Of a stretch of 64,000 nt of DNA, positions 1-64,000 are shown in pieces; position 1 is the stretch's first letter, and the number at the start of each line of letters is the position of its first letter. Made by a program: the position numbers and the translations under genes. This stretch comes from Actinomycetota bacterium (GTDB lineage Bacteria > Actinomycetota > Coriobacteriia > Anaerosomatales > Anaerosomataceae). Under the pieces are notes generated by a model, which searched no databases, was not told the DNA's origin, and saw nothing but the letters and a program-made list of their open reading frames with translations. The DNA lies in the NCBI GenBank assembly GCA_009773565.1, contig WSXY01000009.1, positions 1 through 64,000 of the forward strand, written 5' to 3'.

Positions 1-103
1 GGAGTACTATCGAAGACAAGCCGACGTACACGGATCACCCTGATGGGTGTAGCGCATGTATCTGGACCTGGGTGTCCCATATGTGGTGGACCAGCACATC
101 GCG

Positions 104-133
104 TTGACCCGCCTTCGTGACCTGGGGTAGTAT
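104..133 (+). promoter_or_regulatory. Promoter of the ileS T-box leader
   Basis: TTGACC (104-109) and TAGTAT (128-133) are separated by 18 bases, a good sigma-A-type promoter. Transcription would begin near 140, about 35 bases before the T-box stem I motif, so the whole riboswitch is transcribed. Nothing convincing was recognised in bases 1-103 apart from a short CACCC/GGGTG hairpin (36-49). Confidence 0.6.
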
Positions 134-173
134 CGGCGCTACGTCGTCCCCTGGGGCGACAGGAAAGACCAGG

Positions 174-424
174 CTTTGACGAGGACGAGTAGACCGACGC
201 ACCGCCTCACAAGCGAGCGGGGATAGTGGAAGCCCGCGGGGAGGATCCGGTCGAAGATCACCTCGGAGCCTCGGACCGAAAGGCGATACGCGCCGAGTAG
301 GCTTCGACGGGAGCTCCCGTTACAGGGCAACCGAGTGGCGCGGGCCGGAGACGGCCTCGGCAAGCTGGGTGGTACCGCGGAGTGCAGACGCGCTTCGTCC
401 CAGATAGGGACGGGCGTGTTTTCT
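174..424 (+). ncRNA. T-box riboswitch (tRNA-Ile), transcriptional type
   Basis: The leader has the order expected of a full-length T-box. The stem I entry motif GACGAGGACGAGTAG starts near 178. The specifier triplet ATC (257-259, isoleucine) sits in the usual GAAxxxACC context. The conserved T-box GGGTGGTACCGCGG is at 367-380, and its TGGT bulge (370-373) can pair with the ACCA end of uncharged tRNA. A GC-rich terminator hairpin with loop AGATA follows (about 390-418) and runs into TGTTTTC. Uncharged tRNA-Ile should favour antitermination and ileS expression. Confidence 0.92.
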
Positions 425-460
425 ATTTTCGGCGACTGAGCGGTGAGAGGATCTGAGAAC

Positions 461-3232
461 GTGAGCAACGACTACAAGCAGACGATGAACCTCCCGACGA
501 CCGAGTTCCCGATGCGGGCGAACCTCTCGCAGCGTGAGCCTGACTGGCTCAAGTACTGGGACGATATAGACATCTACCGGAAGTCGCTCGAGGCGAACGA
601 GGGCGGGCCAACCTTCATCCTGCACGACGGCCCTCCTTACGCGAATGGCCACATTCACATGGGCACCGCGTTCAACAAGGTGTTCAAGGACCTCGTCGTC
701 AAGTACAAGTCGATGCGCGGCTACTGGTCGCCGTACGTTCCGGGCTGGGACTGCCACGGTCAGCCGATCGAGCATCAGGTCGAGAAGAACCTCGGACCCG
801 AGAAGATGAAGACGACGTCGCAGGCGGAGCTTCGAGCGCTCTGCCGTGACTACGCGCTGGACTTCGTGAAGGTCCAGGGCGATGAGTTCAAGCGTCTCGG
901 CGTGCGCGGCGACTTCGAGAATCCTTATCTCACCCTCAACCACAGCTACGAGGCTGGCGACGTTCGGGTCTTTGCCGAGTTGTACCGTCGCGGCATGGTC
1001 TACAAGGGGAGCAAGCCGATCCACTGGTGCTACCGCTGCAAGACCGCGCTTGCTGAAGCTGAGATCGAGTATCACGACGTCGTTTCACCAAGTATCTATG
1101 TCAAGTTCAGGTTTATAGATGCCCCTGAACTATGGGCGGCCGAAGGCCTTCCGACCTCGGTGCTTATCTGGACGACGACTCCGTGGACGCTGCCGGCCAA
1201 CGTTGCTGTGACGCTTGCCGAGAAGGCCGATTACGTCGGCGTGAAGGTCGGTGGCGAGATCATCGTCATGGCCGAGGCGCTCGTTGAGTCGGTTGCGGCA
1301 GTCGCGGGCTGGGACGCGTACGAGGTGCTTGTACCGAAGGCGAAGGGCGAAGCGCTCTCCGGACTCAGGTACGAGCTGCCTGTCCATACCGATGGCACGG
1401 GCGTGATCATCACTGGCGATCACGTTGAGCTTTCGACCGGTACCGGCGCCGTTCACACGGCCCCCGGTCACGGCGAGGAGGACTATCTCGTCGGTCTCAA
1501 GTTCGGCCTGCCGATGCCGATGCCCGTCGACGACCACGGTGTCTTTGATGTAGGTGGCGGCCCGTTCGCCGGCATGCATGTCGAGAAAGCGAACCCCGTC
1601 ATCATCGAATGGTTGCGCGAGCGTGGATCACTGCTCGCCGCCGGAACGACGTCGCACAGCTATCCGCACTGCTGGCGCTGCAAGAAGCCGGTCATCTTCC
1701 GCGCGACCGAGCAGTGGTTCATCTCGATGGACGAAACCGGTTTGCGCGATTCGGCGCTCAAGGCCATCCAGGGCGTCGAGTGGGTGCCTGCGTGGAGTGT
1801 GAATCGCATCAACTCGATGGTCACCGACCGGCCTGACTGGTGCATCTCCCGCCAGCGCGCGTGGGGCGTGCCGATCCCGGTCTTCGAGTGCGCTACCTGC
1901 GGCGAGACCGTCGCGAATGATGAGACGTTCCTGGCGGTGGAGCACCTCTTCGCCGAGGAAGGCGCCGACGCGTGGTTCACGAAGTCGCCGTCCGAGTACT
2001 TGCCCGCCGGTATCGCGTGCCCGCGCTGCGGCGCGACCGAACTCAAGCCGGAGACGGACATCGTCGACGTGTGGTTCGAGTCGGGCTGCTCGCACACGAG
2101 CGTGCTTGGTGCGCGCGACGAACTCCGCTATCCCGCCGAGCTCTACCTTGAGGGCTCCGATCAGCATCGCGGCTGGTTCCAGTCGTCGCTGCTGACTGCG
2201 GTCGGCGCGTACGATACGGCACCGTTCAAGGCGGTTCTCACACACGGCTTCATCGTGGACGGCGACGGTCGCAAGATGAGCAAGTCGCTCGGAAACGTCG
2301 TCTCGCCGATCGACGTGGTCGCTAAGTACGGTGCGGACATCATCCGCCTCTGGGCCGCGTCATCCGATTACTCGCAGGACATCTCGGTTTCCGCCGAGAT
2401 TCTCGAGCGTACCTCGGAAGCGTATCGCCGTATCCGCAACACCTTCCGGTTCCTGCTCTCGAACCTCGCAGACTACGAGCCGTCGATGGCCGTTGCGTGG
2501 GAGGATATGCCCGAGCTCGACCGTCACGCGCTCGTTGCGCTCGCCGATGTTGCGGAGCGTGTCACGAAGTCGTATGACGACTGGAAGTTCCACCAGGTCT
2601 ATCACACCATCTACGGCTACTGCGGAACCGAGCTCTCGTCGTTCTACCTCGACGTCATCAAGGACCGCCTCTACGCGGACTCTGCCGATTCGCTTTCGCG
2701 ACGGAGCGCACAGACCGTCCTGGCCGAAGTGCTCGTGACGCTCGCGCGCCTCGTGGCGCCGATCCTCTCATTCACTACCGAGGAGGTCTGGCAGTACCTG
2801 CCCTCGCAAATGCGCGACGGTATCGAGAGCGTCCACCTCGCGGGCTGGCCGGCGCTTGAAGTGCCTGTCAAGCAAGCGGCCGAGTTGCGCTCGGCGTACG
2901 CTGTCGTTCTCGACGTCCGTGAGGCCGTCACGAAGGCGCTTGAGGACGCACGCACCGCCGGAACCATCGGCAAGAGCCAGGAGGCTCGTGTCGTCGTGAC
3001 TGCTCCAAAGGAGACGCTGGAGATCCTCTCGGCACGCGGCGACAACGCCGTGGCTGAGATGCTCATCGTCTCGCAGTTCTCTGCCCGCGAGGGTGTTGAG
3101 CTGGCAGTCGAGGTCAGCGCTGCGGAAGGCGAGAAGTGTCCGCGCTGCTGGAACCTTCGTGAGCTTGGAACAGACGAGCAGTATCCCGAGGTCTGCGGTC
3201 GGTGCGCAAAGGTGCTCCAGACGCTCGGATAA
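461..3232 (+). CDS. ileS: Isoleucyl-tRNA synthetase
   Basis: Class I aminoacyl-tRNA synthetase that charges tRNA-Ile with isoleucine in the cytoplasm. The protein has about 923 residues, normal for bacterial IleRS. The HIGH-type motif GHIHMG is near residue 63 and KMSKS is at 605-609. The CP1 editing region lies between them. The C-terminus has a zinc knuckle with CPRC (from about 893) and CGRC (about 911). The GTG at 461 is preferred over an in-frame GTG at 443 because GAGAGGA lies 9 bases upstream and the resulting N-terminus (DYKQTMNLP) matches the family. Expression is controlled by the T-box leader directly upstream. The upstream part of the frame, including the terminator, belongs to the leader. 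Confidence 0.98.
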   Translation: MSNDYKQTMNLPTTEFPMRANLSQREPDWLKYWDDIDIYRKSLEANEGGPTFILHDGPPYANGHIHMGTAFNKVFKDLVVKYKSMRGYWSPYVPGWDCHGQPIEHQVEKNLGPEKMKTTSQAELRALCRDYALDFVKVQGDEFKRLGVRGDFENPYLTLNHSYEAGDVRVFAELYRRGMVYKGSKPIHWCYRCKTALAEAEIEYHDVVSPSIYVKFRFIDAPELWAAEGLPTSVLIWTTTPWTLPANVAVTLAEKADYVGVKVGGEIIVMAEALVESVAAVAGWDAYEVLVPKAKGEALSGLRYELPVHTDGTGVIITGDHVELSTGTGAVHTAPGHGEEDYLVGLKFGLPMPMPVDDHGVFDVGGGPFAGMHVEKANPVIIEWLRERGSLLAAGTTSHSYPHCWRCKKPVIFRATEQWFISMDETGLRDSALKAIQGVEWVPAWSVNRINSMVTDRPDWCISRQRAWGVPIPVFECATCGETVANDETFLAVEHLFAEEGADAWFTKSPSEYLPAGIACPRCGATELKPETDIVDVWFESGCSHTSVLGARDELRYPAELYLEGSDQHRGWFQSSLLTAVGAYDTAPFKAVLTHGFIVDGDGRKMSKSLGNVVSPIDVVAKYGADIIRLWAASSDYSQDISVSAEILERTSEAYRRIRNTFRFLLSNLADYEPSMAVAWEDMPELDRHALVALADVAERVTKSYDDWKFHQVYHTIYGYCGTELSSFYLDVIKDRLYADSADSLSRRSAQTVLAEVLVTLARLVAPILSFTTEEVWQYLPSQMRDGIESVHLAGWPALEVPVKQAAELRSAYAVVLDVREAVTKALEDARTAGTIGKSQEARVVVTAPKETLEILSARGDNAVAEMLIVSQFSAREGVELAVEVSAAEGEKCPRCWNLRELGTDEQYPEVCGRCAKVLQTLG

Positions 3233-3244
3233 CCCCTGCGGTGG

Positions 3245-3288
3245 TATACTCTCCGTAGATGTTACGCGCCCCCCAGAAGGGGCGCTTT
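3245..3288 (+). promoter_or_regulatory. Possible extended -10 plus leader hairpin before the DksA-like gene
   Basis: TATACT (3245-3250) follows TGG, an extended -10 arrangement, with no clear -35. A perfect 7-bp hairpin, GCGCCCC/GGGGCGC (3266-3285), follows with only TTT after it. It could end ileS transcription weakly or fold at the 5' end of the next transcript. Confidence 0.35.
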
Positions 3289-3317
3289 GCATACACCCGA
3301 AGAGGTCGGAGTCGACA

Positions 3318-3686
3318 ATGAATGACGAGAAGCGGGACGCGAAACTCAAGTCTGCACTGGAGTCTGAGCGTGCGGAACTCATCATCGAGATAGAAGAATA
3401 CGAGCGCGAGGGTCAGGAATCGCTCTCAGACGTGTCCGGTGAGAACAACTACCGCGATCACATGGCGGATCAGGGTTCGGCGACGTTCGCACGCGAGCTC
3501 GATATGTCGCTTGAGGACATCGCCCGAGAGAATGTTGTGCGAATCGATGCTGCCTTGGGCCGTATGGCGTCCGGCGAGTACGGCGTCTGCACGCGATGTG
3601 GAGCGCCCATTCCGGCCGAACGGCTCGAAGCGATGCCTGACGCTGAGCTTTGTATCGAGTGCAAGGAATGGGAGGAGACCCGCTAG
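3318..3686 (+). CDS. DksA/TraR-family C4 zinc-finger protein
   Basis: Small protein of 122 residues related to the DksA/TraR family, which includes RNA polymerase secondary-channel regulators. The N-terminal two thirds is acidic and predicted alpha-helical, probably a coiled coil. The C-terminus carries C91-x2-C94 and C112-x2-C115, the DksA-type zinc finger. The ATG at 3318 has GGAG six bases upstream; the longer frame starting at 3093 lies inside ileS and is rejected. Its stop codon abuts the lspA ATG, so the two are co-translated. The pairing with lspA and an RluD-type gene is seen in other Gram-positive genomes. Whether it truly binds RNA polymerase cannot be told from the sequence. Confidence 0.85.
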   Translation: MNDEKRDAKLKSALESERAELIIEIEEYEREGQESLSDVSGENNYRDHMADQGSATFARELDMSLEDIARENVVRIDAALGRMASGEYGVCTRCGAPIPAERLEAMPDAELCIECKEWEETR

Positions 3687-4196
3687 ATGACGCGAGTCCG
3701 TGAGGTCATCTTCGGGGCGACCCTAATCGGCGTACTGGTTGCGGATCAGGTAACGAAGGCGCTCGTTCGCGCGAATCTTCCGGTCGGTTCGAGCGTGCCG
3801 TTCCTCGGCAAGTTCATGTCACTGACGCACGTGCGCAATACCGGTGCGGCGTTCGGGCTCTTCCCGGGACGTCTGCCGGTGTTCATCGCGATCTCCGTGC
3901 TTGTTCTGGCCGGTATCGCCTGGGTGTGGTGGCGCCTCAAGCCCCGCAGTACCTGGGTCGTGATCGCCCTCGGGCTTGTTGCCGGAGGAGCGACCGGCAA
4001 CCTTATCGACCGAGTTATCGCCGGCCGCGTGACGGACTTCTTTGACCTCGGGTGGTTTGCAGTGTTCAACGTCGCTGATATCGCTCTCGACGTCGGCGTC
4101 GCCGTGCTGCTCGTGTGGCTGCTTTTCGCGGGTGATGAGTTTGAATCGGCTGCCGAACCGGTCTTGAGCGATGAGGACGCCGAGGCGACGATTTGA
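3687..4196 (+). CDS. lspA: Lipoprotein signal peptidase (signal peptidase II)
   Basis: Integral membrane aspartyl protease that cleaves the signal peptide from diacylglyceryl-modified prolipoproteins. It has 169 residues and four hydrophobic segments (about 8-25, 62-80, 90-108, 128-148). The two catalytic aspartates are visible as D108 in the NLIDR motif and D131 in FNVAD. The family motif VRNTGAAFG is at about 49-57. It starts immediately after the stop of the DksA-like gene and overlaps the next gene by four bases. One likely client in this window is the transglutaminase-like lipoprotein at 34161-35279. Confidence 0.96.
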   Translation: MTRVREVIFGATLIGVLVADQVTKALVRANLPVGSSVPFLGKFMSLTHVRNTGAAFGLFPGRLPVFIAISVLVLAGIAWVWWRLKPRSTWVVIALGLVAGGATGNLIDRVIAGRVTDFFDLGWFAVFNVADIALDVGVAVLLVWLLFAGDEFESAAEPVLSDEDAEATI

Positions 4197-5197
4197 GCTC
4201 GAACCACACACACACTGTTCGGGGCGACGAGGCGGGGACACGTCTCGACAGGTTGCTCGGTGACCTCGAGTTCATGGTGAGCAGATCTGCAGCGCAGCGT
4301 CTGATCGAGGCCGGCTACGTGCTTGTGAACGGCCAGGTGCCGAACAAGAACCACACCACACGCGCCGGCGAGCGGATCGACGTCACGATTCCGCCACCCG
4401 AGGAAAGCGACCTCGAGCCCGAAAGCATTCCCCTCGACATCCGTTATGAGGACGAGTACCTCATCATCCTGTCGAAGCCCGCCGGGCTCGTCGTGCATCC
4501 GGCCCGCGGGCACTGGTCAGGGACGCTTGTTCACGCGCTCCTCGGACACAACGTCGACCTCGGTACCCTGCAAGGCGAGGATCGCCCGGGGATCGTGCAT
4601 CGACTCGACAAGGACACATCCGGGCTCATGATGGTCGCAAAAGACGACGTAACGCAGGCGGCCCTCTCGGAGGCGCTCAAGGTGCGTTCTGTGGAGCGGC
4701 GATATGTGACGCTCGTGCACGGCTATATTGCGCCGGATACCGGACTCGTGGATGCTCCGCTCGGGCGCAATCCGCGAGACCGTATGAAGATGGGCGTCGT
4801 AGAGTCGCCCAACAGCAAGCAGGCGGTGACGACGTTCCGCGTGCTCGACCGCTATATGGCGGGCCGCTATGACGACGGCTACACGCTTGTCGAGTGCAAG
4901 CTCTACACGGGACGGACTCATCAGATTCGCGTGCACATGGCCTACATCAAACACCAGGTGGTCGGTGATCCGCTCTACGGTCGCAACCACCCCAAGGCCG
5001 ATCTGGGACTCACTCGGCAGTTCCTGCATGCCTATCGACTCTCGTTTGAGCATCCGGCGACGGGGGAGGCTCTTGACTTCCTCGACCCGCTGACCGATGA
5101 CCTTGCGTCCCGATTGCGCGCCCTTGAGCCTGAGTCGATGGGGCGCACGCCGGCCGGTGACGAGGTCATGCCGCTCGTCATGCCAGCGCGGCTCTGA
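4193..5197 (+). CDS. rluD: RluA/RluD-family 23S rRNA pseudouridine synthase
   Basis: Converts uridine to pseudouridine in RNA, most likely large-subunit rRNA. The 334-residue protein has an S4 RNA-binding domain (about 15-65) followed by the catalytic domain. The signature HRLDKDTSG places the catalytic aspartate at D139. The later GRTHQIRVH motif is also present. The start is TTG at 4193, which overlaps the lspA stop (TTGA). The symbol follows the S4-containing RluD subgroup; exact target uridines cannot be assigned. The lspA-rluD order is common in Gram-positive bacteria. Confidence 0.93.
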   Translation: MSSNHTHTVRGDEAGTRLDRLLGDLEFMVSRSAAQRLIEAGYVLVNGQVPNKNHTTRAGERIDVTIPPPEESDLEPESIPLDIRYEDEYLIILSKPAGLVVHPARGHWSGTLVHALLGHNVDLGTLQGEDRPGIVHRLDKDTSGLMMVAKDDVTQAALSEALKVRSVERRYVTLVHGYIAPDTGLVDAPLGRNPRDRMKMGVVESPNSKQAVTTFRVLDRYMAGRYDDGYTLVECKLYTGRTHQIRVHMAYIKHQVVGDPLYGRNHPKADLGLTRQFLHAYRLSFEHPATGEALDFLDPLTDDLASRLRALEPESMGRTPAGDEVMPLVMPARL

Positions 5198-5287
5198 AGG
5201 TGCGGATTACCGCGCCCGGCGTTATCACATGCGGCGCACGGGGTACGCACGTTTGGGAGATACTGGTTCGAATGGGGACGAGAGGAT

Positions 5288-7063
5288 ATGAGCCGCAGAC
5301 TCGCCTGGGTCGTCACATCCACGTACATGTGTGTCGCGGTTGTGTGGATTCTTGCCTCGGATACGATTCTCGGCGGACTCGGGTTGTCGGCCAGGCAAAC
5401 CGCCTCGCTCGGCCTTTACAAGGGTCTCGGCTTCGTTCTGGTCACCGGTGTCGTGCTGCTCATCTCATTGAGTCAAACCGGTCGTAGTTTCACCGGCGTG
5501 AATGAGCGCCTGAGCGCCATCATCGAGGTGTCGCCTATTCCTATAGTCACCCTTGATCTCGACGGGAATGTGACACTGTGGAATCCCGCGGCAGAGCGAG
5601 TCTTTGGTTGGACTGCCGGGGAGGTTCTCGGCAAACCAAACCCGTTCGTTCCCGATGAGTCGCGTGAGGAGTCCCGCGACATTCTCGAGCGGATTACTGC
5701 AGATGAATCCGCGTCGGGTGTCGAAGTCGCCCGGGTTGGCAAGGACGGGCGGGCGCTCCTCGTAAGAGTGTTCACTGCGGCCCTTCATGACGACCATGGT
5801 GCCGTGACGGGGACGATGGGTGTCATTGAGGACATCACACAACGCAGGGCGGCCCGTCAGGAGCTTGAACGCTACCGCGATCACCTCGAAGAACTTGTTG
5901 ATGAGCGCACTGTCGAGCTGCGGCGCTCCAACGACGCGCTTCTGCAGGCGACCGAGGCGAAGGATACGTTTCTCGCGAGCATGAGCCACGAGTTGCGGAC
6001 GCCGCTCAACTCGATCATCGGGTTCTCGGGCATCATGCTGCAGGGTCTGGCCGGGCCGCTCAACGAGGAGCAGGGAAAGCAGCTGAAGATGGTGAACCTG
6101 GCCGGTCATCACCTACTTGCGCTCATCAACGATGTACTTGATCTCGTGAAGATCGAGTCGGGCCGGACCGCTCCTAACGTCGAGGTCGTTCGCATTTCGG
6201 AGGTGCTTGAGTCGGTCGAGGGGATTCTTCGTCCGCTTGCCGACGAGAAGCATCTGGAGTTGCGGACTGTCCTTGGAAGCGATATTTGTCTTGTCACCGA
6301 CCGTCGAAGGCTCGAGCAGATACTGCTCAACCTCCTTTCGAACGCGGTCAAATTCACGGCTCGCGGATTCGTATCGCTCTCCGTGAGTTCAGATGAGGAA
6401 GCGATACGCTTTGAGGTTGTCGACACAGGAGTCGGTGTTGACCGGGAGGCGCTTGAGAGCATCTTCGACGAATTCTTCCAGATCGAGTTGCCGGAAAAGC
6501 TTCGCCCGGAAGGAACGGGACTTGGTCTCGCCATTAGTCGTCGACTTGCCGGTCTGCTGGGCGGCAGGGTCTTTGCGACCTCGGAGGTGGGCGTCGGATC
6601 CACGTTCACGCTTGAGCTGCCGGTTTCGGTCGCGGCTAGCGCCCCCGTACCGGCCGAGCCTCACAGCGAGCAGTGCAGCGTGCTCGTCGTCGATGATGAT
6701 TCACATGCGCGTGCGATCGTCTCAGTCGTCCTCAGGGCCGAGGGCTACCGGGTGATTGAGGCCGTCGATGGCGAACATGCGCTGGAAGTGATTGCCGTCG
6801 ACCGGCCTGACTGTATCGTGCTCGACCTGGTGATGCCGCGATTGGATGGCTGGGAAGTACTCGATCGACTCAGGAATAGCGCTGGTACGGCCGATATACC
6901 TGTCATCTGTGTCACTATCATTGACGAAGGAGAACTAGGCGTTGCACGAGGGTTTGTCGGCTATCTCGTGAAGCCGATTGATCCGGCCGGACTCGTGGCG
7001 ATGATTTCGGATACGCTGGCAGGGGTCGCGTGTCGGCAAGAATGCGGAAGTGAGGGGCCTTAG
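5288..7063 (+). CDS. Membrane hybrid sensor histidine kinase (2TM-PAS-HisKA-HATPase-REC)
   Basis: Signal-transducing kinase of 591 residues. Two membrane helices (about 5-24 and 37-60) enclose a very short external loop. A PAS domain (about 75-190) and a coiled linker follow. The HisKA box has phosphoacceptor H234 in SHELRTPLN. The HATPase domain has the N and G boxes (NLLSNAVKF, GTGLGLAIS). A C-terminal receiver domain has phosphoacceptor D513 (VLDLVMP). The short periplasmic loop suggests that sensing is through the membrane or the PAS domain. Its TAG stop shares one base with the GTG of the next kinase, so the two should be made together. No output-domain regulator is nearby. The start ATG has a GAGG only two bases away, so the start is less certain. 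Confidence 0.92.
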   Translation: MSRRLAWVVTSTYMCVAVVWILASDTILGGLGLSARQTASLGLYKGLGFVLVTGVVLLISLSQTGRSFTGVNERLSAIIEVSPIPIVTLDLDGNVTLWNPAAERVFGWTAGEVLGKPNPFVPDESREESRDILERITADESASGVEVARVGKDGRALLVRVFTAALHDDHGAVTGTMGVIEDITQRRAARQELERYRDHLEELVDERTVELRRSNDALLQATEAKDTFLASMSHELRTPLNSIIGFSGIMLQGLAGPLNEEQGKQLKMVNLAGHHLLALINDVLDLVKIESGRTAPNVEVVRISEVLESVEGILRPLADEKHLELRTVLGSDICLVTDRRRLEQILLNLLSNAVKFTARGFVSLSVSSDEEAIRFEVVDTGVGVDREALESIFDEFFQIELPEKLRPEGTGLGLAISRRLAGLLGGRVFATSEVGVGSTFTLELPVSVAASAPVPAEPHSEQCSVLVVDDDSHARAIVSVVLRAEGYRVIEAVDGEHALEVIAVDRPDCIVLDLVMPRLDGWEVLDRLRNSAGTADIPVICVTIIDEGELGVARGFVGYLVKPIDPAGLVAMISDTLAGVACRQECGSEGP

Positions 7064-9567
7064 TGAGAGTCCTTGTCGTCGATGATGACCCTTCGGGGCG
7101 TTATCTGCTGGAGTCGATCGTTCGTTCGGGGGGCCACGAGGTTCTCTCAGCCGTGAACGGCGAGGACGCGCTCGCGGTCGCGCGCGGGACGAAGCCCGAC
7201 CTTATCATCACCGACATCCTGATGCCCAAGATGGATGGCTACCAGCTCTGTCGCGCGTGGAAGTCCGACGAGGAGCTGCAATCGATTCCGCTCGCGTTCT
7301 ATACGGCATCCTATACCGACCTGGCGGATGAACGGTTCGCAGGTGGCCTTGGCGCGGATGCATTCTGGCGCAAGCCACTCGATCCTACGTCGATGCTTCA
7401 GCAAATCGAGCAGATCACGGGAAGGCCCGAAGGTTCGGTCTCAGCGGTGCGCACTCCCGAGATGACTGACGAGACGGAGATTCTTCAGGAGTATAGCGAG
7501 CGCCTCGTCCATAAGCTTGAGGGTAAGGCGCTCGATCTTGAGAATGCAAACGTGGAGCTTCGGCATGCCATGGAGATTCTCGCCGAGGAGGTTTCGGTCA
7601 AGGCGAATCTTATCGCTCAGTTGAACTCAGACGTTAATGAACGCAAGCGTGTTGAGGGAGAGCTTCGAAAAGAGCGCGACTTTACACGGCAGATCCTCGA
7701 CCATGCCGACACGTTCATTGTGATCACCGACGCCGATGGGTCGATCCTTCTGTTCAGCCGCGGTGCGGAGACATCGACCGGCTTTGCGCTGGGTGAGGTT
7801 CTCGGGATGCGCTACCAGGATGCGTTTGTCGCGCCATGGGACAAGGAGATTGTTGAGCGCCGTCGCCAGGACATTTTGGCGAGCCATGGATCATCGTGCC
7901 ACGAGGTACTCATTCCGACGAAAAGCGGAGCATACCGCCTGCTTGACGTGACCACGTCGGTGACCTTTGACGCCGGGGGTACGGTCATCGGGGTCAACAT
8001 GTTCGGAATCGACATAACGGAGCGTCGGCGTTCCCAGGTGCTTGAGTCTATCGTTCGCGAGATAGACTCTCTGGTCATAGCGGGTGCCTCGAAAGCCGAA
8101 CTGCTGCAGATGGTGTGTGACAGGCTCATCTCGGACATCGGCGACCGATTCACCGGTGCGTGGGCGGGTCTCACGGTCGATGGTATCGCTGTCGAAGTCA
8201 GCGCCGGTGCCCCGGGAGGCTCCAGACATCCAGATACCCGGTGTCAGTCGGATGCCGCCGAGCACAATTGCCCGATGGTCACAGGGCAGCCTGCATTGCT
8301 GCTCCTGGCAACTGGTGGCCCGGTTACGGCATGTCTTGCACATGCGGCAGAAATCGGGTGTACGGCCGTGTACGCGGTTCCTGTCGTGAGCGAAGGGGAG
8401 ACGGTCGGTTCGATGACGTTCTTCTTACGCGACCCGGCACTTCTCGACGATCAGTTGCGTGACGTAATCAAAACGGTGGCGGCCAACGTCGGAACGGCTC
8501 TCACGTTGCTCGACAGCCGGGAGCGAGGCCTTCTGCAGGCCGCGGCGCTTGAGTCCGCGGGCGACGCTATCGCCATCATCGACAAGCGGGGCATCATCAC
8601 CTGGGCGAACCATGCGTTCGGGACTCTCACCGGGTACTCTGACGAGGAGTACGTCGGCATGCTCGTCAACGACCTCATGTCCGATGCCACGCCTGCCGCG
8701 GACTACGTCACCGCCTGGGCGGCCGCAGAGGCGGGCGAGACCTGGCAGGGCGAGACGGTCGGGTGTCGCAAGGACGGTTCGCGTTATTATGAGACTTTGA
8801 GCGTAGCCCGGGTTCTCGGGCGCGACGAGTCGGACCCCCGCTACATAATGGTGAAGCGCGACATCAGCGAAAGCCGCCAGCTTGAGCAGCTCAGAAGCGG
8901 TTTCGTTGCGAACGTCTCTCACGAATTGCGTACCCCGCTGACGAGTATCCTCGGGTTTGCGGATGTTCTCAGCCACCTGAAGCCGGAAGCGCTTCCGGAG
9001 CGGGCGCCGCAGGTGCTCGGAAAGATTCGCGAGAATGCTGGCCGCATGAAGCAGCTCGTCGAGGAGTTGCTTGAAGTGACCACCATGCAAGAAGAAGGTA
9101 TTCGAATCTTGCGCCGGCGTGTCGACCTGGAACAGATCGTCCGCACGCATGCGGATCTGGTGCGCCGGGACTCGGACCATCCGCTCAATATCGACGTTCA
9201 GGGAGAGCTTCCGATGGTCATGTGCGACTCCGACCGCATCGGGCGAGTCGTTGAGAACCTCGTCGGCAATGCGGTGAAGTTCTCGCCGGACGGCGGACCA
9301 ATCACCATCTTGCTGTCAGCGAACGATGATCAAGCGATCGTCGCGGTCCGTGACACCGGAGTCGGTATCGCCCCGGACGCGATTCCGCGGCTCTTTGACC
9401 GCTTCACGCAAGGTGATATGTCCTCGACACGGGCATTCGGCGGCGTCGGCATCGGGCTCTTTGTTGCTGATCAGATCATCCAGGCGCATGGCGGTACGAT
9501 CCAGGTGGAGAGCATCGTTGGAAAGGGAACCACGTTCACCATTCATCTCCCGATTGACGAGGAGTAG
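7063..9567 (+). CDS. Soluble hybrid histidine kinase (REC-PAS-GAF-PAS-HisKA-HATPase)
   Basis: An 834-residue protein without membrane segments. The N-terminal receiver domain has D51 in ITDILMP. A coiled coil (about 145-200), a PAS domain (about 205-325), a GAF-like domain (about 335-490) and a second PAS domain (about 495-610) follow. The kinase core has H620 in SHELRTPLT, and the HATPase domain ends near the C-terminus. The GTG start has GAGGGG upstream and overlaps the stop of the preceding kinase by one base. The GAF region contains three cysteines (around 390-410: TRC, HNC and one further on) that could bind a ligand or cofactor, but this is inference. The receiver-first layout makes it a plausible phosphorelay partner of the upstream kinase, whose receiver is last. 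Confidence 0.92.
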   Translation: MRVLVVDDDPSGRYLLESIVRSGGHEVLSAVNGEDALAVARGTKPDLIITDILMPKMDGYQLCRAWKSDEELQSIPLAFYTASYTDLADERFAGGLGADAFWRKPLDPTSMLQQIEQITGRPEGSVSAVRTPEMTDETEILQEYSERLVHKLEGKALDLENANVELRHAMEILAEEVSVKANLIAQLNSDVNERKRVEGELRKERDFTRQILDHADTFIVITDADGSILLFSRGAETSTGFALGEVLGMRYQDAFVAPWDKEIVERRRQDILASHGSSCHEVLIPTKSGAYRLLDVTTSVTFDAGGTVIGVNMFGIDITERRRSQVLESIVREIDSLVIAGASKAELLQMVCDRLISDIGDRFTGAWAGLTVDGIAVEVSAGAPGGSRHPDTRCQSDAAEHNCPMVTGQPALLLLATGGPVTACLAHAAEIGCTAVYAVPVVSEGETVGSMTFFLRDPALLDDQLRDVIKTVAANVGTALTLLDSRERGLLQAAALESAGDAIAIIDKRGIITWANHAFGTLTGYSDEEYVGMLVNDLMSDATPAADYVTAWAAAEAGETWQGETVGCRKDGSRYYETLSVARVLGRDESDPRYIMVKRDISESRQLEQLRSGFVANVSHELRTPLTSILGFADVLSHLKPEALPERAPQVLGKIRENAGRMKQLVEELLEVTTMQEEGIRILRRRVDLEQIVRTHADLVRRDSDHPLNIDVQGELPMVMCDSDRIGRVVENLVGNAVKFSPDGGPITILLSANDDQAIVAVRDTGVGIAPDAIPRLFDRFTQGDMSSTRAFGGVGIGLFVADQIIQAHGGTIQVESIVGKGTTFTIHLPIDEE

Positions 9568-9568
9568 C

Positions 9569-9598
9569 GCGCGGCATGCCCCGCACTTCGGGCCGCGC
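9569..9598 (+). terminator. GC-rich hairpin after the kinase pair
   Basis: GCGCGGC (9569-9575) and GCCGCGC (9592-9598) are perfectly complementary, with a further CCG/CGG pairing inside. No T-run follows, so this is only a possible weak terminator separating the kinase operon from the pyr promoter. Confidence 0.4.
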
Positions 9599-9606
9599 TG
9601 GCGCTC

Positions 9607-9635
9607 TTGTGATGATGTCGGTCTCCTGGTAAGGT
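9607..9635 (+). promoter_or_regulatory. pyr operon promoter
   Basis: TTGTGA (9607-9612) and TAAGGT (9630-9635) are 17 bases apart, and TGG precedes the -10 (extended -10). The predicted start near 9642 falls exactly at the foot of the PyrR-binding hairpin, which supports the assignment. Confidence 0.6.
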
Positions 9636-9643
9636 CTCCTTGA

Positions 9644-10352
<709 letters not shown>

Positions 10353-11288
10353 ATGCTCTCCTGCAAGCACATCATGACGGTGGACGACATGTCCACCGAG
10401 GACATCACGAAGATCCTCGACACGGCCGATTCCTTCACCGAGGTGAACGAGCGGCGCATCAAGAAACTGCCGACACTGCGCGGACGTACCGTCGTCAATC
10501 TCTTTCTCGAGCCGAGCACCCGGACGCGGATGAGTTTCGAGATCGCGGCCAAGCGCCTTTCGGCGGACGGAATCAACTTCACGGCGTCATCATCGGCGAC
10601 GGTGAAGGGGGAGTCGCTTCGTGACACCGCTAAGACGCTCTCGGCTATGGCGTGCGACCTCGTCGTTGTGCGCCACAAGTACGCGGGCGCGCCGCAGATA
10701 CTGACCGAGTGCATGGACGCGCACATCGTTAACGGCGGCGACGGCGTGCACGAGCACCCGACGCAGGCGCTCCTCGACCTGTTCACGATGCGTAGGACGC
10801 TCGGGAAGCTCGAGGGGCTGCGGGTCGGCATCGTCGGCGACATCTGTCACTCGCGTGTCGCTGGCTCGCTCGTGCCGGCGCTTCGCAAGGTCGGCGCTAC
10901 GCCGGTCGTCATCGGGCCACCGACGCTCATGCCGGCCCGACCCGACGTCCTCGGCGCGGAGGTCATCTACTCGCTTGACGAGGCGCTGCCAACCCTCGAC
11001 GTCGCGTACATGCTTCGTGTTCAGTTCGAACGCGCGGACGCGATGCCGATTCCGAGCAACCGCGAGTACGCGAAACTCTACGGGATGAACGCTGCCCGCC
11101 TCGCGGCTGCCAAGCCCGAGATGATCGTCATGCATCCCGGACCGATGAACCGGGGCGTGGAGATCTCATCCGACGTGGCCGATTCGCCCCGATGTGTCGT
11201 GCTCGATCAGGTCAACGCGGGCGTCGCCGTCCGCATGGCCGTAATGTTCCTTCTGCTGGGAGGTGAGGGCGGTGGCGCTGCTGCTTAA
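10353..11288 (+). CDS. pyrB: Aspartate carbamoyltransferase catalytic subunit
   Basis: Catalyses carbamoyl phosphate plus L-aspartate to N-carbamoyl-L-aspartate, the second pyrimidine step. The 311-residue chain has the carbamoyl-phosphate motif STRTR at 55-59 and HPTQ at 135-138, and the C-terminal aspartate-loop region is intact. There is no pyrI regulatory subunit, as is usual in Gram-positive bacteria, where regulation is through PyrR. The ATG directly follows the pyrR stop. The end overlaps the start of pyrC by 17 bases. Confidence 0.97.
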   Translation: MLSCKHIMTVDDMSTEDITKILDTADSFTEVNERRIKKLPTLRGRTVVNLFLEPSTRTRMSFEIAAKRLSADGINFTASSSATVKGESLRDTAKTLSAMACDLVVVRHKYAGAPQILTECMDAHIVNGGDGVHEHPTQALLDLFTMRRTLGKLEGLRVGIVGDICHSRVAGSLVPALRKVGATPVVIGPPTLMPARPDVLGAEVIYSLDEALPTLDVAYMLRVQFERADAMPIPSNREYAKLYGMNAARLAAAKPEMIVMHPGPMNRGVEISSDVADSPRCVVLDQVNAGVAVRMAVMFLLLGGEGGGAAA

Positions 11289-12564
11289 GAACGGCCGACT
11301 GGTCGATCCCGTGGTCGGTCTCGATGAGGTCGCCGACATCATCATCCGCGACGGTGTCATCGTCGAGATCGGGCACGATCTGAGTATCGCGAAGGGCGAG
11401 ACCCTCGACATCAGCGAGAAGGTCGTGCTCCCAGGCCTCGTGGACGTGCACACGCACTTGCGCGAGCCCGGGCGCGAGGACAAAGAGACGGTTGCAAGCG
11501 GTACAGCCGCGGCCGCACACGGCGGCTTCACCGCTGTGTGCGCGATGCCGAACACCTCGCCGATCTGCGACAGCGGCTCGAAGGTGCGCTTCCTCGTGGA
11601 GCGAGCTGCCGAGGAGGGTCGTGTACGTGTCTACCCGATCGGTGCGATCACGAAAGGGCAGGAGGGCACCGCGCTTGCCGAGATCGGCGACATGGCCGCA
11701 GAAGGCGCAGTCGCGTTCTCGGACGATGGTCGCGGCATTCAGTCGGGCGGCATGACTCGAATCGCGATGGACTACCTGCGCGCGTTCGACAAGCCGCTCA
11801 TCGCCCACTGCGAGGACGAATCACTCGTGGGACACGGCGTCGTGAACGAGGGCGTCATCTCGACACGCATGGGTATGCCGGGCTGGCCTTCGGCTGCCGA
11901 GGAGGTCATGGTCGCTCGCGACATCCGACTCGCGGAGCTCACCGGTGCCCGGTTGCACCTTGCGCACCTTTCGACGGCGGGTTCGGTCGCCCTCGTGCGC
12001 GAGGCGAAAGCTCGCGGCGTGAGTGTCACGTGCGAAGTCACCCCGCACCACCTGTTCCTCGATGAGGACGTCGTCATCGGGTACGATACGAACCTGAAGA
12101 TGAACCCGCCGCTCAGGACCTCTGAGGACCGGGCGGCGCTCGTCGAAGCACTCCTCGACGGCACGGTGGACTGTATCGCTACCGATCATGCGCCGCATGC
12201 TGCCCACGAGAAGGAACTGGAGTTCGAGTTGGCACCTTTCGGCACGACCGGCCTGGAGACGGCGCTCTCGCTGGTGAACACGCACCTTGTGGCCACCGAG
12301 AAGCTCACGTGGGCCGATGTCGTGCGGGTCATGTGCCACGGCCCCCGGACGGCGCTGGGGCTCCCGGGAGTCCGCCTCGAGGCGGGCCAGGTCGCTGACA
12401 TCACGATCGTCGATCCCGAGGCCCGCGTCGAAGTCACGCGTGAGTGGTTCGCGAGCAAGTCGCGCAACTCGGCGTTCCTCGGTCACAAGCTGCTCGGCAA
12501 GGCGAGCGAAGTCCTCGTCGGTGGCTACTTCGCGCTCAAGAACGGGAAGGTGGTCGCCCGGTGA
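11272..12564 (+). CDS. pyrC: Dihydroorotase (class I, Zn-dependent)
   Basis: Cyclises carbamoyl-aspartate to dihydroorotate. The 430-residue amidohydrolase has the metal-binding DVHTHLREPG motif with H60 and H62, and the catalytic aspartate at about D305 in ATDHAPH. The GTG at 11272 is chosen because GGGAGG (11258-11263) lies eight bases upstream; the in-frame GTG at 11263 would sit inside that ribosome site. It overlaps pyrB by 17 bases and carA by four (GTGA), so translation is likely coupled. Confidence 0.96.
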   Translation: MALLLKNGRLVDPVVGLDEVADIIIRDGVIVEIGHDLSIAKGETLDISEKVVLPGLVDVHTHLREPGREDKETVASGTAAAAHGGFTAVCAMPNTSPICDSGSKVRFLVERAAEEGRVRVYPIGAITKGQEGTALAEIGDMAAEGAVAFSDDGRGIQSGGMTRIAMDYLRAFDKPLIAHCEDESLVGHGVVNEGVISTRMGMPGWPSAAEEVMVARDIRLAELTGARLHLAHLSTAGSVALVREAKARGVSVTCEVTPHHLFLDEDVVIGYDTNLKMNPPLRTSEDRAALVEALLDGTVDCIATDHAPHAAHEKELEFELAPFGTTGLETALSLVNTHLVATEKLTWADVVRVMCHGPRTALGLPGVRLEAGQVADITIVDPEARVEVTREWFASKSRNSAFLGHKLLGKASEVLVGGYFALKNGKVVAR

Positions 12565-13829
12565 CTGAACGGCAGCCAGCGCTTCTCGCGCTTGAGGACG
12601 GCACTGTCTTTGGCGGCTTCTCGTGCGGCGCTGCCGGCGAGACAGCCGGTGAGGTCGTCTTCAACACGTCGATGGCGGGCTATCAGGAGGTCTTCACAGA
12701 CCCCAGTTACGCTGGGCAGATCGTCACGATGACCTCGCCGCACATCGGCAACTATGGCGTGAACGCCGCCGACATGGAGTCGCGCGGCGTCTTCGCCTCG
12801 GGCTTCGTCGTCCGTGAGCTCTCGGAAGTCGCTTCGAACTGGCGTTCCGAGGAGACCCTCGGCGCGTTCTTGCAGCGGCTCGGCGTGGTTGCGATCGACG
12901 GCGTTGATACGCGTCGCCTCACACGGCACATTCGCGAGGCGGGAGCGATGCGCGCGGTGCTCTCCACGCTCGACCTGGACCCCGCGTCGCTCGTCGAGAA
13001 GGCGAAGGCGTCTGTCGGCCTCGTTGGTCGCGATCTTGTCGCAGAAGTCGCCGTACGCGAGCGCTACACCTGGGGTGGCGAGGCGCCTCCGGAATGCGAG
13101 ATCCCCGTCGACACAGGTATTCTGCCGGCATCGCCGCGATTTCGCGTTGTCGCGTTCGACTCGGGCGTGAAGTACAACATCCTGCGCCGCCTCTCCGAGG
13201 AGGGCTGCGAAGTCATCGTCGTCCCTCCGACGACGAGCGCCGCCGAGGCTCTCGCGCTGAAGCCGGACGGCGTGTTCTTCGCGAACGGCCCCGGCGATCC
13301 GTCGGCCGTCACGTATCTGTACGAGACGCTCCGGGAGCTTCTCGGCACGGTGCCGGTCTTTGGGATCTGCCTCGGCCATCAGATGTTATCCCTTGCGCTT
13401 GGCTGCGAGACGTACAAGCTCAAGTACGGCCACCGTGGCGGCAACCAGCCCGTGAAGAACCTGCTCACCGGTCGCGTTGAGATCACGAGCCAGAACCACG
13501 GCTTCTGCGTGGACTTCGGCAGCATCGGCACCCTGGATGTGGCGCGTTCCGGCGGGTTGGATCTGGACCCGGCCGACCTTGGCGCATGGGTGCGGGCGGG
13601 TGTGGCGCCGGTGCTGCGCTCTGAGCGTTTCGGGGCAGTGCAGCTCACGCACGTCAACCTCAACGATATGACCGTGGAGGGCATCCGCGCGCTCGATCAG
13701 CGGGCCTTCTCGGTCCAGTACCACCCGGAGGCCGCTCCCGGTCCTCACGATGCGCGCTACCTCTTTGGCGCGTTCATGCGGCTCATGGAAGGGCACGACG
13801 ACGTGTTTGCCGGACCGGAAAAGGAGTAG
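12561..13829 (+). CDS. carA: Carbamoyl-phosphate synthase small (glutaminase) subunit
   Basis: Hydrolyses glutamine and passes ammonia to CarB. The 422-residue chain is longer than the usual 360-380. The N-terminal CarA domain is followed by a class I glutamine amidotransferase domain with nucleophile C270 (FGICLGHQ), H388 and E390 (YHPEAAPGPHD). The extra length is an insertion of roughly 34 residues between NHGFCVD and THVNLND, near residues 317-360. The GTG start overlaps the pyrC stop as GTGA, with GGGAAGG upstream; a longer frame starting at 12444 lies in pyrC and is rejected. The gene is separated from its partner carB by a Usp gene. Confidence 0.96.
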   Translation: MTERQPALLALEDGTVFGGFSCGAAGETAGEVVFNTSMAGYQEVFTDPSYAGQIVTMTSPHIGNYGVNAADMESRGVFASGFVVRELSEVASNWRSEETLGAFLQRLGVVAIDGVDTRRLTRHIREAGAMRAVLSTLDLDPASLVEKAKASVGLVGRDLVAEVAVRERYTWGGEAPPECEIPVDTGILPASPRFRVVAFDSGVKYNILRRLSEEGCEVIVVPPTTSAAEALALKPDGVFFANGPGDPSAVTYLYETLRELLGTVPVFGICLGHQMLSLALGCETYKLKYGHRGGNQPVKNLLTGRVEITSQNHGFCVDFGSIGTLDVARSGGLDLDPADLGAWVRAGVAPVLRSERFGAVQLTHVNLNDMTVEGIRALDQRAFSVQYHPEAAPGPHDARYLFGAFMRLMEGHDDVFAGPEKE

Positions 13830-13831
13830 CG

Positions 13832-14677
13832 ATGCTGCGTACGGTCATGCTGCCAACCGACTTCTCCGAGGAGAGCGAAAGCATTCTCGGATTCGCGAAG
13901 GGCCTTCCTGCGCTGGGAGTGAAGGTGGTGGTCCTTCTCCACGTCGTCGAGGCGTCCGGTCTTGAGGGACCGATCATCGCGTCACGGGTGGACGATGCGT
14001 GTGACCGTTTGCGCGGTGTTGCCGCTGCGCTCGAAGAGGCCGGCCTCAGCGTCGAGGTTCGTGTGCCGACCGGCGATCCGTTCGATACCATCGTCGGGCT
14101 TGCGAGCGAGATGGGCGTCGACGCTATCGTGTGCGGCTCGCATGCGAAGGGGCTCATGACGCAGCTTGTAGCTGGTTCGGTTTCCGAGCGCCTCCTTCGT
14201 GACGCGCCCGTGCCGATGCTGCTTGTTCGCTTCGACCTTCTCAAGAACCAGTCCAACCCCACGACGCTTCTCAAGCGCTTCGGCGAGAAGGTCCTCATGC
14301 CGACGGACTTCTCGCTGTCGGCATCCCACGCGTTCACGACGGCTATGGAGCTGCCGAAGGGGCTTATCAAGACGCTCTATCTCATGCACGTGGTCGATGC
14401 CGGTCTGACCGGCGAGAAGCTGCGCAAGACCGAGGAAGGCGCCGAGTTCCACCTGCGCAATCTGCAGGCGATGGCGCAGCAGCAGGGAATCGCGACGAGC
14501 ATCGTGATCAGCCGCGGTGAGCCGCAGCGGGCGATTCTCGAGGAACTCGACGAACGCCGTGCGACGGCTGTCATCACCGGTACGCGCGGTCGCAATGCTG
14601 TTCAGGAGGCGCTCATGGGGAGCGTCTCGATGACGCTGCTCAAGCAGGCGTCGTGCCCCGTCATGATCGTGCCGTAA
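13832..14677 (+). CDS. Tandem universal stress protein (UspA fold, two domains)
   Basis: A 281-residue protein made of two Usp repeats (about 1-137 and 150-281), each opening with the VLMPTDFS-type strand. Usp proteins bind ATP or AMP in many cases and act in stress physiology, but their targets vary. Domain 2 keeps the ATP signature G-2x-G-9x-G-S (GTRG to GS, near 250-265). In domain 1 the second glycine is alanine (GSHA), so nucleotide binding there may be lost. It lies two bases after carA and eight bases before carB, inside the pyr operon, and must be transcribed with them. A role in carbamoyl-phosphate synthase function is suggested only by position. Confidence 0.9.
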
Positions 14678-14685
14678 GGAGCCGA

Positions 14686-17900
<3,215 letters not shown>

Positions 17901-17904
<4 letters not shown>

Positions 17905-18719
17905 GCATGGACGCCTCCACGGAGCGCAAGCTTCTCGAGCATGCGCGCGTTGTGAGCAACGAGCGTGTCGCCGAGGGCGTTGGCCTCATCGTGCTCGAGT
18001 CGCCACGTGTGGCGCATGCGGTGAAGCCCGGGCAGTTCGTGCACCTGCGCATCGAGCAGGGCGCATCGTTCCTCCTGCGTCGTCCGTTCTCCATCCACCG
18101 GGTCGTTGGTGACCGGCTCCAAATCCTCTACCAGGTGCTTGGCGAGGGTACGCGTGCGCTTGCAGGCAAAGAGCGTGGTGCCGAGATGGATCTCATCGGG
18201 CCGCTTGGCACCGGTTGGTTCGTGCCGGAGGGTACCGCCCATGCACTGCTCGTCGCGGGCGGACTCGGTGCGGCGCCACTCGGGATGCTTGTAGAAGCGC
18301 TCGCGCTTCGCGGCATTGCGGTCACGGTTGCACAGGGGGCCCCGACGACAGAACGTCTCGTTGCGCGGGAGCTCTTCGAGGCCACCGCACGGCGCGTCGA
18401 GATCTCGACCGATGATGGCTCGGCAGGGGAGCGCGGCTTCGTGACCGCGCTTGTCGAACGACTCATCGCAGCCGATCGTCCGGATGTCGTGTACGTCTGT
18501 GGGCCGGAAGCGATGACCCGAATCGTCGCCAGGCAGGCACTGGCAGCGGGTGTGGCATGCCAGGTGTCGCTCGAGCGCCTTATGGCGTGCGGTATCGGGG
18601 CGTGCCTGTCGTGCGTCGTAGCAACCGTAGACGGCCAGAAGCGCGCATGCGTGGACGGACCGGCATTCGATGCGGCAGATGTCCTCTGGGATGCCTCCGA
18701 GATACCGCCGAAACACTAG
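17901..18719 (+). CDS. pyrK: Dihydroorotate dehydrogenase electron-transfer subunit (PyrK)
   Basis: FAD and [2Fe-2S] subunit that lets class 1B PyrD pass electrons to NAD+. The 272-residue chain has a ferredoxin-reductase FAD domain with RRPFSIH, an NAD domain with a GGLGAAP loop, and a cluster motif C230-x4-C235-x2-C238-x11-C250. The GTG at 17901 overlaps the carB stop (GTGA); an ATG at 17907 is an alternative. pyrD follows 11 bases later. Its presence defines the dehydrogenase as the NAD-linked heterotetrameric class 1B type. Confidence 0.95.
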
Positions 18720-18730
18720 GGGACCGAGAC

Positions 18731-19666
18731 ATGACCATCGAGGGTTCAGACATAAACGTCGACATGAGGGTCAGGCTTGGCACCCTCGAGTTTCGCAATC
18801 CGGTGGTCACCGCATCGGGTACGTTCGCATCCGGTCGTGAGTATGCCGACTTCGTGGACCTTTCGCGCCTCGGAGCGGTGGTCACCAAGGGCGTCTCGCT
18901 TAATGCGTGGCCTGGCAATCCAAGTCCGCGCATCGCTGAGACGGCGAGCGGGATGCTCAACTCCATCGGCCTTCAGAATCCCGGCGTCGAAGCCTTCTGC
19001 GAGAAGGACCTGCCGTGGCTGGCGCAGTACGATGTGCCGGTCATCGTGAACGTCTCGGGTCACAGCGTCGCCGAGTATGTGGCGGTTGCGGCGCGCCTGG
19101 AACAGGATCTGACCGTGGACGCGCTCGAGGTGAACATTTCATGCCCGAACGTCGACGAGGGCGGCATGGCGTTCGGCACGACGTGCGTGGCGGCTGCCGA
19201 GGTGACGCGAGCCGTTCGCGCGGTCACCGTGAAGCCGCTCATCGTGAAGCTGAGTCCGAACGTCACCGACATCACCGAGATCGCCCGCGCTGTCGAAGCT
19301 GAAGGCGCCGACGCGGTGAGCCTTATCAACACGCTTCTCGGCATGGCCATCGATACCGATACCTGGCGCCCCAAGCTTGCGCGCGGGGTGGGTGGCCTCT
19401 CGGGACCTGCGATCAAGCCGGTGGCCGTCCGCATGGTGTGGCAGGTTGCGAGCGCTGTCTCCATCCCGATCATCGGAATGGGCGGTATCATGACTGCCGA
19501 GGATGCGGTGGAGTTCATGCTGGCCGGGGCGTCCGCAGTTGCCGTCGGTACGGGCAACTTCGTCGATCCGACGACCACGATGCGGGTCGTTGATGGGCTT
19601 GAAGCGTATTGTCGCGGCCGTGGGATCTCGGCCGTGAAGGACCTTATCGGCGCCGTGAAGTTCTAG
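18731..19666 (+). CDS. pyrD: Dihydroorotate dehydrogenase, class 1B catalytic subunit
   Basis: FMN TIM-barrel enzyme that oxidises dihydroorotate to orotate. It has 311 residues. The catalytic base is C138 in NISCPNV; cysteine rather than serine is typical of class 1. The FMN phosphate-binding GMGGI and GAS...GTGN segments are near the C-terminus. The ATG at 18731 has AGGGGAC upstream; the longer frame from 18557 lies in pyrK and is rejected. It is next to pyrK, its electron-transfer partner. Confidence 0.96.
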
Positions 19667-19679
19667 GGGGGAGCCGTCG

Positions 19680-21032
19680 ATGACCGACCAGCAGTCGCCA
19701 TCGCCAGAGGGGCATGCAAACGCGCCAGTACCCGTGCCGCTGCCGATCCACACCGAGAAGGCATCTGGTGGCGGTCGGAAGCGGTGGCCGTGGGTCGTTG
19801 GTGCGCTCATTCTCGTCATGCTCATCGGGGGATGCGTCGCCGCACTCTGGGTCTTTGACGATGCGATCACGGGTTTCACGGATTCCGTGGTTAATGGTCC
19901 CGATTACATCCAGCCGGAAGGCGGCTCCGCCGGAACTGACGGGGTGGCGTGGGCCGGAGACGGTGCGTATGCCGTCATCCAGTACCACCGGGAGTACCAG
20001 TATCCGTCGGTCACGGTGTGGGATCGCAAGACCGGAACCGTACGCTCGCTCGATGGCTATCGGGTGCTGTTCGTGGAGCAGTTCGCTCCGGTGGTGTGGA
20101 TGGAACCGACGACGGACGAGCAAGTCGATGATGCGAATTCCATGGATGGTCTCGGCGACGCGCTCGACCACAAACCGGCCCGCCTCGTGGCGTGGAAACT
20201 GGATGACGGATCCAGCCCGACTGACAACGTGTCATCAAAGTGGCGCGCATGGCCGGGTCCGGCCGACTCGGTCGCGTACCTGGAGATCAACCCGCTCAAG
20301 GGTGCTGCCCCGTCCGCGGTGCTCTTCAACAACAAGGCGTCAAAGGGCGAAGGCGTCAAGGCCGTGCTCCCGAGTTCGATGGGCACGTTCATTCCGGTGG
20401 GATGGTCGCCCTCGGGCAAGTTCTTTGCCATCGAGGAGCTTGTTGACGAGAAGACCCTCTTGGACAGCCCGACCGCAAAGACGTCGGCGGCCGACCAGGG
20501 CACTCGCCGAAACGTGGTGGTGCTCGACGTGACGACAGGTAAAGTTTCCGCAACGGGGACGATGTCTTCGGCCACGGGAATCGCGCCAGCTGCGCTCTGG
20601 GCCGGGACGTCAGACAGACTCTTCTGGCCTGATCTTCGAGACCCCTCAACCGAGCCTGGTTCCGTCGGGATTCGTTCAATGAGTGCGACCGGCACCGAGG
20701 GCGATGCGTTCGCGGAATTCGGGTGGACGTCGCCGTCAGAGTTTGATGGCGTCTACAGCGCGTCTTCGCTTGGATGGGACCCCGCTGGTCCGCTGTTTGC
20801 CGTCGATGGCGACATCTGGCAGATCACGGCGAGTGGCCCGAAGCAGCTTGGTTCCTTTGGTCCGCAGATGGGTGCCTGGCATCCCGCAGCGGGCATGCTC
20901 GGCGTCACGACCGAGTATTCCGACCCGGATCCCGACCCGACCGAGTGGCCGGAAGCGCAGGTCACCGATATTCATGGCGGCGATCGTAAGATCATCTGGA
21001 AGGGTCCCGTCAAGACACTTGACGCTCAGTAG
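19680..21032 (+). CDS. Membrane-anchored extracytoplasmic protein of unknown function, possibly beta-propeller
   Basis: I do not recognise a family. The 450-residue protein has a Pro/Ser-rich cytoplasmic N-terminus, one membrane helix at about 36-58 and a large outside part. That part has recurring segments such as SVTVWDRKTGTVRSL, GWSPSGKFFAIEE and VVVLDVTTGKVSATG, which resemble WD40/TolB-like propeller blades. No catalytic motif is evident. The N-terminus is positively charged before the helix, consistent with an N-in, C-out topology. It starts 13 bases after pyrD, with a GGGGGGAG ribosome site, and ends 25 bases before pyrF, so it is part of the pyr operon. The link to pyrimidines is unexplained. 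Confidence 0.75.
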   Translation: MTDQQSPSPEGHANAPVPVPLPIHTEKASGGGRKRWPWVVGALILVMLIGGCVAALWVFDDAITGFTDSVVNGPDYIQPEGGSAGTDGVAWAGDGAYAVIQYHREYQYPSVTVWDRKTGTVRSLDGYRVLFVEQFAPVVWMEPTTDEQVDDANSMDGLGDALDHKPARLVAWKLDDGSSPTDNVSSKWRAWPGPADSVAYLEINPLKGAAPSAVLFNNKASKGEGVKAVLPSSMGTFIPVGWSPSGKFFAIEELVDEKTLLDSPTAKTSAADQGTRRNVVVLDVTTGKVSATGTMSSATGIAPAALWAGTSDRLFWPDLRDPSTEPGSVGIRSMSATGTEGDAFAEFGWTSPSEFDGVYSASSLGWDPAGPLFAVDGDIWQITASGPKQLGSFGPQMGAWHPAAGMLGVTTEYSDPDPDPTEWPEAQVTDIHGGDRKIIWKGPVKTLDAQ

Positions 21033-21057
21033 GCCCGGACGACAGAGAGGAACCACT

Positions 21058-21759
21058 GTGCGTGAACGCATCATCGTAGCCCTTGACCTACCTGACGCTG
21101 CCTCGGCGCTCGATATGGCCAAGACCCTTCAGGGACGCGTGACGTGGGTCAAGGTCGGCATGACGCTCTTCTATGCCGAGGGTCCACAGGTCGTTCGCGA
21201 CCTGCGTGCGCTTGGCTTCAAGGTCTTTGTCGATCTCAAGCTCAACGACATCCCGCACCAGGTTCGCGGCGCGTGTCGCATCCTCGTACGTCAGGGCGCC
21301 GATATGATCACCGTGCATGCCTCAGGCGGACGCGCGATGCTTGAGGCGGCGGCCGATGAGGTTGCCGCCGCCGCTACGAAGTTCCGCGTGCCGAAGCCTG
21401 CGCTCGTGGCGGTCACGGTGCTCACGAGTCTCGACGATGCGGCGCTTGCCGAGCTCGGGTGCGAGCGGACGGCTGCCGAGCAGGTTGCCGCGCTCGCGAC
21501 ACTCGCCCGTGATGCGGGCTGCGACGGTGTCGTGTGCTCGCCTGAGGAGGCTGCCGCGATGCGGGAACTTCTCGGCGATGAGGCATACGTTGTGACGCCG
21601 GGCGTTCGTCCGAGTTGGGCGGAGGCGGGCGATCAGGCACGTGTCGCAACACCGGCTGACGCGATTGAAGCGGGTGCATCGCACCTTGTCATCGGTAGGC
21701 CCATCACCGGCGCCGCGAACCCGGTCGACGCCGTTCGAAGAATCGTAGAAGGGGAGTAG
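21058..21759 (+). CDS. pyrF: Orotidine 5'-phosphate decarboxylase
   Basis: Decarboxylates OMP to UMP. The 233-residue TIM barrel has the catalytic set D59, K61 and D64 in the segment VDLKLNDIPHQ. The late motif VTPGVRP is present, as is a phosphate-binding GRPIT near the end. The GTG at 21058 is chosen: AGAGAGG is seven bases upstream and the N-terminus RERIIVALD fits the family. A much longer frame starting at 20683 overlaps the preceding gene and is an artefact. The stop is three bases before pyrE. Confidence 0.96.
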   Translation: MRERIIVALDLPDAASALDMAKTLQGRVTWVKVGMTLFYAEGPQVVRDLRALGFKVFVDLKLNDIPHQVRGACRILVRQGADMITVHASGGRAMLEAAADEVAAAATKFRVPKPALVAVTVLTSLDDAALAELGCERTAAEQVAALATLARDAGCDGVVCSPEEAAAMRELLGDEAYVVTPGVRPSWAEAGDQARVATPADAIEAGASHLVIGRPITGAANPVDAVRRIVEGE

Positions 21760-21762
21760 CCG

Positions 21763-22347
21763 ATGACCGCGCTGACCGAACCCGAAGTCCTGCAAGCGCT
21801 CAAGGATGCGGACGCTGTACTCTCCGGACACTTTCAGCTGACCAGCGGGCGACACTCGGACACCTACGTGCAATGCGCCCGGATTCTCGAGGATCCGACG
21901 CTGACGACGCGTCTTGCGGCGGCCATGGTCGCACGACTCGGTGAACGGCAGTTCGACCTTGTGGCAGCGCCAGCGGTCGGTGGCATCATCATCGGATTCG
22001 CTGTCGCCCAGGCGCTCGACGTCAAGTTCATCTTCACTGAGCGGCAGGGTGGCGCCATGGTGCTCCGCCGGGGCTTCGAGATTCCCGCGGGTGCGAGTGT
22101 TCTTGTCGTAGAAGACGTGGTCACGACAGGTGGATCGGTCGCCGAGGTCATCAATCTCGTTGTCGAGGCGGGAGGCGTCCCGACGGTCGTCACCTCGATC
22201 ATCGATCGCGGCGGTCCAAAAGCCTTCGAGCTAGAGCTCGTTCCTCTGCTTCAACTTCAGGTTGAGTCTTGGGAGCCTGAATCATGCGGTCTCTGTGCCG
22301 CAGATGTGCCGCTCTACTCACCGGGGAGTCGGCGACTTTCTTCCTGA
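21763..22347 (+). CDS. pyrE: Orotate phosphoribosyltransferase
   Basis: Couples orotate and PRPP to OMP. The 194-residue protein has the PRPP-binding motif VLVVEDVVTTGGS at 113-125 and the FTERQGG segment near 91. It is the last gene of the pyr operon, three bases after pyrF. There is no strong terminator behind it; the mihF promoter starts four bases after its stop. The C-terminus carries a CGLC motif of no known role. Confidence 0.95.
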   Translation: MTALTEPEVLQALKDADAVLSGHFQLTSGRHSDTYVQCARILEDPTLTTRLAAAMVARLGERQFDLVAAPAVGGIIIGFAVAQALDVKFIFTERQGGAMVLRRGFEIPAGASVLVVEDVVTTGGSVAEVINLVVEAGGVPTVVTSIIDRGGPKAFELELVPLLQLQVESWEPESCGLCAADVPLYSPGSRRLSS

Positions 22348-22350
22348 GGC

Positions 22351-22379
22351 TTGGCATCATGGCAGGTCAGGGGTAGTAT
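22351..22379 (+). promoter_or_regulatory. Promoter of mihF-gmk-rpoZ
   Basis: TTGGCA (22351-22356) and TAGTAT (22374-22379) are 17 bases apart. The resulting leader of about 85 bases reaches a GAGGAGG ribosome site before the mihF ATG. No other element was recognised in the leader. Confidence 0.7.
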
Positions 22380-22470
22380 CTTCGGTGCTGCCCCATGTCT
22401 TCGCGACGTGCGTGGCGACGCGAGGGTGCGAAGATGCGCATGAACCGGGTGCGGGGAACGAGGAGGAATC

Positions 22471-22779
22471 ATGGCTCTGCCGAATCTGTCCGAGGCCGAT
22501 CGCAAGGCTGCGCTGAAGAAGGCTGCTGAGGCGCGCCAGAAGCGTGCCGCGCTTCGTCATGAGATCAAGGCCGGCAGAATGACGTTTGCTGCTGTCATGA
22601 AGAAATCCGACGATCCTATCGTCGCTCGCATGAAGGTTGCCACGCTGCTCGAAAGCCTGCCGGGCTACGGCAAGGCCAAAGCCGCGAAGGCGATGGAAGA
22701 ACTTGAGATCTCTGCGAGCCGACGCGTGCAGGGCCTCGGTGCCCGCCAGCGTGAGATGCTCATGCAGCGTCTGGGCTAG
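22471..22779 (+). CDS. mihF: Actinobacterial-type integration host factor (mIHF)
   Basis: Nucleoid-associated DNA-binding protein of 102 residues. It matches the mycobacterial/streptomycete IHF family, which is unrelated in sequence to IhfA/B. A basic, alanine- and lysine-rich N-terminal helix is followed by the helix-two-turns-helix core (DDPIVARMKVATLLESLPGYG, written here by its ends, about 48-69) and a basic C-terminus with RRVQGLGARQR. GAGGAGG lies upstream of the ATG. The order mihF-gmk-rpoZ is a strong marker of Actinobacteria. The gene has its own promoter and probably drives gmk and rpoZ. Confidence 0.95.
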   Translation: MALPNLSEADRKAALKKAAEARQKRAALRHEIKAGRMTFAAVMKKSDDPIVARMKVATLLESLPGYGKAKAAKAMEELEISASRRVQGLGARQREMLMQRLG

Positions 22780-22784
22780 GCCCG

Positions 22785-23366
22785 TTGCCCAACCGGATGC
22801 GCACAGGAAACCTCATCATCATCTCCGGGCCTTCGGGCGCGGGAAAAGGGACACTGGTCGATCGACTCATCACCAGGGTCCCTGATGTTTGGGTGTCCGT
22901 CTCCGCAACGACGCGACCTCCGCGACCCGGTGAGATCGACGGCAAGGATTACGTGTTCCTCTCGGATGAGGAATTCATGCGCCGGGTACTCGCCGACGAG
23001 TTTCTTGAATGGGCGAAGGTCCATGGCAAGCGGTACGGGACGTTGCGCTCGACCGTCGAACAGAAGATCGCCGAGGGTCGACAGGTCGTTCTAGAGATCG
23101 ATCCTCAGGGCGCTGCTCAGGTGAAGACGCTCATGCCCGAAGCGGTGCTCGTGTTCATCCTTGCGCCTTCGATGGCGGAGCTGGAGCGTCGGATCAGAAG
23201 CCGGGGAGCGGAGACTGACGAGCAGGTCGCGACCCGTTTAGCGACTGCCGTCCGCGAGCTGGAACTTGTGGATACCTATGATTTTGTGGTAGAAAACGAA
23301 GACGTGTCCCGCGCTACCGATCAGCTTGCGGGCATTCTCGAATCCCTCAGCGGTAAGGAATCCTGA
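22785..23366 (+). CDS. gmk: Guanylate kinase
   Basis: Phosphorylates GMP to GDP with ATP. The 193-residue chain has the P-loop SGPSGAGKGT at about 14-23 and the GMP-binding segment with TTRPPRPGEIDGKDY. A TTG start at 22785 is given because it is six bases after mihF; an ATG at 22797 would shorten the protein by four residues and is nearly as likely. Neither has a strong ribosome site, so coupling to mihF is probable. The stop overlaps the rpoZ start (TGATG). Confidence 0.96.
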   Translation: MPNRMRTGNLIIISGPSGAGKGTLVDRLITRVPDVWVSVSATTRPPRPGEIDGKDYVFLSDEEFMRRVLADEFLEWAKVHGKRYGTLRSTVEQKIAEGRQVVLEIDPQGAAQVKTLMPEAVLVFILAPSMAELERRIRSRGAETDEQVATRLATAVRELELVDTYDFVVENEDVSRATDQLAGILESLSGKES

Positions 23367-23614
23367 TGGTCATCAAGCCCGATATCGACCTGTTGCTGTC
23401 CAAGGTCGACTCAAAGTACACCCTGTGCATCGTCTCCGCCCGCCGTGCCCGCCAGATCAACGGCATGGTTCACGGCGTTCGCGATCAGGCGCTGCTCACC
23501 ATGCAGGCCTCGCAGATCGCCTCGATCACAAGCACGAAGCCGCTCACCCTTGCGATGGAAGAGATCGCAAGCGGCGACATCGGCTACGAGCGCACCGCCG
23601 AATCGTACAAGTAG
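23366..23614 (+). CDS. rpoZ: RNA polymerase omega subunit
   Basis: Small RNA polymerase subunit of 82 residues that helps assemble beta-prime. The conserved segment with KYTLCIVSARRARQIN and the later KPLTLAMEEIASG fit the omega family. Its ATG overlaps the gmk stop, so the two are translationally coupled. Some Gram-positive omega proteins show less conservation; this one is typical of Actinobacteria. Confidence 0.94.
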   Translation: MVIKPDIDLLLSKVDSKYTLCIVSARRARQINGMVHGVRDQALLTMQASQIASITSTKPLTLAMEEIASGDIGYERTAESYK

Positions 23615-23639
23615 CACGACCTCAGGGTCGCGCATGAGG

Positions 23640-23671
23640 GTGCCCCGTCGCCGAGGCCGGCAGCGGGGCAC
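23640..23671 (+). terminator. Hairpin between rpoZ and thiI
   Basis: GTGCCCCG (23640-23647) pairs perfectly with CGGGGCAC (23664-23671), with further GCC/GGC pairing possible in the loop. The following bases contain CATCTT but no T-run, so termination efficiency is uncertain. Confidence 0.45.
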
Positions 23672-23692
23672 ACGCATCTTCGGGGGTCGTCA

Positions 23693-24910
23693 ATGTTCGA
23701 GCGTGCGATACTCGTCCACTTCAACGAGATCGGCCTCAAGGGTCGCAATCGTGGTCGCTTTGAGCGCCAGCTGCGTGACAACATCGTCGCGGCCGTCGGT
23801 CACCTTGCCCCGCGCGGCGTCGAGAAGGTCGCGAGCCGACTGCTCGTGCCGGTCCACGAGTCATCCGCCGAGGCAGTCCTTTCGTGTGTCTCCAAGACGC
23901 CCGGTGTGAGTTCGGCGTCGCTGGCGTTCATCACATCACGTGATCCTGCCGAGATGGAGCGCGCGGCCGTGCTCGCGGTTCGCGAGGCGGGCCCGCATGC
24001 CCGCACGTTCGCCATCGCAGCGCGTCGTTCCTCGACCGATCACCCCGAGCCGAGCCTCGAGATGAACCGCCGCATCGGTGCTGTCGTTCAGGCCGAGACG
24101 GGACTTGGCGTGAACCTCACGCGACCGGACGTGACCTGCACTGTCGAGGTGGTCCAGGGTGAGGTCTACGTGTACGCGCGGAGTGTCGCGGGGCCGGGCG
24201 GGCTGCCGGTCGGCACCTCCGGTAAGGTCGTGTCGCTCCTTTCGGCGGGCATCGACTCGCCGGTTGCTACGTGGCGCATCATCCGGCGAGGTGCGGTCAC
24301 CGTCGGCCTGCACTTCTCGGGTCGCCCCCAGACTGACAGCGTCTCGGAGCGTGTCGCTGCGGAACTCGCGGGCGTGCTCGCACAGGGGGGCGGGTTCGCG
24401 CGGCTGTACGTCGTGCCCTTCGGCGACCTGCAGCGCGAGATCTCGCTTGCCGCGCCGCCAGATATTCGTATTCTGCTCTACCGTCGACTCATGATTCGCA
24501 TCGCCGAGGCGCTCGCCGCCGAGGAACGTGCGATGGGACTTGTGACCGGCGAGAACCTCGGTCAGGTCGCCTCGCAGACGCTCGATAACATCGCAGCCGT
24601 TGATGCGACAGCGACGCTTCCGGTCCTGCGTCCGCTGATCGGCCACGACAAGAACGAGATCATCATCGAGGCGCGTGCGATCGGCACGTATGAGCTGTCG
24701 ATCCAGCCGCACTCTGACTGCTGCACGCTGTTCATACCGAGGACTCCCGAGACCCATGCGACCGCCGCACAGCTCGACAAAGGCGAGGTGGATCTCGAGA
24801 TTCCCCGCATGGTCGCCGATGCGATGGATTCGCTCACATGGATCGACTTCCCATGTCACGCATACCGCGCGCCGAAGCGCTTTCCGGTACAGATGCCGGA
24901 GGCCTCATGA
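23693..24910 (+). CDS. thiI: tRNA 4-thiouridine synthetase (ThiI)
   Basis: Adenylates U8 of tRNA and transfers sulfur to make 4-thiouridine; the family can also supply sulfur for thiazole synthesis. The 405-residue protein has a ferredoxin-like N-terminal domain, a THUMP domain (about 60-165) and a PP-loop ATPase domain with SLLSAGIDSP at about 181-190. There is no C-terminal rhodanese domain, so it is of the short type. The ATG follows a GGGGG stretch. The end overlaps the next gene as ATGA, so the two are coupled. Confidence 0.95.
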   Translation: MFERAILVHFNEIGLKGRNRGRFERQLRDNIVAAVGHLAPRGVEKVASRLLVPVHESSAEAVLSCVSKTPGVSSASLAFITSRDPAEMERAAVLAVREAGPHARTFAIAARRSSTDHPEPSLEMNRRIGAVVQAETGLGVNLTRPDVTCTVEVVQGEVYVYARSVAGPGGLPVGTSGKVVSLLSAGIDSPVATWRIIRRGAVTVGLHFSGRPQTDSVSERVAAELAGVLAQGGGFARLYVVPFGDLQREISLAAPPDIRILLYRRLMIRIAEALAAEERAMGLVTGENLGQVASQTLDNIAAVDATATLPVLRPLIGHDKNEIIIEARAIGTYELSIQPHSDCCTLFIPRTPETHATAAQLDKGEVDLEIPRMVADAMDSLTWIDFPCHAYRAPKRFPVQMPEAS

Positions 24911-25992
24911 CGATGCGGATCCTCGTCCTGGAGCCGTATTACGGCGGCTCGCACCGCGCGGTCCTGGACGCGCTTCTGCCGGTGCTTGGCATGGAGCACG
25001 ACCTGCTGACGCTGCCGCCTCGCAAGTGGAAGTGGCGCATGCGCGGCGCCGCGATCACCATGGCCGAAGAGGTGCGTGCACGTTACGAGGCAGGCGCGCG
25101 CTGGGACCTCATCTTCGCGAGCACGTTCCTTAACCTTGCGGAGTTCAAAGGGCTGGCGGGCGCGGCGGTCGCTGGCGTTCCGGCGATCGTGTACTTCCAC
25201 GAGAACCAGCTCGTCTATCCGGTAAGGCACACCGCCGAGTGGGACCTCCAGTTTCCGCTCACAAACATCACCAGCGCGCTTGCGGCCGATCGCTGCCTCT
25301 TCAACACGCGATGGAACCTCGAGCAGTTCTGCGAGGAGATCCCCGGCTTCCTGAAGCAGTTCCCCGATCACCATCCGCTTGGCGTCGCCGAACGAATTGC
25401 CGCGAAGTCGCAGGTCCTGGCCCCGCCGTTCGACGCCGCGCCGTTCGAGGTGACGCCGACGCGCGGTACGCGACCGCGGATCGTGTGGCCGCACCGCTGG
25501 GAGCACGACAAGGATCCGGAAGCGTTCTTCGCAGCAGTAAGCGTGCTTGCCGAGGAGGGACTCGACTTCGAGGTCGCAGTAGCCGGACAGTCCTTCCGCG
25601 AGACCGAGGCCGGGATGGCCCGGGCCGCTGCCGTGCTGGGTGACCGACTCGTACACCTCGGCGAGCCGGAGGGGAGGGGAGCGTACGCCGCGTTGCTCGC
25701 TAGCGCGGACATCGCGGTTTCGACGGCCACGAATGAGTTCTTCGGGTTGGCGATGATCGAGGCGTGCTACGCGGGATGCTACCCGCTCGTGCCGGATCGT
25801 CTGGCATATCCCGAGATCTACCCGCAGGAGTATCGCTACCAGGGGCACGATGGCCTCGTCGCGCGCCTGCGCGTGCTCGTGCTCGAGCGTCCCGCACCCG
25901 GAGCCGCGCGCGCGATCGCGGAGCAGTTCACGATCGACCGGGTCGGCCCGGAGTATCGCGATCTCTTCGAGCGGATGGCTTCAGGAGCCTAG
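24907..25992 (+). CDS. tRNA-queuosine alpha-mannosyltransferase-like glycosyltransferase (DUF3524 / GTDC1 family)
   Basis: GT-B glycosyltransferase of 361 residues. The N-terminal DUF3524 half has ILVLEPYYGGSHR, LTLPPRKWKWRMRG and the YFHENQLVYP block that is characteristic of the family. The C-terminal half is a GT4-like donor domain with PHRWEHDKDPE and the acceptor-loop ATNEFFGLAMIEA. Vertebrate GTDC1 (QTMAN) mannosylates queuosine in tRNA-Asp; bacterial members are assigned by similarity. The ATG overlaps the thiI stop by four bases, and coupling to a tRNA-thiolation enzyme supports a tRNA target. No queuosine biosynthesis gene is in the window, so the substrate is inference. Confidence 0.82.
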   Translation: MTMRILVLEPYYGGSHRAVLDALLPVLGMEHDLLTLPPRKWKWRMRGAAITMAEEVRARYEAGARWDLIFASTFLNLAEFKGLAGAAVAGVPAIVYFHENQLVYPVRHTAEWDLQFPLTNITSALAADRCLFNTRWNLEQFCEEIPGFLKQFPDHHPLGVAERIAAKSQVLAPPFDAAPFEVTPTRGTRPRIVWPHRWEHDKDPEAFFAAVSVLAEEGLDFEVAVAGQSFRETEAGMARAAAVLGDRLVHLGEPEGRGAYAALLASADIAVSTATNEFFGLAMIEACYAGCYPLVPDRLAYPEIYPQEYRYQGHDGLVARLRVLVLERPAPGAARAIAEQFTIDRVGPEYRDLFERMASGA

Positions 25993-26032
25993 CAGCGCCT
26001 GCTCGAGCGTCACGAAGTTCTCCTCATCAGAA

Positions 26033-26101
26033 TTGACCAAAACGCTACCTTGCAACGCAAACTAGCGTGTGATACAAGGTAGTAGGTGATACACACATGT
26101 G
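26033..26101 (+). promoter_or_regulatory. Promoter/operator region of the PadR operon
   Basis: A perfect 8-bp inverted repeat, CTACCTTG (26045-26052) and CAAGGTAG (26075-26082), overlaps candidate -35 elements TTGACC (26033-26038) and TTGCAA (26050-26055). TGATAC occurs twice as a direct repeat (26070-26075 and 26088-26093), and a palindrome CACATGTG lies at 26094-26101. The -10 is not clear. Position in front of padR suggests autorepression. Confidence 0.55.
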
Positions 26102-26120
26102 ATCCGGATGGAGTGACTCC

Positions 26121-26468
26121 GTGGCCGAGAACGACACACGAACGTCGCAGTTCCGTAAGGGCGCCGTCGAGCTAGCGATTCTCGCATTGCTCGACGGGGG
26201 CGAGCTTTACGGCGCCGAGATCGTCGAGCGGCTGTCAGTGCTGCCCGGAATCGCTGTGACATCGGGAACGGTCTACCCGCTGCTGAGCCGCCTGAACAAG
26301 GCGGGACTCGTCGACACGGTATGGCGCGAGTCGCCGGTCGGTCCGCCGCGGAAGTACTACCGGCTCTCGAGCGCCGGTCGGAGCGATCTCGATGGAATGG
26401 CAGCGTCGTGGCGGGGCCTCTCGGCGGCGATCGACTCGCTGCTTGAAGGAGGCGGTTCGCGTGGCTGA
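26121..26468 (+). CDS. PadR-family transcriptional regulator
   Basis: Winged-helix repressor of 115 residues. The N-terminal wHTH has LAILALLDGGELYGAEIVERL and the wing region with SGTVYPLLSRLNKAGLV, both given here as shortened landmarks for about residues 17-66; YYRLSSAG follows at about 82-89. A short C-terminal helix would dimerise. The GTG has GGAG seven bases upstream. It overlaps the next gene by eight bases. PadR proteins next to HAAS/DUF1700 membrane genes and ABC exporters commonly control them; the repeats in the upstream region are likely operator sites. Confidence 0.92.
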   Translation: MAENDTRTSQFRKGAVELAILALLDGGELYGAEIVERLSVLPGIAVTSGTVYPLLSRLNKAGLVDTVWRESPVGPPRKYYRLSSAGRSDLDGMAASWRGLSAAIDSLLEGGGSRG

Positions 26469-27387
26469 GAGTATCGAGGTACGCGAATATCTCGCCGCTG
26501 TGCGTGCCGCGTTGACAGGTGTACCCGGCCGCGACCGCGACGAGGCGATCGCCGAGCTTGACGCCACGATACGCGCAGAGGTCGAAACACGCGGCGGGGA
26601 CTCCGCTGCCGTGCAAGCGACGCTTGCAGGCTTCGGTTCACCGGACGAGTACGCGCGTGCTCTGCGAGACGCGCTCGTTGGCGAAGCTGACGCGATCGAG
26701 CCGCAGGGGCGCTTCCTGGGGATGCCGTACGAGTTCCGCGCGCCGACCGCCACCAGCATTCGTGAACGCATGTGGAATCCGTCTGATCCGAGGATCGCGA
26801 TGCCGAGACTGTTCGGTCTTGGCTGGACGGTCAACTTCGGTGCCCTTGCCGTGCGTCTCGGACTCATGCGTCCGGATGACATCGAGGCGCGTCCGTTCGG
26901 GAACCTGTCGGCTCGCGCGGTCGGAGCGGCGGTCGCCGTTCCGGTGGCAACAGGCATCGCGGCTCTCGTGATCACGGGTGCCTTCTGGAGTCGGTTACCG
27001 GCCGAGGTTCCCATCCACTTCAGCGGTGCCGGAGTGGCCGACGATTGGGCACCTAAGGCAGTCGCACTTGGCGCACTCCTGGCGATAGCTGCGGGGCTTC
27101 CCGTCGTGATACTCGCATGGCACGCACTCAGGCGTGCGTCGCGTGCGGTGATCGCAATCACGAGCGTTGTGCTCGGGTTTTTGAGCGTGCTCGCCGCGGT
27201 GATTCTCGGCTACACGATCGCCAACGCGGTCTACGGCGTCGAGGGATGGTGGATCGGCGCGCTCATCGTCGGAAGCCTCGCCGTGCCCGGGGTGATGTTG
27301 TACCTGCTGGCGCGTGCCAGCCTGAAGGCGGAATGGCGCGCGACGGCGGAGTCGCGCGGAGCGACTGAAGGAGAAGATGCGCGATGA
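26461..27387 (+). CDS. HAAS-domain membrane protein with DUF1648-like segment
   Basis: A 308-residue protein with a cytoplasmic HAAS/DUF1700-type N-terminus (about 1-80, with REYLAAVRAAL and DEAIAELDATIR). The middle segment with GLGWTVNFGALAVRLG resembles DUF5808. Membrane helices lie at about 158-177, 198-220, 229-252 and 260-284. The part with IHFSGAGVADDW and PKAVALG is like DUF1648. These proteins are usually partners of PadR regulators; their biochemical role is not known. AAGGAGG lies eight bases before the GTG. It overlaps padR by eight bases and the next gene by four. Confidence 0.8.
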   Translation: MAESIEVREYLAAVRAALTGVPGRDRDEAIAELDATIRAEVETRGGDSAAVQATLAGFGSPDEYARALRDALVGEADAIEPQGRFLGMPYEFRAPTATSIRERMWNPSDPRIAMPRLFGLGWTVNFGALAVRLGLMRPDDIEARPFGNLSARAVGAAVAVPVATGIAALVITGAFWSRLPAEVPIHFSGAGVADDWAPKAVALGALLAIAAGLPVVILAWHALRRASRAVIAITSVVLGFLSVLAAVILGYTIANAVYGVEGWWIGALIVGSLAVPGVMLYLLARASLKAEWRATAESRGATEGEDAR

Positions 27388-27704
27388 CCAATCTCAGTGC
27401 TTTGAGCGATATGCCGACCTGGGCGCTCGTGGCCGTCGTCATGTACGGCGTCTTCCAGATCGGATTCGAGATCTACGCGCTTATCGAGATGTTCAAGACG
27501 CCGGAAGACCGCCTTGTCTTCGGTAAGCGGTGGCCGTGGGTGCTCATCATCCTGTTCATCAACCTCGTCGGAGCGATCGCGTTCTTGGTTGCGGGTCGGA
27601 AGCCGGTTATCGCAGCCGACCAGCCCGGCGCGCAATCGCTGCCGGATGTGAATCGGGCCCGACGAGCAACCGACGTGCTCTACGGCGGCAAGGACGGCGA
27701 GTAA
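27384..27704 (+). CDS. Small two-helix membrane protein, PLDc_N / YxlE-like
   Basis: A 106-residue protein with two membrane helices (about 14-34 and 48-68) and a polar C-terminal tail. The spacing of a long first helix, a short charged link (KTPEDRLVFGKRWPW) and a second helix matches the PLD-nuclease N-terminal (PLDc_N) family, which includes YxlE of Bacillus. It overlaps the preceding gene (ATGA) and is followed by an ABC ATPase and permease, the same order as yxlE-yxlF-yxlG. The function may be regulatory or as an accessory of the exporter. Confidence 0.75.
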   Translation: MTNLSALSDMPTWALVAVVMYGVFQIGFEIYALIEMFKTPEDRLVFGKRWPWVLIILFINLVGAIAFLVAGRKPVIAADQPGAQSLPDVNRARRATDVLYGGKDGE

Positions 27705-27705
27705 G

Positions 27706-28638
27706 GTGAGCGTTGAGGCACCAGCCATCGAACTCCGCGGACTCAGGAAGACGTACGGAACCGCACACGCGCTCGATGGGGTCGACCTGTCAGTCCCCGC
27801 AGGTTCCGTCTTCGGCTTCCTCGGCCCAAACGGGGCCGGTAAGACCACGACGCTCCGTATCCTGACCGGCCTCGCCAGGGCGACTGCCGGCGAGGCGCGC
27901 GTGTTCGGGGTCGATGTGGCAGACGCCGGTAACGACGTCCGGGCGCGCATCGGCTTCCTGCCCGACGTACCGGGCTTCTATGACTGGATGACCGCCCGGG
28001 AGTTCCTGCGATTCGCCGGATCGCTCTTCGGTGTGACCGGTGCCACGCTTGATGAACGCGTCGAAGCGTTGCTCGACCTCGCCGGTCTCACCGGCGTGAC
28101 GACGAAGGTCGGTGGCTACTCTCGTGGTATGAAGCAGCGGCTCGGAGTGGCGCAGGCGCTCATCAACGCCCCGTCGCTTCTCATGCTCGACGAACCGACG
28201 TCGGCGCTTGACCCCATCGGGCGCAAGGATGTCCTCGACATGATCGTCTCGCTTGCGGGCAAGACGACCGTCTTCTTCTCGACGCACATCCTGTCCGACG
28301 TCGAGCGCGTATGCGACCAGGTTGCGATACTCGACAGCGGACGTGTGGTCGTGCAGGCACCGATCGACGACCTGAAGGCGCGCTACGGCGCACAGAAGAT
28401 GGTCGTCGAAGTGACCGGTGGCGCCGACGACCTCGAGCAGCGCTTCGCGCGCGAGCCGTGGGCGAGCGCGGTCGCGCGCGAGAACCACACGCTCACCATC
28501 ACGGTCGTCGACGTTGACGCGGCGCGGCATGCGATCCCGACCGCGGTCGCGGGGCAGGGTGTCGGACTCGTACGGCTCGAGGGCGGGGAAGTCTCGCTCG
28601 AGGACGTCTTCGTGGAACTTGTGGGAGGTGAGCGCTGA
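27706..28638 (+). CDS. ABC transporter ATP-binding protein
   Basis: ATPase of an ABC-2-type exporter, 310 residues. Walker A GPNGAGKTT is at 40-48, the signature YSRGMKQRL at about 138-146, Walker B LLMLDEPTSALD follows, and the switch histidine is in STHIL. A C-terminal accessory region of about 80 residues is typical of CcmA/YxlF-like ATPases. The GTG at 27706 is one base after the stop of the small membrane protein, and its last base overlaps the permease start. The substrate is unknown. Confidence 0.95.
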   Translation: MSVEAPAIELRGLRKTYGTAHALDGVDLSVPAGSVFGFLGPNGAGKTTTLRILTGLARATAGEARVFGVDVADAGNDVRARIGFLPDVPGFYDWMTAREFLRFAGSLFGVTGATLDERVEALLDLAGLTGVTTKVGGYSRGMKQRLGVAQALINAPSLLMLDEPTSALDPIGRKDVLDMIVSLAGKTTVFFSTHILSDVERVCDQVAILDSGRVVVQAPIDDLKARYGAQKMVVEVTGGADDLEQRFAREPWASAVARENHTLTITVVDVDAARHAIPTAVAGQGVGLVRLEGGEVSLEDVFVELVGGER

Positions 28639-29402
28639 TGCGTGGCTTCGGCGCGTTTCTCGGCAAGGAGCTCCGTGAGATCGTGCGCACCTGGCGAATC
28701 TGGGTGTTGCCCGGCATCGTTCTCTTCTTCGCGCTCACCGGCCCGCCGCTGGCAAAGGTGACACCGGAACTTATGAAGTCGTTCGTCGCCTCGCAGCCGG
28801 GCGTCGTGTTCCAGCTTCCGGAGCCGACCTACATCGACGCCTACGCGGCGTGGATCAAGAACCTCTCGCAGATGATGGTGTTCGCGGTGATCATCATCTT
28901 CGGCGGTCTTGTGACCTCCGAGACGAAGAGCGGGACTGCCGTCCTGGTGCTCACGAAGCCGCTATCCCGACCCGCGTTCGTTCTCGCCAAATTCTCCGGC
29001 GCGCTCATCTTGCTCATCGGCAGCATCGCCGCCGGAGTCCTTGCCACGTGGGCAGTCACGAAGGTGACGTTCGGTGTCGCCCCAATCCGCTTGCTGGTGG
29101 AAACCACCGGTACCTGGCTTGCATTCGGCGTGCTGCTCCTGGGAGTCATGACGCTCGTGTCCGCCTGGCAGAGCTCGCAGGCGGGGGCCGCGGGTCTTGG
29201 GATCGGCGTCTGGTTCGTCCTCACGTTGTTGACGCTCTGGGAACCGGCGGTGCACTACTCGCCAGCCGGTCTCGCAGGTGCGGCAAACGCGGTTCTCGCC
29301 AGGACTGGAGCGGACCTCATGTGGCCGCTCGTGACTGGTGCGGTGATGGTCGGCGTGTGTGTCGCCGCGGCTGTCGGCGTGTTCTCACGTCGGGAGTTGT
29401 GA
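28638..29402 (+). CDS. ABC-2-type permease subunit
   Basis: A 254-residue membrane protein with about six helices: about 20-40, 78-96, 112-136, 150-170, 178-198 and 228-248. The motif ETKSGTAVLVLTKPLSR between helices 2 and 3 is typical of NosY/YxlG-like permeases. It shares one base with the ATPase stop. It closes the PadR operon; a convergent gene follows after 38 bases with no clear terminator. Substrate not inferable; drug, bacteriocin or lipid export are all possible. Confidence 0.9.
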   Translation: MRGFGAFLGKELREIVRTWRIWVLPGIVLFFALTGPPLAKVTPELMKSFVASQPGVVFQLPEPTYIDAYAAWIKNLSQMMVFAVIIIFGGLVTSETKSGTAVLVLTKPLSRPAFVLAKFSGALILLIGSIAAGVLATWAVTKVTFGVAPIRLLVETTGTWLAFGVLLLGVMTLVSAWQSSQAGAAGLGIGVWFVLTLLTLWEPAVHYSPAGLAGAANAVLARTGADLMWPLVTGAVMVGVCVAAAVGVFSRREL

Positions 29403-29440
29403 CGAGCTCACGACGAGCGACCGTCAGAACGTGGTGGTCC

Positions 29441-29977
29441 CTAGAGGTACGTCAGCGCGAGGTCGTCAAGCGTGACGTGATCGGCCTCGACGGCGCTGAT
29501 GGCGTTCCACACTCCGCGGAGCCGCTCGTTCGTGGCTCGCGCCGCAAAGCTCGCGTAGAGTGCGGTCGCGCGGTTCTCACGTTTGAGTGACTCGGCGATG
29601 TCGGTCGCCCATGTGCCGGTGGTCTCGGCCGGGGAGAGAAGGTCAGCAGGTTTACCTACTTTGAGGAGCTTACAGAATACCGAGCAATGCTCGGCCTCGA
29701 CCTGAGCCAGACGCTTGTACGTCGAGCGGAGCGTGTCGTTGTCTTTACGTTCGGCCATTCCGAGATAGAAGCGTGCGTTCGCGCGCTCGATCTCGATCGA
29801 CGACTCCAGGTCGCCGCGCTCGATCTCGGTGAGCTCCACGGTGTTGATCGAGGCGTCAAACTCCTCGGGTGGCCCGAAGAACTCTGCATGGGCTCCGCAG
29901 AACGGGCAGTTGCCGGGATTCTCGTAGCCGAGGTAGGTCTCGCCGCAGATCCGGCAGCGGTACATCTTGAGCTGCAC
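29441..29977 (-). CDS. Rubrerythrin-like protein with N-terminal rubredoxin domain
   Basis: Non-haem iron protein of 178 residues, likely a peroxide-reducing rubrerythrin. It is of the reversed type: the rubredoxin-like site (C8, C11, C24, C27) is at the N-terminus and the ferritin-like four-helix domain follows. Two ExxH iron-ligand motifs (EAEH and EADH) and further glutamates (in EIERANARFY and ENRATALY) support a di-iron centre. The GTG at 29977 has GAGGAG six bases upstream on this strand. It is likely co-transcribed after the DJ-1 gene, 23 bases away. It fits protection of an anaerobe against oxygen. Confidence 0.9.
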   Translation of the reverse strand: MQLKMYRCRICGETYLGYENPGNCPFCGAHAEFFGPPEEFDASINTVELTEIERGDLESSIEIERANARFYLGMAERKDNDTLRSTYKRLAQVEAEHCSVFCKLLKVGKPADLLSPAETTGTWATDIAESLKRENRATALYASFAARATNERLRGVWNAISAVEADHVTLDDLALTYL

Positions 29978-30000
29978 TGGTGCTCCTCTCCGATGAGCGT

Positions 30001-30516
30001 CTAGCGAGACAGGCCGAGCAGGTCCGCGATCGCCAGCCCGAAATCCTGAGATGCGGCCGGGCCGTTCGCGGTTACGATCGAGCCGTCGATCTCGACCGGG
30101 GCGCCGGTCCAGGTCGCGCCATGGGCGATCAGGTCATCCCGCTGAGAGGCGAAGGCGGTCGCGTTCTTTCCGCGAAGCAGGCCTGCGTGAGCCAGGGTGC
30201 TCGGCGCGACGCAAATCGCCCCGACGACCTTGCCGGCGGCGTGCATCGCCCGCGCGAGCGCATGCGCATCTAAGTCGTCGAAATAGACGCTCGCACCGGC
30301 TCCGCCGACGAATACGATTGCGTCGTAGCGATCCGGGCTGACTTCGTTCAAGGCGACTTCAGCTCTCGCTAACATGCCAAGTTTTCCGCGGCACGGTCCC
30401 GGCGCGACGCTTGCCGTTACGACGGTCGCGCCCAGTCCCTCGAGGACCTCTCTTGGACGCGCGTATTCCTCGTCTCTGAACTGGTCAGGAGCGATGACCA
30501 TGAGTACGTCAGACAC
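30001..30516 (-). CDS. DJ-1/PfpI-family protein
   Basis: A 171-residue flavodoxin-like protein. The likely nucleophile is C102 in GAICVAPSTLA, and the early acidic motif FRDEEY fits the PfpI branch. Members include deglycase-like, chaperone-like and protease-like proteins, so the activity is not assignable. The GTG at 30516 is preferred because AAAGGGG lies just upstream; an ATG at 30546 would add ten residues but has no ribosome site and is close to the predicted transcription start. It appears to be expressed with the rubrerythrin downstream and divergently from the GGDEF/HD-GYP gene. Confidence 0.88.
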   Translation of the reverse strand: MSDVLMVIAPDQFRDEEYARPREVLEGLGATVVTASVAPGPCRGKLGMLARAEVALNEVSPDRYDAIVFVGGAGASVYFDDLDAHALARAMHAAGKVVGAICVAPSTLAHAGLLRGKNATAFASQRDDLIAHGATWTGAPVEIDGSIVTANGPAASQDFGLAIADLLGLSR

Positions 30517-30529
30517 GGTATCCCCTTTG

Positions 30530-30587
30530 TTGGCATGAACTGGCATCTCACGACTATACTACCCACAACGGCCGACGGCTCGGCCGT
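30530..30587. promoter_or_regulatory. Divergent promoter region with 5' hairpin
   Basis: The plus strand has TTGGCA (30530-30535) and TATACT (30555-30560), a long 19-base spacing. The minus strand has TAGTAT (30556-30561) almost exactly opposite, so the two promoters would compete. Just after the predicted plus-strand start, ACGGCCGA (30568-30575) and TCGGCCGT (30580-30587) form a perfect 8-bp hairpin with a CGGC loop. It may stabilise the mRNA 5' end or be an operator. Confidence 0.5.
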
Positions 30588-30620
30588 CCCCACATGAATG
30601 CAAGTGAGAAGGGCCACGGG

Positions 30621-32837
30621 ATGGAAGCATGCGAGCCGGACGGTATACCAGGTGTGATTGCCGCCGCCCGCATCCAGCCGATGACCCCCATCGCGGTGCT
30701 CTGGGTCGTGTGTGTTGCGGTGTACACCCTCATCAAGGGCATCGGCGGCCAGGGGCTGGTGTATGAGGTCCTGAAGCAGACGGCTTACCTCGTGCCGTTT
30801 ATAGCGGCTGCCATCTCCTCTGTCTGGGTCTGTGTCGTCTCAACTGGTCGTGAGCGACGCTTCTGGCAGGCGCTCAGCACGGGCATCGTGCTCATAGCAC
30901 TGGCCGAGACATACATGAGCGTCCAGGTCGTTTTTGGCTTTGAGATGACTGGGGGCTTGCTTATGCTCCCGGTGATTCTTACGTTCGTATCATCGGCGTT
31001 CGTGCTCGTCGGGCTCTTCCGACTCACCGACTTCCGGACACTTTCCGGAACAGTGCGGTTACGTCACCTCATCGATACGACTGGATTAGGGCTGCTTCTG
31101 CTCGGGTTCGAGTTGATCGCGCTTCTGGTGCCCCTCTCGCGATCGTACGCGCACGCCAACCCATCGGAGCTCGTTGCTGCGGCGTGCTTCTCGGTCACCG
31201 GAGCTCTGCTCCTCGGCGCAACCGTGGTCAATTTCGCGAGCCGCTCCTGGAGCCGGTGGCTCGTCTGCGAGCGGCACGTGGTGATCGGTATGGGTATCTA
31301 TGCTTTTGCTACCGCGATCTGGCCACTTTGGTACCTCGGCGCGGTACTGGATCCCCGCCTGCCGCTTGATACGCTCATCGAGGTTCTTTGGATGTCGGGC
31401 ATGCTGCTGGTGTTCGGTGGTGCCTTCACGCGACTGCGTTCGGTCGGTATGGATGTTCCGCTCTTCCGGGCGGTGCCCAGAATGCGCCCCCTCAGGCACA
31501 GCGCAATCTCGGTCACGGGGCCGGTCCTCTTCGTCATTTCGATTCCCGTTTTCGGATACCTTGCGATTTCCGGGAACGGCGATCCCGTGGTGCTGACCAC
31601 GTACGCGTTCGTGAGTCTTTCGCTGACAGTACTTGTGGCACTTCGTTCGGGGATATCCGCCGTTGAGAATGAATCGCTGTCGGCGCGGGCAGAGAACGAT
31701 CCGCTGACCGAGATCTTCGGACACCGGTACTTCCAGGAGCGACTCCAGCTCGAACTTGACCTCGCACAACGTCACGGTGACGCGCTCTCGATCGTCGTGG
31801 TCGACATCGATGACTTCTCGCGGCTCAATGGCGTGTTCGGGCACTCACACGGAGATGAAGTGCTGCGCAGCGTGGCAATCGCAATCCAGGGCGCGTGCCG
31901 GGTGAGTGACGTCGCATGTCGACTCGGAGCAGACGAGTTCGCCGTTGTGGTGCCGGAGGCATCGGTTGCTGAGGCAGAGGCTGTCGGTATGCGAATCCGT
32001 GCAACGCTCCGCGACATCAACCTTGGCGAGTACGGTGCTCTGACGGCGTCGATCGGAATCGCGAGCTTCCCTGGTGACGCGCACAGCCGAGAGGACCTCT
32101 TCCATAAAGCGAACGGCGCACTGTACTGGGCGAAGTATCACGGCAAGGATCGCATTGTGGTGTTCGATGAGTCTGTCGTTGAGTCCCTTTCGGCACAGGA
32201 GCGTATATCGAAGCTTGAGGAGCAGTCGCACCTTGCGACCGTTCGTGCGCTTGCGGCGGCAGTGGACGCCCGAGATCCGCTGACCCAGTTCCACTCTCGC
32301 AACGTTGCGGTGCTTGCGGTGATGGCTGCCGAGGAGATGGAGCTTGGCGCGGACAAGCAGTCGCTTATCGAGATCGCCGCGCTCCTGCACGACATCGGTA
32401 AGATCGGCATCTCGGATCGCGTGTTGCGCAAGCGTGGCCCGTTGACGGACGCCGAGATGCGGCACATTCGCGAGCATCCCGGACTTGGCGAGAAGATCCT
32501 CGAGTCGACGCAACTCGTTGAGGTGCTGCCGTGGGTGCGTCATCACCATGAGCGCTGGGATGGAACCGGCTATCCCGACGGCCTCGCCGGCGACGACATA
32601 CCACTTGAGGCGCGTCTCCTGTGCATCTGCGATGCCTATGACGCTATGACGACCGGGCGTCCGTATCGGACGTCACTGTCATCGTCGGCTGCGCTCCAGG
32701 AGCTTGACCTTTGCATCGGCACGCAGTTCGACCCGGACATGACCGAGGCGTTCATCCGGATGGTGGGTCGCCGTCGCTTGCTTCGCCCGGAGACGCATTA
32801 CGCACATGAGGGCTCAGTCGCGGCCGAGGCGGGGTAG
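30621..32837 (+). CDS. Membrane GGDEF / HD-GYP protein (cyclic di-GMP signalling)
   Basis: A 738-residue protein with an N-terminal membrane part of about eight helices (residues about 20-330) without a named sensor domain. A GGDEF domain follows (about 345-510), with RLGADEF in place of GGDEF and an intact inhibitory I-site RVSD five residues before it. The C-terminal HD-GYP phosphodiesterase domain (about 530-720) has HDIGK and HHERWDGTGYPDGLAG. HD-GYP domains hydrolyse c-di-GMP; the GADEF domain may be a weak cyclase or a GTP sensor. The ATG at 30621 is preferred because GAAGGG is seven bases upstream; an ATG at 30594 has no ribosome site. The end is eight bases from a convergent gene. Confidence 0.92.
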   Translation: MEACEPDGIPGVIAAARIQPMTPIAVLWVVCVAVYTLIKGIGGQGLVYEVLKQTAYLVPFIAAAISSVWVCVVSTGRERRFWQALSTGIVLIALAETYMSVQVVFGFEMTGGLLMLPVILTFVSSAFVLVGLFRLTDFRTLSGTVRLRHLIDTTGLGLLLLGFELIALLVPLSRSYAHANPSELVAAACFSVTGALLLGATVVNFASRSWSRWLVCERHVVIGMGIYAFATAIWPLWYLGAVLDPRLPLDTLIEVLWMSGMLLVFGGAFTRLRSVGMDVPLFRAVPRMRPLRHSAISVTGPVLFVISIPVFGYLAISGNGDPVVLTTYAFVSLSLTVLVALRSGISAVENESLSARAENDPLTEIFGHRYFQERLQLELDLAQRHGDALSIVVVDIDDFSRLNGVFGHSHGDEVLRSVAIAIQGACRVSDVACRLGADEFAVVVPEASVAEAEAVGMRIRATLRDINLGEYGALTASIGIASFPGDAHSREDLFHKANGALYWAKYHGKDRIVVFDESVVESLSAQERISKLEEQSHLATVRALAAAVDARDPLTQFHSRNVAVLAVMAAEEMELGADKQSLIEIAALLHDIGKIGISDRVLRKRGPLTDAEMRHIREHPGLGEKILESTQLVEVLPWVRHHHERWDGTGYPDGLAGDDIPLEARLLCICDAYDAMTTGRPYRTSLSSSAALQELDLCIGTQFDPDMTEAFIRMVGRRRLLRPETHYAHEGSVAAEAG

Positions 32838-32845
32838 CGTCTCTG

Positions 32846-34066
32846 CTATTCCTCGGCACCTGTCGGAATGAATGCGAGAGCGGCGACCGGGTCGTCCCGG
32901 TAGAGCTCTATGAATGTCCGCACGTCGCCAGGCGAGTATCCGTACACATCCTTCGTGTCCTTGATGGCCTTTGATTGTTCGTTGGCCGGCACACCAAAGA
33001 CCTGCTCGATCGTCTGCGCCGGGATACCCGTGGCATCGGTGACTTCGGTCAGCGTCGTGCGGCCCTTTATGAGTGTCACGTCAAATGCCTCAGCCGGGGC
33101 TCCGGAGGTGGCGGCGTTCTGCGCTGCTTCAGTAGCGAGAGAAGGCACCTGCCAATCAAAGTTGCCGGTGAACGTGCCGATCGCGACGACAAGGCCGAAG
33201 AGTGCGACAACCGCGCCGGTGACAGCGATCGGGGACAGCACGTTCCCGGAGCGGCTGCTTACGGTGAGCGTGTCCTTTACGGGGCACGCGGCAACGCACT
33301 CGTTGCAGTTGATACATTCGGGGGAGTTCACCACTGCGGTCTCAGACACCCGGAGATTCACAGGGCACGCGGTATCGCACGCCTTGCAGTCGATGCAGGT
33401 CGCCTCGGAACGGCGAACCTTGAATACACTCAGCCTCGATATGAGACCGAGGGTCGCACCCATCGGACAGAGGTACTTGCAGAAGAACCGGTCGTAGAGA
33501 AGCGAACCAACCAGTGAAATGCCCAGGATGGCGAGTCCGATTCCGAAATCGGTGAACACTTCAGCAGAGGTGAGGTGCTGATACGCAACCCAGGGATCGT
33601 ACGGGCGAACGACGAGACTGACCGTCGTCCACGTGAGGTAGATCAGGACGGCGAGCACGACGTATTTGAGATAGCGCGCCGGACGATCGAGCCAGCCGGG
33701 GAGGGCGAACCGACGTCCGAAGACGCGACGCCCGATGCCGCCGAAGAGCTCCTGCAGGAATCCGAGCGGGCAGATCTGCCCGCAGAATGAACGCCTGAAG
33801 ACAAGCGCAACCACGAGGGTGGCAAGAAGAAGCACGACGCTCGACATCGCAATCTGCTTGACGAGGGTACCTGAGCTGAACAGCGCGTAGAGCGTCTCCA
33901 GGCCACCGAAGGGGCACAGTGCATCGACGCCCGCAGGCTTGCCGATACCGACAACCTGGTGGAGGTAGCCGAGAACCGTGACGGTCACGAGAACAGCGCT
34001 GAGAACCGCCCATCGGACGATGCGCGCGCGCTTTCTTGGCGCCTTTGGTGCCAGTTCCTGAGCCAT
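32846..34066 (-). CDS. NapH-like membrane polyferredoxin (4Fe-4S) with extra C-terminal domain
   Basis: Electron-transfer protein of 406 residues. About five membrane helices carry two CxxxCP motifs (FCGQICPLG and FCKYLCPMG). A ferredoxin insert has two CxxCxxCxxxCP clusters (CIDCKACDTACP and CINCNECVAACP). After the last helix an external domain of about 100 residues (about 305-406) includes repeated short helices such as TLTEVTDATGIP. NapH relatives take electrons from quinol or ferredoxin across the membrane. AAGGA lies upstream of the ATG. It is transcribed from its own promoter, 94 bases after the end of the lipoprotein gene on the same strand. Confidence 0.85.
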   Translation of the reverse strand: MAQELAPKAPRKRARIVRWAVLSAVLVTVTVLGYLHQVVGIGKPAGVDALCPFGGLETLYALFSSGTLVKQIAMSSVVLLLATLVVALVFRRSFCGQICPLGFLQELFGGIGRRVFGRRFALPGWLDRPARYLKYVVLAVLIYLTWTTVSLVVRPYDPWVAYQHLTSAEVFTDFGIGLAILGISLVGSLLYDRFFCKYLCPMGATLGLISRLSVFKVRRSEATCIDCKACDTACPVNLRVSETAVVNSPECINCNECVAACPVKDTLTVSSRSGNVLSPIAVTGAVVALFGLVVAIGTFTGNFDWQVPSLATEAAQNAATSGAPAEAFDVTLIKGRTTLTEVTDATGIPAQTIEQVFGVPANEQSKAIKDTKDVYGYSPGDVRTFIELYRDDPVAALAFIPTGAEE

Positions 34067-34100
34067 GCCGGTCCTTCCATCGTTGAGCTACTCCGTGAAC

Positions 34101-34128
34101 AGAATAACGAACAGGCGTGAACGCGCAA
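34101..34128 (-). promoter_or_regulatory. Promoter of the NapH-like gene
   Basis: On the minus strand TTGCGC (34123-34128) and TATTCT (34101-34106) are 16 bases apart, giving a leader of about 30 bases before the ATG at 34066. Confidence 0.5.
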
Positions 34129-34160
34129 CGAATCGCATGTGAAGGTACCGTGAAGTCGCC

Positions 34161-35279
34161 TCAGAGCGCGCGCGTGCGCAGGTACTCGAACGTGCCCCGA
34201 CGGTCGTCGAGATGCTCGCGGATGTAGGTGTGTGTCTGCACCGCCGCGTTGTGCTTCGCGACAATGTCGTTTCGGCTGGCCACGCCATCGTTGAAGGCTG
34301 CAGCGGCCGCGTTGTACTTTGGCACGAGCGCGTTGTATCCAGCGTTGTCACCCGCGGACATGAGCGAGTCCATCCGTGACTTCAGGTTGCGGACCTCCGC
34401 TTCGAGTTGCTTGAGTCGGGTATCGGCGGACTTGATCTCAGCAGCAAGCGCGGTCACTCGCGCCTCGACATCGGCGGCGGCCTTCTCGATTTCCGCCACC
34501 TGGTCGGCTGCGCCGAAGGCCGTTGTGCCGCCTTCAAGTGGGAACACCTGGGGCACGCTCTTGAGAACCGTGCCGTCACCAACGGATTCTGGCGCCATCC
34601 CGACGAAGCCCTGCGTTGTCGTCTCGATGAACGCATAACCCGTGTCTCGATACGCAAGCGCGTTGGCCTTGATACCGAGCGCGACGTGTTGCTCGGGCCC
34701 GAAGAGCAGGATAGCGACGTCGTAGCCTTCTCTTGCGAGGAGCCCTCCAAGCAGGAGCGTCTTGTCGTCGCAGTCGCCGTTGCGATCGGCAAACGTCTCG
34801 ACCGGGAACTTCGGCGAGAGGTCACCGGGGTCAGTTCGGTACTCGATCGATTGGGCGAAGGTCGTCATGAGCTCGACGTAGCGGTCGGCGTCGAGTCCTT
34901 CGCTGTCACGGATTTCGCGGAGTTGACCGATGAGCGCGGTGAAGAACGGCTCCTGGTTATCCTCGAAGATGAACGCGGGGTAGTAGTCCTTGATCCAGTC
35001 GTTCTCGCGTGCCCGTCCGAAACGGATGACGCTCTTTTCGGCGGTCCGTGCGCCGGCAAGAAGCGGTCCGTTGACGTTGACGGTGAGTGAGCGCTGTTTG
35101 CCTTCAAAGTTGAACGTGTGGGTCACCGTCTGGTCCGGCGTGCCTGCAGTCGGCTTGATCGAGGGATAGACGACGCCGGTCGGGAGGTGCAGGGTGCCGT
35201 TGACGCTGCAGCCCGCGGTGACGCCGAGTGCGAGCGCGCACGCGCACGCGAGTAGTGCGGTAAGCGGCTTGCGGCGCAC
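34161..35279 (-). CDS. Transglutaminase-like lipoprotein with C-terminal coiled coil
   Basis: A 372-residue predicted lipoprotein. The signal peptide is short and hydrophobic and ends in the lipobox VTAGC at about residue 24. The middle has a transglutaminase/cysteine-protease-like core with the cysteine in RNGDCDDKTLLL and the histidine in PEQHVALGI, followed by an acidic residue in YAFIETT. The last 120 residues form a heptad-rich coiled coil (about 255-335). The GTG at 35279 has GAGGAGGAG directly before it; a longer frame to 35432 is rejected because it has no signal peptide at its start. The neighbours on both sides are membrane polyferredoxins. Target and activity are unknown. Confidence 0.8.
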   Translation of the reverse strand: MRRKPLTALLACACALALGVTAGCSVNGTLHLPTGVVYPSIKPTAGTPDQTVTHTFNFEGKQRSLTVNVNGPLLAGARTAEKSVIRFGRARENDWIKDYYPAFIFEDNQEPFFTALIGQLREIRDSEGLDADRYVELMTTFAQSIEYRTDPGDLSPKFPVETFADRNGDCDDKTLLLGGLLAREGYDVAILLFGPEQHVALGIKANALAYRDTGYAFIETTTQGFVGMAPESVGDGTVLKSVPQVFPLEGGTTAFGAADQVAEIEKAAADVEARVTALAAEIKSADTRLKQLEAEVRNLKSRMDSLMSAGDNAGYNALVPKYNAAAAAFNDGVASRNDIVAKHNAAVQTHTYIREHLDDRRGTFEYLRTRAL

Positions 35280-35353
35280 GGACTCCTCCTCGACAGTAGT
35301 GTTGCGGGGTATGCAGCAACCCCGATGCCGAGGATACCGCGAAAGCGCGTGGT

Positions 35354-35382
35354 TTGACGCTCTCAGTGCGGAGTGGTAGAAC
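35354..35382 (+). promoter_or_regulatory. Promoter of the second polyferredoxin gene
   Basis: TTGACG (35354-35359) and TAGAAC (35377-35382) are 17 bases apart. Transcription near 35389 would exclude a GTG start at 35373, and so supports the ATG at 35463. Confidence 0.6.
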
Positions 35383-35462
35383 CAGCAGTCGTGTCGCCCG
35401 TCGGTCCGGTAGCCCGCGCGACGCCTTCGCATGACCGTCCGATTCCAGAGACAGGACTTCGC

Positions 35463-36461
35463 ATGGCGCGCACCAATGAGGGCATCATCGGCCGGACGCT
35501 CGACCGGATCGGGCCGCGACTACTCGTGCGCGGCGCGTTCCTGCTCTACTTCGTGTACGTCTCGGTGCGACTTCTTATGTTCCGCGCATGGGCGCTCGGT
35601 GAGGGCCCGTTCGTCTCGCGCCCTGAAGCGGTTGCCGGTCTGCTCCCGATCGGCTCGTACATGAGCTTCTTCCTGTGGATCAAGACCGGCTTCTTCGACC
35701 CGGTGATTCCTGCCGGTATCGTGATCATCATCGGTGCAATAGCGACGTCGATCCTTTTCAAGCGCGGCTTCTGCGGCTGGATCTGCCCCGTCGGAACGGT
35801 GTGGGAAGGCGCGGCGTGGTTCGGGCGTAAGGTGCTCAAGCGAGACAACTTCCGCCTGCCGCGTCGGGTCGACCTTACGCTCCGCGGTGCCCGCTACGTC
35901 TTTGCGGCGATTCTCATGGTCTGGCTCGCGGCCGTGAGTGTGCAAGAAGCGCAGTGGTTCCAGACGTTGCCGTACTACGCAACGGTCGACGCAAAGATGC
36001 TGATCCTCTTCGGCGCGCCGATCTACCTTATGGTTATCGGTATCGCGTTCGTGAGCATGATGCTGCTGGGCAACGTCTGGTGCCGGTACCTGTGCCCGCT
36101 TGGCGGGGTCTACGGCGCATGTGGCGTCGTCTCGCCGTGTACGGTCGTTCGCGATGCTGACGTCTGTATCGAGTGTGGGAAGTGTGCGAAGGTCTGCCAC
36201 GCGGCGGTGCCGGTCGACACGCTTCGGTCTGTTCGCGCCCCGGAATGCGATGGCTGCCAGGATTGCGTGCGGGTCTGCCCAGCCGAGGGAGCGCTCACGG
36301 CGCGAGCATTCGGCCGCTTCCGCTTCCCGTGGTGGGTTTGGCCGCTCGGGGTCGTCGCTCTGTGGCTCGGAATCTACTTCGTCGCGCTTGCCACCGGGTA
36401 CTGGCAGACGCACCTTCCTGTCGAGACGTTCCGGCAGTTCATGCAGATGAAGGGCCTCTAG
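35463..36461 (+). CDS. NapH-like membrane polyferredoxin (4Fe-4S), shorter form
   Basis: A 332-residue membrane electron-transfer protein with five to six helices. It has the paired CxxxCP motifs (FCGWICPVG and WCRYLCPLG) and two cytoplasmic-type 4Fe-4S motifs: CIECGKCAKVC, followed by HAAVP rather than P, and CDGCQDCVRVCP. Unlike the relative at 32846-34066 it ends shortly after the last helix and lacks the extra external domain. The ATG at 35463 is chosen from promoter position, with an AGGAC ribosome site. It is divergent from the lipoprotein gene. Partner oxidoreductase not identified. Confidence 0.85.
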   Translation: MARTNEGIIGRTLDRIGPRLLVRGAFLLYFVYVSVRLLMFRAWALGEGPFVSRPEAVAGLLPIGSYMSFFLWIKTGFFDPVIPAGIVIIIGAIATSILFKRGFCGWICPVGTVWEGAAWFGRKVLKRDNFRLPRRVDLTLRGARYVFAAILMVWLAAVSVQEAQWFQTLPYYATVDAKMLILFGAPIYLMVIGIAFVSMMLLGNVWCRYLCPLGGVYGACGVVSPCTVVRDADVCIECGKCAKVCHAAVPVDTLRSVRAPECDGCQDCVRVCPAEGALTARAFGRFRFPWWVWPLGVVALWLGIYFVALATGYWQTHLPVETFRQFMQMKGL

Positions 36462-36512
36462 CCCTTCTCGGGTACGTACCTACTGTCAGCACCCGTGTAA
36501 TTGGAGGTTCTT

Positions 36513-37760
36513 GTGACGACTCGCTTCGGCTTCATGCCCGCCGCTTCCGTACTTGTCGCTGGCGAGGACGAGCAGAACCGCATCATCGGCGATTACATCG
36601 TTGCGCTCGAGCGTGCGGGCGGCGAGCGCTGGACGAAAGCACAGTTCGGCGACCGCGCGCCGCTCTTCTTCCTGGTGGCGACGGGCGGCACCGAGCGGGT
36701 CGTGCTCGACTTGCACACTATCCGACAGGAGTCCGCACCTGATGAGCCGGTGCTGCTGATCGCGCATCCCGGCAATAACTCGCTGCCCGCCGCGCTTGAG
36801 GTTCTCGCACGGATGCAGCAAGACGGCGCACGGGGCCGGATCTTCTACCTGAGTGGCCCGGACGATGCGGAAGGGCTGCGCCGGATCACGCAGGCGGCGA
36901 GCGACCTCGATGTGCGCCGCACACTCCACGGCTCACGGGTCGGTCTCATCGGTGACCCCTCTGACTGGCTTGTGGCTAGCATGGCGGCACCAGAGGCCGT
37001 CACAGCGGTCTGGGGCCCCGAGATCGTCTTAATCCCCGTAGAGGAGCTCAAGGCGCGTATAGCGGCAACCACCGAGGACGACGTGGCGGTAGCCGCCGAC
37101 TCACTCGCACGCGGCGCGACCGGGATCGTGGAGCCGACAGCGAAGGACCTGACCGACGTCGCGCGCGTCCATGCGGCGCTGCGGGATCTCGTCAAAGAAC
37201 ACAAGCTCGACGCGCTCACGGTGCGCTGCTTCGACCTGGTGCTCGACCTTTCGATGACCGGCTGCTTCGGTCTCGCAGAACTCACCGACAGCGGCGTGAT
37301 CGCCGGTTGCGAAGGCGATCTGCCTAGCACGATCGGCCTGCTGTGGGCGTCGCTTATCACCGGCGAGGTGCCGTGGATGGCGAACCCCGCACAGCTCGAC
37401 GAAGCGGCCAATACGCTGTGGCTCGCGCACTGTACGGTGCCGCGTCGCATGGTCGAGAGCTACCGGCTGCGCTCGCACTTCGAGTCGGGCCGCGGTGTCG
37501 GTATCCAGGGCGTGCTGCCAAAGGGTCCGGTGACGCTCCTGCGTCTCGGCGGCGTGACGATGGAGCGCCTCTGGTGTGCTGAGGGCGACCTTATCGAGTC
37601 GGGCGATGCCGAGAACCTCTGCCGCACCCAGGCGAAGATCCACCTGACCGACGGCAACGTCGGCGAGTTGCTGCACTCACCGCTCGGGAACCACATCGTC
37701 CTTGTCCCGGGCCACCACGCCGCCCGGCTTCGGGCGTGGTGGGAGACGGTGATCCACTAG
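36513..37760 (+). CDS. L-fucose/L-arabinose isomerase-like protein
   Basis: A 415-residue protein that resembles the FucI/AraA-like fold family rather than a proven isomerase. An N-terminal Rossmann-like part contains LIAHPGNNSLPAALE. A central block has RVGLIGDPSDWLVAS. A conserved segment with CFDLVLDLSMTGCFGLAELTDSG and GCEGDLPSTIGL, given here only as landmarks, lies around residues 240-275. Such proteins are annotated as fucose isomerase-like and their reaction is often unknown. The GTG at 36513 has GGAGG five bases upstream. It converges on korAB with a gap of 18 bases. Confidence 0.72.
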   Translation: MTTRFGFMPAASVLVAGEDEQNRIIGDYIVALERAGGERWTKAQFGDRAPLFFLVATGGTERVVLDLHTIRQESAPDEPVLLIAHPGNNSLPAALEVLARMQQDGARGRIFYLSGPDDAEGLRRITQAASDLDVRRTLHGSRVGLIGDPSDWLVASMAAPEAVTAVWGPEIVLIPVEELKARIAATTEDDVAVAADSLARGATGIVEPTAKDLTDVARVHAALRDLVKEHKLDALTVRCFDLVLDLSMTGCFGLAELTDSGVIAGCEGDLPSTIGLLWASLITGEVPWMANPAQLDEAANTLWLAHCTVPRRMVESYRLRSHFESGRGVGIQGVLPKGPVTLLRLGGVTMERLWCAEGDLIESGDAENLCRTQAKIHLTDGNVGELLHSPLGNHIVLVPGHHAARLRAWWETVIH

Positions 37761-37778
37761 CATCCCGTTCGCGACGGC

Positions 37779-38669
37779 CTAACCGCCGTACTTCGCCATC
37801 GTCGCGCTGATGTTGCGCGGCTTCTCGGCGTGCTTCCACATGGGGCGGTCAAGCTGCGGGAGCCCGTCTTGATACGTGAACGAGTCGGGCTCCTCGAAGA
37901 AGACGCCGATGGGGATCTTACACTCGTCGGGCGCGCATGTGAGCTCGTGGAACGTCGACATCGACAGGTCGAACGCCTTCGTGCGGTCGGTCGGGTCGTA
38001 GTCGGGGAGGTCCTCGATCTTGTACACGCGGTCGCGGAACCACGAGAACGTGTTGAACTTGTTCCACGTCACGCACGGCTGGTAGATGTCGAGCACCGAG
38101 AAGCCCTCATGGAGGATCGCGCGTTTGTAGAGCTCCTTGAGGTGCGGGATGTCGCCGGCAAAGCCGCGGGCCACGAACGTCGCTCCTTGCGCGACCGAGA
38201 CACCGACCGGGTTCACCGGCTCCTCGACGACGCCGCCAGGGGTGCTCGGCGTCTTCATGAACTGGTCGGAGGTCGGGGAGGCCTGACCGGTCGTGAGGCC
38301 GTAGATCTGGTTGTTGTGGAAGATGGCGGTCATGTCGATGTTGCGGCGCACGGAGTGGATGAAGTGGTTACCGCCGATGCCGTAGCCGTCGCCGTCACCC
38401 ATCTCCACGATCACCTTGAGGTCGGGTCGCGTGATCGCGATTCCGGTCGCAACCGGCAGCGCACGCCCGTGCAAACCGTGGAAGCCCTGCACGTTGTAGA
38501 AGTCGGCGCCGTTACCGTGACAGCCGATGCCCCACACCATCGCGAACTCCTCGGCGGACAGGCCGAGTTCCTCGATCGTCTCCTTGAGCGCCCGGTACAT
38601 TCCGAAGTTGCCGCATCCGGGGCACCACGTCGGCTTCATCGCGCGTTCGAGCTCGGCTACGGTCGGCAT
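37779..38669 (-). CDS. korB: 2-oxoacid:ferredoxin oxidoreductase, beta subunit
   Basis: TPP-binding subunit of a 2-oxoglutarate- or 2-oxoacid:ferredoxin oxidoreductase. The 296-residue chain begins with WCPGCGN (first cluster cysteines) and has IGCHGN and the TPP/Mg motif GDGDGYGIGGNHFIHS with the NN residues of FHNNQIYGLTTGQ. A further cysteine for the 4Fe-4S cluster is in IYQPCVTWN. The ATG at 38669 overlaps the korA stop by one base (TAATG), so the subunits are made together. No delta ferredoxin subunit is present, as in KorAB. The exact oxoacid is not determined by sequence. Confidence 0.93.
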   Translation of the reverse strand: MPTVAELERAMKPTWCPGCGNFGMYRALKETIEELGLSAEEFAMVWGIGCHGNGADFYNVQGFHGLHGRALPVATGIAITRPDLKVIVEMGDGDGYGIGGNHFIHSVRRNIDMTAIFHNNQIYGLTTGQASPTSDQFMKTPSTPGGVVEEPVNPVGVSVAQGATFVARGFAGDIPHLKELYKRAILHEGFSVLDIYQPCVTWNKFNTFSWFRDRVYKIEDLPDYDPTDRTKAFDLSMSTFHELTCAPDECKIPIGVFFEEPDSFTYQDGLPQLDRPMWKHAEKPRNISATMAKYGG

Positions 38670-40435
38670 TACAGCACCTCCTTGACGCGGGCGACGATCT
38701 GCTCGGGCGTAAACGGCCGCCCGTCGTAGCGGTGGAGCGTGTTCTCGATCGGCAGCAGGCACTCCTGGCGCACGAGGCCTTCAAGCTGCCCGGTGAAGTT
38801 GCCCTCCACGAGCAGCACCTTGGGCACCGTGCCGAGGAACGCTGCGACCTCGTCGGCGGGGAAGGGGAACACCGTCACTACCTGCATGAGGGCGACCTTT
38901 ACGCCTTCGCGCTCGAGCATGCGCGCGGCCTCGCGGGCGGGGCCTTTGGTGGTGCCGAAGAAGAGAAGGCCGATCGCCGCCTCTTCGGGTGGCGCGCCGA
39001 AGTACGCGGGCGGCGGCACGAGCGTGCGGGCGAGGTCCATCTTGCGCATGCGCTTCTCGTTCTGTGCGGTGCGGACCTCAGCGGGTTCACCCGCGGCGCC
39101 GAAGCCGTACTCGTCGTGCTCGTAGGAGTTGCCAAGCTGGTTCGCGCCTTTCACGCCCGGGAGAACGCGGAGCGAGACGCCGTCGTCGGCGAGTTTGTAG
39201 CGCAGGTAGCGGCCGTCGGCATCGAGCGCGTCGGGGTGATCCGCCATGTCACCCTCGGTGACGAGTTTGCCGCGGTCGATGGTGACCTGTGAGAGGTCGA
39301 ACGGCGGAATCGACTGTCGGTTGTCCGAGAGGTAACTATCGCCGAGGATGACGACCGGCGTCTGGAGCTGATCGGCGAGGTTGAAGGCCTTCCACGTGAG
39401 CGTGAACGCGTCCTCGCGGTCGCCAGGCGCCATCACCACGCGCGGGAACTCGCCCTGGGCGGCGTGGATGACGTAGCGGAGGTCGGACTGCTCGGTCCAT
39501 GTGGCAAGTCCGGTCGCGGGACCGGGGCGGGTGAGCACGCCGACAACGACGGCGCTTTCGCTCGCGCCCGCCATGCCGAATGCCTCGACCATGAGCGCGA
39601 AGCCGCCACCGGCCGATGCGGTCATCGCACGCGTGCCACCAAAGGCCGCACCGACGACCATGTTCATCGCGGCGATCTCGTCCTCGGTGTGCTTCACGAC
39701 AACGCCATACTCGCGCTCGTGGGCCGCCATGAAGTGCAGGATCGAGGATGCCGGCGTCATCGGGTACGCGGCGTAGAAGCCGATGCCCGCGGCGAGGGCG
39801 CCCATAGCGAGCGCCTCGTTGCCGTCCACGAGCATCCGCTTGGGAGCATCCTTGACGGCCGCGAGGCGAATCGGGAAGTCCGGGCACGCGGCCTTGGCGG
39901 TGTCGTAGCCCTGCGTGGCGGCCTTTGCGTTGTTCTCGGCGATCTCGGGGGCTTTGTGCGCGAACTGCGCGCGGAGCGAGTCGGTAAGCGTAGTGAGCGG
40001 GAAGTCGACGAGGGCGAGCACAGCGCCAAGCGCCACGGTGTTGCGCATGATCTTGCCGCCAGCCTCGCGTGCGAATTCCATGAGCGGCACCGGCACCGCG
40101 CGCAACCGCGATGGGACGTCGCTCGCGTCGAAGTCAGCGGGGTCGAAGATGACCGCGCCGCCGTCTACGAGCTCGGCGTGGTGGAGGTCGAGCGTCTCGC
40201 GGTTGAGGCACATGAGCACGTCGACAGGCTCAACGTGCGAGTAGACCGGCTCGGTGCTCACGCGGAGCAGGTAGTTGTTGTGGCCGCCGCGGATGAGCGA
40301 CGGGTACTCGGTGAGGTCGAACGTCTCGAGCCCCGCGTCGACAAACGAGCGGGCGAGGGTCTGGCCGGCCGCTTTGATGCCGAAGCCTGCCTCGCCGCCG
40401 ATTCGGACGCGTAGTTCGGTGGGTGCCTCGGGCAT
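38669..40435 (-). CDS. korA: 2-oxoacid:ferredoxin oxidoreductase, fused gamma-alpha subunit
   Basis: A 588-residue fusion. The N-terminal gamma domain (about 1-190) opens with RIGGEAGFGIKAAGQ. The alpha part (from about 205) opens with GNEALAMGALAAGIGFYAAYPMTPAS and the central SAGGGFALMVEAFG. The gamma-alpha order with a separate beta subunit is the KorA arrangement of many anaerobic and some aerobic Actinobacteria. The ATG has GGGAGG five bases upstream. The 105-base gap to the divergent coaBC must hold both promoters. Likely role: reversible oxoacid oxidation with ferredoxin in central or amino-acid metabolism. Confidence 0.94.
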   Translation of the reverse strand: MPEAPTELRVRIGGEAGFGIKAAGQTLARSFVDAGLETFDLTEYPSLIRGGHNNYLLRVSTEPVYSHVEPVDVLMCLNRETLDLHHAELVDGGAVIFDPADFDASDVPSRLRAVPVPLMEFAREAGGKIMRNTVALGAVLALVDFPLTTLTDSLRAQFAHKAPEIAENNAKAATQGYDTAKAACPDFPIRLAAVKDAPKRMLVDGNEALAMGALAAGIGFYAAYPMTPASSILHFMAAHEREYGVVVKHTEDEIAAMNMVVGAAFGGTRAMTASAGGGFALMVEAFGMAGASESAVVVGVLTRPGPATGLATWTEQSDLRYVIHAAQGEFPRVVMAPGDREDAFTLTWKAFNLADQLQTPVVILGDSYLSDNRQSIPPFDLSQVTIDRGKLVTEGDMADHPDALDADGRYLRYKLADDGVSLRVLPGVKGANQLGNSYEHDEYGFGAAGEPAEVRTAQNEKRMRKMDLARTLVPPPAYFGAPPEEAAIGLLFFGTTKGPAREAARMLEREGVKVALMQVVTVFPFPADEVAAFLGTVPKVLLVEGNFTGQLEGLVRQECLLPIENTLHRYDGRPFTPEQIVARVKEVL

Positions 40436-40540
40436 GCGTGCCTCCCGTGTCGGTGTCAGAGTGTTCCAGTCAGGTTATACCCTTCTGCGGCGGCGCCCCG
40501 ATGCCTCCTCGGTGTATCCTTATCGCCTGAGGAGGTTCGG

Positions 40541-41746
40541 ATGTCGTCTAAGCGAGAGCAGCAGACCATCGTCGTCGGAGTCACCGGCGGCATCGGCGCG
40601 TACAAGGCGTGCGAGCTCGTGCGCGACCTCATGCGCCGCGGCTTCCGCGTGAAGGTCGTTATGACCGAGTCAGCGACACGCTTCGTCACCCCGCTTACCT
40701 TCCGCACGCTTACCGGCGAGCCGGTCGCGGTTTCGCTCTGGGCCGACGAGCCCGACTCCAAGGTGCACCACATCTCGCTTGCCGAGGAAGCCGACGTCGT
40801 GGTCCTCGCGCCGTGCACCGCGAACGTCATCGCAAAGCTCGCCCACGGGCGCGCCGACGATATGCTTACCACGACTGTTCTCGCGACCGAGGCGCCCGTG
40901 ATCGTCGCGCCTGCGATGAACACGCACATGTGGCGCAAGGACATCACGCAAGCCAACGTTTCGGCGCTCCGCTCGCGCGGTTTCGCCTTCATCGAGCCCG
41001 GCCGCGGCGCGCTTGCCTGCGGGGACGTGGGCGAGGGGAGGCTTGCGGAGCCTACGACGATCGCCGACGCCGCCGAAGCAGAGGCCCATCGCGCGCGCGA
41101 TCTCGCGGGCGTGCACGTGCTCGTGACCGCGGGCCCCACGCACGAGCCGCTCGACCCGGTGCGCTTCATCGGCAATCGTTCCTCGGGCAAGACCGGCTTC
41201 GCCATCGCCGAGGAGGCCGCCCGTCGCGGTGCACGCGTCTCGCTTGTCACAGGTCCTGTCTCTCTACCGGATCCGTTCGGCGTCGAGGTCGTGCGCGTCA
41301 CGACCGCTCTCCAGATGCGCGCGGCGGTGTTTGCGCGGTTTGACGCTACTCAGGTCGTCATCGCGTCCGCAGCAGTCGCCGACTTTCGCCCCGCGACGTT
41401 TGCGAGCGGCAAGATCAAGAAGACCGACGCGCCGGATGCTGTCGTGCTCGCGCGCAACCCGGACATCCTCGCGGAGCTTGGCGAGGCGAACGCTGGCCGC
41501 GCCATCCTCGTAGGATTCGCCGCCGAGACAAGCGACGTCGTCGCGTCTGCTCGCGAGAAGCTCGCGGCCAAGCACCTCGACCTCGTGGTGGCCAACGATG
41601 TCTCCGGTGAGCTCGGCTTTGAGACCGACGAGAACAGAGTCGTGTTCGTGTCGGCCGACGGGGTCGAGGATCGCCCCGTGCTCGACAAACGCGTCATCGC
41701 GCGCGAGCTGCTGGATCGGGTGGCGGCTCTGCTTTCGGGCCGATAG
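40541..41746 (+). CDS. coaBC: Bifunctional phosphopantothenoylcysteine decarboxylase / phosphopantothenate-cysteine ligase
   Basis: Two consecutive steps of coenzyme A synthesis. The 401-residue protein has an FMN-binding CoaC flavoprotein domain (about 1-185) with the active-site histidine in [12 protein letters not shown], the PAMN motif in APAMNTHMW and the cysteine in [11 protein letters not shown]. The CoaB domain (from about 190) has [24 protein letters not shown] and the lysine-rich KIKKTDAP loop. GAGGAGG precedes the ATG. It is divergent from korAB and followed by tRNA-Pro. Confidence 0.96.
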
Positions 41747-41760
41747 ACGGCTTTCTCCAC

Positions 41761-41789
41761 TTGTACGAGCACCGTCGGAGCCGTACTAT
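41761..41789 (+). promoter_or_regulatory. Promoter of tRNA-Pro
   Basis: TTGTAC (41761-41766) and TACTAT (41784-41789) are 17 bases apart, about 30 bases before the mature tRNA 5' end. A small GCCC/GGGC hairpin lies in the part that RNase P would remove. Confidence 0.65.
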
Positions 41790-41818
41790 GTGTACTCGTT
41801 GCCCGCGAGGGCAATTCT

Positions 41819-41895
<77 letters not shown>

Positions 41896-41936
41896 GCTCT
41901 TGACAGGGCAGTTATTCTGACTGCAACTGACGAAGG

Positions 41937-41966
41937 AACGGGACGGCCGTCTGGCCGTCCCGTTTC
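41937..41966 (+). terminator. Terminator of tRNA-Pro
   Basis: ACGGGACGGCC (41938-41948) pairs perfectly with GGCCGTCCCGT (41953-41963), loop GTCT, followed by TTTC. The stem is 11-12 bp. Confidence 0.75.
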
Positions 41967-42008
41967 GCGTTCTTCATGGCACTCGTGCCACGATGCTAGC
42001 CGAGATCA

Positions 42009-42037
42009 TTGGCGGGTCAGGCGGCGTGGCGTACTCT
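42009..42037 (+). promoter_or_regulatory. Promoter of the DUF4062 gene
   Basis: TTGGCG (42009-42014) and TACTCT (42032-42037) are 17 bases apart and end 38 bases before the GTG, which has a GGGGGG ribosome site. The module therefore has its own promoter. Confidence 0.55.
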
Positions 42038-42075
42038 GAATACGAACGCAGGTTCGAGGTACAACGGGGGGCTCC

Positions 42076-43614
42076 GTGACAGGCAAGGTGCGCATCTTCG
42101 TAAGTTCCGTGCAGAAGGAACTGGAGGACGAACGCGTCATTGTCCAGCACCTTCTGAGCACTGATGCGTTCCTTTCTGCCCACTGCGAACCAGTGCTGTA
42201 TGAATACGAGCCGGCCTCCGCTGAGAAGGCGTCGGAGGAGTGTCTGGAGCGACTCGACGGATGCCGCGTCTACGTGGTGATCGTGGGGCAGAAGCAGGGC
42301 GCCGGGGTCGGGAGTCTCACAATCACTCACATGGAGTACCAGCGAGCGAAGAAGGGTGGCCTCCCCGTTCTGGCATTCATCAGGGGAGAGCGGCATGTTT
42401 CTCGTGAAGACGGCGCATCCGCGCTCCTGGAAGAGATTGAGTCGGACGGCCTGAAGTACAAGCGGTTCGGAAACGTGGTCGATCTGCAGCGCGAGGTGCG
42501 CGGCTCGCTGGTGCAGTTGTTGGAATCACGCTTCGGTCTCTCGCCAAGCAGCGATGAGGATCAGGTTGCGGAGCAGACGATCGCCGCTACGTCTGTTTTC
42601 GAATCTCGGCCGCTGGACCACGTACGCTGGTCCGACCTCGATTACGGTATGACTCGCCGACTCGTCGCTGAGGCCAGCGCTGTTGAGGAGATGGCGCTGT
42701 CAGAAGGCGAGGTTCTCACTGGGGCTGCTCTGCGCGGGCTGGTGTGGCGCGCAGCGGCTACAGGTGAGTACTACGCAACTGCGGCCGGCGTGCTGCTGCT
42801 GTCCGATGATCCCTCGGCCGTCTTTCCGCAGTGCCGCATTCTGGCCGACGCCTACGTTGGAATCCAGGCCGATAGCACACCGCGTGACCATGAGGACATC
42901 AGAGAGCCGATTCCTCGGGCGGTTGAGCGAGCAGTGGAGTTCGTCGAACGCAATACGCGCCATCCGATGCGTGTGGTGGGGTTGAAGCGGATTCGCCTTG
43001 ATGAGTACCCGCCTGAGGCATTGCGTGAGGCGTTGGTGAATGCATTGGTTCATCGGCAATATGAGGATGCCGGCCGAAAGATCTTGCTGGAGGTCTTCGC
43101 CGACAAGGTGGTCGTTTCAAGTCCGGGGCTCCCTCCGTCCCCGATTACCCTTGCGGCTCTGCGTACGGGCAAGTACCGCCCGTGTTCGCGGAACCCGGTG
43201 CTTGCTCAGGGCCTGTCGTACTTCCAACACATTGAGGAGCGGGGAAGTGGCTTTCGCCGGATGCGTGACCGGATGCTAGACCATGGGCTCGATACACCCA
43301 TCCTAACGACGGATAGTGGGTACTTTCAGGTAACGCTACTGGGTCCCGGCGAGGACATCGAGCGCCTTCGCACGCCGGAAGGAGTGTCGGTATCGCCGGC
43401 GATCATGGCGAGCCTAAATGATCGACAACGGGTGATTCTTGAGCATGTGGTGGAGTCTGGTGATGTGACCACTCGTTGGTGCATAGAGCGGTTTGAAGTC
43501 GCTCGCGACACCGCACACCGTGATCTCGTGGACATGGTCGCGCTTCGCCTACTTGTGCCCACGGGCTCCGGTCGCTCTGTGAAGTACACTCTTGCGACCG
43601 CGGATGACGACTGA
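42076..43614 (+). CDS. DUF4062 / RecG-C-like GHKL ATPase / winged-helix fusion protein
   Basis: A 512-residue predicted cytoplasmic protein. The DUF4062 domain (about 1-110) opens with VRIFVSSVQKELEDER and includes VYVVIVGQKQG. A middle part (about 225-320) resembles the linker of proteins annotated RecG-like or divergent AAA. Then comes an HATPase_c_4 (GHKL) domain with EYPPEALREALVNALVHR at about 312-329 and the EERGSGFRRMRD box. A winged-helix domain (about 445-505) ends the chain. In the usual form of this family the N-terminal domain is an AlbA_2/Schlafen domain; here DUF4062 takes its place. Function unknown; regulation or defence are possible. It sits right after tRNA-Pro in an island-like module. 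Confidence 0.8.
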   Translation: MTGKVRIFVSSVQKELEDERVIVQHLLSTDAFLSAHCEPVLYEYEPASAEKASEECLERLDGCRVYVVIVGQKQGAGVGSLTITHMEYQRAKKGGLPVLAFIRGERHVSREDGASALLEEIESDGLKYKRFGNVVDLQREVRGSLVQLLESRFGLSPSSDEDQVAEQTIAATSVFESRPLDHVRWSDLDYGMTRRLVAEASAVEEMALSEGEVLTGAALRGLVWRAAATGEYYATAAGVLLLSDDPSAVFPQCRILADAYVGIQADSTPRDHEDIREPIPRAVERAVEFVERNTRHPMRVVGLKRIRLDEYPPEALREALVNALVHRQYEDAGRKILLEVFADKVVVSSPGLPPSPITLAALRTGKYRPCSRNPVLAQGLSYFQHIEERGSGFRRMRDRMLDHGLDTPILTTDSGYFQVTLLGPGEDIERLRTPEGVSVSPAIMASLNDRQRVILEHVVESGDVTTRWCIERFEVARDTAHRDLVDMVALRLLVPTGSGRSVKYTLATADDD

Positions 43615-43633
43615 GCAGCAGCGTCCGACGTAT

Positions 43634-43674
43634 TCATCCGATAATCATCCGATTTGGCGGCCGTAATCATCCGA
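43634..43674 (+). repeat. Three short direct repeats TCATCCGA
   Basis: TCATCCGA occurs at 43634-43641, 43645-43652 and 43667-43674, the latter two as AATCATCCGA. They lie just after the DUF4062 gene in an AT-richer intergenic stretch (43615-43910) that otherwise holds the tRNA-end repeat, a hairpin and the next promoter. Spacing is irregular and no CRISPR features are seen. Confidence 0.6.
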
Positions 43675-43712
43675 CTCTTGCGACTTCACTTGACAGTTGC
43701 ACTGGTTACAAA

Positions 43713-43733
43713 CGCGTTTACTAAGTCCGACCA
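43713..43733 (+). repeat. tRNA-end repeat, copy 2
   Basis: The 21 bases ending in AAGTCCGACCA match copy 3 (45172-45192) at 19 positions; differences are T/C at bases 7 and 14. The last ten bases match the tRNA-Pro 3' end with one mismatch. A hairpin follows eight bases later. Confidence 0.7.
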
Positions 43734-43740
43734 TAAACAT

Positions 43741-43770
43741 GAACGGGGTGCCCTTCGGGGTGCCTCGTTT
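43741..43770 (+). terminator. Hairpin after repeat copy 2
   Basis: ACGGGGTGCCC (43743-43753) pairs with GGGTGCCTCGT (43758-43768) over 11 positions with three wobbles, loop TTCG, followed by TTCG. It occupies the position a tRNA terminator would have. Confidence 0.6.
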
Positions 43771-43895
43771 CGTTTAGCTGCTGGAATGTCTGTGGCTTTG
43801 CGTCAGAGTGCAGCTATAAACGCGTCACGTTGGTGTGTCGAGTGTGCTGCACGTGGAATAACCATGAAAAAACATAGTCCGGCTTTGAAATTGCA

Positions 43896-43904
43896 TGGTA
43901 GAGT
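43896..43904 (+). promoter_or_regulatory. Extended -10 of a probable leaderless transcript
   Basis: TGG followed by TAGAGT (43899-43904) is an extended -10. The expected start point, about seven bases on, is the ATG at 43911. No ribosome site precedes that ATG, which fits a leaderless mRNA. Confidence 0.45.
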
Positions 43905-43910
43905 GTGTCT

Positions 43911-45062
43911 ATGGTCATACGGACTCATATACTCGATTCGATTCGTAGTGCGCTCGGCCGAGCTCCGGTCGTCGTCTTGTCGGGGCCACGGCAGTGCGGT
44001 AAGACCACGCTTGCGCGACAGTTCCTGAGTCCGGACTCGCTCAACTACTTCGATCTTGAAGATCCGACGAGCCTGGCTCGGCTGGACGAGCCGATGACGG
44101 CGCTCGGAGCGCTTGAGGGACTCGTTGTCATCGATGAGGTCCAGCGTCGGCCAGACCTGTTTCCTGTTCTACGGGTCTTGGTGGATCGAGATCTTTCACC
44201 TGCACGTTTCCTCATCCTGGGCAGTGCCTCGGGGGAGTTGGAGCGACAGAGTTCCGAGAGCCTGGCCGGTCGCTCGGAGCGAATTAGCATGGGCGGCTTC
44301 ACACTCGCCGAGGTCGGCGCCAGCGAGCAGGATCGTCTCTGGGAGCGCGGGGGCTTTCCGCGGTCCTTTCTTGCTACCAGCGATACTGACAGCGCTGTGT
44401 GGCGTAGTCAGTTCATGCAGACGCTCCTGGAGCGTGACTTGCCTCAGTGGGGGGTGAGCGTTCCCGCGACGGCACTTCGACGGCTTTGGACCATAGTCGC
44501 CCACTACCACGGCCAGACCTGGAATGCGTCAGACGCCGCCAGGACCTTGGATGTCAGCCAGCCGATGATCAAGCGCTACCTGGATCTGTTGACCGATGCC
44601 AACGTCGTGAGGCAGCTGCAGCCGTACTACGCGAATCTAAAGAAGCGACAGGTGAAGTCGCCGAAGGTCTATGTCCGGGACAGCGGCGTGCTGCATCGGT
44701 TGCTCGGCATCTCCGGCCAGAAGGACCTCGTCGAGCATCCCAAGGTGGGAGCTTCCTGGGAGGGCTTCGTCATCGAGCAGATCATCTCGCTCGAGCGCCA
44801 TGAGGATGCGTGGTTCTGGGCCACGCATCAAGGTGCCGAGATTGACCTTGTGATGCAGCGGGAAGGTCGGCTCCTCGGGGTGGAGATCAAGCGGACGGAC
44901 GCACCCAGAATCACACCATCTGTTCGAATCGCATTGGAGGACCTAGGTCTCGAGCGAGTCGCGATCGTCTATCCGGGGAACAAGCGGTACCCGTTGGCTG
45001 CAAGTGTGGAGGCGGTCCCTCTCAGGGACCTGGCCGAAGCCCCCGGTCGGCTGTTCGGGTAG
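43911..45062 (+). CDS. AAA_14 / DUF4143 ATPase
   Basis: A 383-residue P-loop ATPase. Walker A is GPRQCGKTT at about 25-33 and Walker B LVVIDEVQRRPDLF follows near 70; the sensor-like segment FLILGSAS is next. The DUF4143 part covers about 200-360, with a winged-helix-like WNASDAARTLDVSQPMIKRYL and the nuclease-like EGFVIEQI, GAEIDLV and LGVEIKRT residues, which resemble a PD-(D/E)xK-type fold. The ATG at 43911 is preferred to GTG 43905 because of the leaderless arrangement. Members of this family are sporadic, often mobile, and of unknown role. It is the only gene of the second module. Confidence 0.88.
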   Translation: MVIRTHILDSIRSALGRAPVVVLSGPRQCGKTTLARQFLSPDSLNYFDLEDPTSLARLDEPMTALGALEGLVVIDEVQRRPDLFPVLRVLVDRDLSPARFLILGSASGELERQSSESLAGRSERISMGGFTLAEVGASEQDRLWERGGFPRSFLATSDTDSAVWRSQFMQTLLERDLPQWGVSVPATALRRLWTIVAHYHGQTWNASDAARTLDVSQPMIKRYLDLLTDANVVRQLQPYYANLKKRQVKSPKVYVRDSGVLHRLLGISGQKDLVEHPKVGASWEGFVIEQIISLERHEDAWFWATHQGAEIDLVMQREGRLLGVEIKRTDAPRITPSVRIALEDLGLERVAIVYPGNKRYPLAASVEAVPLRDLAEAPGRLFG

Positions 45063-45171
45063 GTGCCGTGACGGCCGGAGCGATTATCAATCGATTGCAC
45101 GCTTTGGAGCGTCTGCGCGGGCACGGACAGGGGCCGTGATGGAGTTGAGCACACTGGGGCATCCGGCATTC

Positions 45172-45192
45172 CGCGTTCACTAAGCCCGACCA
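45172..45192 (+). repeat. tRNA-end repeat, copy 3
   Basis: Ends in AAGCCCGACCA and continues with GC, so 12 bases (45183-45194) are identical to the 3' end of tRNA-Pro and its flank. The upstream part is nearly identical to copy 2. It marks the right edge of the second module. Confidence 0.75.
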
Positions 45193-45194
45193 GC

Positions 45195-45305
45195 GACTAT
45201 CGAGGCACCCTCCGGGGTGCCTCGATTCGTCTACCCGTGAGTGTCCGCGACGGTGGGATTGGGACTCCGTAGGAGTGCCCACGTCGCGGCATCGTATCGA
45301 TAGTC
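45195..45305. other. Nested inverted-repeat region at the island edge
   Basis: GACTATCGA (45195-45203) and TCGATAGTC (45297-45305) form a perfect 9-bp inverted repeat. Inside lie the hairpin at 45199-45226 and a second hairpin at 45245-45289. The second is built from CCGCGAC/GTCGCGG (7 bp), GTGGG/CCCAC (5 bp) and ACTCC/GGAGT (5 bp) with loop GTA. The intergenic stretch 45063-45337 holds no gene that I can support. Confidence 0.6.
45199..45226 (+). terminator. Hairpin after repeat copy 3
   Basis: CGAGGCACCC (45201-45210) and GGGTGCCTCG (45215-45224) pair perfectly, loop TCCG, and two outer pairs extend the stem to 12 bp. ATTCG follows. The 3' arm is almost the same as that of the hairpin at 43741-43770. 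Confidence 0.65.
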
Positions 45306-45337
45306 CAACTGTTGTTAGCACTAGTTAGCAATCAGTC

Positions 45338-47125
45338 TCAGGTGAGCTTCTCGGAGAGCTCCACCCATGCGTCCTCGAGGTCAGAGTTCTCCCTCTCCGC
45401 TGCGTGAAGACGTGACTGGATGTCGCCCAGGGCGACATAGTCGGACGGATTGGCCGCCTTCAGCTCAGCGCGAATCTCGTCGGCCTTCTTGCCGAGGGTG
45501 TGGAGTCTGCGCTCGGTCGCAGCGAGCTCCTTCTTGAGAGTGCGCTCCTCGGCCGTCGATAGTCCGGATGCGCTCTCAGTCGTCTTTGGCTTCTCCACTT
45601 TCGCCGCCACCGGCACGTCTTTGCGTGCGTCCAAAAGCCGCAGGTACTCATCGACGCCGCCCGGGACGTGGCGAACCTTGCCGTCAACGAGTGCGAACTG
45701 ATCGTCGGTAACGCGTTCCATCAGATGTCGGTCGTGGGTGATGAGAAGCAGCGTGCCGGGCCACGAGTCGAGCAGGTTCTCCACGACTGCGAGCATGTCG
45801 ATATCCAGGTCGTTATCCGGTTCGTCGAGGATGAGGACGTTCGGCTTGTCGAGCAGGATGAGCATCAGCTGCAGACGGCGCTTCTGTCCGCCCGACAGGT
45901 CGGCCACGTACGCCGACAGCTGCGCCGCTGAGAATCCGAGGCGCTCGAGCAGCTGGGCCGGAGTCATCTCTTTGCCATCGAATTCGTAGCGCGTCTTGTA
46001 GCGTGACAACACCTCGCGGACGCGGAGGTCCGCCAGCTCGTTCAGCTCTTCGAGGTGCTGAGACAAGACGGCGAACTTGATGGTCGTACCGATCTTCACA
46101 TGTCCCGATGTCGGATTAAGTGCGCCTTGAATCACGTTGAGAAGCGTGGTCTTGCCCGATCCGTTCTCGCCGAGGATGCCGAATCTGTCGCCGGGGCCGA
46201 TGTGCCAGGTGATGTTGTCGATGACCGTGTTGTCGCCAAACCGCGCGCTCACGTCGTGGAGGTCGACAACCTGCTTGCCCAAGCGCGAGATCGCCGTCCG
46301 CTTCAACTCGAGGGAGTCGCGCACCGGCGGTTCGTCGGCGATGAGCGCCTGCGCGGCCGCGACATGGAACTTCGGTTTGGTCGCGCGAGCGCGGGCGCCA
46401 CGCGCGAGCCATGCAAGCTCCTTGCGCAAGACGTTCTGGCGCTTCTGCTCGGCTGTCTCGGCGGCTGCGGAGCGTTCGACGCGTTGGAGCACGTAGGCTG
46501 AGAACCCGCCATCGAACTGATCGACCTGCCCGTGGTGGACTTCCCACATGCTCAGGCAGACTTCATCGAGGAACCAGCGGTCATGCGTGACCACGAGAAG
46601 CGCGCCCGACTTCTTCGGCCAACGGTTCTTGAGGTGGTCGGCGAGCCATGCGATGGCGTGAACGTCGAGGTGGTTCGTCGGCTCATCGAGCATGAGCACG
46701 TCGCAGTCGGCGATGAGCACGCGGGCAAGATCCACGCGCCGCCGCTGCCCGCCGGAGAGTTCGCCGATGCGGCTCTCCCAACCGATGTCGGCGATAAGGC
46801 CGCGGATGATGTTTCGAATCCGCGCGTCCGACGCCCACGTATGCTCGGGTACGTCTCCGACGACCGAATGGGCAACGGTTGCGTTCGGATTGAGCGCATC
46901 GGTCTGCTCGAGCATATGGATGGTGGTTCCGCCGCGCCGCATGATGCGGCCGTCGTCGGGCTCGACGGAGCCCGCAAGGAGTGCCAGGAGCGTCGACTTG
47001 CCGTCGCCGTTGCCGCCGACAATGCCGACCCGGTCGCCCTCATCGATGCCCAGCGTCACCGAGTCGAAGACCTTCTTCGTCGGGTACTCCAGGTGGACGT
47101 TCTCGCATCCAAGCAGGTATGCCAC
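45338..47125 (-). CDS. ABC-F family ATPase (Uup-like)
   Basis: Soluble double ABC ATPase of 595 residues; ABC-F proteins act on the ribosome. The first domain has Walker A GGNGDGKST and signature LSGGQRRRVDLAR, the second GENGSGKTT and LSGGQKRRLQL. The ABC-F inter-domain linker lies at about 230-290, with many arginines and alanines. The second Walker B is ILDEPDNDLD. A C-terminal coiled coil (about 530-595) resembles the Uup tail. The GTG at 47125 has GAGG eight bases upstream and gives the family-typical N-terminus AYLLGCENVHLEYP; a TTG at 47155 is less likely. It could be a housekeeping factor or confer ribosome protection. Confidence 0.93.
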   Translation of the reverse strand: MAYLLGCENVHLEYPTKKVFDSVTLGIDEGDRVGIVGGNGDGKSTLLALLAGSVEPDDGRIMRRGGTTIHMLEQTDALNPNATVAHSVVGDVPEHTWASDARIRNIIRGLIADIGWESRIGELSGGQRRRVDLARVLIADCDVLMLDEPTNHLDVHAIAWLADHLKNRWPKKSGALLVVTHDRWFLDEVCLSMWEVHHGQVDQFDGGFSAYVLQRVERSAAAETAEQKRQNVLRKELAWLARGARARATKPKFHVAAAQALIADEPPVRDSLELKRTAISRLGKQVVDLHDVSARFGDNTVIDNITWHIGPGDRFGILGENGSGKTTLLNVIQGALNPTSGHVKIGTTIKFAVLSQHLEELNELADLRVREVLSRYKTRYEFDGKEMTPAQLLERLGFSAAQLSAYVADLSGGQKRRLQLMLILLDKPNVLILDEPDNDLDIDMLAVVENLLDSWPGTLLLITHDRHLMERVTDDQFALVDGKVRHVPGGVDEYLRLLDARKDVPVAAKVEKPKTTESASGLSTAEERTLKKELAATERRLHTLGKKADEIRAELKAANPSDYVALGDIQSRLHAAERENSDLEDAWVELSEKLT

Positions 47126-47204
47126 TCGATGAACCTCACTCTTTACGGGTCGCAAGCACGAACGACACTATCGCATTGCGCGCGCACAAAGGATACCGAG
47201 AAAC

Positions 47205-47210
47205 TATGAT
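47205..47210 (+). promoter_or_regulatory. -10 element of the FAD-protein operon
   Basis: TATGAT (47205-47210) lies 38 bases before the chosen ATG at 47249, leaving room for a leader with GAAGGG. No clear -35 was found. Confidence 0.35.
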
Positions 47211-47248
47211 GTGCTATGAAGCACGCAATTGTCGGTGAGAAGGGCGCG

Positions 47249-48502
47249 ATGCGGCAGTCGAGGGTTTTGATCATCGGTGGCGGAGCGGCTGGGCTGACGG
47301 CCGCTATCGCGGCGGCGCGTCGTGGCGCTAGCGTGACGCTCCTCGAGGGCGGCGCTCGCGTCGGTCAGAAGATCCTGGCGAGCGGCAACGGGCGCTGCAA
47401 CCTCACGAACCTCTCGACATCGCCTGAGGCCTACAACCATCCCGATTTCGTCTCGCCAGTCCTTGATGCCTATACCTGCGAGCGTGTCTGCGCCTTCTTT
47501 GGCGAGATGGGCCTGCTCACGCGCGCCGACGACGAAGGTCGCGTCTATCCCGCGACGAATGCGGCCGGTTCCGTCCTCGACGTACTGCGGATGGAGTGCG
47601 CGCATCTCGGCGTTGATGTGCGCTGCGGGTTCGAGGTCGTGCGCGTCGTGGAGGTGCCCAGCGGTGGCTTCGATGCGACCTCCGAAGACGGCGAGACCCT
47701 GCGTGCGGAAGCCGTGGTCGTCACGACCGGCGGTGCTTGCGAGCTGCTCGGGAATCTCGGTCACGAGTTGATCGAATGCGTTCCCGTGCTTGGCCCCATA
47801 CAGACCGACGCCGCGCCGATTCGCGGACTCTCCGGAGTGCGCGTGAAGTGTGCTGCGACGCTTCTCGGCGGCGTCGCTGACGGCGGTGCCGGTGGCGAGG
47901 ATGCTGGCGGCAACGCGATCGCCACCGAACGCGGCGAGCTGCTCTTCCGCGACTATGGCGTGAGCGGCATCATGATCTTCGACCTCTCGCGATATCTCGA
48001 GGCGGGATGCGTCATCTCGATCGACTTCTTCCCGGACGTAACGCAGCCAGAGCTCGAGTCGATGATCTCGCAGCGCTGCGATGCGCTGGCGTGGCGAACC
48101 GCCGAGACGTTCTTCGCCGGCATGCTGCATGACCGGGTGGCGCGCGCGATGCTGCGTGCGGCCGGCGTGAGCGGGGACACGCCGGTCACCGAGGTGCCGC
48201 AAGTTCGCCTCGTCGCGCTTCTCAAGGACTTCCGGTTGCGGGTCCTAGGGCTCGCTGATGCAGGCCAGGCGCAGGTCACCCGTGGCGGTGCGGCGGTCGC
48301 GGAATTCGTCCCGGACACGATGGCATCGCGCCGCGTGGACGGCCTGTTCGCGGCAGGTGAGGTGCTCGACATCGACGGTCGATCAGGCGGCTTCAACCTG
48401 CACTGGGCGTGGGCGTCCGGCATCATGGCGGGGGAGAGCGCTGCCCGGGCGGCGATGACCCGCGCCGCGGAATCCGACGGCAGCTCACGGGGCTCCGCGT
48501 GA
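47249..48502 (+). CDS. HI0933/YhiN-family NAD(P)/FAD-dependent oxidoreductase
   Basis: Flavoprotein of 417 residues. The N-terminal FAD motif is IIGGGAAGLTAA, and GQKILASGNGRCNLTN is the family signature. A central substrate/insert domain (about 180-330) is followed by the C-terminal FAD region with GLFAAGEVLDIDGRSGGFNLHWAWASG, given only as a landmark. BaiN, a bile-acid-related enzyme, belongs here, but most members have no known substrate. The ATG at 47249 with GAAGGG four bases upstream is preferred over ATG 47216. Its stop overlaps the next gene's GTG (GTGA). Confidence 0.88.
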   Translation: MRQSRVLIIGGGAAGLTAAIAAARRGASVTLLEGGARVGQKILASGNGRCNLTNLSTSPEAYNHPDFVSPVLDAYTCERVCAFFGEMGLLTRADDEGRVYPATNAAGSVLDVLRMECAHLGVDVRCGFEVVRVVEVPSGGFDATSEDGETLRAEAVVVTTGGACELLGNLGHELIECVPVLGPIQTDAAPIRGLSGVRVKCAATLLGGVADGGAGGEDAGGNAIATERGELLFRDYGVSGIMIFDLSRYLEAGCVISIDFFPDVTQPELESMISQRCDALAWRTAETFFAGMLHDRVARAMLRAAGVSGDTPVTEVPQVRLVALLKDFRLRVLGLADAGQAQVTRGGAAVAEFVPDTMASRRVDGLFAAGEVLDIDGRSGGFNLHWAWASGIMAGESAARAAMTRAAESDGSSRGSA

Positions 48503-50121
48503 TAGAAGTCCGAAACCTCGCACTTCCCCTCTCAGCGGCAGAATCCTCGGCCGAAGACGTGTTGAGGCAGGCGGCCGCCACGCGTCTGGGCATCGACACG
48601 GCGCGCATCGCCTCGGTTCGCCTGATCAAGCGTTCCGTCGACGCCCGCCGCAAAAGCAACGTGCACTTCGTGGCAACGCTTGGAGTGACGCTCGATCTCG
48701 TGGGCGATGACGAGGCGACCGTCGCACGCCGCGTCGGGGACGACGACGTGTACATCGCCACCGACGTTCCGCTGCTTGCGATCTCGCGTCTCGCAGTCGC
48801 GCCCCCCGTGCGCCCTATCGTCGTCGGCACGGGCCCCGCAGGGCTGTTTGCGGCGCTCGTACTCGCGCGTGCGGGCGTGCGGCCGCTCGTGTTCGAGCGC
48901 GGCGCGGCCGTGGATGCGCGCATCCGCGCGGTGGACGCTTTCATTCGCGAGGGCGTGCTCGACCCGGATTCAAACATCCAGTTCGGCGAAGGCGGGGCGG
49001 GGACGTTCTCGGACGGCAAGCTCACCACCAATACGCGCGACCCTCGATGCCGGAGCGTCCTCACGACTCTCGTCGAAGCAGGTGCCGCCGAGGAGATCCT
49101 CTGGCAGGCGAAGCCCCACATCGGCACGGATCACCTCACAGTCGCCGTCAGGAACTTGCGAGCGGAGATCGAGTCGCTTGGCGGGGAGGTGCGTTTCGGG
49201 ACACGCGTTTCGGACGTGATCCTCGGTAAGGACGACAGCCTTCGCGGTGTCGTCACGGAGAGCAATCGTGGGCGCGAGGAGTTTGCTGCTGAAGCACTCG
49301 TTCTTGCAACGGGACATAGCGCCCGTGACACGTTCGAGATGCTGCACCTCCGCGGGGCGCGTATCGCACAGAAGCCGTTCTCTATCGGTGTGCGCATCGA
49401 GCACGACCAGCGCATGGTTGACCGTGCACAGTATGGGTCGACGGCAGGTCACCCGGCCCTCGGTGCGGCGGACTACAAGCTTTCGTGCCACCTACCGTCC
49501 GGACGCGGGGTCTACACCTTCTGCATGTGCCCGGGTGGCTGGGTCGTTGCTGCGGCGAGCGAGGCTGGCGGTGTCGTCACGAACGGCATGAGCCGGTTCG
49601 CGCGCGACGGCGAGAACTCGAACTCCGCTTTCCTCGTGAGCGTCTATCCCGGGGACTTCGAAGACGACCACCCGCTCGCAGGGGTGCGCTTCCAGCGACG
49701 CTGGGAGCGAGCGGCATTCGAGCTCGGCGGCCGAGAGTTCCGCGCTCCCGCTCAGGTCATGGGCGACTTCCTCAAGGGCGTTGCGTCCACGGCCGCGGGC
49801 TGTGTTCAGGCGACCTATCCGCTTGGCGTGACGTACGCCGACCTCGCGCAGTGCCTGCCGGAGTTCGTCGTGTCGTCATTGCGTGAGGCCGCACCGGTCT
49901 TCGAACGCAAGATGCGCGGCTTCGCGACACAAGACGCGCTCCTCACAGGGGTTGAGACGCGCTCGTCTTCTCCGGTTCGCGTCCAGCGGGACGATACCTT
50001 GCAGTCGAACCTGCGGGGCGTCTATCCCTGTGGCGAAGGCGCCGGCTATGCGGGCGGCATCATGTCCGCCGCGGTGGACGGCATTCGGTGCGCCGAGGCC
50101 GTTCTCGCACGCCACGGGTGA
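48499..50121 (+). CDS. FAD-dependent dehydrogenase (COG2509 type)
   Basis: A 540-residue flavoprotein. It has an N-terminal alpha/beta domain of about 90 residues, with SVDARRKSNVHFV, before the Rossmann motif VVGTGPAGLFAALVLARAG. The family segments FGEGGAGTFSDGKL, ATGHSARDTFEML and the closing CGEGAGYAGGIMSAAVDG are all present. Substrate unknown. The GTG at 48499 overlaps the preceding stop, so the two flavoproteins are coupled. The longer frame starting at 48409 lies inside the preceding gene. Confidence 0.88.
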   Translation: MIEVRNLALPLSAAESSAEDVLRQAAATRLGIDTARIASVRLIKRSVDARRKSNVHFVATLGVTLDLVGDDEATVARRVGDDDVYIATDVPLLAISRLAVAPPVRPIVVGTGPAGLFAALVLARAGVRPLVFERGAAVDARIRAVDAFIREGVLDPDSNIQFGEGGAGTFSDGKLTTNTRDPRCRSVLTTLVEAGAAEEILWQAKPHIGTDHLTVAVRNLRAEIESLGGEVRFGTRVSDVILGKDDSLRGVVTESNRGREEFAAEALVLATGHSARDTFEMLHLRGARIAQKPFSIGVRIEHDQRMVDRAQYGSTAGHPALGAADYKLSCHLPSGRGVYTFCMCPGGWVVAAASEAGGVVTNGMSRFARDGENSNSAFLVSVYPGDFEDDHPLAGVRFQRRWERAAFELGGREFRAPAQVMGDFLKGVASTAAGCVQATYPLGVTYADLAQCLPEFVVSSLREAAPVFERKMRGFATQDALLTGVETRSSSPVRVQRDDTLQSNLRGVYPCGEGAGYAGGIMSAAVDGIRCAEAVLARHG

Positions 50122-50244
50122 GCGGTAGTCAAGTGCCCCATTCGCGTTCCACTGCGCGTGTGCTAGCCTCATGAAGTCGTCCCGTTTCTCATGGAGCGGA
50201 TGCGATTGCGCGGAACCCGGCAGTTCTGCTTGAGGAGGACAATC

Positions 50245-51060
50245 GTGAAGGCACAAGGTAAGACCATCGTGGTGACCGGCGGGGGCAATGGCATCGGTCG
50301 TGAACTCGTGCTCATCTTGCTCGCCAAGGGCGCGCGCGTGGCCGCTGTCGACATCAGCGAGGCGGGGCTTGCGGAGACTGTCGTCAAGGCCGGAGCGAAC
50401 GCGGATCGGCTTTCCACCCATGCCCTGAGCATCACCGATAGGATCTCGGTCGAGGCACTCCCCGAAAGCGTCATGGCGAAGCACGGCCAGATCGATGGAC
50501 TCATCAACTGCGCCGGCATCATCCAGCCATTCGTGCGTCTCAAGGACCTCGAGTACGAGGCCATCGAGCGTGTCATGAACGTGAACTTCTGGGGCGTCGT
50601 CTATATGACGAAGACCTTCCTGCCGATTCTGCTCGGTCGGCCGGTTGCTCACGTCGTCAATATCTCGAGCATGGGCGGCTTCTGCCCGGTTCCGGGGCAG
50701 ACTATCTACGGCGCCTCCAAGGCGGCAGTCAAGCTGCTGACCGAGGGCCTGTATGCCGAGTGCATCGGGACCAACGTAAAGGTCACTATCGCTTTCCCGG
50801 GTGCTATCGCTACCGATATCAGCAAGAACTCGGGTGTCGGGCCGGGCAAGGACGAGGCGATGGCCGACGGCAAGGCGCCGAAGTTCAAGATGACGGCGCC
50901 GGTCGACGCCGCGCAGATGATCGTCGATGCGATGGAGCGGGATGCCTTCAGGGTCATGGTCGGTTCCGACGCTGCCATGCTCGACAAGCTCGCGCGTATC
51001 GCGCCCAAGAAGGCCGCAGAAGTCATTCAGAAGCAGATGAAGGACTTGCTGCCTGACTAA
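50245..51060 (+). CDS. Short-chain dehydrogenase/reductase (SDR)
   Basis: Classical SDR of 271 residues. The cofactor motif TGGGNGIG is at about 11-18, NCAG near 90, the catalytic serine in NISSMGG and the YxxxK motif in YGASKAAVK. An aspartate after strand 2 (AVDISEAGL) favours NAD(H). Substrate not inferable. The GTG at 50245 has GAGGAGG six bases upstream; a longer frame to 50191 is rejected. It ends 40 bases before a strong hairpin. Confidence 0.92.
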   Translation: MKAQGKTIVVTGGGNGIGRELVLILLAKGARVAAVDISEAGLAETVVKAGANADRLSTHALSITDRISVEALPESVMAKHGQIDGLINCAGIIQPFVRLKDLEYEAIERVMNVNFWGVVYMTKTFLPILLGRPVAHVVNISSMGGFCPVPGQTIYGASKAAVKLLTEGLYAECIGTNVKVTIAFPGAIATDISKNSGVGPGKDEAMADGKAPKFKMTAPVDAAQMIVDAMERDAFRVMVGSDAAMLDKLARIAPKKAAEVIQKQMKDLLPD

Positions 51061-51099
51061 GCGCAGCAACGCGCTCCGTCAGTACAACGCGATAGCTAC

Positions 51100-51123
51100 G
51101 TGGGGCACCTTCGGGTGCCCCAC
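51100..51123. terminator. Bidirectional terminator hairpin
   Basis: GTGGGGCACC (51100-51109) pairs perfectly with GGTGCCCCAC (51114-51123), loop TTCG, followed by TCGTTC. It lies between the SDR gene and a convergent small membrane gene. Confidence 0.7.
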
Positions 51124-51140
51124 TCGTTCAGCGAGAATCA

Positions 51141-51461
51141 CTAGTGACCGAAGCCCATGAGCGAGGATCCGAATTCGCCGATCAGGAACAGCACGATGAG
51201 GAGGGCGGGAGCCAGCGGCACGTAGAGCAGCCAGGCGCGGTCATGCTTGAGCGTCATGGCGAGGATGCTGCAGAGAGCAGCGCCGAGGGCTGACCCACCG
51301 AGGATACCGAGGTAGATAGGGATGCCGATTCCCTGAAGTCGGACCAGACCGCTCATAAAGAGTGGCCCGTTGAGAAGCATGATCGTTCCTGCAACGATCA
51401 TGAGGCCTACGGCCCACCAACCGAGCTTCGTCTGCGGTGTCAGCGGGCGTTGTTCGTTCAT
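51141..51461 (-). CDS. Small three-helix membrane protein of unknown function
   Basis: A 106-residue protein with hydrophobic segments at about 13-32, 43-66 and 76-96. There are no catalytic or ligand motifs. The N-terminus (NEQRPLTPQTK) is polar. AAGGTGA precedes the ATG on this strand, and a good promoter with TTGACA lies further upstream, so it is probably a real, separately expressed gene. I do not recognise a family. Confidence 0.75.
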   Translation of the reverse strand: MNEQRPLTPQTKLGWWAVGLMIVAGTIMLLNGPLFMSGLVRLQGIGIPIYLGILGGSALGAALCSILAMTLKHDRAWLLYVPLAPALLIVLFLIGEFGSSLMGFGH

Positions 51462-51535
51462 AAAGCGTCACCTTCTTAACCGTACTTCTCGTGATGCTGT
51501 GCAACGCGAAGGCGCGCCCCCTTCGTCTCCGCAGT

Positions 51536-51567
51536 CTTATATTTCTCTCCGGGTTAATATGTGTCAA
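51536..51567 (-). promoter_or_regulatory. Promoter of the small membrane protein gene
   Basis: On the minus strand a consensus TTGACA (51562-51567) is followed after 18 bases by AATATA (51538-51543), with TATAAG overlapping at 51536-51541. The leader of about 70 bases overlaps the upstream region of mltG on the other strand. Confidence 0.6.
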
Positions 51568-51660
51568 CACGATGCGTCCGGCATACTCCTTGCAACCCTA
51601 CATTCCCATTCTCGTGATAGCCTGGTGCCCGCAACGCAATCGATACTCGGAGGCAGTTGG

Positions 51661-52803
51661 TTGGATAGGAGTCAGGCGATCAGAGAGCGCCACGCAGCCG
51701 AAGGACGCCAGCCGCCCGGACGGCGTACACGTCCTTCGCGACCCGAACGTGGCGCCAAGCGGCGTGGCGGTGCCGGGCGCGTCATCGGCGCGATCCTGCT
51801 CGTCATCGTGGTGCTTGCAGCCGCGGGCGCTTCGGTCGCCTGGTACTTCCTGTATCAGCCTGATGCGGAAGTCACGGCGGGCAAGCCGGTCGTCGTCGTG
51901 ATCAAGTCCGGCGCATCGACCGCCGCCATCGCCCAGACCCTCTCGGATGCTGGCGTTATTGAGAATGCCATGATGTTCCGGCTCCAGTCTCGTCTTGCCG
52001 AGGCGGACGGTACGCTCAGGGCAGGGGAGTATGAGCTGTCAACGGGCATGCCATACGATCTTGTTCTCGCGAAGCTTGCGGAAGGTCCGACCATCGTCTA
52101 CTTCGAGGTGCCGATTCCTGAGGGCTTTACCGCCCGGCAGATTGCCGCGCGTTTCGCAGCACGTGCTCAGGTGTCTGAGGATGAGCTTCTTGCGCTCATG
52201 ACCACCGGTGCCGATGAGTTCGTTGCGGAGCATCCGTATCTGGAAGGCGCGTATGGCGGCTCTCTCGAGGGATACCTTTTCCCCGCTACGTATACCGTGA
52301 AAGAAGGCACGACAGCCCGCGAGATCGTCAAGATGCTGCTGACGAAGTTCGATGACGTCGTTGCGGATATCGACCTTTCATACGCGAAGGCGCACAACCT
52401 CGATCTGCCCGACGTGGTCACGATCGCGTCCATCCTCGAGCGGGAGTCGAAGCTTCCCAAGGAGTTTCCTCTCGTTTCTTCGGTCATCTACAACCGGCTC
52501 GCAAAGCCAATGCGACTTCAGCTGTGCGCGACAGTCCTCTACAAGATGCCCGAGGGCACAACCAAGGTCACCGACGCTGACACGAAGCGCGAGAGCCCGT
52601 ACAACACGTATGTCCACGACGGGCTGCCTGTCGGGCCGATCAGTAATCCGGGACTTGCAGCGCTTACGGCCGCAGCTGCGCCGGCGGAGACGAAGTACTA
52701 CTACTACGTTCTCACGGGCAAAGACGGCTCGCAGACGTTTGCCGCGACCTACGATGACTTCTTGAAGGCCAAGAAGGTCTACAAAGACGTCTTCGGCAAT
52801 TAG
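51661..52803 (+). CDS. mltG: Endolytic murein transglycosylase (MltG/YceG)
   Basis: Membrane-bound lytic transglycosylase that cuts nascent peptidoglycan and so sets glycan length. The 380-residue protein has a basic, proline-rich cytoplasmic N-terminus (about 1-37), a membrane helix (about 41-65), a LysM-like region (about 70-140) and the YceG domain. The catalytic glutamate is in TIASILERES near residue 264, and the NRL and PYNTYVHDGLPVGPI blocks follow. A TTG at 51661 with GGAGG seven bases upstream is chosen; the long frame from 51370 has no ribosome site. The 199-base gap before it carries the divergent promoter just described. Confidence 0.94.
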   Translation: MDRSQAIRERHAAEGRQPPGRRTRPSRPERGAKRRGGAGRVIGAILLVIVVLAAAGASVAWYFLYQPDAEVTAGKPVVVVIKSGASTAAIAQTLSDAGVIENAMMFRLQSRLAEADGTLRAGEYELSTGMPYDLVLAKLAEGPTIVYFEVPIPEGFTARQIAARFAARAQVSEDELLALMTTGADEFVAEHPYLEGAYGGSLEGYLFPATYTVKEGTTAREIVKMLLTKFDDVVADIDLSYAKAHNLDLPDVVTIASILERESKLPKEFPLVSSVIYNRLAKPMRLQLCATVLYKMPEGTTKVTDADTKRESPYNTYVHDGLPVGPISNPGLAALTAAAAPAETKYYYYVLTGKDGSQTFAATYDDFLKAKKVYKDVFGN

Positions 52804-52867
52804 TAGCGCACCGGGCCTCTGCTATCCTTGAGCACGGCAGGTGAACACTGAGGCTGGGGGAGACGCG

Positions 52868-53821
52868 ATGGCCGCGAGTATCACCGTTCGCTGGATCGAG
52901 TCGGGTGCCTTGCGCTCTGATGGCCTCGACACACTTCCCGATGAATTGACCGGTGCGGTCTGGATCGATCTGCTCGAGCCCGATATGGACTCTCTCGCGG
53001 CGATTGCGGCACGCTTCGATCTCCCACCACTCGCCGTCGAGGACTGCCTGCACTTCCCGCAGCGTCCCAAGATCGATGTCTACCCGGATGTGACATTCCT
53101 CGTGTGGCTCTTGCCGAGGGTGATCATCGGGGACGGCACCGATTCGTCCGAACTCGATATCTTCCTCGGCGAGAATCACCTCGTTACGGTTCACAAGGAG
53201 ACGATCGGGGCGGTTGACCGGGTTGCCAAACACGCGGAGGAGTATCTCAAGCGCGGCGTCGAGTGGACGCTTCACGCGATCCTCGACATCGCCGTAGACG
53301 AGTCATTTCCGGTCATCGAGGCGCTATCCGATGAGCTTGAGGAACTTGAAGACCTCATGCTCTCTGATGCCAAGCCGAGTAGCCTTCAGCGTCTCTACGC
53401 CGCGAAACGCGCGCTGGTGAAGCTGCACAAGATCGTCGGACCCGAGCGCGACGTCGTGCGGGGCCTGGCCCGGCTGGAGGCATTCGTCGAGCCCGAGGCG
53501 TACATGTACTTCCAGGACATCGGCGACCATCTCGCTCGTGTTGCCGACGAAGTCGATACCTACCGAGATGTCGCCTCCGGAACGATGGATATCTACCTAT
53601 CCTCGGTGAGCAACCGGATGAACGCGATCATGAAGCAGCTCACGGTTATTGCGACCATCTTCATGCCGCTGACGCTTCTCTCGGGCATATACGGGATGAA
53701 TATCACCGTGGGCATGTGGCCGCCGATCGACAAGGTGTGGTCGTTTCCGCTAGTCATCGGTTCGATGGTGCTGATCTCGGCAGGGATGCTTTGGGCTTTC
53801 AAGAGGAGGGACTGGTGGTAG
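52868..53821 (+). CDS. corA: CorA-family divalent metal transporter
   Basis: Mg2+/Co2+ channel of 317 residues. A large cytoplasmic alpha/beta N-terminal part leads through a long helix into two C-terminal membrane helices (about 255-277 and 290-310). The pore signature GMN is in LLSGIYGMN between the helices. The ATG at 52868 has GGGGGAG upstream; the GTG at 52841 is an alternative. Its stop lies inside the next gene (7-base overlap). Confidence 0.95.
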   Translation: MAASITVRWIESGALRSDGLDTLPDELTGAVWIDLLEPDMDSLAAIAARFDLPPLAVEDCLHFPQRPKIDVYPDVTFLVWLLPRVIIGDGTDSSELDIFLGENHLVTVHKETIGAVDRVAKHAEEYLKRGVEWTLHAILDIAVDESFPVIEALSDELEELEDLMLSDAKPSSLQRLYAAKRALVKLHKIVGPERDVVRGLARLEAFVEPEAYMYFQDIGDHLARVADEVDTYRDVASGTMDIYLSSVSNRMNAIMKQLTVIATIFMPLTLLSGIYGMNITVGMWPPIDKVWSFPLVIGSMVLISAGMLWAFKRRDWW

Positions 53822-54483
53822 AGGAGCGCTCGAACACAGGCAGCGCCGAAGAGGAGGTCCACCACAACATCTACTCGGTGGCGAACCTCATCACGGCGTT
53901 GCGACTGCTCCTCATCCCGTTCTTCTTCGCAATCCTCATCCGTGATACCGAGCGGGCCCGTCTCACGGCATTCACCATCTATGCGATAGCGGCCTCGACC
54001 GACTGGATCGATGGTCAGATCGCACGCCGTACGCACACGGTGACCTCAATCGGGAAGATCATCGACCCGCTTGTCGACAGGCTGCTGCTTGCCTCCGGGG
54101 TCGTCGGTCTCTACATCATCGGGGAGCTCCCTGCTTGGATTCCGGTGGTGCTTGTCCTGCGCGATGTCTATCTCCTCTACGGGTCGTATGTCATGGAGCG
54201 ACATCACACGATCTTGCCGGTGACCTACATCGGCAAGGTGACGACGGCTGTTCTTCTCGTGGGCTTCTCCTCGCTCATCGCAGGATGGCCTGTCGTGGGT
54301 GGGCTCGGCGTTGTCGATCTTTCCTGGTTGCCGGGTCTCGGGGAAGCGAGTGCATCTCTCGGAATCTGGTTCGTGTATGTAGGCGTCGTACTCTCGCTCA
54401 TTGCGGCTGTGGGGTACACATTCCGCGCGTCTCGCGCGCTGGAACAGGTGAAGGCGTCGGAGAGGCAGGCGAGCGCACGATGA
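53815..54483 (+). CDS. CDP-alcohol phosphatidyltransferase family protein
   Basis: Membrane phospholipid-synthesis enzyme of 222 residues. The family motif is complete: D-W-I-DG-QIAR, eight residues, then G-KII-D-PLV-D (about 62-88). About six membrane helices are predicted. It could be a phosphatidylglycerophosphate synthase (PgsA), a cardiolipin or an inositol-type enzyme; the motif alone does not decide. The GTG has AGAGGAGGG just upstream. It overlaps corA by seven bases and the next gene by four (ATGA). Confidence 0.88.
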
Positions 54484-56984
54484 AGGCAGTCATCATGGCC
54501 GGCGGTGAGGGTACCCGGTTGCGGCCGCTTACGAGCATGCGTCCGAAGCCGATGATCCCGATCGTCAACCAGCCGGTCATGGAGCACATCATCGGCCTCG
54601 TCAAACACCACGGGCTCACCGATGTCGTCGCAACGCTCGCCTTCATGCCCCAGGTCATCGAGGATTACTTCGGGGACGGCGAAGAGTGGGGGATGAGCAT
54701 CACGTACGCGGTGGAGGAGTCGCCGCTGGGGACCGCGGGTTCGGTCAAGAATGCCGAGGATGCGCTCAAGGACGGCACGTTCCTCGTCATCTCCGGTGAC
54801 GCGCTCACCGATATGAACCTCACAGAAGTCATCAAGTTCCACAACTCACATGACGGTCCGGTCACGATCGCGCTCAAGCGGGTGCCGGATCCGCTCGATT
54901 TTGGCGTCGTCATCACCGATGAGAGCGGGAAGATCCAGCGCTTTCTTGAGAAGCCCACGTGGGGGCAGGTGTTCTCGGACACCATCAACACGGGAATCTA
55001 TGTGATCGACCCGATCGTGTTCGACTTCATTCCGGACGGCACACCGTACGACTTCTCGTCTGAGTTATTCCCGGCGCTCATGGCGGCCGGTCACGACCTG
55101 TACGGGTTCGTCGCCGATGGCTACTGGTGCGATGTCGGGAGTCTCGAGTCATACGTTGAGGCACACCGGGATATTCTTGACGGCAAGGCCATGATCTACG
55201 TACCTGGCGCACGCGCACGCAACGACGTGTGGGTCGGCCGGGGTGCCGAGGTCGACCCGGGCGCACACATCGGCAGCAAGGTCGTCATCGGTGCGAACAC
55301 GCGCGTTCGGGCCGGCGCACGTCTCGAGGACTACACGGTTATCGGTGACAACTGCTTGATCGGCGTCGAGGCGGTTCTCGAGCACGCTATCGTGTGGTCC
55401 GATGCGTTCGTGGGCACGGGTTCAGAAGTGCGCGGGGCCGTGGTGTGTCGCGGGGTTGATATACGCGCCCGCGCGAGGATTGAGCCGGGCGCCGCAATCG
55501 GCGACGAGACCGTCATCGGCCATGGTGCGCTTGTCAGTAGCGACGTGCAGGTGTACCCGTTCAAGCGTATCGAGTCTGGCGCGATCGTTTCCTCGTCGAT
55601 CATCTGGGAGAGCAAGGGCATGCGCTCACTCTTCGGGGCGGACGGTATCGCGGGTCTCACCAACATCGACATCACGCCGAATCTTGCGCTCAAGACGGCG
55701 CAGGCATTCGGGAGCATCCTTCCGAGCAAGGCGCACGTCGTCGTCAGTCGCGACTCGAGCAGGGGCGCCCGCATGGTGAAGCGGGCGATTGCAGCGGGCC
55801 TCAACTCCACGGGCATAAATGTGCGAGACCTGCGGGTAGCATCTCCCGCGATCACGCGCTTCACGACGCGCGACACCCGTTGTCAGGGAGGCGTCCATAT
55901 CTGCGCCTCAAGCAAGGATCCGCAGATACTCGAAGTCCACTTCTACGACAAAGCCGGTATCGACCTAGCGCCCTGGATCGAGAAGAAGGTCGAGCGGCTC
56001 TACTTCCGAGGCGAGTTCCGACGGGCCTTCTTCGAGGAGGTCGGGGAGATCATCTATCCGCCCCGGGCGCTTGAGTACTACACGGCAGGCCTCATGGAGG
56101 CCCTGGATGACGATGCGCTCGTGCACCGGCGGCCGACGATCGTCATCGATATGGGCATGAGTCCGGCATCCTTCGTGCTCCCGCAGGTGGCCGGGCGCTG
56201 GGATATCGAGATGATCGCGCTCCGTCCGTTCGTCGATTCGGAGCAGACGAGGGCGAGCGGTGCGACTCCCGAGGGCATGACCGAGCAGATGGTGCGCTCA
56301 ATCGGCGCCTTCCAGGCCGATTTCGGCCTGTCTATCGATGCAACCGCCGAACGGATCGCGCTGATCACCGGGTCCGGACGCGTTCTGGATCCCGATACGA
56401 CGCTGCATGTCATGGCGTACCTGTGGAGTCATACGGACTCCTCTGGGCTGTGCATGGCCGTTCCGCTGACGGCCTCGCGCGTGATCGAGCTTATCGCACA
56501 GGAGACGGGACACTGCGTCGTGCGCGCAGGCACCTCTCGACGGTCGCTCTCTGCTGCGTCGCTGCGCGACGATGTTGGCATCGCGGGTTCACAGACGGGT
56601 GGATTCGTCTTCCCAGAGTTCCTCGCGGCCTACGATGCGGTCATGTCTCTCGCGATGCTGCTCAGAATGCTCGACAAGCTTGAAATGACCCTCGACGAGG
56701 TCGTTGAGAATCTCCCGCCGTTCCATTTGCGGCGCAGGCGCGTCTTCTGCCCCTTTAACCGCAAGGGTGCAGTCATGCGCCAGATGGCGGAGATCGGGTT
56801 GCATCGTGAGGTCGAGATGACCGAGGGCGTTCGGGTTGCGTATGACGACGGCTGGGCGCTCGTGCTGCCGCACGAGTCTGAGGCGCTGGTGGAGGTCTTC
56901 AGTGAGGGCGGCACGTCCGCGCGTGCGGACGAGATCGCCGACCAATACGTTGCGCTTGTCGAGCAGGCTATCGTCGCGGAGTAG
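54480..56984 (+). CDS. NDP-sugar nucleotidyltransferase fused to a degenerate phosphomannomutase domain
   Basis: An 834-residue fusion. The nucleotidyltransferase (about 1-235) has [11 protein letters not shown] and is like mannose-1-phosphate guanylyltransferases. A left-handed beta-helix of hexapeptide repeats (about 250-375) follows. The last 450 residues match the alpha-D-phosphohexomutase fold, but the key motifs are altered: the phosphoserine loop reads CASSKDP instead of TASHNP, the metal loop DGDGDR is replaced by TGSGRV, and no GEMSGH is seen. The first domain is probably active, the mutase domain probably not. The ATG overlaps the previous stop. It may supply GDP-mannose or another nucleotide sugar for cell-surface glycans. 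Confidence 0.88.
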
Positions 56985-57091
56985 TGTTTCGGCCCCGCGA
57001 TTGCTGGTTAGGCGTGGTCCCGGGATGGGCGACCCCCGTACGAGTCCGTTATACTGGCACGACGTGTATCCAACCCACCTTGAGGACGAAC

Positions 57092-59023
57092 ATGACCGAG
57101 ATTACCGACACTCCGGTTGCCGATACTGAGACCGAGCCCGATACCGAGACGCCCCGGCGTACGCGGACCGGGCGTTCAGGTGGCCATTCCCATGCGCGGC
57201 GAGGCAGTGGTGCGCCCAAGGGTGGGCTTCTTGGCTGGCTGGCAGGACGTTCCGGTGGGGTGCGGGCTGCGATCATCATCGGCGCAGTGGTCGTGCTTCT
57301 GCTTCTCGTGGTCGTCGGTGTCGAGGTGGGATTCTCGACCGGCAGGGTGCACCCCGGGGTGTCCGTTGCTGGTGTCGCCGTCGGCGGGATGACGCAGCAA
57401 GAAGCGGCGATCGCGATCGAGAGCGGCATCGCGCCATTGCTCGCAGAGCCGGTCGCCGTCACCGCGAGCGGACAGGAGTGGCAGGTCACTGCCGCGCAGG
57501 TCGGTGCCTCGGTTGATGCGAGCGCGCTCGCATCTCAGGCGTATTCGATCGGTCGCGGCGATGACGTCCTCGCGGCGCTTGGTGCGCGCGCGGGTGCCTG
57601 GTTCGGCCGCGAACGTCTTGCGCTCGCAGTCGGCGCGGACGAGTCTCTCATGAGCGCATTCCTTCTCGACGCCACCCAGGCGGTCGGCACGCCGCCCGTT
57701 GATGCTTCCGTCGATGTCAGCGGTACCAGCGTCACGCTCGTACCACCCAAGGAGGGCACGGGCATCGATACGGGCGCCGCGAGGACCGCCATACTCACCG
57801 CCTTCGGGTCAGATCAGCGTTCGGTCACGCTGGATCTGACGACGCGCGCCGCGGCGATCAGCGAGGATGGCGCTCGCGCGGCCTACGATGTGGCCCGGCA
57901 GATGGTTAGCGCGCCGTGCACACTCACCTATGACAAGAAGAAGTGGGATGTTCCGGCAGCGACAATCGGCGGTTGGCTTGCGTTCCGTCCGGCAGCAGAT
58001 CCCACCTCGAGCGTCTCGACCTCCGCGACCGTCCTCGAGTGCTATCTCGACAGCGCGGAAGTCTCAGCGACGGTCGTCCCGCTCGTCAAGGAGATCGGCA
58101 AGCTGGCCAAGGACGCTACATTCAAGGTGTCTTCTGGCAAAGTGAGCATCGTGCCTTCACAAGACGGTCTCGGTCTCGACGCCGAGGATCTTGCCACAAC
58201 GCTGCTGCAGACGCTGGGTGGTACGGGGCAGCGAGTGGTCGCGCTTCCGATGAAGCGTGTGGAAGCCGCCATGACTACCGAGAAGGCTAGGACGCTCGGT
58301 ATCACCGAGCGGCTCTCGACCTTCACGACGACGTACGCCTCGAGCAACAAGCCGCGCGTCAACAACATCCATCTGCTGGCCGACGCGCTCGACGGCACAC
58401 TGCTCGCACCGGGTCAGGTGTTCTCGTTTAACGAGACCATCGGGCAACGGACCGCTGAGAAAGGCTATCAGGAAGCCAACGCGATCGTGAACGGCAAACT
58501 CGTCCCGCAGCTCGGCGGCGGCATCTGCCAGATCGGTTCCACGATCTTCAACACGGTCTTCTTTTCGGGGTTTCCGGTCACCGAGCGCCACAACCATTCC
58601 ATCTACATCAGCCATTATCCGAAAGGCCGTGACGCGACCGTTTCGTGGGGCGGACCGGATTTCAAGTTCCAGAATGACAGCAACACGTGGGTCCTCGTTT
58701 CGACCGCATACACGAATTCGTCGGTGACGGTTTCGCTTTACGGGACGGATCCCGGCTACAAGGTCACGTACCAGACCGGTGCGTTCACGAACATGGTTCC
58801 GTATTCGGTTCGCGAAATCAAAGACCCCAAGCTCCCCAAGGGCACGAAGATCGTTGATGAGAAGGGTACGAGCGGCCGGAGCATCATCGTCACGCGTATC
58901 GTCAAGAAGGACGGTAAGACCATCCGAACCGACACGTTCAAGTCGACCTATAAGGCGACCGAGGAGGTCGTTCGGGTCGGCACGAAGATAGTGCCATCAA
59001 CGCCCGCAACGACAACGCCGTAG
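57092..59023 (+). CDS. VanW-family cell-wall protein (YoaR-like)
   Basis: A 643-residue protein with a Thr/Arg-rich cytoplasmic N-terminus (about 1-60), one membrane helix (about 62-86) and a large outside part. Two repeated peptidoglycan-binding-4-like domains (about 90-200 and 245-360) precede the VanW domain (about 405-540), with PGQVFSFNETIGQRT and GGGICQIGSTIFN. A G5-like tail with a TYKATEEVVRVG end follows. VanW domains occur in vancomycin-resistance clusters, but their role is unclear. The ATG at 57092 has GAGG upstream, and a TATACT -10 lies at 57050-57055 without a good -35. Confidence 0.9.
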   Translation: MTEITDTPVADTETEPDTETPRRTRTGRSGGHSHARRGSGAPKGGLLGWLAGRSGGVRAAIIIGAVVVLLLLVVVGVEVGFSTGRVHPGVSVAGVAVGGMTQQEAAIAIESGIAPLLAEPVAVTASGQEWQVTAAQVGASVDASALASQAYSIGRGDDVLAALGARAGAWFGRERLALAVGADESLMSAFLLDATQAVGTPPVDASVDVSGTSVTLVPPKEGTGIDTGAARTAILTAFGSDQRSVTLDLTTRAAAISEDGARAAYDVARQMVSAPCTLTYDKKKWDVPAATIGGWLAFRPAADPTSSVSTSATVLECYLDSAEVSATVVPLVKEIGKLAKDATFKVSSGKVSIVPSQDGLGLDAEDLATTLLQTLGGTGQRVVALPMKRVEAAMTTEKARTLGITERLSTFTTTYASSNKPRVNNIHLLADALDGTLLAPGQVFSFNETIGQRTAEKGYQEANAIVNGKLVPQLGGGICQIGSTIFNTVFFSGFPVTERHNHSIYISHYPKGRDATVSWGGPDFKFQNDSNTWVLVSTAYTNSSVTVSLYGTDPGYKVTYQTGAFTNMVPYSVREIKDPKLPKGTKIVDEKGTSGRSIIVTRIVKKDGKTIRTDTFKSTYKATEEVVRVGTKIVPSTPATTTP

Positions 59024-59064
59024 CGTCAGATACGTAGGTTCATGCCAGTACGAAGGGGGTAGGG

Positions 59065-60369
59065 GTGTTCCAGCCAGACTTCGAGGCGATGTCTCGCGAC
59101 GAGCTCGAGGCGCTTCAGCTTGAGCGCCTACGGGCCACTCTGACCCGTGTCTACGAGAATGTTCCGACGTATCGGGAGAAGTTCGACACTGCGGGGTTCA
59201 GGCCAGACGCACTCAGTTCGCTCACGGATCTCGCAACTGTCCCGTTTACGGTCAAAGATGACCTCCGCGCGGCATACCCGTATGGAATGTTTGCGGCACC
59301 AATGCGAGAGATCGTGCGCGTGCACTCGTCTTCCGGCACGACTGGCCAGGTCACGGTAGTCGGCTATACCCGGGGAGATATCGAGCGGTGGGGCGATCTG
59401 ATGGCCCGCACGCTTGCATGCGCCGGTGCGACACCCGATGACGTCGTGCAGATCAGCTACGGATATGGACTCTTCACCGGCGGGCTGGGCGTCCATTACG
59501 GCTCTGAGCGACTTGGGTGTGTGACCATTCCCATTTCCGGCGGAAATACCAAGCGCCAGGTACAGGTGATGAAGGACTTTGGCGTGACCATCCTCGCTGC
59601 CACGCCTTCGTACGCGCTGCTTCTCGGTGAGACCGCGCTCGAGATGGGCATCGACGTTCGGGATCTACCACTCAGGGCTGGTGTTTTCGGCGCTGAGCCC
59701 TGGAGTGAGAACATGCGAACGCAGCTAGAGGAGACCCTCGGCGTTCTAGCAATCGACATCTACGGACTCTCGGAAGTGCTTGGTCCGGGCGTTGCAGCCG
59801 AGTGTTCCGAAAAGCACGGTCTGCACGTCAATGAGGATCATTTCATCATCGAGATCGTCGATCCCGAGACGCTCCAGCCGGTTCCTGATGGTGAGATGGG
59901 CGAGGTTGTCTTCACCACCATCACCAAAGAGGGCATACCGGTGATTCGATACCGCACCAGGGATATCTCGCGCATCATCCCCGGACCGTGTGCCTGCGGG
60001 CGCACCTTCCGCAGGATGCAGCGCGTGAGCGGGCGCACGGACGACATGCTCATCATACGGGGCGTGAACGTGTTCCCCAGCCAGATTGAGCAGGTTCTCA
60101 CCGGAATCCCGGGCGTTGCTCCGCACTACCAGGTGGTGCTCAGCAAGCACGGTTCACTCGACCACGTCGAGGTACACGTCGAGGTCGGTCCCGACTTCGC
60201 TTTCGATGAGATCAGGGCGCTCGAGAAGTTGCAGCGGCGGGTGAGTGCTGAGATCGCCTCAGCGCTCGCAATCTCCATCGGCGTCAAACTCGTGGAACCA
60301 AAGTCCATCCAGCGCAGCGAGGGCAAAGCTAAGCGCGTCCTCGACCTGCGAAACGAGGGGAGCGTGTAG
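59065..60369 (+). CDS. paaK: Phenylacetate-CoA ligase family protein
   Basis: AMP-forming acyl/aryl-CoA ligase of 434 residues. The ATP/AMP signature SSSGTTGQ is at about 92-99, YGLSEVLGPG at about 232-241, and RYRTRDIS and GRTDDMLIIRG follow; the C-terminal lid ends with SEGKAKRV. In anaerobes, PaaK-like enzymes activate arylacetates from amino-acid fermentation, often with indolepyruvate oxidoreductases; substrate here is inference. AAGGGGG lies upstream of the GTG. It is followed after five bases by an ACT-domain gene, a pairing seen in other anaerobes. Confidence 0.92.
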   Translation: MFQPDFEAMSRDELEALQLERLRATLTRVYENVPTYREKFDTAGFRPDALSSLTDLATVPFTVKDDLRAAYPYGMFAAPMREIVRVHSSSGTTGQVTVVGYTRGDIERWGDLMARTLACAGATPDDVVQISYGYGLFTGGLGVHYGSERLGCVTIPISGGNTKRQVQVMKDFGVTILAATPSYALLLGETALEMGIDVRDLPLRAGVFGAEPWSENMRTQLEETLGVLAIDIYGLSEVLGPGVAAECSEKHGLHVNEDHFIIEIVDPETLQPVPDGEMGEVVFTTITKEGIPVIRYRTRDISRIIPGPCACGRTFRRMQRVSGRTDDMLIIRGVNVFPSQIEQVLTGIPGVAPHYQVVLSKHGSLDHVEVHVEVGPDFAFDEIRALEKLQRRVSAEIASALAISIGVKLVEPKSIQRSEGKAKRVLDLRNEGSV

Positions 60370-60374
60370 GCGGA

Positions 60375-60806
60375 ATGGTCCAGCAGGTCTCGGTCTTCTT
60401 GGAGAACACATCGGGACGGCTCGCCGAGCTGACTCGAGTACTGGGCGATGCAGGCGTCAACATGCGGGCGCTCATGGTGGCTGACACAGCGGAGTTCGGT
60501 GTAGTACGCCTCATCTGTGACCGACCGCGTGCTGCTGTCGATGTGCTCGAGCGTGCAGGATTTGGTGCATCGATCAACGAGGTCATCGCTGTTGCCGTTC
60601 CGGATCGCCCCGGGGGTCTCGCCGACGTTCTGGGCGTTCTCGGCGAGCAAGGCTTGAACGTCGAATACGCCTACTGTTTCGTGTCGCCGAGCGGGGCTGC
60701 CGCCATTGATATCTTTCGCGTAGACGATCCGCTGCGGGCGAGCGCGGTACTCACGCACGCTGGAATCGTCGTTGTGGAGCCGGCCGCACTGTACGTCTCA
60801 GACTAA
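60375..60806 (+). CDS. Tandem ACT-domain protein
   Basis: A 143-residue protein of two ACT domains (about 1-70 and 72-143), with SVFLENTSGRLAELTRVLGDAGVN and VPDRPGGLADVLGVLGEQGLN as matching halves (landmarks only). ACT domains bind amino acids and often regulate a partner enzyme. Coupling with paaK, five bases apart, suggests a sensor of an aromatic or branched amino acid for that pathway. Its TAA overlaps the stop codon of the convergent gene by three bases. Confidence 0.88.
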   Translation: MVQQVSVFLENTSGRLAELTRVLGDAGVNMRALMVADTAEFGVVRLICDRPRAAVDVLERAGFGASINEVIAVAVPDRPGGLADVLGVLGEQGLNVEYAYCFVSPSGAAAIDIFRVDDPLRASAVLTHAGIVVVEPAALYVSD

Positions 60807-61639
60807 GCGGTCGCAGTTTCGTCCGACCCGCAGACGTCTTCAACGCGCTCTTCGGTCGCCGGATCCAGTGATCGCGCAAGGTCGCACATTGCCGCCGCGT
60901 CCTCTGGCACAGAGAGAGGCGTCGCCGACACGGACTCATCTTTCGCTCCGAGAAGCTCCCGAACGCCGTTGCGCACACGATCGCTTGCGACAGCAGCGCC
61001 TGACCCGGGGGTCTGTGGGAGGATCACAAGGAACCGTCCATCTCCGAGATAGCCGACATCGTCAACAAGGCGGATGTCGTTACGGATGTGACCCGCAACG
61101 CTTCGGAGGAGCGTCCGCTGTCGCGAAGGCCGCAGGTCTGCAAAGAGACCCGGTGCGAGGCCGATGACGGCAACAGAGAACGGAACCTGGTAGCGCTGGA
61201 ACTGCCCGAGTCCGTTCTTGAGTGTCTGACCGCAATATCGACGGTTGTATACCTGTGTGATGTCATCGAGCGTCGATGAACCCTCAAGCTGCGCGATGAT
61301 GTACTTCACCCGTCCGAAGATCTCGCCGCCGAGGATACCGACAATCGTGTAGATCAGTACGCGCGTCGCAATCATGGCGAGTACATTCTTGGAGAGACCC
61401 TGCTCACTCAGCAGCGGAATTCGGGTTATCACATATGAGAGCGTGGCGGCGAAGGCAGCAACTGAGCCTCCGTCTCGACCCCAGTGCACAGCGGCCGCGA
61501 GTACAACGACAATCATTGCCTGCCCGAGTGCCTCCTGCCAGAAGCCGGCCTGATTCATCGGCGGTCCCACGAGAAGGCTCCCGAAGATGACCACCGCACC
61601 GAGCGATATCATCAGTGTTTCGAATCGACCGTACTTCAC
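60803..61639 (-). CDS. Membrane protein with degenerate GGDEF domain
   Basis: A 278-residue protein with five predicted membrane helices (about 8-120) and a GGDEF-like domain (about 123-225). The domain keeps DDITQVYNRRY, but the signature reads LGDGRF instead of GGDEF, and the substrate-binding aspartates are not evident, so it is probably not a diguanylate cyclase. The last 50 residues are acidic. The GTG at 61639 has GAGGAGG upstream. It is 45 bases downstream of the prepilin gene on the same strand, so they are likely co-transcribed. The stop overlaps that of the ACT gene. Confidence 0.8.
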   Translation of the reverse strand: MKYGRFETLMISLGAVVIFGSLLVGPPMNQAGFWQEALGQAMIVVVLAAAVHWGRDGGSVAAFAATLSYVITRIPLLSEQGLSKNVLAMIATRVLIYTIVGILGGEIFGRVKYIIAQLEGSSTLDDITQVYNRRYCGQTLKNGLGQFQRYQVPFSVAVIGLAPGLFADLRPSRQRTLLRSVAGHIRNDIRLVDDVGYLGDGRFLVILPQTPGSGAAVASDRVRNGVRELLGAKDESVSATPLSVPEDAAAMCDLARSLDPATEERVEDVCGSDETATA

Positions 61640-61684
61640 AGAGGTTCCTCCTCGACGGCGAGCGCGGACTGCTTCGGATCGGAG

Positions 61685-62044
61685 TTAGTCGAACGGGTGG
61701 TTCGGGCAAATGATGGATTCAGTTGCTGAGTCGAAAACCAGAGGTGCTTTGTCAAGGGGACAGACCGTGATGACGTCCCAGGTGGTGGCATACCCCTCGA
61801 GGTCGCCGAGGGTAAAGGTCGACGTGAGAGATCCTCTGGTACCCCGGTAGATCTGAATTGCCCCGTTGAGTGTGCGCTGATTCGATATGCACGCGGCTTC
61901 CGCCGCCCTGTCTGCGAGCATCGAATACGATGCGACGGCGATGAGCATGAGAACTCCAAGAATGAGCACGACGACCATGAGCTCAACAAGTGTGAACCCA
62001 CTATCGCGCTTGATCCCCTGAGTCTGTCTCCAAAACGTACCCAC
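61685..62044 (-). CDS. Type IV prepilin-like protein (pseudopilin)
   Basis: A 119-residue protein with a class III signal: a short basic leader, IKRDSG, and cleavage before FTLVELMVVVLILGVLMLIA, the N-methylated helix with E5. The C-terminal globular part is small and has three cysteines (in AACISN, TVCPLD and IICPNH) that could form a disulfide. The GTG at 62044 gives a leader of normal length; the longer frame to 62164 does not. No pilin peptidase, ATPase or platform gene is nearby. A TATACT -10 lies at 62083-62088 on this strand. Confidence 0.85.
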   Translation of the reverse strand: MGTFWRQTQGIKRDSGFTLVELMVVVLILGVLMLIAVASYSMLADRAAEAACISNQRTLNGAIQIYRGTRGSLTSTFTLGDLEGYATTWDVITVCPLDKAPLVFDSATESIICPNHPFD

Positions 62045-62144
62045 GTGGCCCCCCGGTTCGATGTGACCCGACCATCGCGAACAGTATAGACAATCCGTCG
62101 CAGTGCGTCTGTAATCGGCGGGAATCCTTCGTTTTTGTAGGCGG

Positions 62145-62174
62145 TGGGCATTTTCCTGCTGCACGTTCTACAAT
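62145..62174 (+). promoter_or_regulatory. Promoter of the D-Ala-D-Ala carboxypeptidase gene
   Basis: TGGGCA (62145-62150) and TACAAT (62169-62174) are 18 bases apart. Transcription near 62181 would exclude the ATG at 62173 and supports a start at 62215. The prepilin promoter faces the other way. Confidence 0.5.
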
Positions 62175-62214
62175 GTCTCACTACCCAGCCTCTCCGTCCC
62201 CGGGAGCGATGAGC

Positions 62215-63462
62215 ATGTCTTGGTTTGGCGCGACCGTGCGCAGCAGCCGCGTCCTCGTGGTGCTTGTTGCCCTCATTGCGTTCATGCCCGGACGCGCTCT
62301 TGGTGAGGTTCGCCCGTCAGACACTCTCGGCGAGACGCCCGTTTCTTCATCGAAGACGCTCGGCGCCATCGCACCGGACGTCACGCTCCCGGCGGGCATT
62401 CTCGAAACGGCTGATGGTGAGCTTCTCTGGGCGCGCGTGCAAGATGAAGAGCGTTCGATGGCAAGCACGACAAAGATCATGACCGCAATCGTCGTAATGG
62501 ACAGCGGGGTTCAACTTGACGAGCGCGTCACCGTGCCGCCCGAAGCCGCCAAGGTGGGGGAGGCAGGCGTCGGACTTGTACCCGGGCAGGGCCTCACGGT
62601 TCGCCAACTTCTCGAGGCGATGCTCGTTCACTCCGGCAACGATGCGGCGATCACCCTTGCCGTTCATGTCTCGGGTTCGCTCGACGCATTCGTCGAGGCG
62701 ATGAACGCCAAAGCGACCGAGCTCGATCTGCGCAACTCGACGTTCACGAACCCGCATGGTCTCGACGAAGCCGGCCACCATACGTCCGCAGCTGATCTCG
62801 CCACCATGGCGCGATACGCGATGCGCAACCAGGTATTCAGGGACATCGTGCGGATGAAGGAAGTGCGCATCCCGGCGGGATCGAGTACGAGACGCTTTGA
62901 TGCGAGCAACCTTCTTCTGGGGACGTATACAGGAGCTACCGGAATCAAGACGGGATGGACGAGCGACGCGGGCTACTGTCTCGTCGCGTCTGCGGAACGG
63001 GGCGGGATCGAGCTCTATACCGTCGTTCTCGGCACGAAGACGGAGAACGCCCGATTCGTTCAGGCCAAGAGGCTGCTCGACTGGGGCTTCGCACATTACG
63101 CGGTCAAGCAGGTGACGAGCGCGGAGCAGACGGCTTCCATCGTAGCGGTGACAGATTATCTTGACCGGACCGTGCCGGCCCTGGTCGCCGAGACGACTTC
63201 AACGGCGGTATACGATATCCGCGGTCCGGTCACGGTCCAGGCCGACGTCATCGGGGAGGTCGCCGCTCCGGTCGTTAAGGGACAGCGACTCGGGACGCTG
63301 ACGGTCAAGCAAGGGGGACGACTCCTCGCTCAGGTGCCCATCGTGGCAGCGCAGGCGGTCCCGGTACCCACGTTCTGGGAAGGCGTGCAGATCGGGGCTA
63401 CCCGGTTCTGGAGACAACTGTTCGGTGGGGCGCTGAAGGCAGTACCCCTCACCGTGATGTGA
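62215..63462 (+). CDS. D-alanyl-D-alanine carboxypeptidase (PBP5/DacF-like)
   Basis: Serine peptidase of the S11 family that trims the terminal D-alanine of peptidoglycan stem peptides. The 415-residue precursor has a signal peptide (about 1-30, with VLVVLVALIAFMP). The active-site serine motif is SxxK in ASTTKIM, followed by SGN in HSGND and KTG in GIKTGWT. A C-terminal PBP5-like beta domain (about 300-385) is followed by a possible amphipathic membrane anchor (WRQLFGGALKAV). The ATG at 62215 has GGGAG eight bases upstream and is preferred over ATGs at 62173 and 62209. Confidence 0.94.
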   Translation: MSWFGATVRSSRVLVVLVALIAFMPGRALGEVRPSDTLGETPVSSSKTLGAIAPDVTLPAGILETADGELLWARVQDEERSMASTTKIMTAIVVMDSGVQLDERVTVPPEAAKVGEAGVGLVPGQGLTVRQLLEAMLVHSGNDAAITLAVHVSGSLDAFVEAMNAKATELDLRNSTFTNPHGLDEAGHHTSAADLATMARYAMRNQVFRDIVRMKEVRIPAGSSTRRFDASNLLLGTYTGATGIKTGWTSDAGYCLVASAERGGIELYTVVLGTKTENARFVQAKRLLDWGFAHYAVKQVTSAEQTASIVAVTDYLDRTVPALVAETTSTAVYDIRGPVTVQADVIGEVAAPVVKGQRLGTLTVKQGGRLLAQVPIVAAQAVPVPTFWEGVQIGATRFWRQLFGGALKAVPLTVM

Positions 63463-63484
63463 CCCGCAAAGCGAAAGGATGATG

Positions 63485-64000
63485 ATGACCGAGGACATGC
63501 TGCGAACACCGCTTTATGACGAACACCTCGCTCTCGGGGCGCGTATCGTTCCCTTCGCAGGGTGGGATATGCCCGTCCAGTACGCCGGAATCATCGAGGA
63601 GCACAAGGCTGTGCGCGCCTCGGCGGGCGTGTTCGACGTGTGTCACATGGCCGAGTTCCGCATCTTCGGTCCCGGGGCGCTCGAAGCGCTCCAGACGATC
63701 GTGACGAACGATCTTGAGAAGATCGCCGAACTCGGGGCCGCTCTCTACACGGTCATGTGCGATGAGGACGGCGGCATTATCGACGATCTCATCGTCTATC
63801 ACACGGGCGATCTCGAGTACCTGATCATCGCGAACGCTTCGAACCGGCAGACCGACTGGGATTGGATCACCTCGCATCTTCCAGATGGTCTCGAGGCTGT
63901 CGACGAGTCCGATCGTACGGGGCTCATCGCGCTCCAGGGTCCGAAGGCCATCGAGATCATCTCGGAACTCGCGGGGGACGACTTCGAGCTTCCGGAGCGG
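63485..64000 (+). CDS. gcvT: Aminomethyltransferase (glycine cleavage T protein), 3' end beyond the window
   Basis: Folate-dependent T protein of the glycine cleavage system; it releases ammonia and makes 5,10-methylene-THF. Only the first 172 codons are inside the window and the frame is open to the last base. The N-terminal signature [21 protein letters not shown], the [12 protein letters not shown] block and ALQGPKA identify the family. AAAGGA lies five bases before the ATG at 63485; ATGs at 63479 and 63482 are in the same frame. It is 22 bases after the carboxypeptidase gene and may start a gcv operon. Confidence 0.95.

Follow-up and report, generated by a model that had tools for sequence, protein, structure and literature searches.

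A DUF4062-GHKL-winged helix gene in a tRNA-Pro island

The window, i.e., the whole 64,000-nt stretch of Actinomycetota contig WSXY01000009.1 that was analyzed, contains a gene preceded by tRNA-Pro(ggg) and followed by three short direct repeats and an AAA_14/DUF4143 ATPase gene (Table 1). Pfam searches assigned two domains to the encoded protein above the curated cut-offs, DUF4062 and the GHKL domain HATPase_c_4, and gave weak winged helix-turn-helix (wHTH) matches at residues 450 to 506. No match to AlbA_2 or SLFN_AlbA_2 was obtained in the 512-aa sequence at an E value of ≤0.1, an absence that is meaningful because SLFN_AlbA_2 is recovered with this library from sister proteins built on the same frame. 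The reading of the initial annotation, in which DUF4062 takes the place of AlbA_2 on a GHKL-wHTH frame, is thus borne out. The DUF4062-HATPase_c_4-wHTH architecture is common to 41 aligned sequences from many phyla and is therefore not a chance fusion. The GHKL motifs are kept in this alignment, with invariant E318 and N322 in the N-box, which lies just upstream of the Pfam match, and invariant G390 and G392.

Table 1. Features of the gene, its repeat array, and the surrounding island
Feature	Coordinates	Strand	Remarks
tRNA-Pro(ggg), probable integration site	41819..41895	+	
DUF4062-HATPase_c_4-wHTH protein	42076..43614	+	ORF, GTG start, 512 aa
DUF4062 (TIR-like) domain	42091..42348	+	Pfam PF13271, residues 6-91, E=1e-14; modeled TIR-like fold, residues 2-158
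Glu87 codon	42334..42336	+	Invariant; aligned with catalytic E97 of KpSwz
HATPase_c_4 (GHKL) domain	43072..43338	+	Pfam PF13749, residues 333-421, E=2e-20
Winged helix, in the exchanged wHTH-array module	43408..43593	+	Residues 445-506
Third wHTH helix region	43501..43539	+	Residues 476-488; helix in AF2 model, residues 477-489
Array site 1, ATTCATCCGAT	43632..43642	+	
Array site 2, AATCATCCGAT	43643..43653	+	
Array site 3, AATCATCCGAC	43665..43675	+	
AGTCCGACCA, degenerate copy of tRNA 3′ end	43724..43733	+	Weak
AAA_14/DUF4143 ATPase	43905..45062	+	PADLOC candidate PDC-S01
AGCCCGACCAGC, 12-nt copy of tRNA 3′ end	45183..45194	+	Possible far island end

An AF2 model built from the 41 homologues (mean pLDDT, 73.5; low confidence in the GHKL part) was compared with known folds. 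Its residues 2 to 158 match TIR folds (SPARTA, Z 13; SARM1, Z 11.7) and also the NDT/DNPH1 enzyme folds (Z 13), and residues 252 to 507 match 3lmm loosely (Z 11.4; rmsd, 11.6 over 200 residues). The stretch from residue 110 to 225, for which a regular AlbA_2 domain had been considered, is occupied in the model by the TIR-like domain up to about residue 155 and then by a family-typical linker.

The tRNA-Pro(ggg) gene that follows coaBC is an integration hotspot in the same family, as seen in the window, L124, and L129, which agrees with the initial placement of the gene in a tRNA island. Among relatives, the last 45 nt of tRNA-Pro are duplicated in G002 at a distance of 7.5 kb; in G014, an insertion of ∼15 kb separates a 5′ piece of the tRNA from the complete tRNA gene; and in G015, an ABC-F gene lies only 1.1 kb after tRNA-Pro, with no DUF4062 gene there. 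The nearest homologue (L001; 69% identity) likewise has a piece of a DUF4143 gene nearby. No R-M, BREX, or Hma genes lie beside the window copy, and HmaB is absent from the window genome.

The N-terminal domain as the probable effector

A 2026 preprint on distant relatives of the window protein describes DUF4062 as a TIR-like NADase and reports Swarozyc of Klebsiella pneumoniae (KpSwz) as a DUF4062 antiphage protein with the phage portal as trigger and E97 as the catalytic residue (PMC13174449). The family profile matches KpSwz over residues 3 to 104 (E=5e-9). In this alignment, E87 of the family falls on an Ala in chain 10wc, whose deposited construct carries E97A, and a natural relative reads TEKEFDYA at the aligned position. 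E87 is invariant in all 41 aligned sequences. Since NADase activity has been reported for DUF4062 (PMC13174449), the Glu is invariant, and sister proteins hold a Schlafen RNase effector in the same position (PMC12839542), the DUF4062 N terminus is probably the effector, a TIR-like NADase with E87 as its catalytic residue. The initial annotation had taken DUF4062 as the input and the ATPase-wHTH part as the output; on the same three grounds this polarity is probably reversed, with switch and address the more likely roles of the ATPase-wHTH part. By homology with the systems in the literature, NADase activity and abortive infection would be the expected outcome, and the compact sensor-effector that had been suggested stands as a candidate. 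The main text of the preprint does not use the terms RecG, HATPase, or GHKL (PMC13174449).

About 60% of homologues reside in defense operons

Searches of genome contigs returned 48 matching loci, of which 45 contain a usable gene; identities are mostly 56 to 69%, and nearly all homologues derive from metagenome-assembled genomes. The hosts span Actinobacteria, deltaproteobacterial groups, Verrucomicrobia, Planctomycetes, Elusimicrobia, and methanogenic archaea, and occurrence is patchy: besides the window genome, a full-length copy was found in 1 of 60 relatives, and in Desulfobacterota in 4 of 247 genomes, counting the one used as the center.

As assigned from PADLOC matches and local HMMs built from those genes, about 28 of the 45 loci (∼60%) lie within Hma, type I R-M, type III R-M, or BREX operons, so the expectation that proteins of this architecture would have defense genes as neighbors, rather than sitting consistently in housekeeping loci, was confirmed. 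Hma (helicase-methylase-ATPase; PMC8565338), named Type-1 BR in PMC12839542, provides the most frequent setting (∼19 of 45 loci, with adjacent hma genes). Type I R-M genes stand beside the gene in about seven loci. In L018, a type III R-M system contains the gene in the order mod, gene, array, res, and in a BREX locus (L038:8142-13593), gene and array are located between two pglX halves that match the PglX model over positions 1 to 626 and 623 to 1170. An exact 4-nt overlap with the upstream gene was found in 14 of the 16 cases that could be assessed. Of the 45 carrier genomes, 24 contain HmaB, versus 28 of 247 Desulfobacterota (Fisher P=2e-9), an enrichment that is supporting only, because the two genome sets differ in taxonomy. 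We propose that the homologues in Hma, BREX, and R-M operons act as a backup effector.

DUF4062 and Schlafen domains share one frame and one operon slot

Proteins composed of Schlafen (AlbA_2), a minimal histidine kinase, and a wHTH are described as backup effectors of BREX/BR systems (PMC12839542), a paper in which the term DUF4062 was not found. When Hma loci were picked by HmaB alone and the gap between hmaA and hmaB was inspected, it contained divergent DUF4062-frame genes in L080 and L081, an AlbA_2-frame gene overlapping hmaA by 4 nt in L087, and an AlbA_2 remnant in L078; L013 and L041 have genes of both frames. Pfam confirmed the domains in L013, L080, L081, and L087. From these contents it follows that DUF4062 and Schlafen domains can replace each other on a common frame within a single operon slot. 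SIR2 was considered as a third effector on the frame and discarded: the PADLOC SIR2-PNTD model matched residues 170 to 351, and one genomic match covered the SIR2 part only. The genes of L080 (11191-12600) and L081 (7374-8843) bear other short repeats at the 3′ end (AAACCCGTCA and CCAAAGGGGC) with different spacing.

Three direct repeats follow the gene

Every core copy examined carries 11-bp direct repeats at or just past its stop codon. A register scan located three sites in 38 of 39 copies, at offsets 0, 11, and 32 in nearly all of them and 0, 11, and 33 in the window; in the 39th copy (L048), the array lies within the end of the ORF. The sites, all in the same orientation, recur at about one and two helical turns. 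Each repeat starts with AATC, and the next six or seven bases vary between loci and agree within a locus. Some ten unit classes can be told apart, the three sites of an array matching one another at fixed spacing. Shuffled sequence (1.28 Mb) yielded no array by chance, none was present in those fetched Hma loci that lack the gene, and sites 1 and 2 form the sole such tandem pair in the window's genome. Neither a sigma-70-type promoter-like site near the window array nor a trigger was found. A role of the repeats at the RNA level was discarded, as the predicted folds were no better than those of shuffled sequences. The literature searched, with incomplete coverage, held no description of the array.

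Some proteins of the two frames, AlbA_2 and DUF4062, have tandem 12-bp repeats in frame before the wHTH, which read GQVAGQVA (L063:7992-9503), TIDKTIDK (L018:2631-3950), or EHVTEHVT (L042:3162-4619) and may represent DNA sites of the array kind placed in frame. The protein from Legionella anisa ends in a Fic-like_C wHTH, and Fic proteins may therefore share such in-frame repeats.

Repeat unit and recognition helix covary

Copies that are more distant in wHTH residues 470 to 488 also have more distant repeat units (Mantel r=0.76; P=0.0005, the floor of 2,000 permutations), and the correlation between unit and recognition helix spans r=0.76 to 0.80. Correlations with the TIR domain (r=0.01), the core (0.02), and the GHKL domain (−0.01) are about zero, and the twenty best-associated alignment columns all fall within the wHTH. 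Helix 3 retains a partial r of 0.70 given the remaining wHTH, versus 0.13 for the remaining wHTH given helix 3. Prediction from the nearest neighbor in residues 470 to 488 misses 0.31 of the 5 variable bases, compared with 2.15 when a random other copy is taken. Positions 477 and 481, R and H in the window protein, covary with the unit: ATCC is found with R477 and H or Y481, GTCC with K477/H481, TTCC with Y477/N481, and GACC with N or K477 and G481. Copies outside the scored alignment also fit this code, namely L069 (47% identical; GTCC), L032 (CATC), and L048 (GTTA/GTAA); L036 fits in part only. This covariation suggests that the wHTH binds the array DNA, and physical linkage alone could explain part of it.

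The wHTH moves together with its array in exchanges, which leave relic arrays behind. Between copies with different units, DNA similarity usually stops at the wHTH start, a median of 197 nt before the stop codon. It runs through the array in 11 of 522 different-unit pairs versus 43 of 93 same-unit pairs (Fisher P=7e-30; the pairs are not independent). L021 shares 91% identity with L024 as far as the wHTH and differs from it thereafter, and the second, downstream array of L021 is of the L024 type. Further arrays of other types were found in L007, L019, L041, and other loci, and relic arrays are less uniform (P=0.008 in a small sample). The proposed DNA address could therefore be changed without touching the effector. 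Arrays that lack a preceding DUF4062-frame gene also occur, directly behind hmaA or an ATPase gene (L013:4606, L013:6404, and L040:6280); these are probably relics of lost copies.

Arrays in virus contigs

Virus contigs were searched by exact match to the first two array sites. Four of the contigs recovered (L089, L092, L093, and L094) have extra sites near the expected offset (32 to 34), and we regard the arrays of these four, found by the first two sites and then by further sites near the offset, as reliable. None of the four records contains PF13749. L093 is clearly a phage, with terminase, portal, and major head protein genes; its terminase large subunit (L093:4835-7393) is apparently interrupted by an intein-like insert. 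Looser patterns added L100, L101, L103, and L108, and single viral matches are weak because a control pattern of the same composition also gave 2 matches. Several candidates were set aside: the tandem-site match in L090 lies in a coding region, has no third site, and is probably due to chance; the matches in L095, L096, L098, L099, L102, and L104 (AATCCCCCGAC) have a common spacing, lie within a reading frame in a single local context, and were judged unrelated, as was a coding repeat in L097.

The viral arrays tend to mix unit types, and L089 holds several side by side. No family wHTH was found in the fetched virus stretches, which for most contigs comprised the flanks only, and no homologue of the window protein was found among the viral contigs. 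The arrays may be decoys, targets, or inherited relics.

A proposed modular effector with an exchangeable DNA address

The protein is probably a modular, one-gene abortive-infection effector that joins a NADase, a GHKL switch, and an array-reading wHTH. Residues 1 to 155 would form the TIR-like NADase, with the catalytic role of E87 predicted from homology, and residues ∼160 to 425 would supply the linker and the GHKL ATP-binding switch common to Schlafen-type (AlbA_2) proteins. The winged helix (residues 445 to 506) would bind the three 11-bp direct repeats past its own gene, as the strong covariation suggests. ATP state and DNA occupancy would keep the NADase domains apart or line them up, a control of their arrangement that is proposed because TIR NADases need oligomerization. 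The window copy would act on its own in the tRNA-Pro island and the homologues as backup within their Hma, BREX, or R-M operons, and swapping of the wHTH-array module would change the DNA address while the effector stays untouched.

Alternatively, the protein might be mainly a transcriptional regulator of its operon, comparable to the control (C) proteins of R-M systems, its wHTH acting on the 3′ array to control the next gene (res, hsdS, or hmaB) and DUF4062 serving as a ligand sensor rather than a toxin. The covariation of array and wHTH would suit such a role, as would the location of the array, which separates the gene from the one that follows it in the operon, as in the L018 order. We nevertheless consider it unlikely: the catalytic Glu is invariant, the Schlafen sister has an RNase in the same place, solo copies such as that of the window lack an R-M gene that they could regulate, and the window region lacks a sigma-70-type promoter-like site. 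Even less seems to speak for arrays that are functionless for the protein, with covariation arising only from linkage and joint exchange. wHTH and array are indeed exchanged as a block, and arrays move with the gene, but helix 3 outperforms the equally linked rest of the wHTH, the three sites agree with each other at constant spacing in some ten unit classes, relic arrays are less uniform in a small sample, and a homologue of 47% identity fits the code, which makes this explanation very unlikely.

An attC-like recombination site for an integrase, with the gene as a passive cassette, would account for the DNA similarity that across contexts often extends from about −12 to about +50 around the ORF and for the extra arrays that L013 and L040 carry at the 3′ end of genes other than this one. 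The unit, however, tracks the gene's own wHTH rather than host or neighbors, the repeats are direct and show no fold beyond shuffles, and no integrase was noted in the gene lists examined; such a site is therefore extremely improbable. As for the viral arrays, they might instead be sites that the defense protein attacks or that trigger it, given that arrays whose geometry is identical or similar occur in virus contigs without the gene. Selection should, however, remove a free target, and L089 mixes several unit types as a decoy or an inherited relic would, so that we regard the target reading as distinctly unlikely.

Beyond the modular effector itself, it is possible, if on balance doubtful, that defense toxins of the NADase or Schlafen type carry a self-contained, exchangeable DNA address: the wHTH would read the array at the end of its own gene, bacteria would diversify by swapping wHTH and array together with relics staying behind, phages would carry mixed arrays as decoys, and peptide repeats such as GQVAGQVA and TIDKTIDK would correspond to such DNA sites set in frame. 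If this were true, an arms race would be written in short repeats, and the phage arrays would offer a concrete anti-defense hypothesis, that of DNA decoys. The analysis connects two recent strands of research, one on the TIR-like NADase DUF4062 and one on the Schlafen-ATPase-wHTH backup effectors of BREX and R-M systems, by placing both effectors on one frame and in a single operon slot. The code relating array and wHTH is the more surprising part, as it would provide a ready-made recognition code and a record of specificity changes.

Comparison with known systems

The closest solved protein with HATPase_c_4 and a C-terminal wHTH is DIP2311 of Corynebacterium diphtheriae (3lmm), whose entry title records no function; the sequence match to the window protein covers these two parts and not DUF4062. 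R-M control (C) proteins are small HTH proteins with an operator upstream of their own gene and the restriction gene, whereas the DUF4062-frame array lies 3′ of its gene, sometimes before res or hsdS. Swarozyc resembles the window protein in its DUF4062 domain with a conserved active-site Glu and appears to differ in its C terminus, a portal-binding AUX domain where the window protein has the GHKL ATPase and wHTH. Beyond residues 3 to 104, KpSwz shows no sequence alignment; AUX itself also has an HTH/winged fold, and a distant kinship with the C-terminal part of the window protein may exist. No three-site array was found beside the Swarozyc-like gene of L062.

In Hma/Type-1 BR operons, DUF4062-frame homologues sit between hmaA and hmaB with the 4-nt overlap to hmaA, but the core definition of these systems does not include the gene, and the window genome has no HmaB. 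A parallel in organization is provided by the effectors made of Schlafen, a minimal histidine kinase, and a wHTH, which, like the window protein, have HATPase_c_4 followed by the wHTH and occupy a slot in Hma operons in common with DUF4062-frame genes. Their location at the BREX/BR core is shared by the homologues and not by the window copy, and their N terminus is an RNase-type AlbA_2 domain where the window protein has the TIR-like DUF4062 instead.
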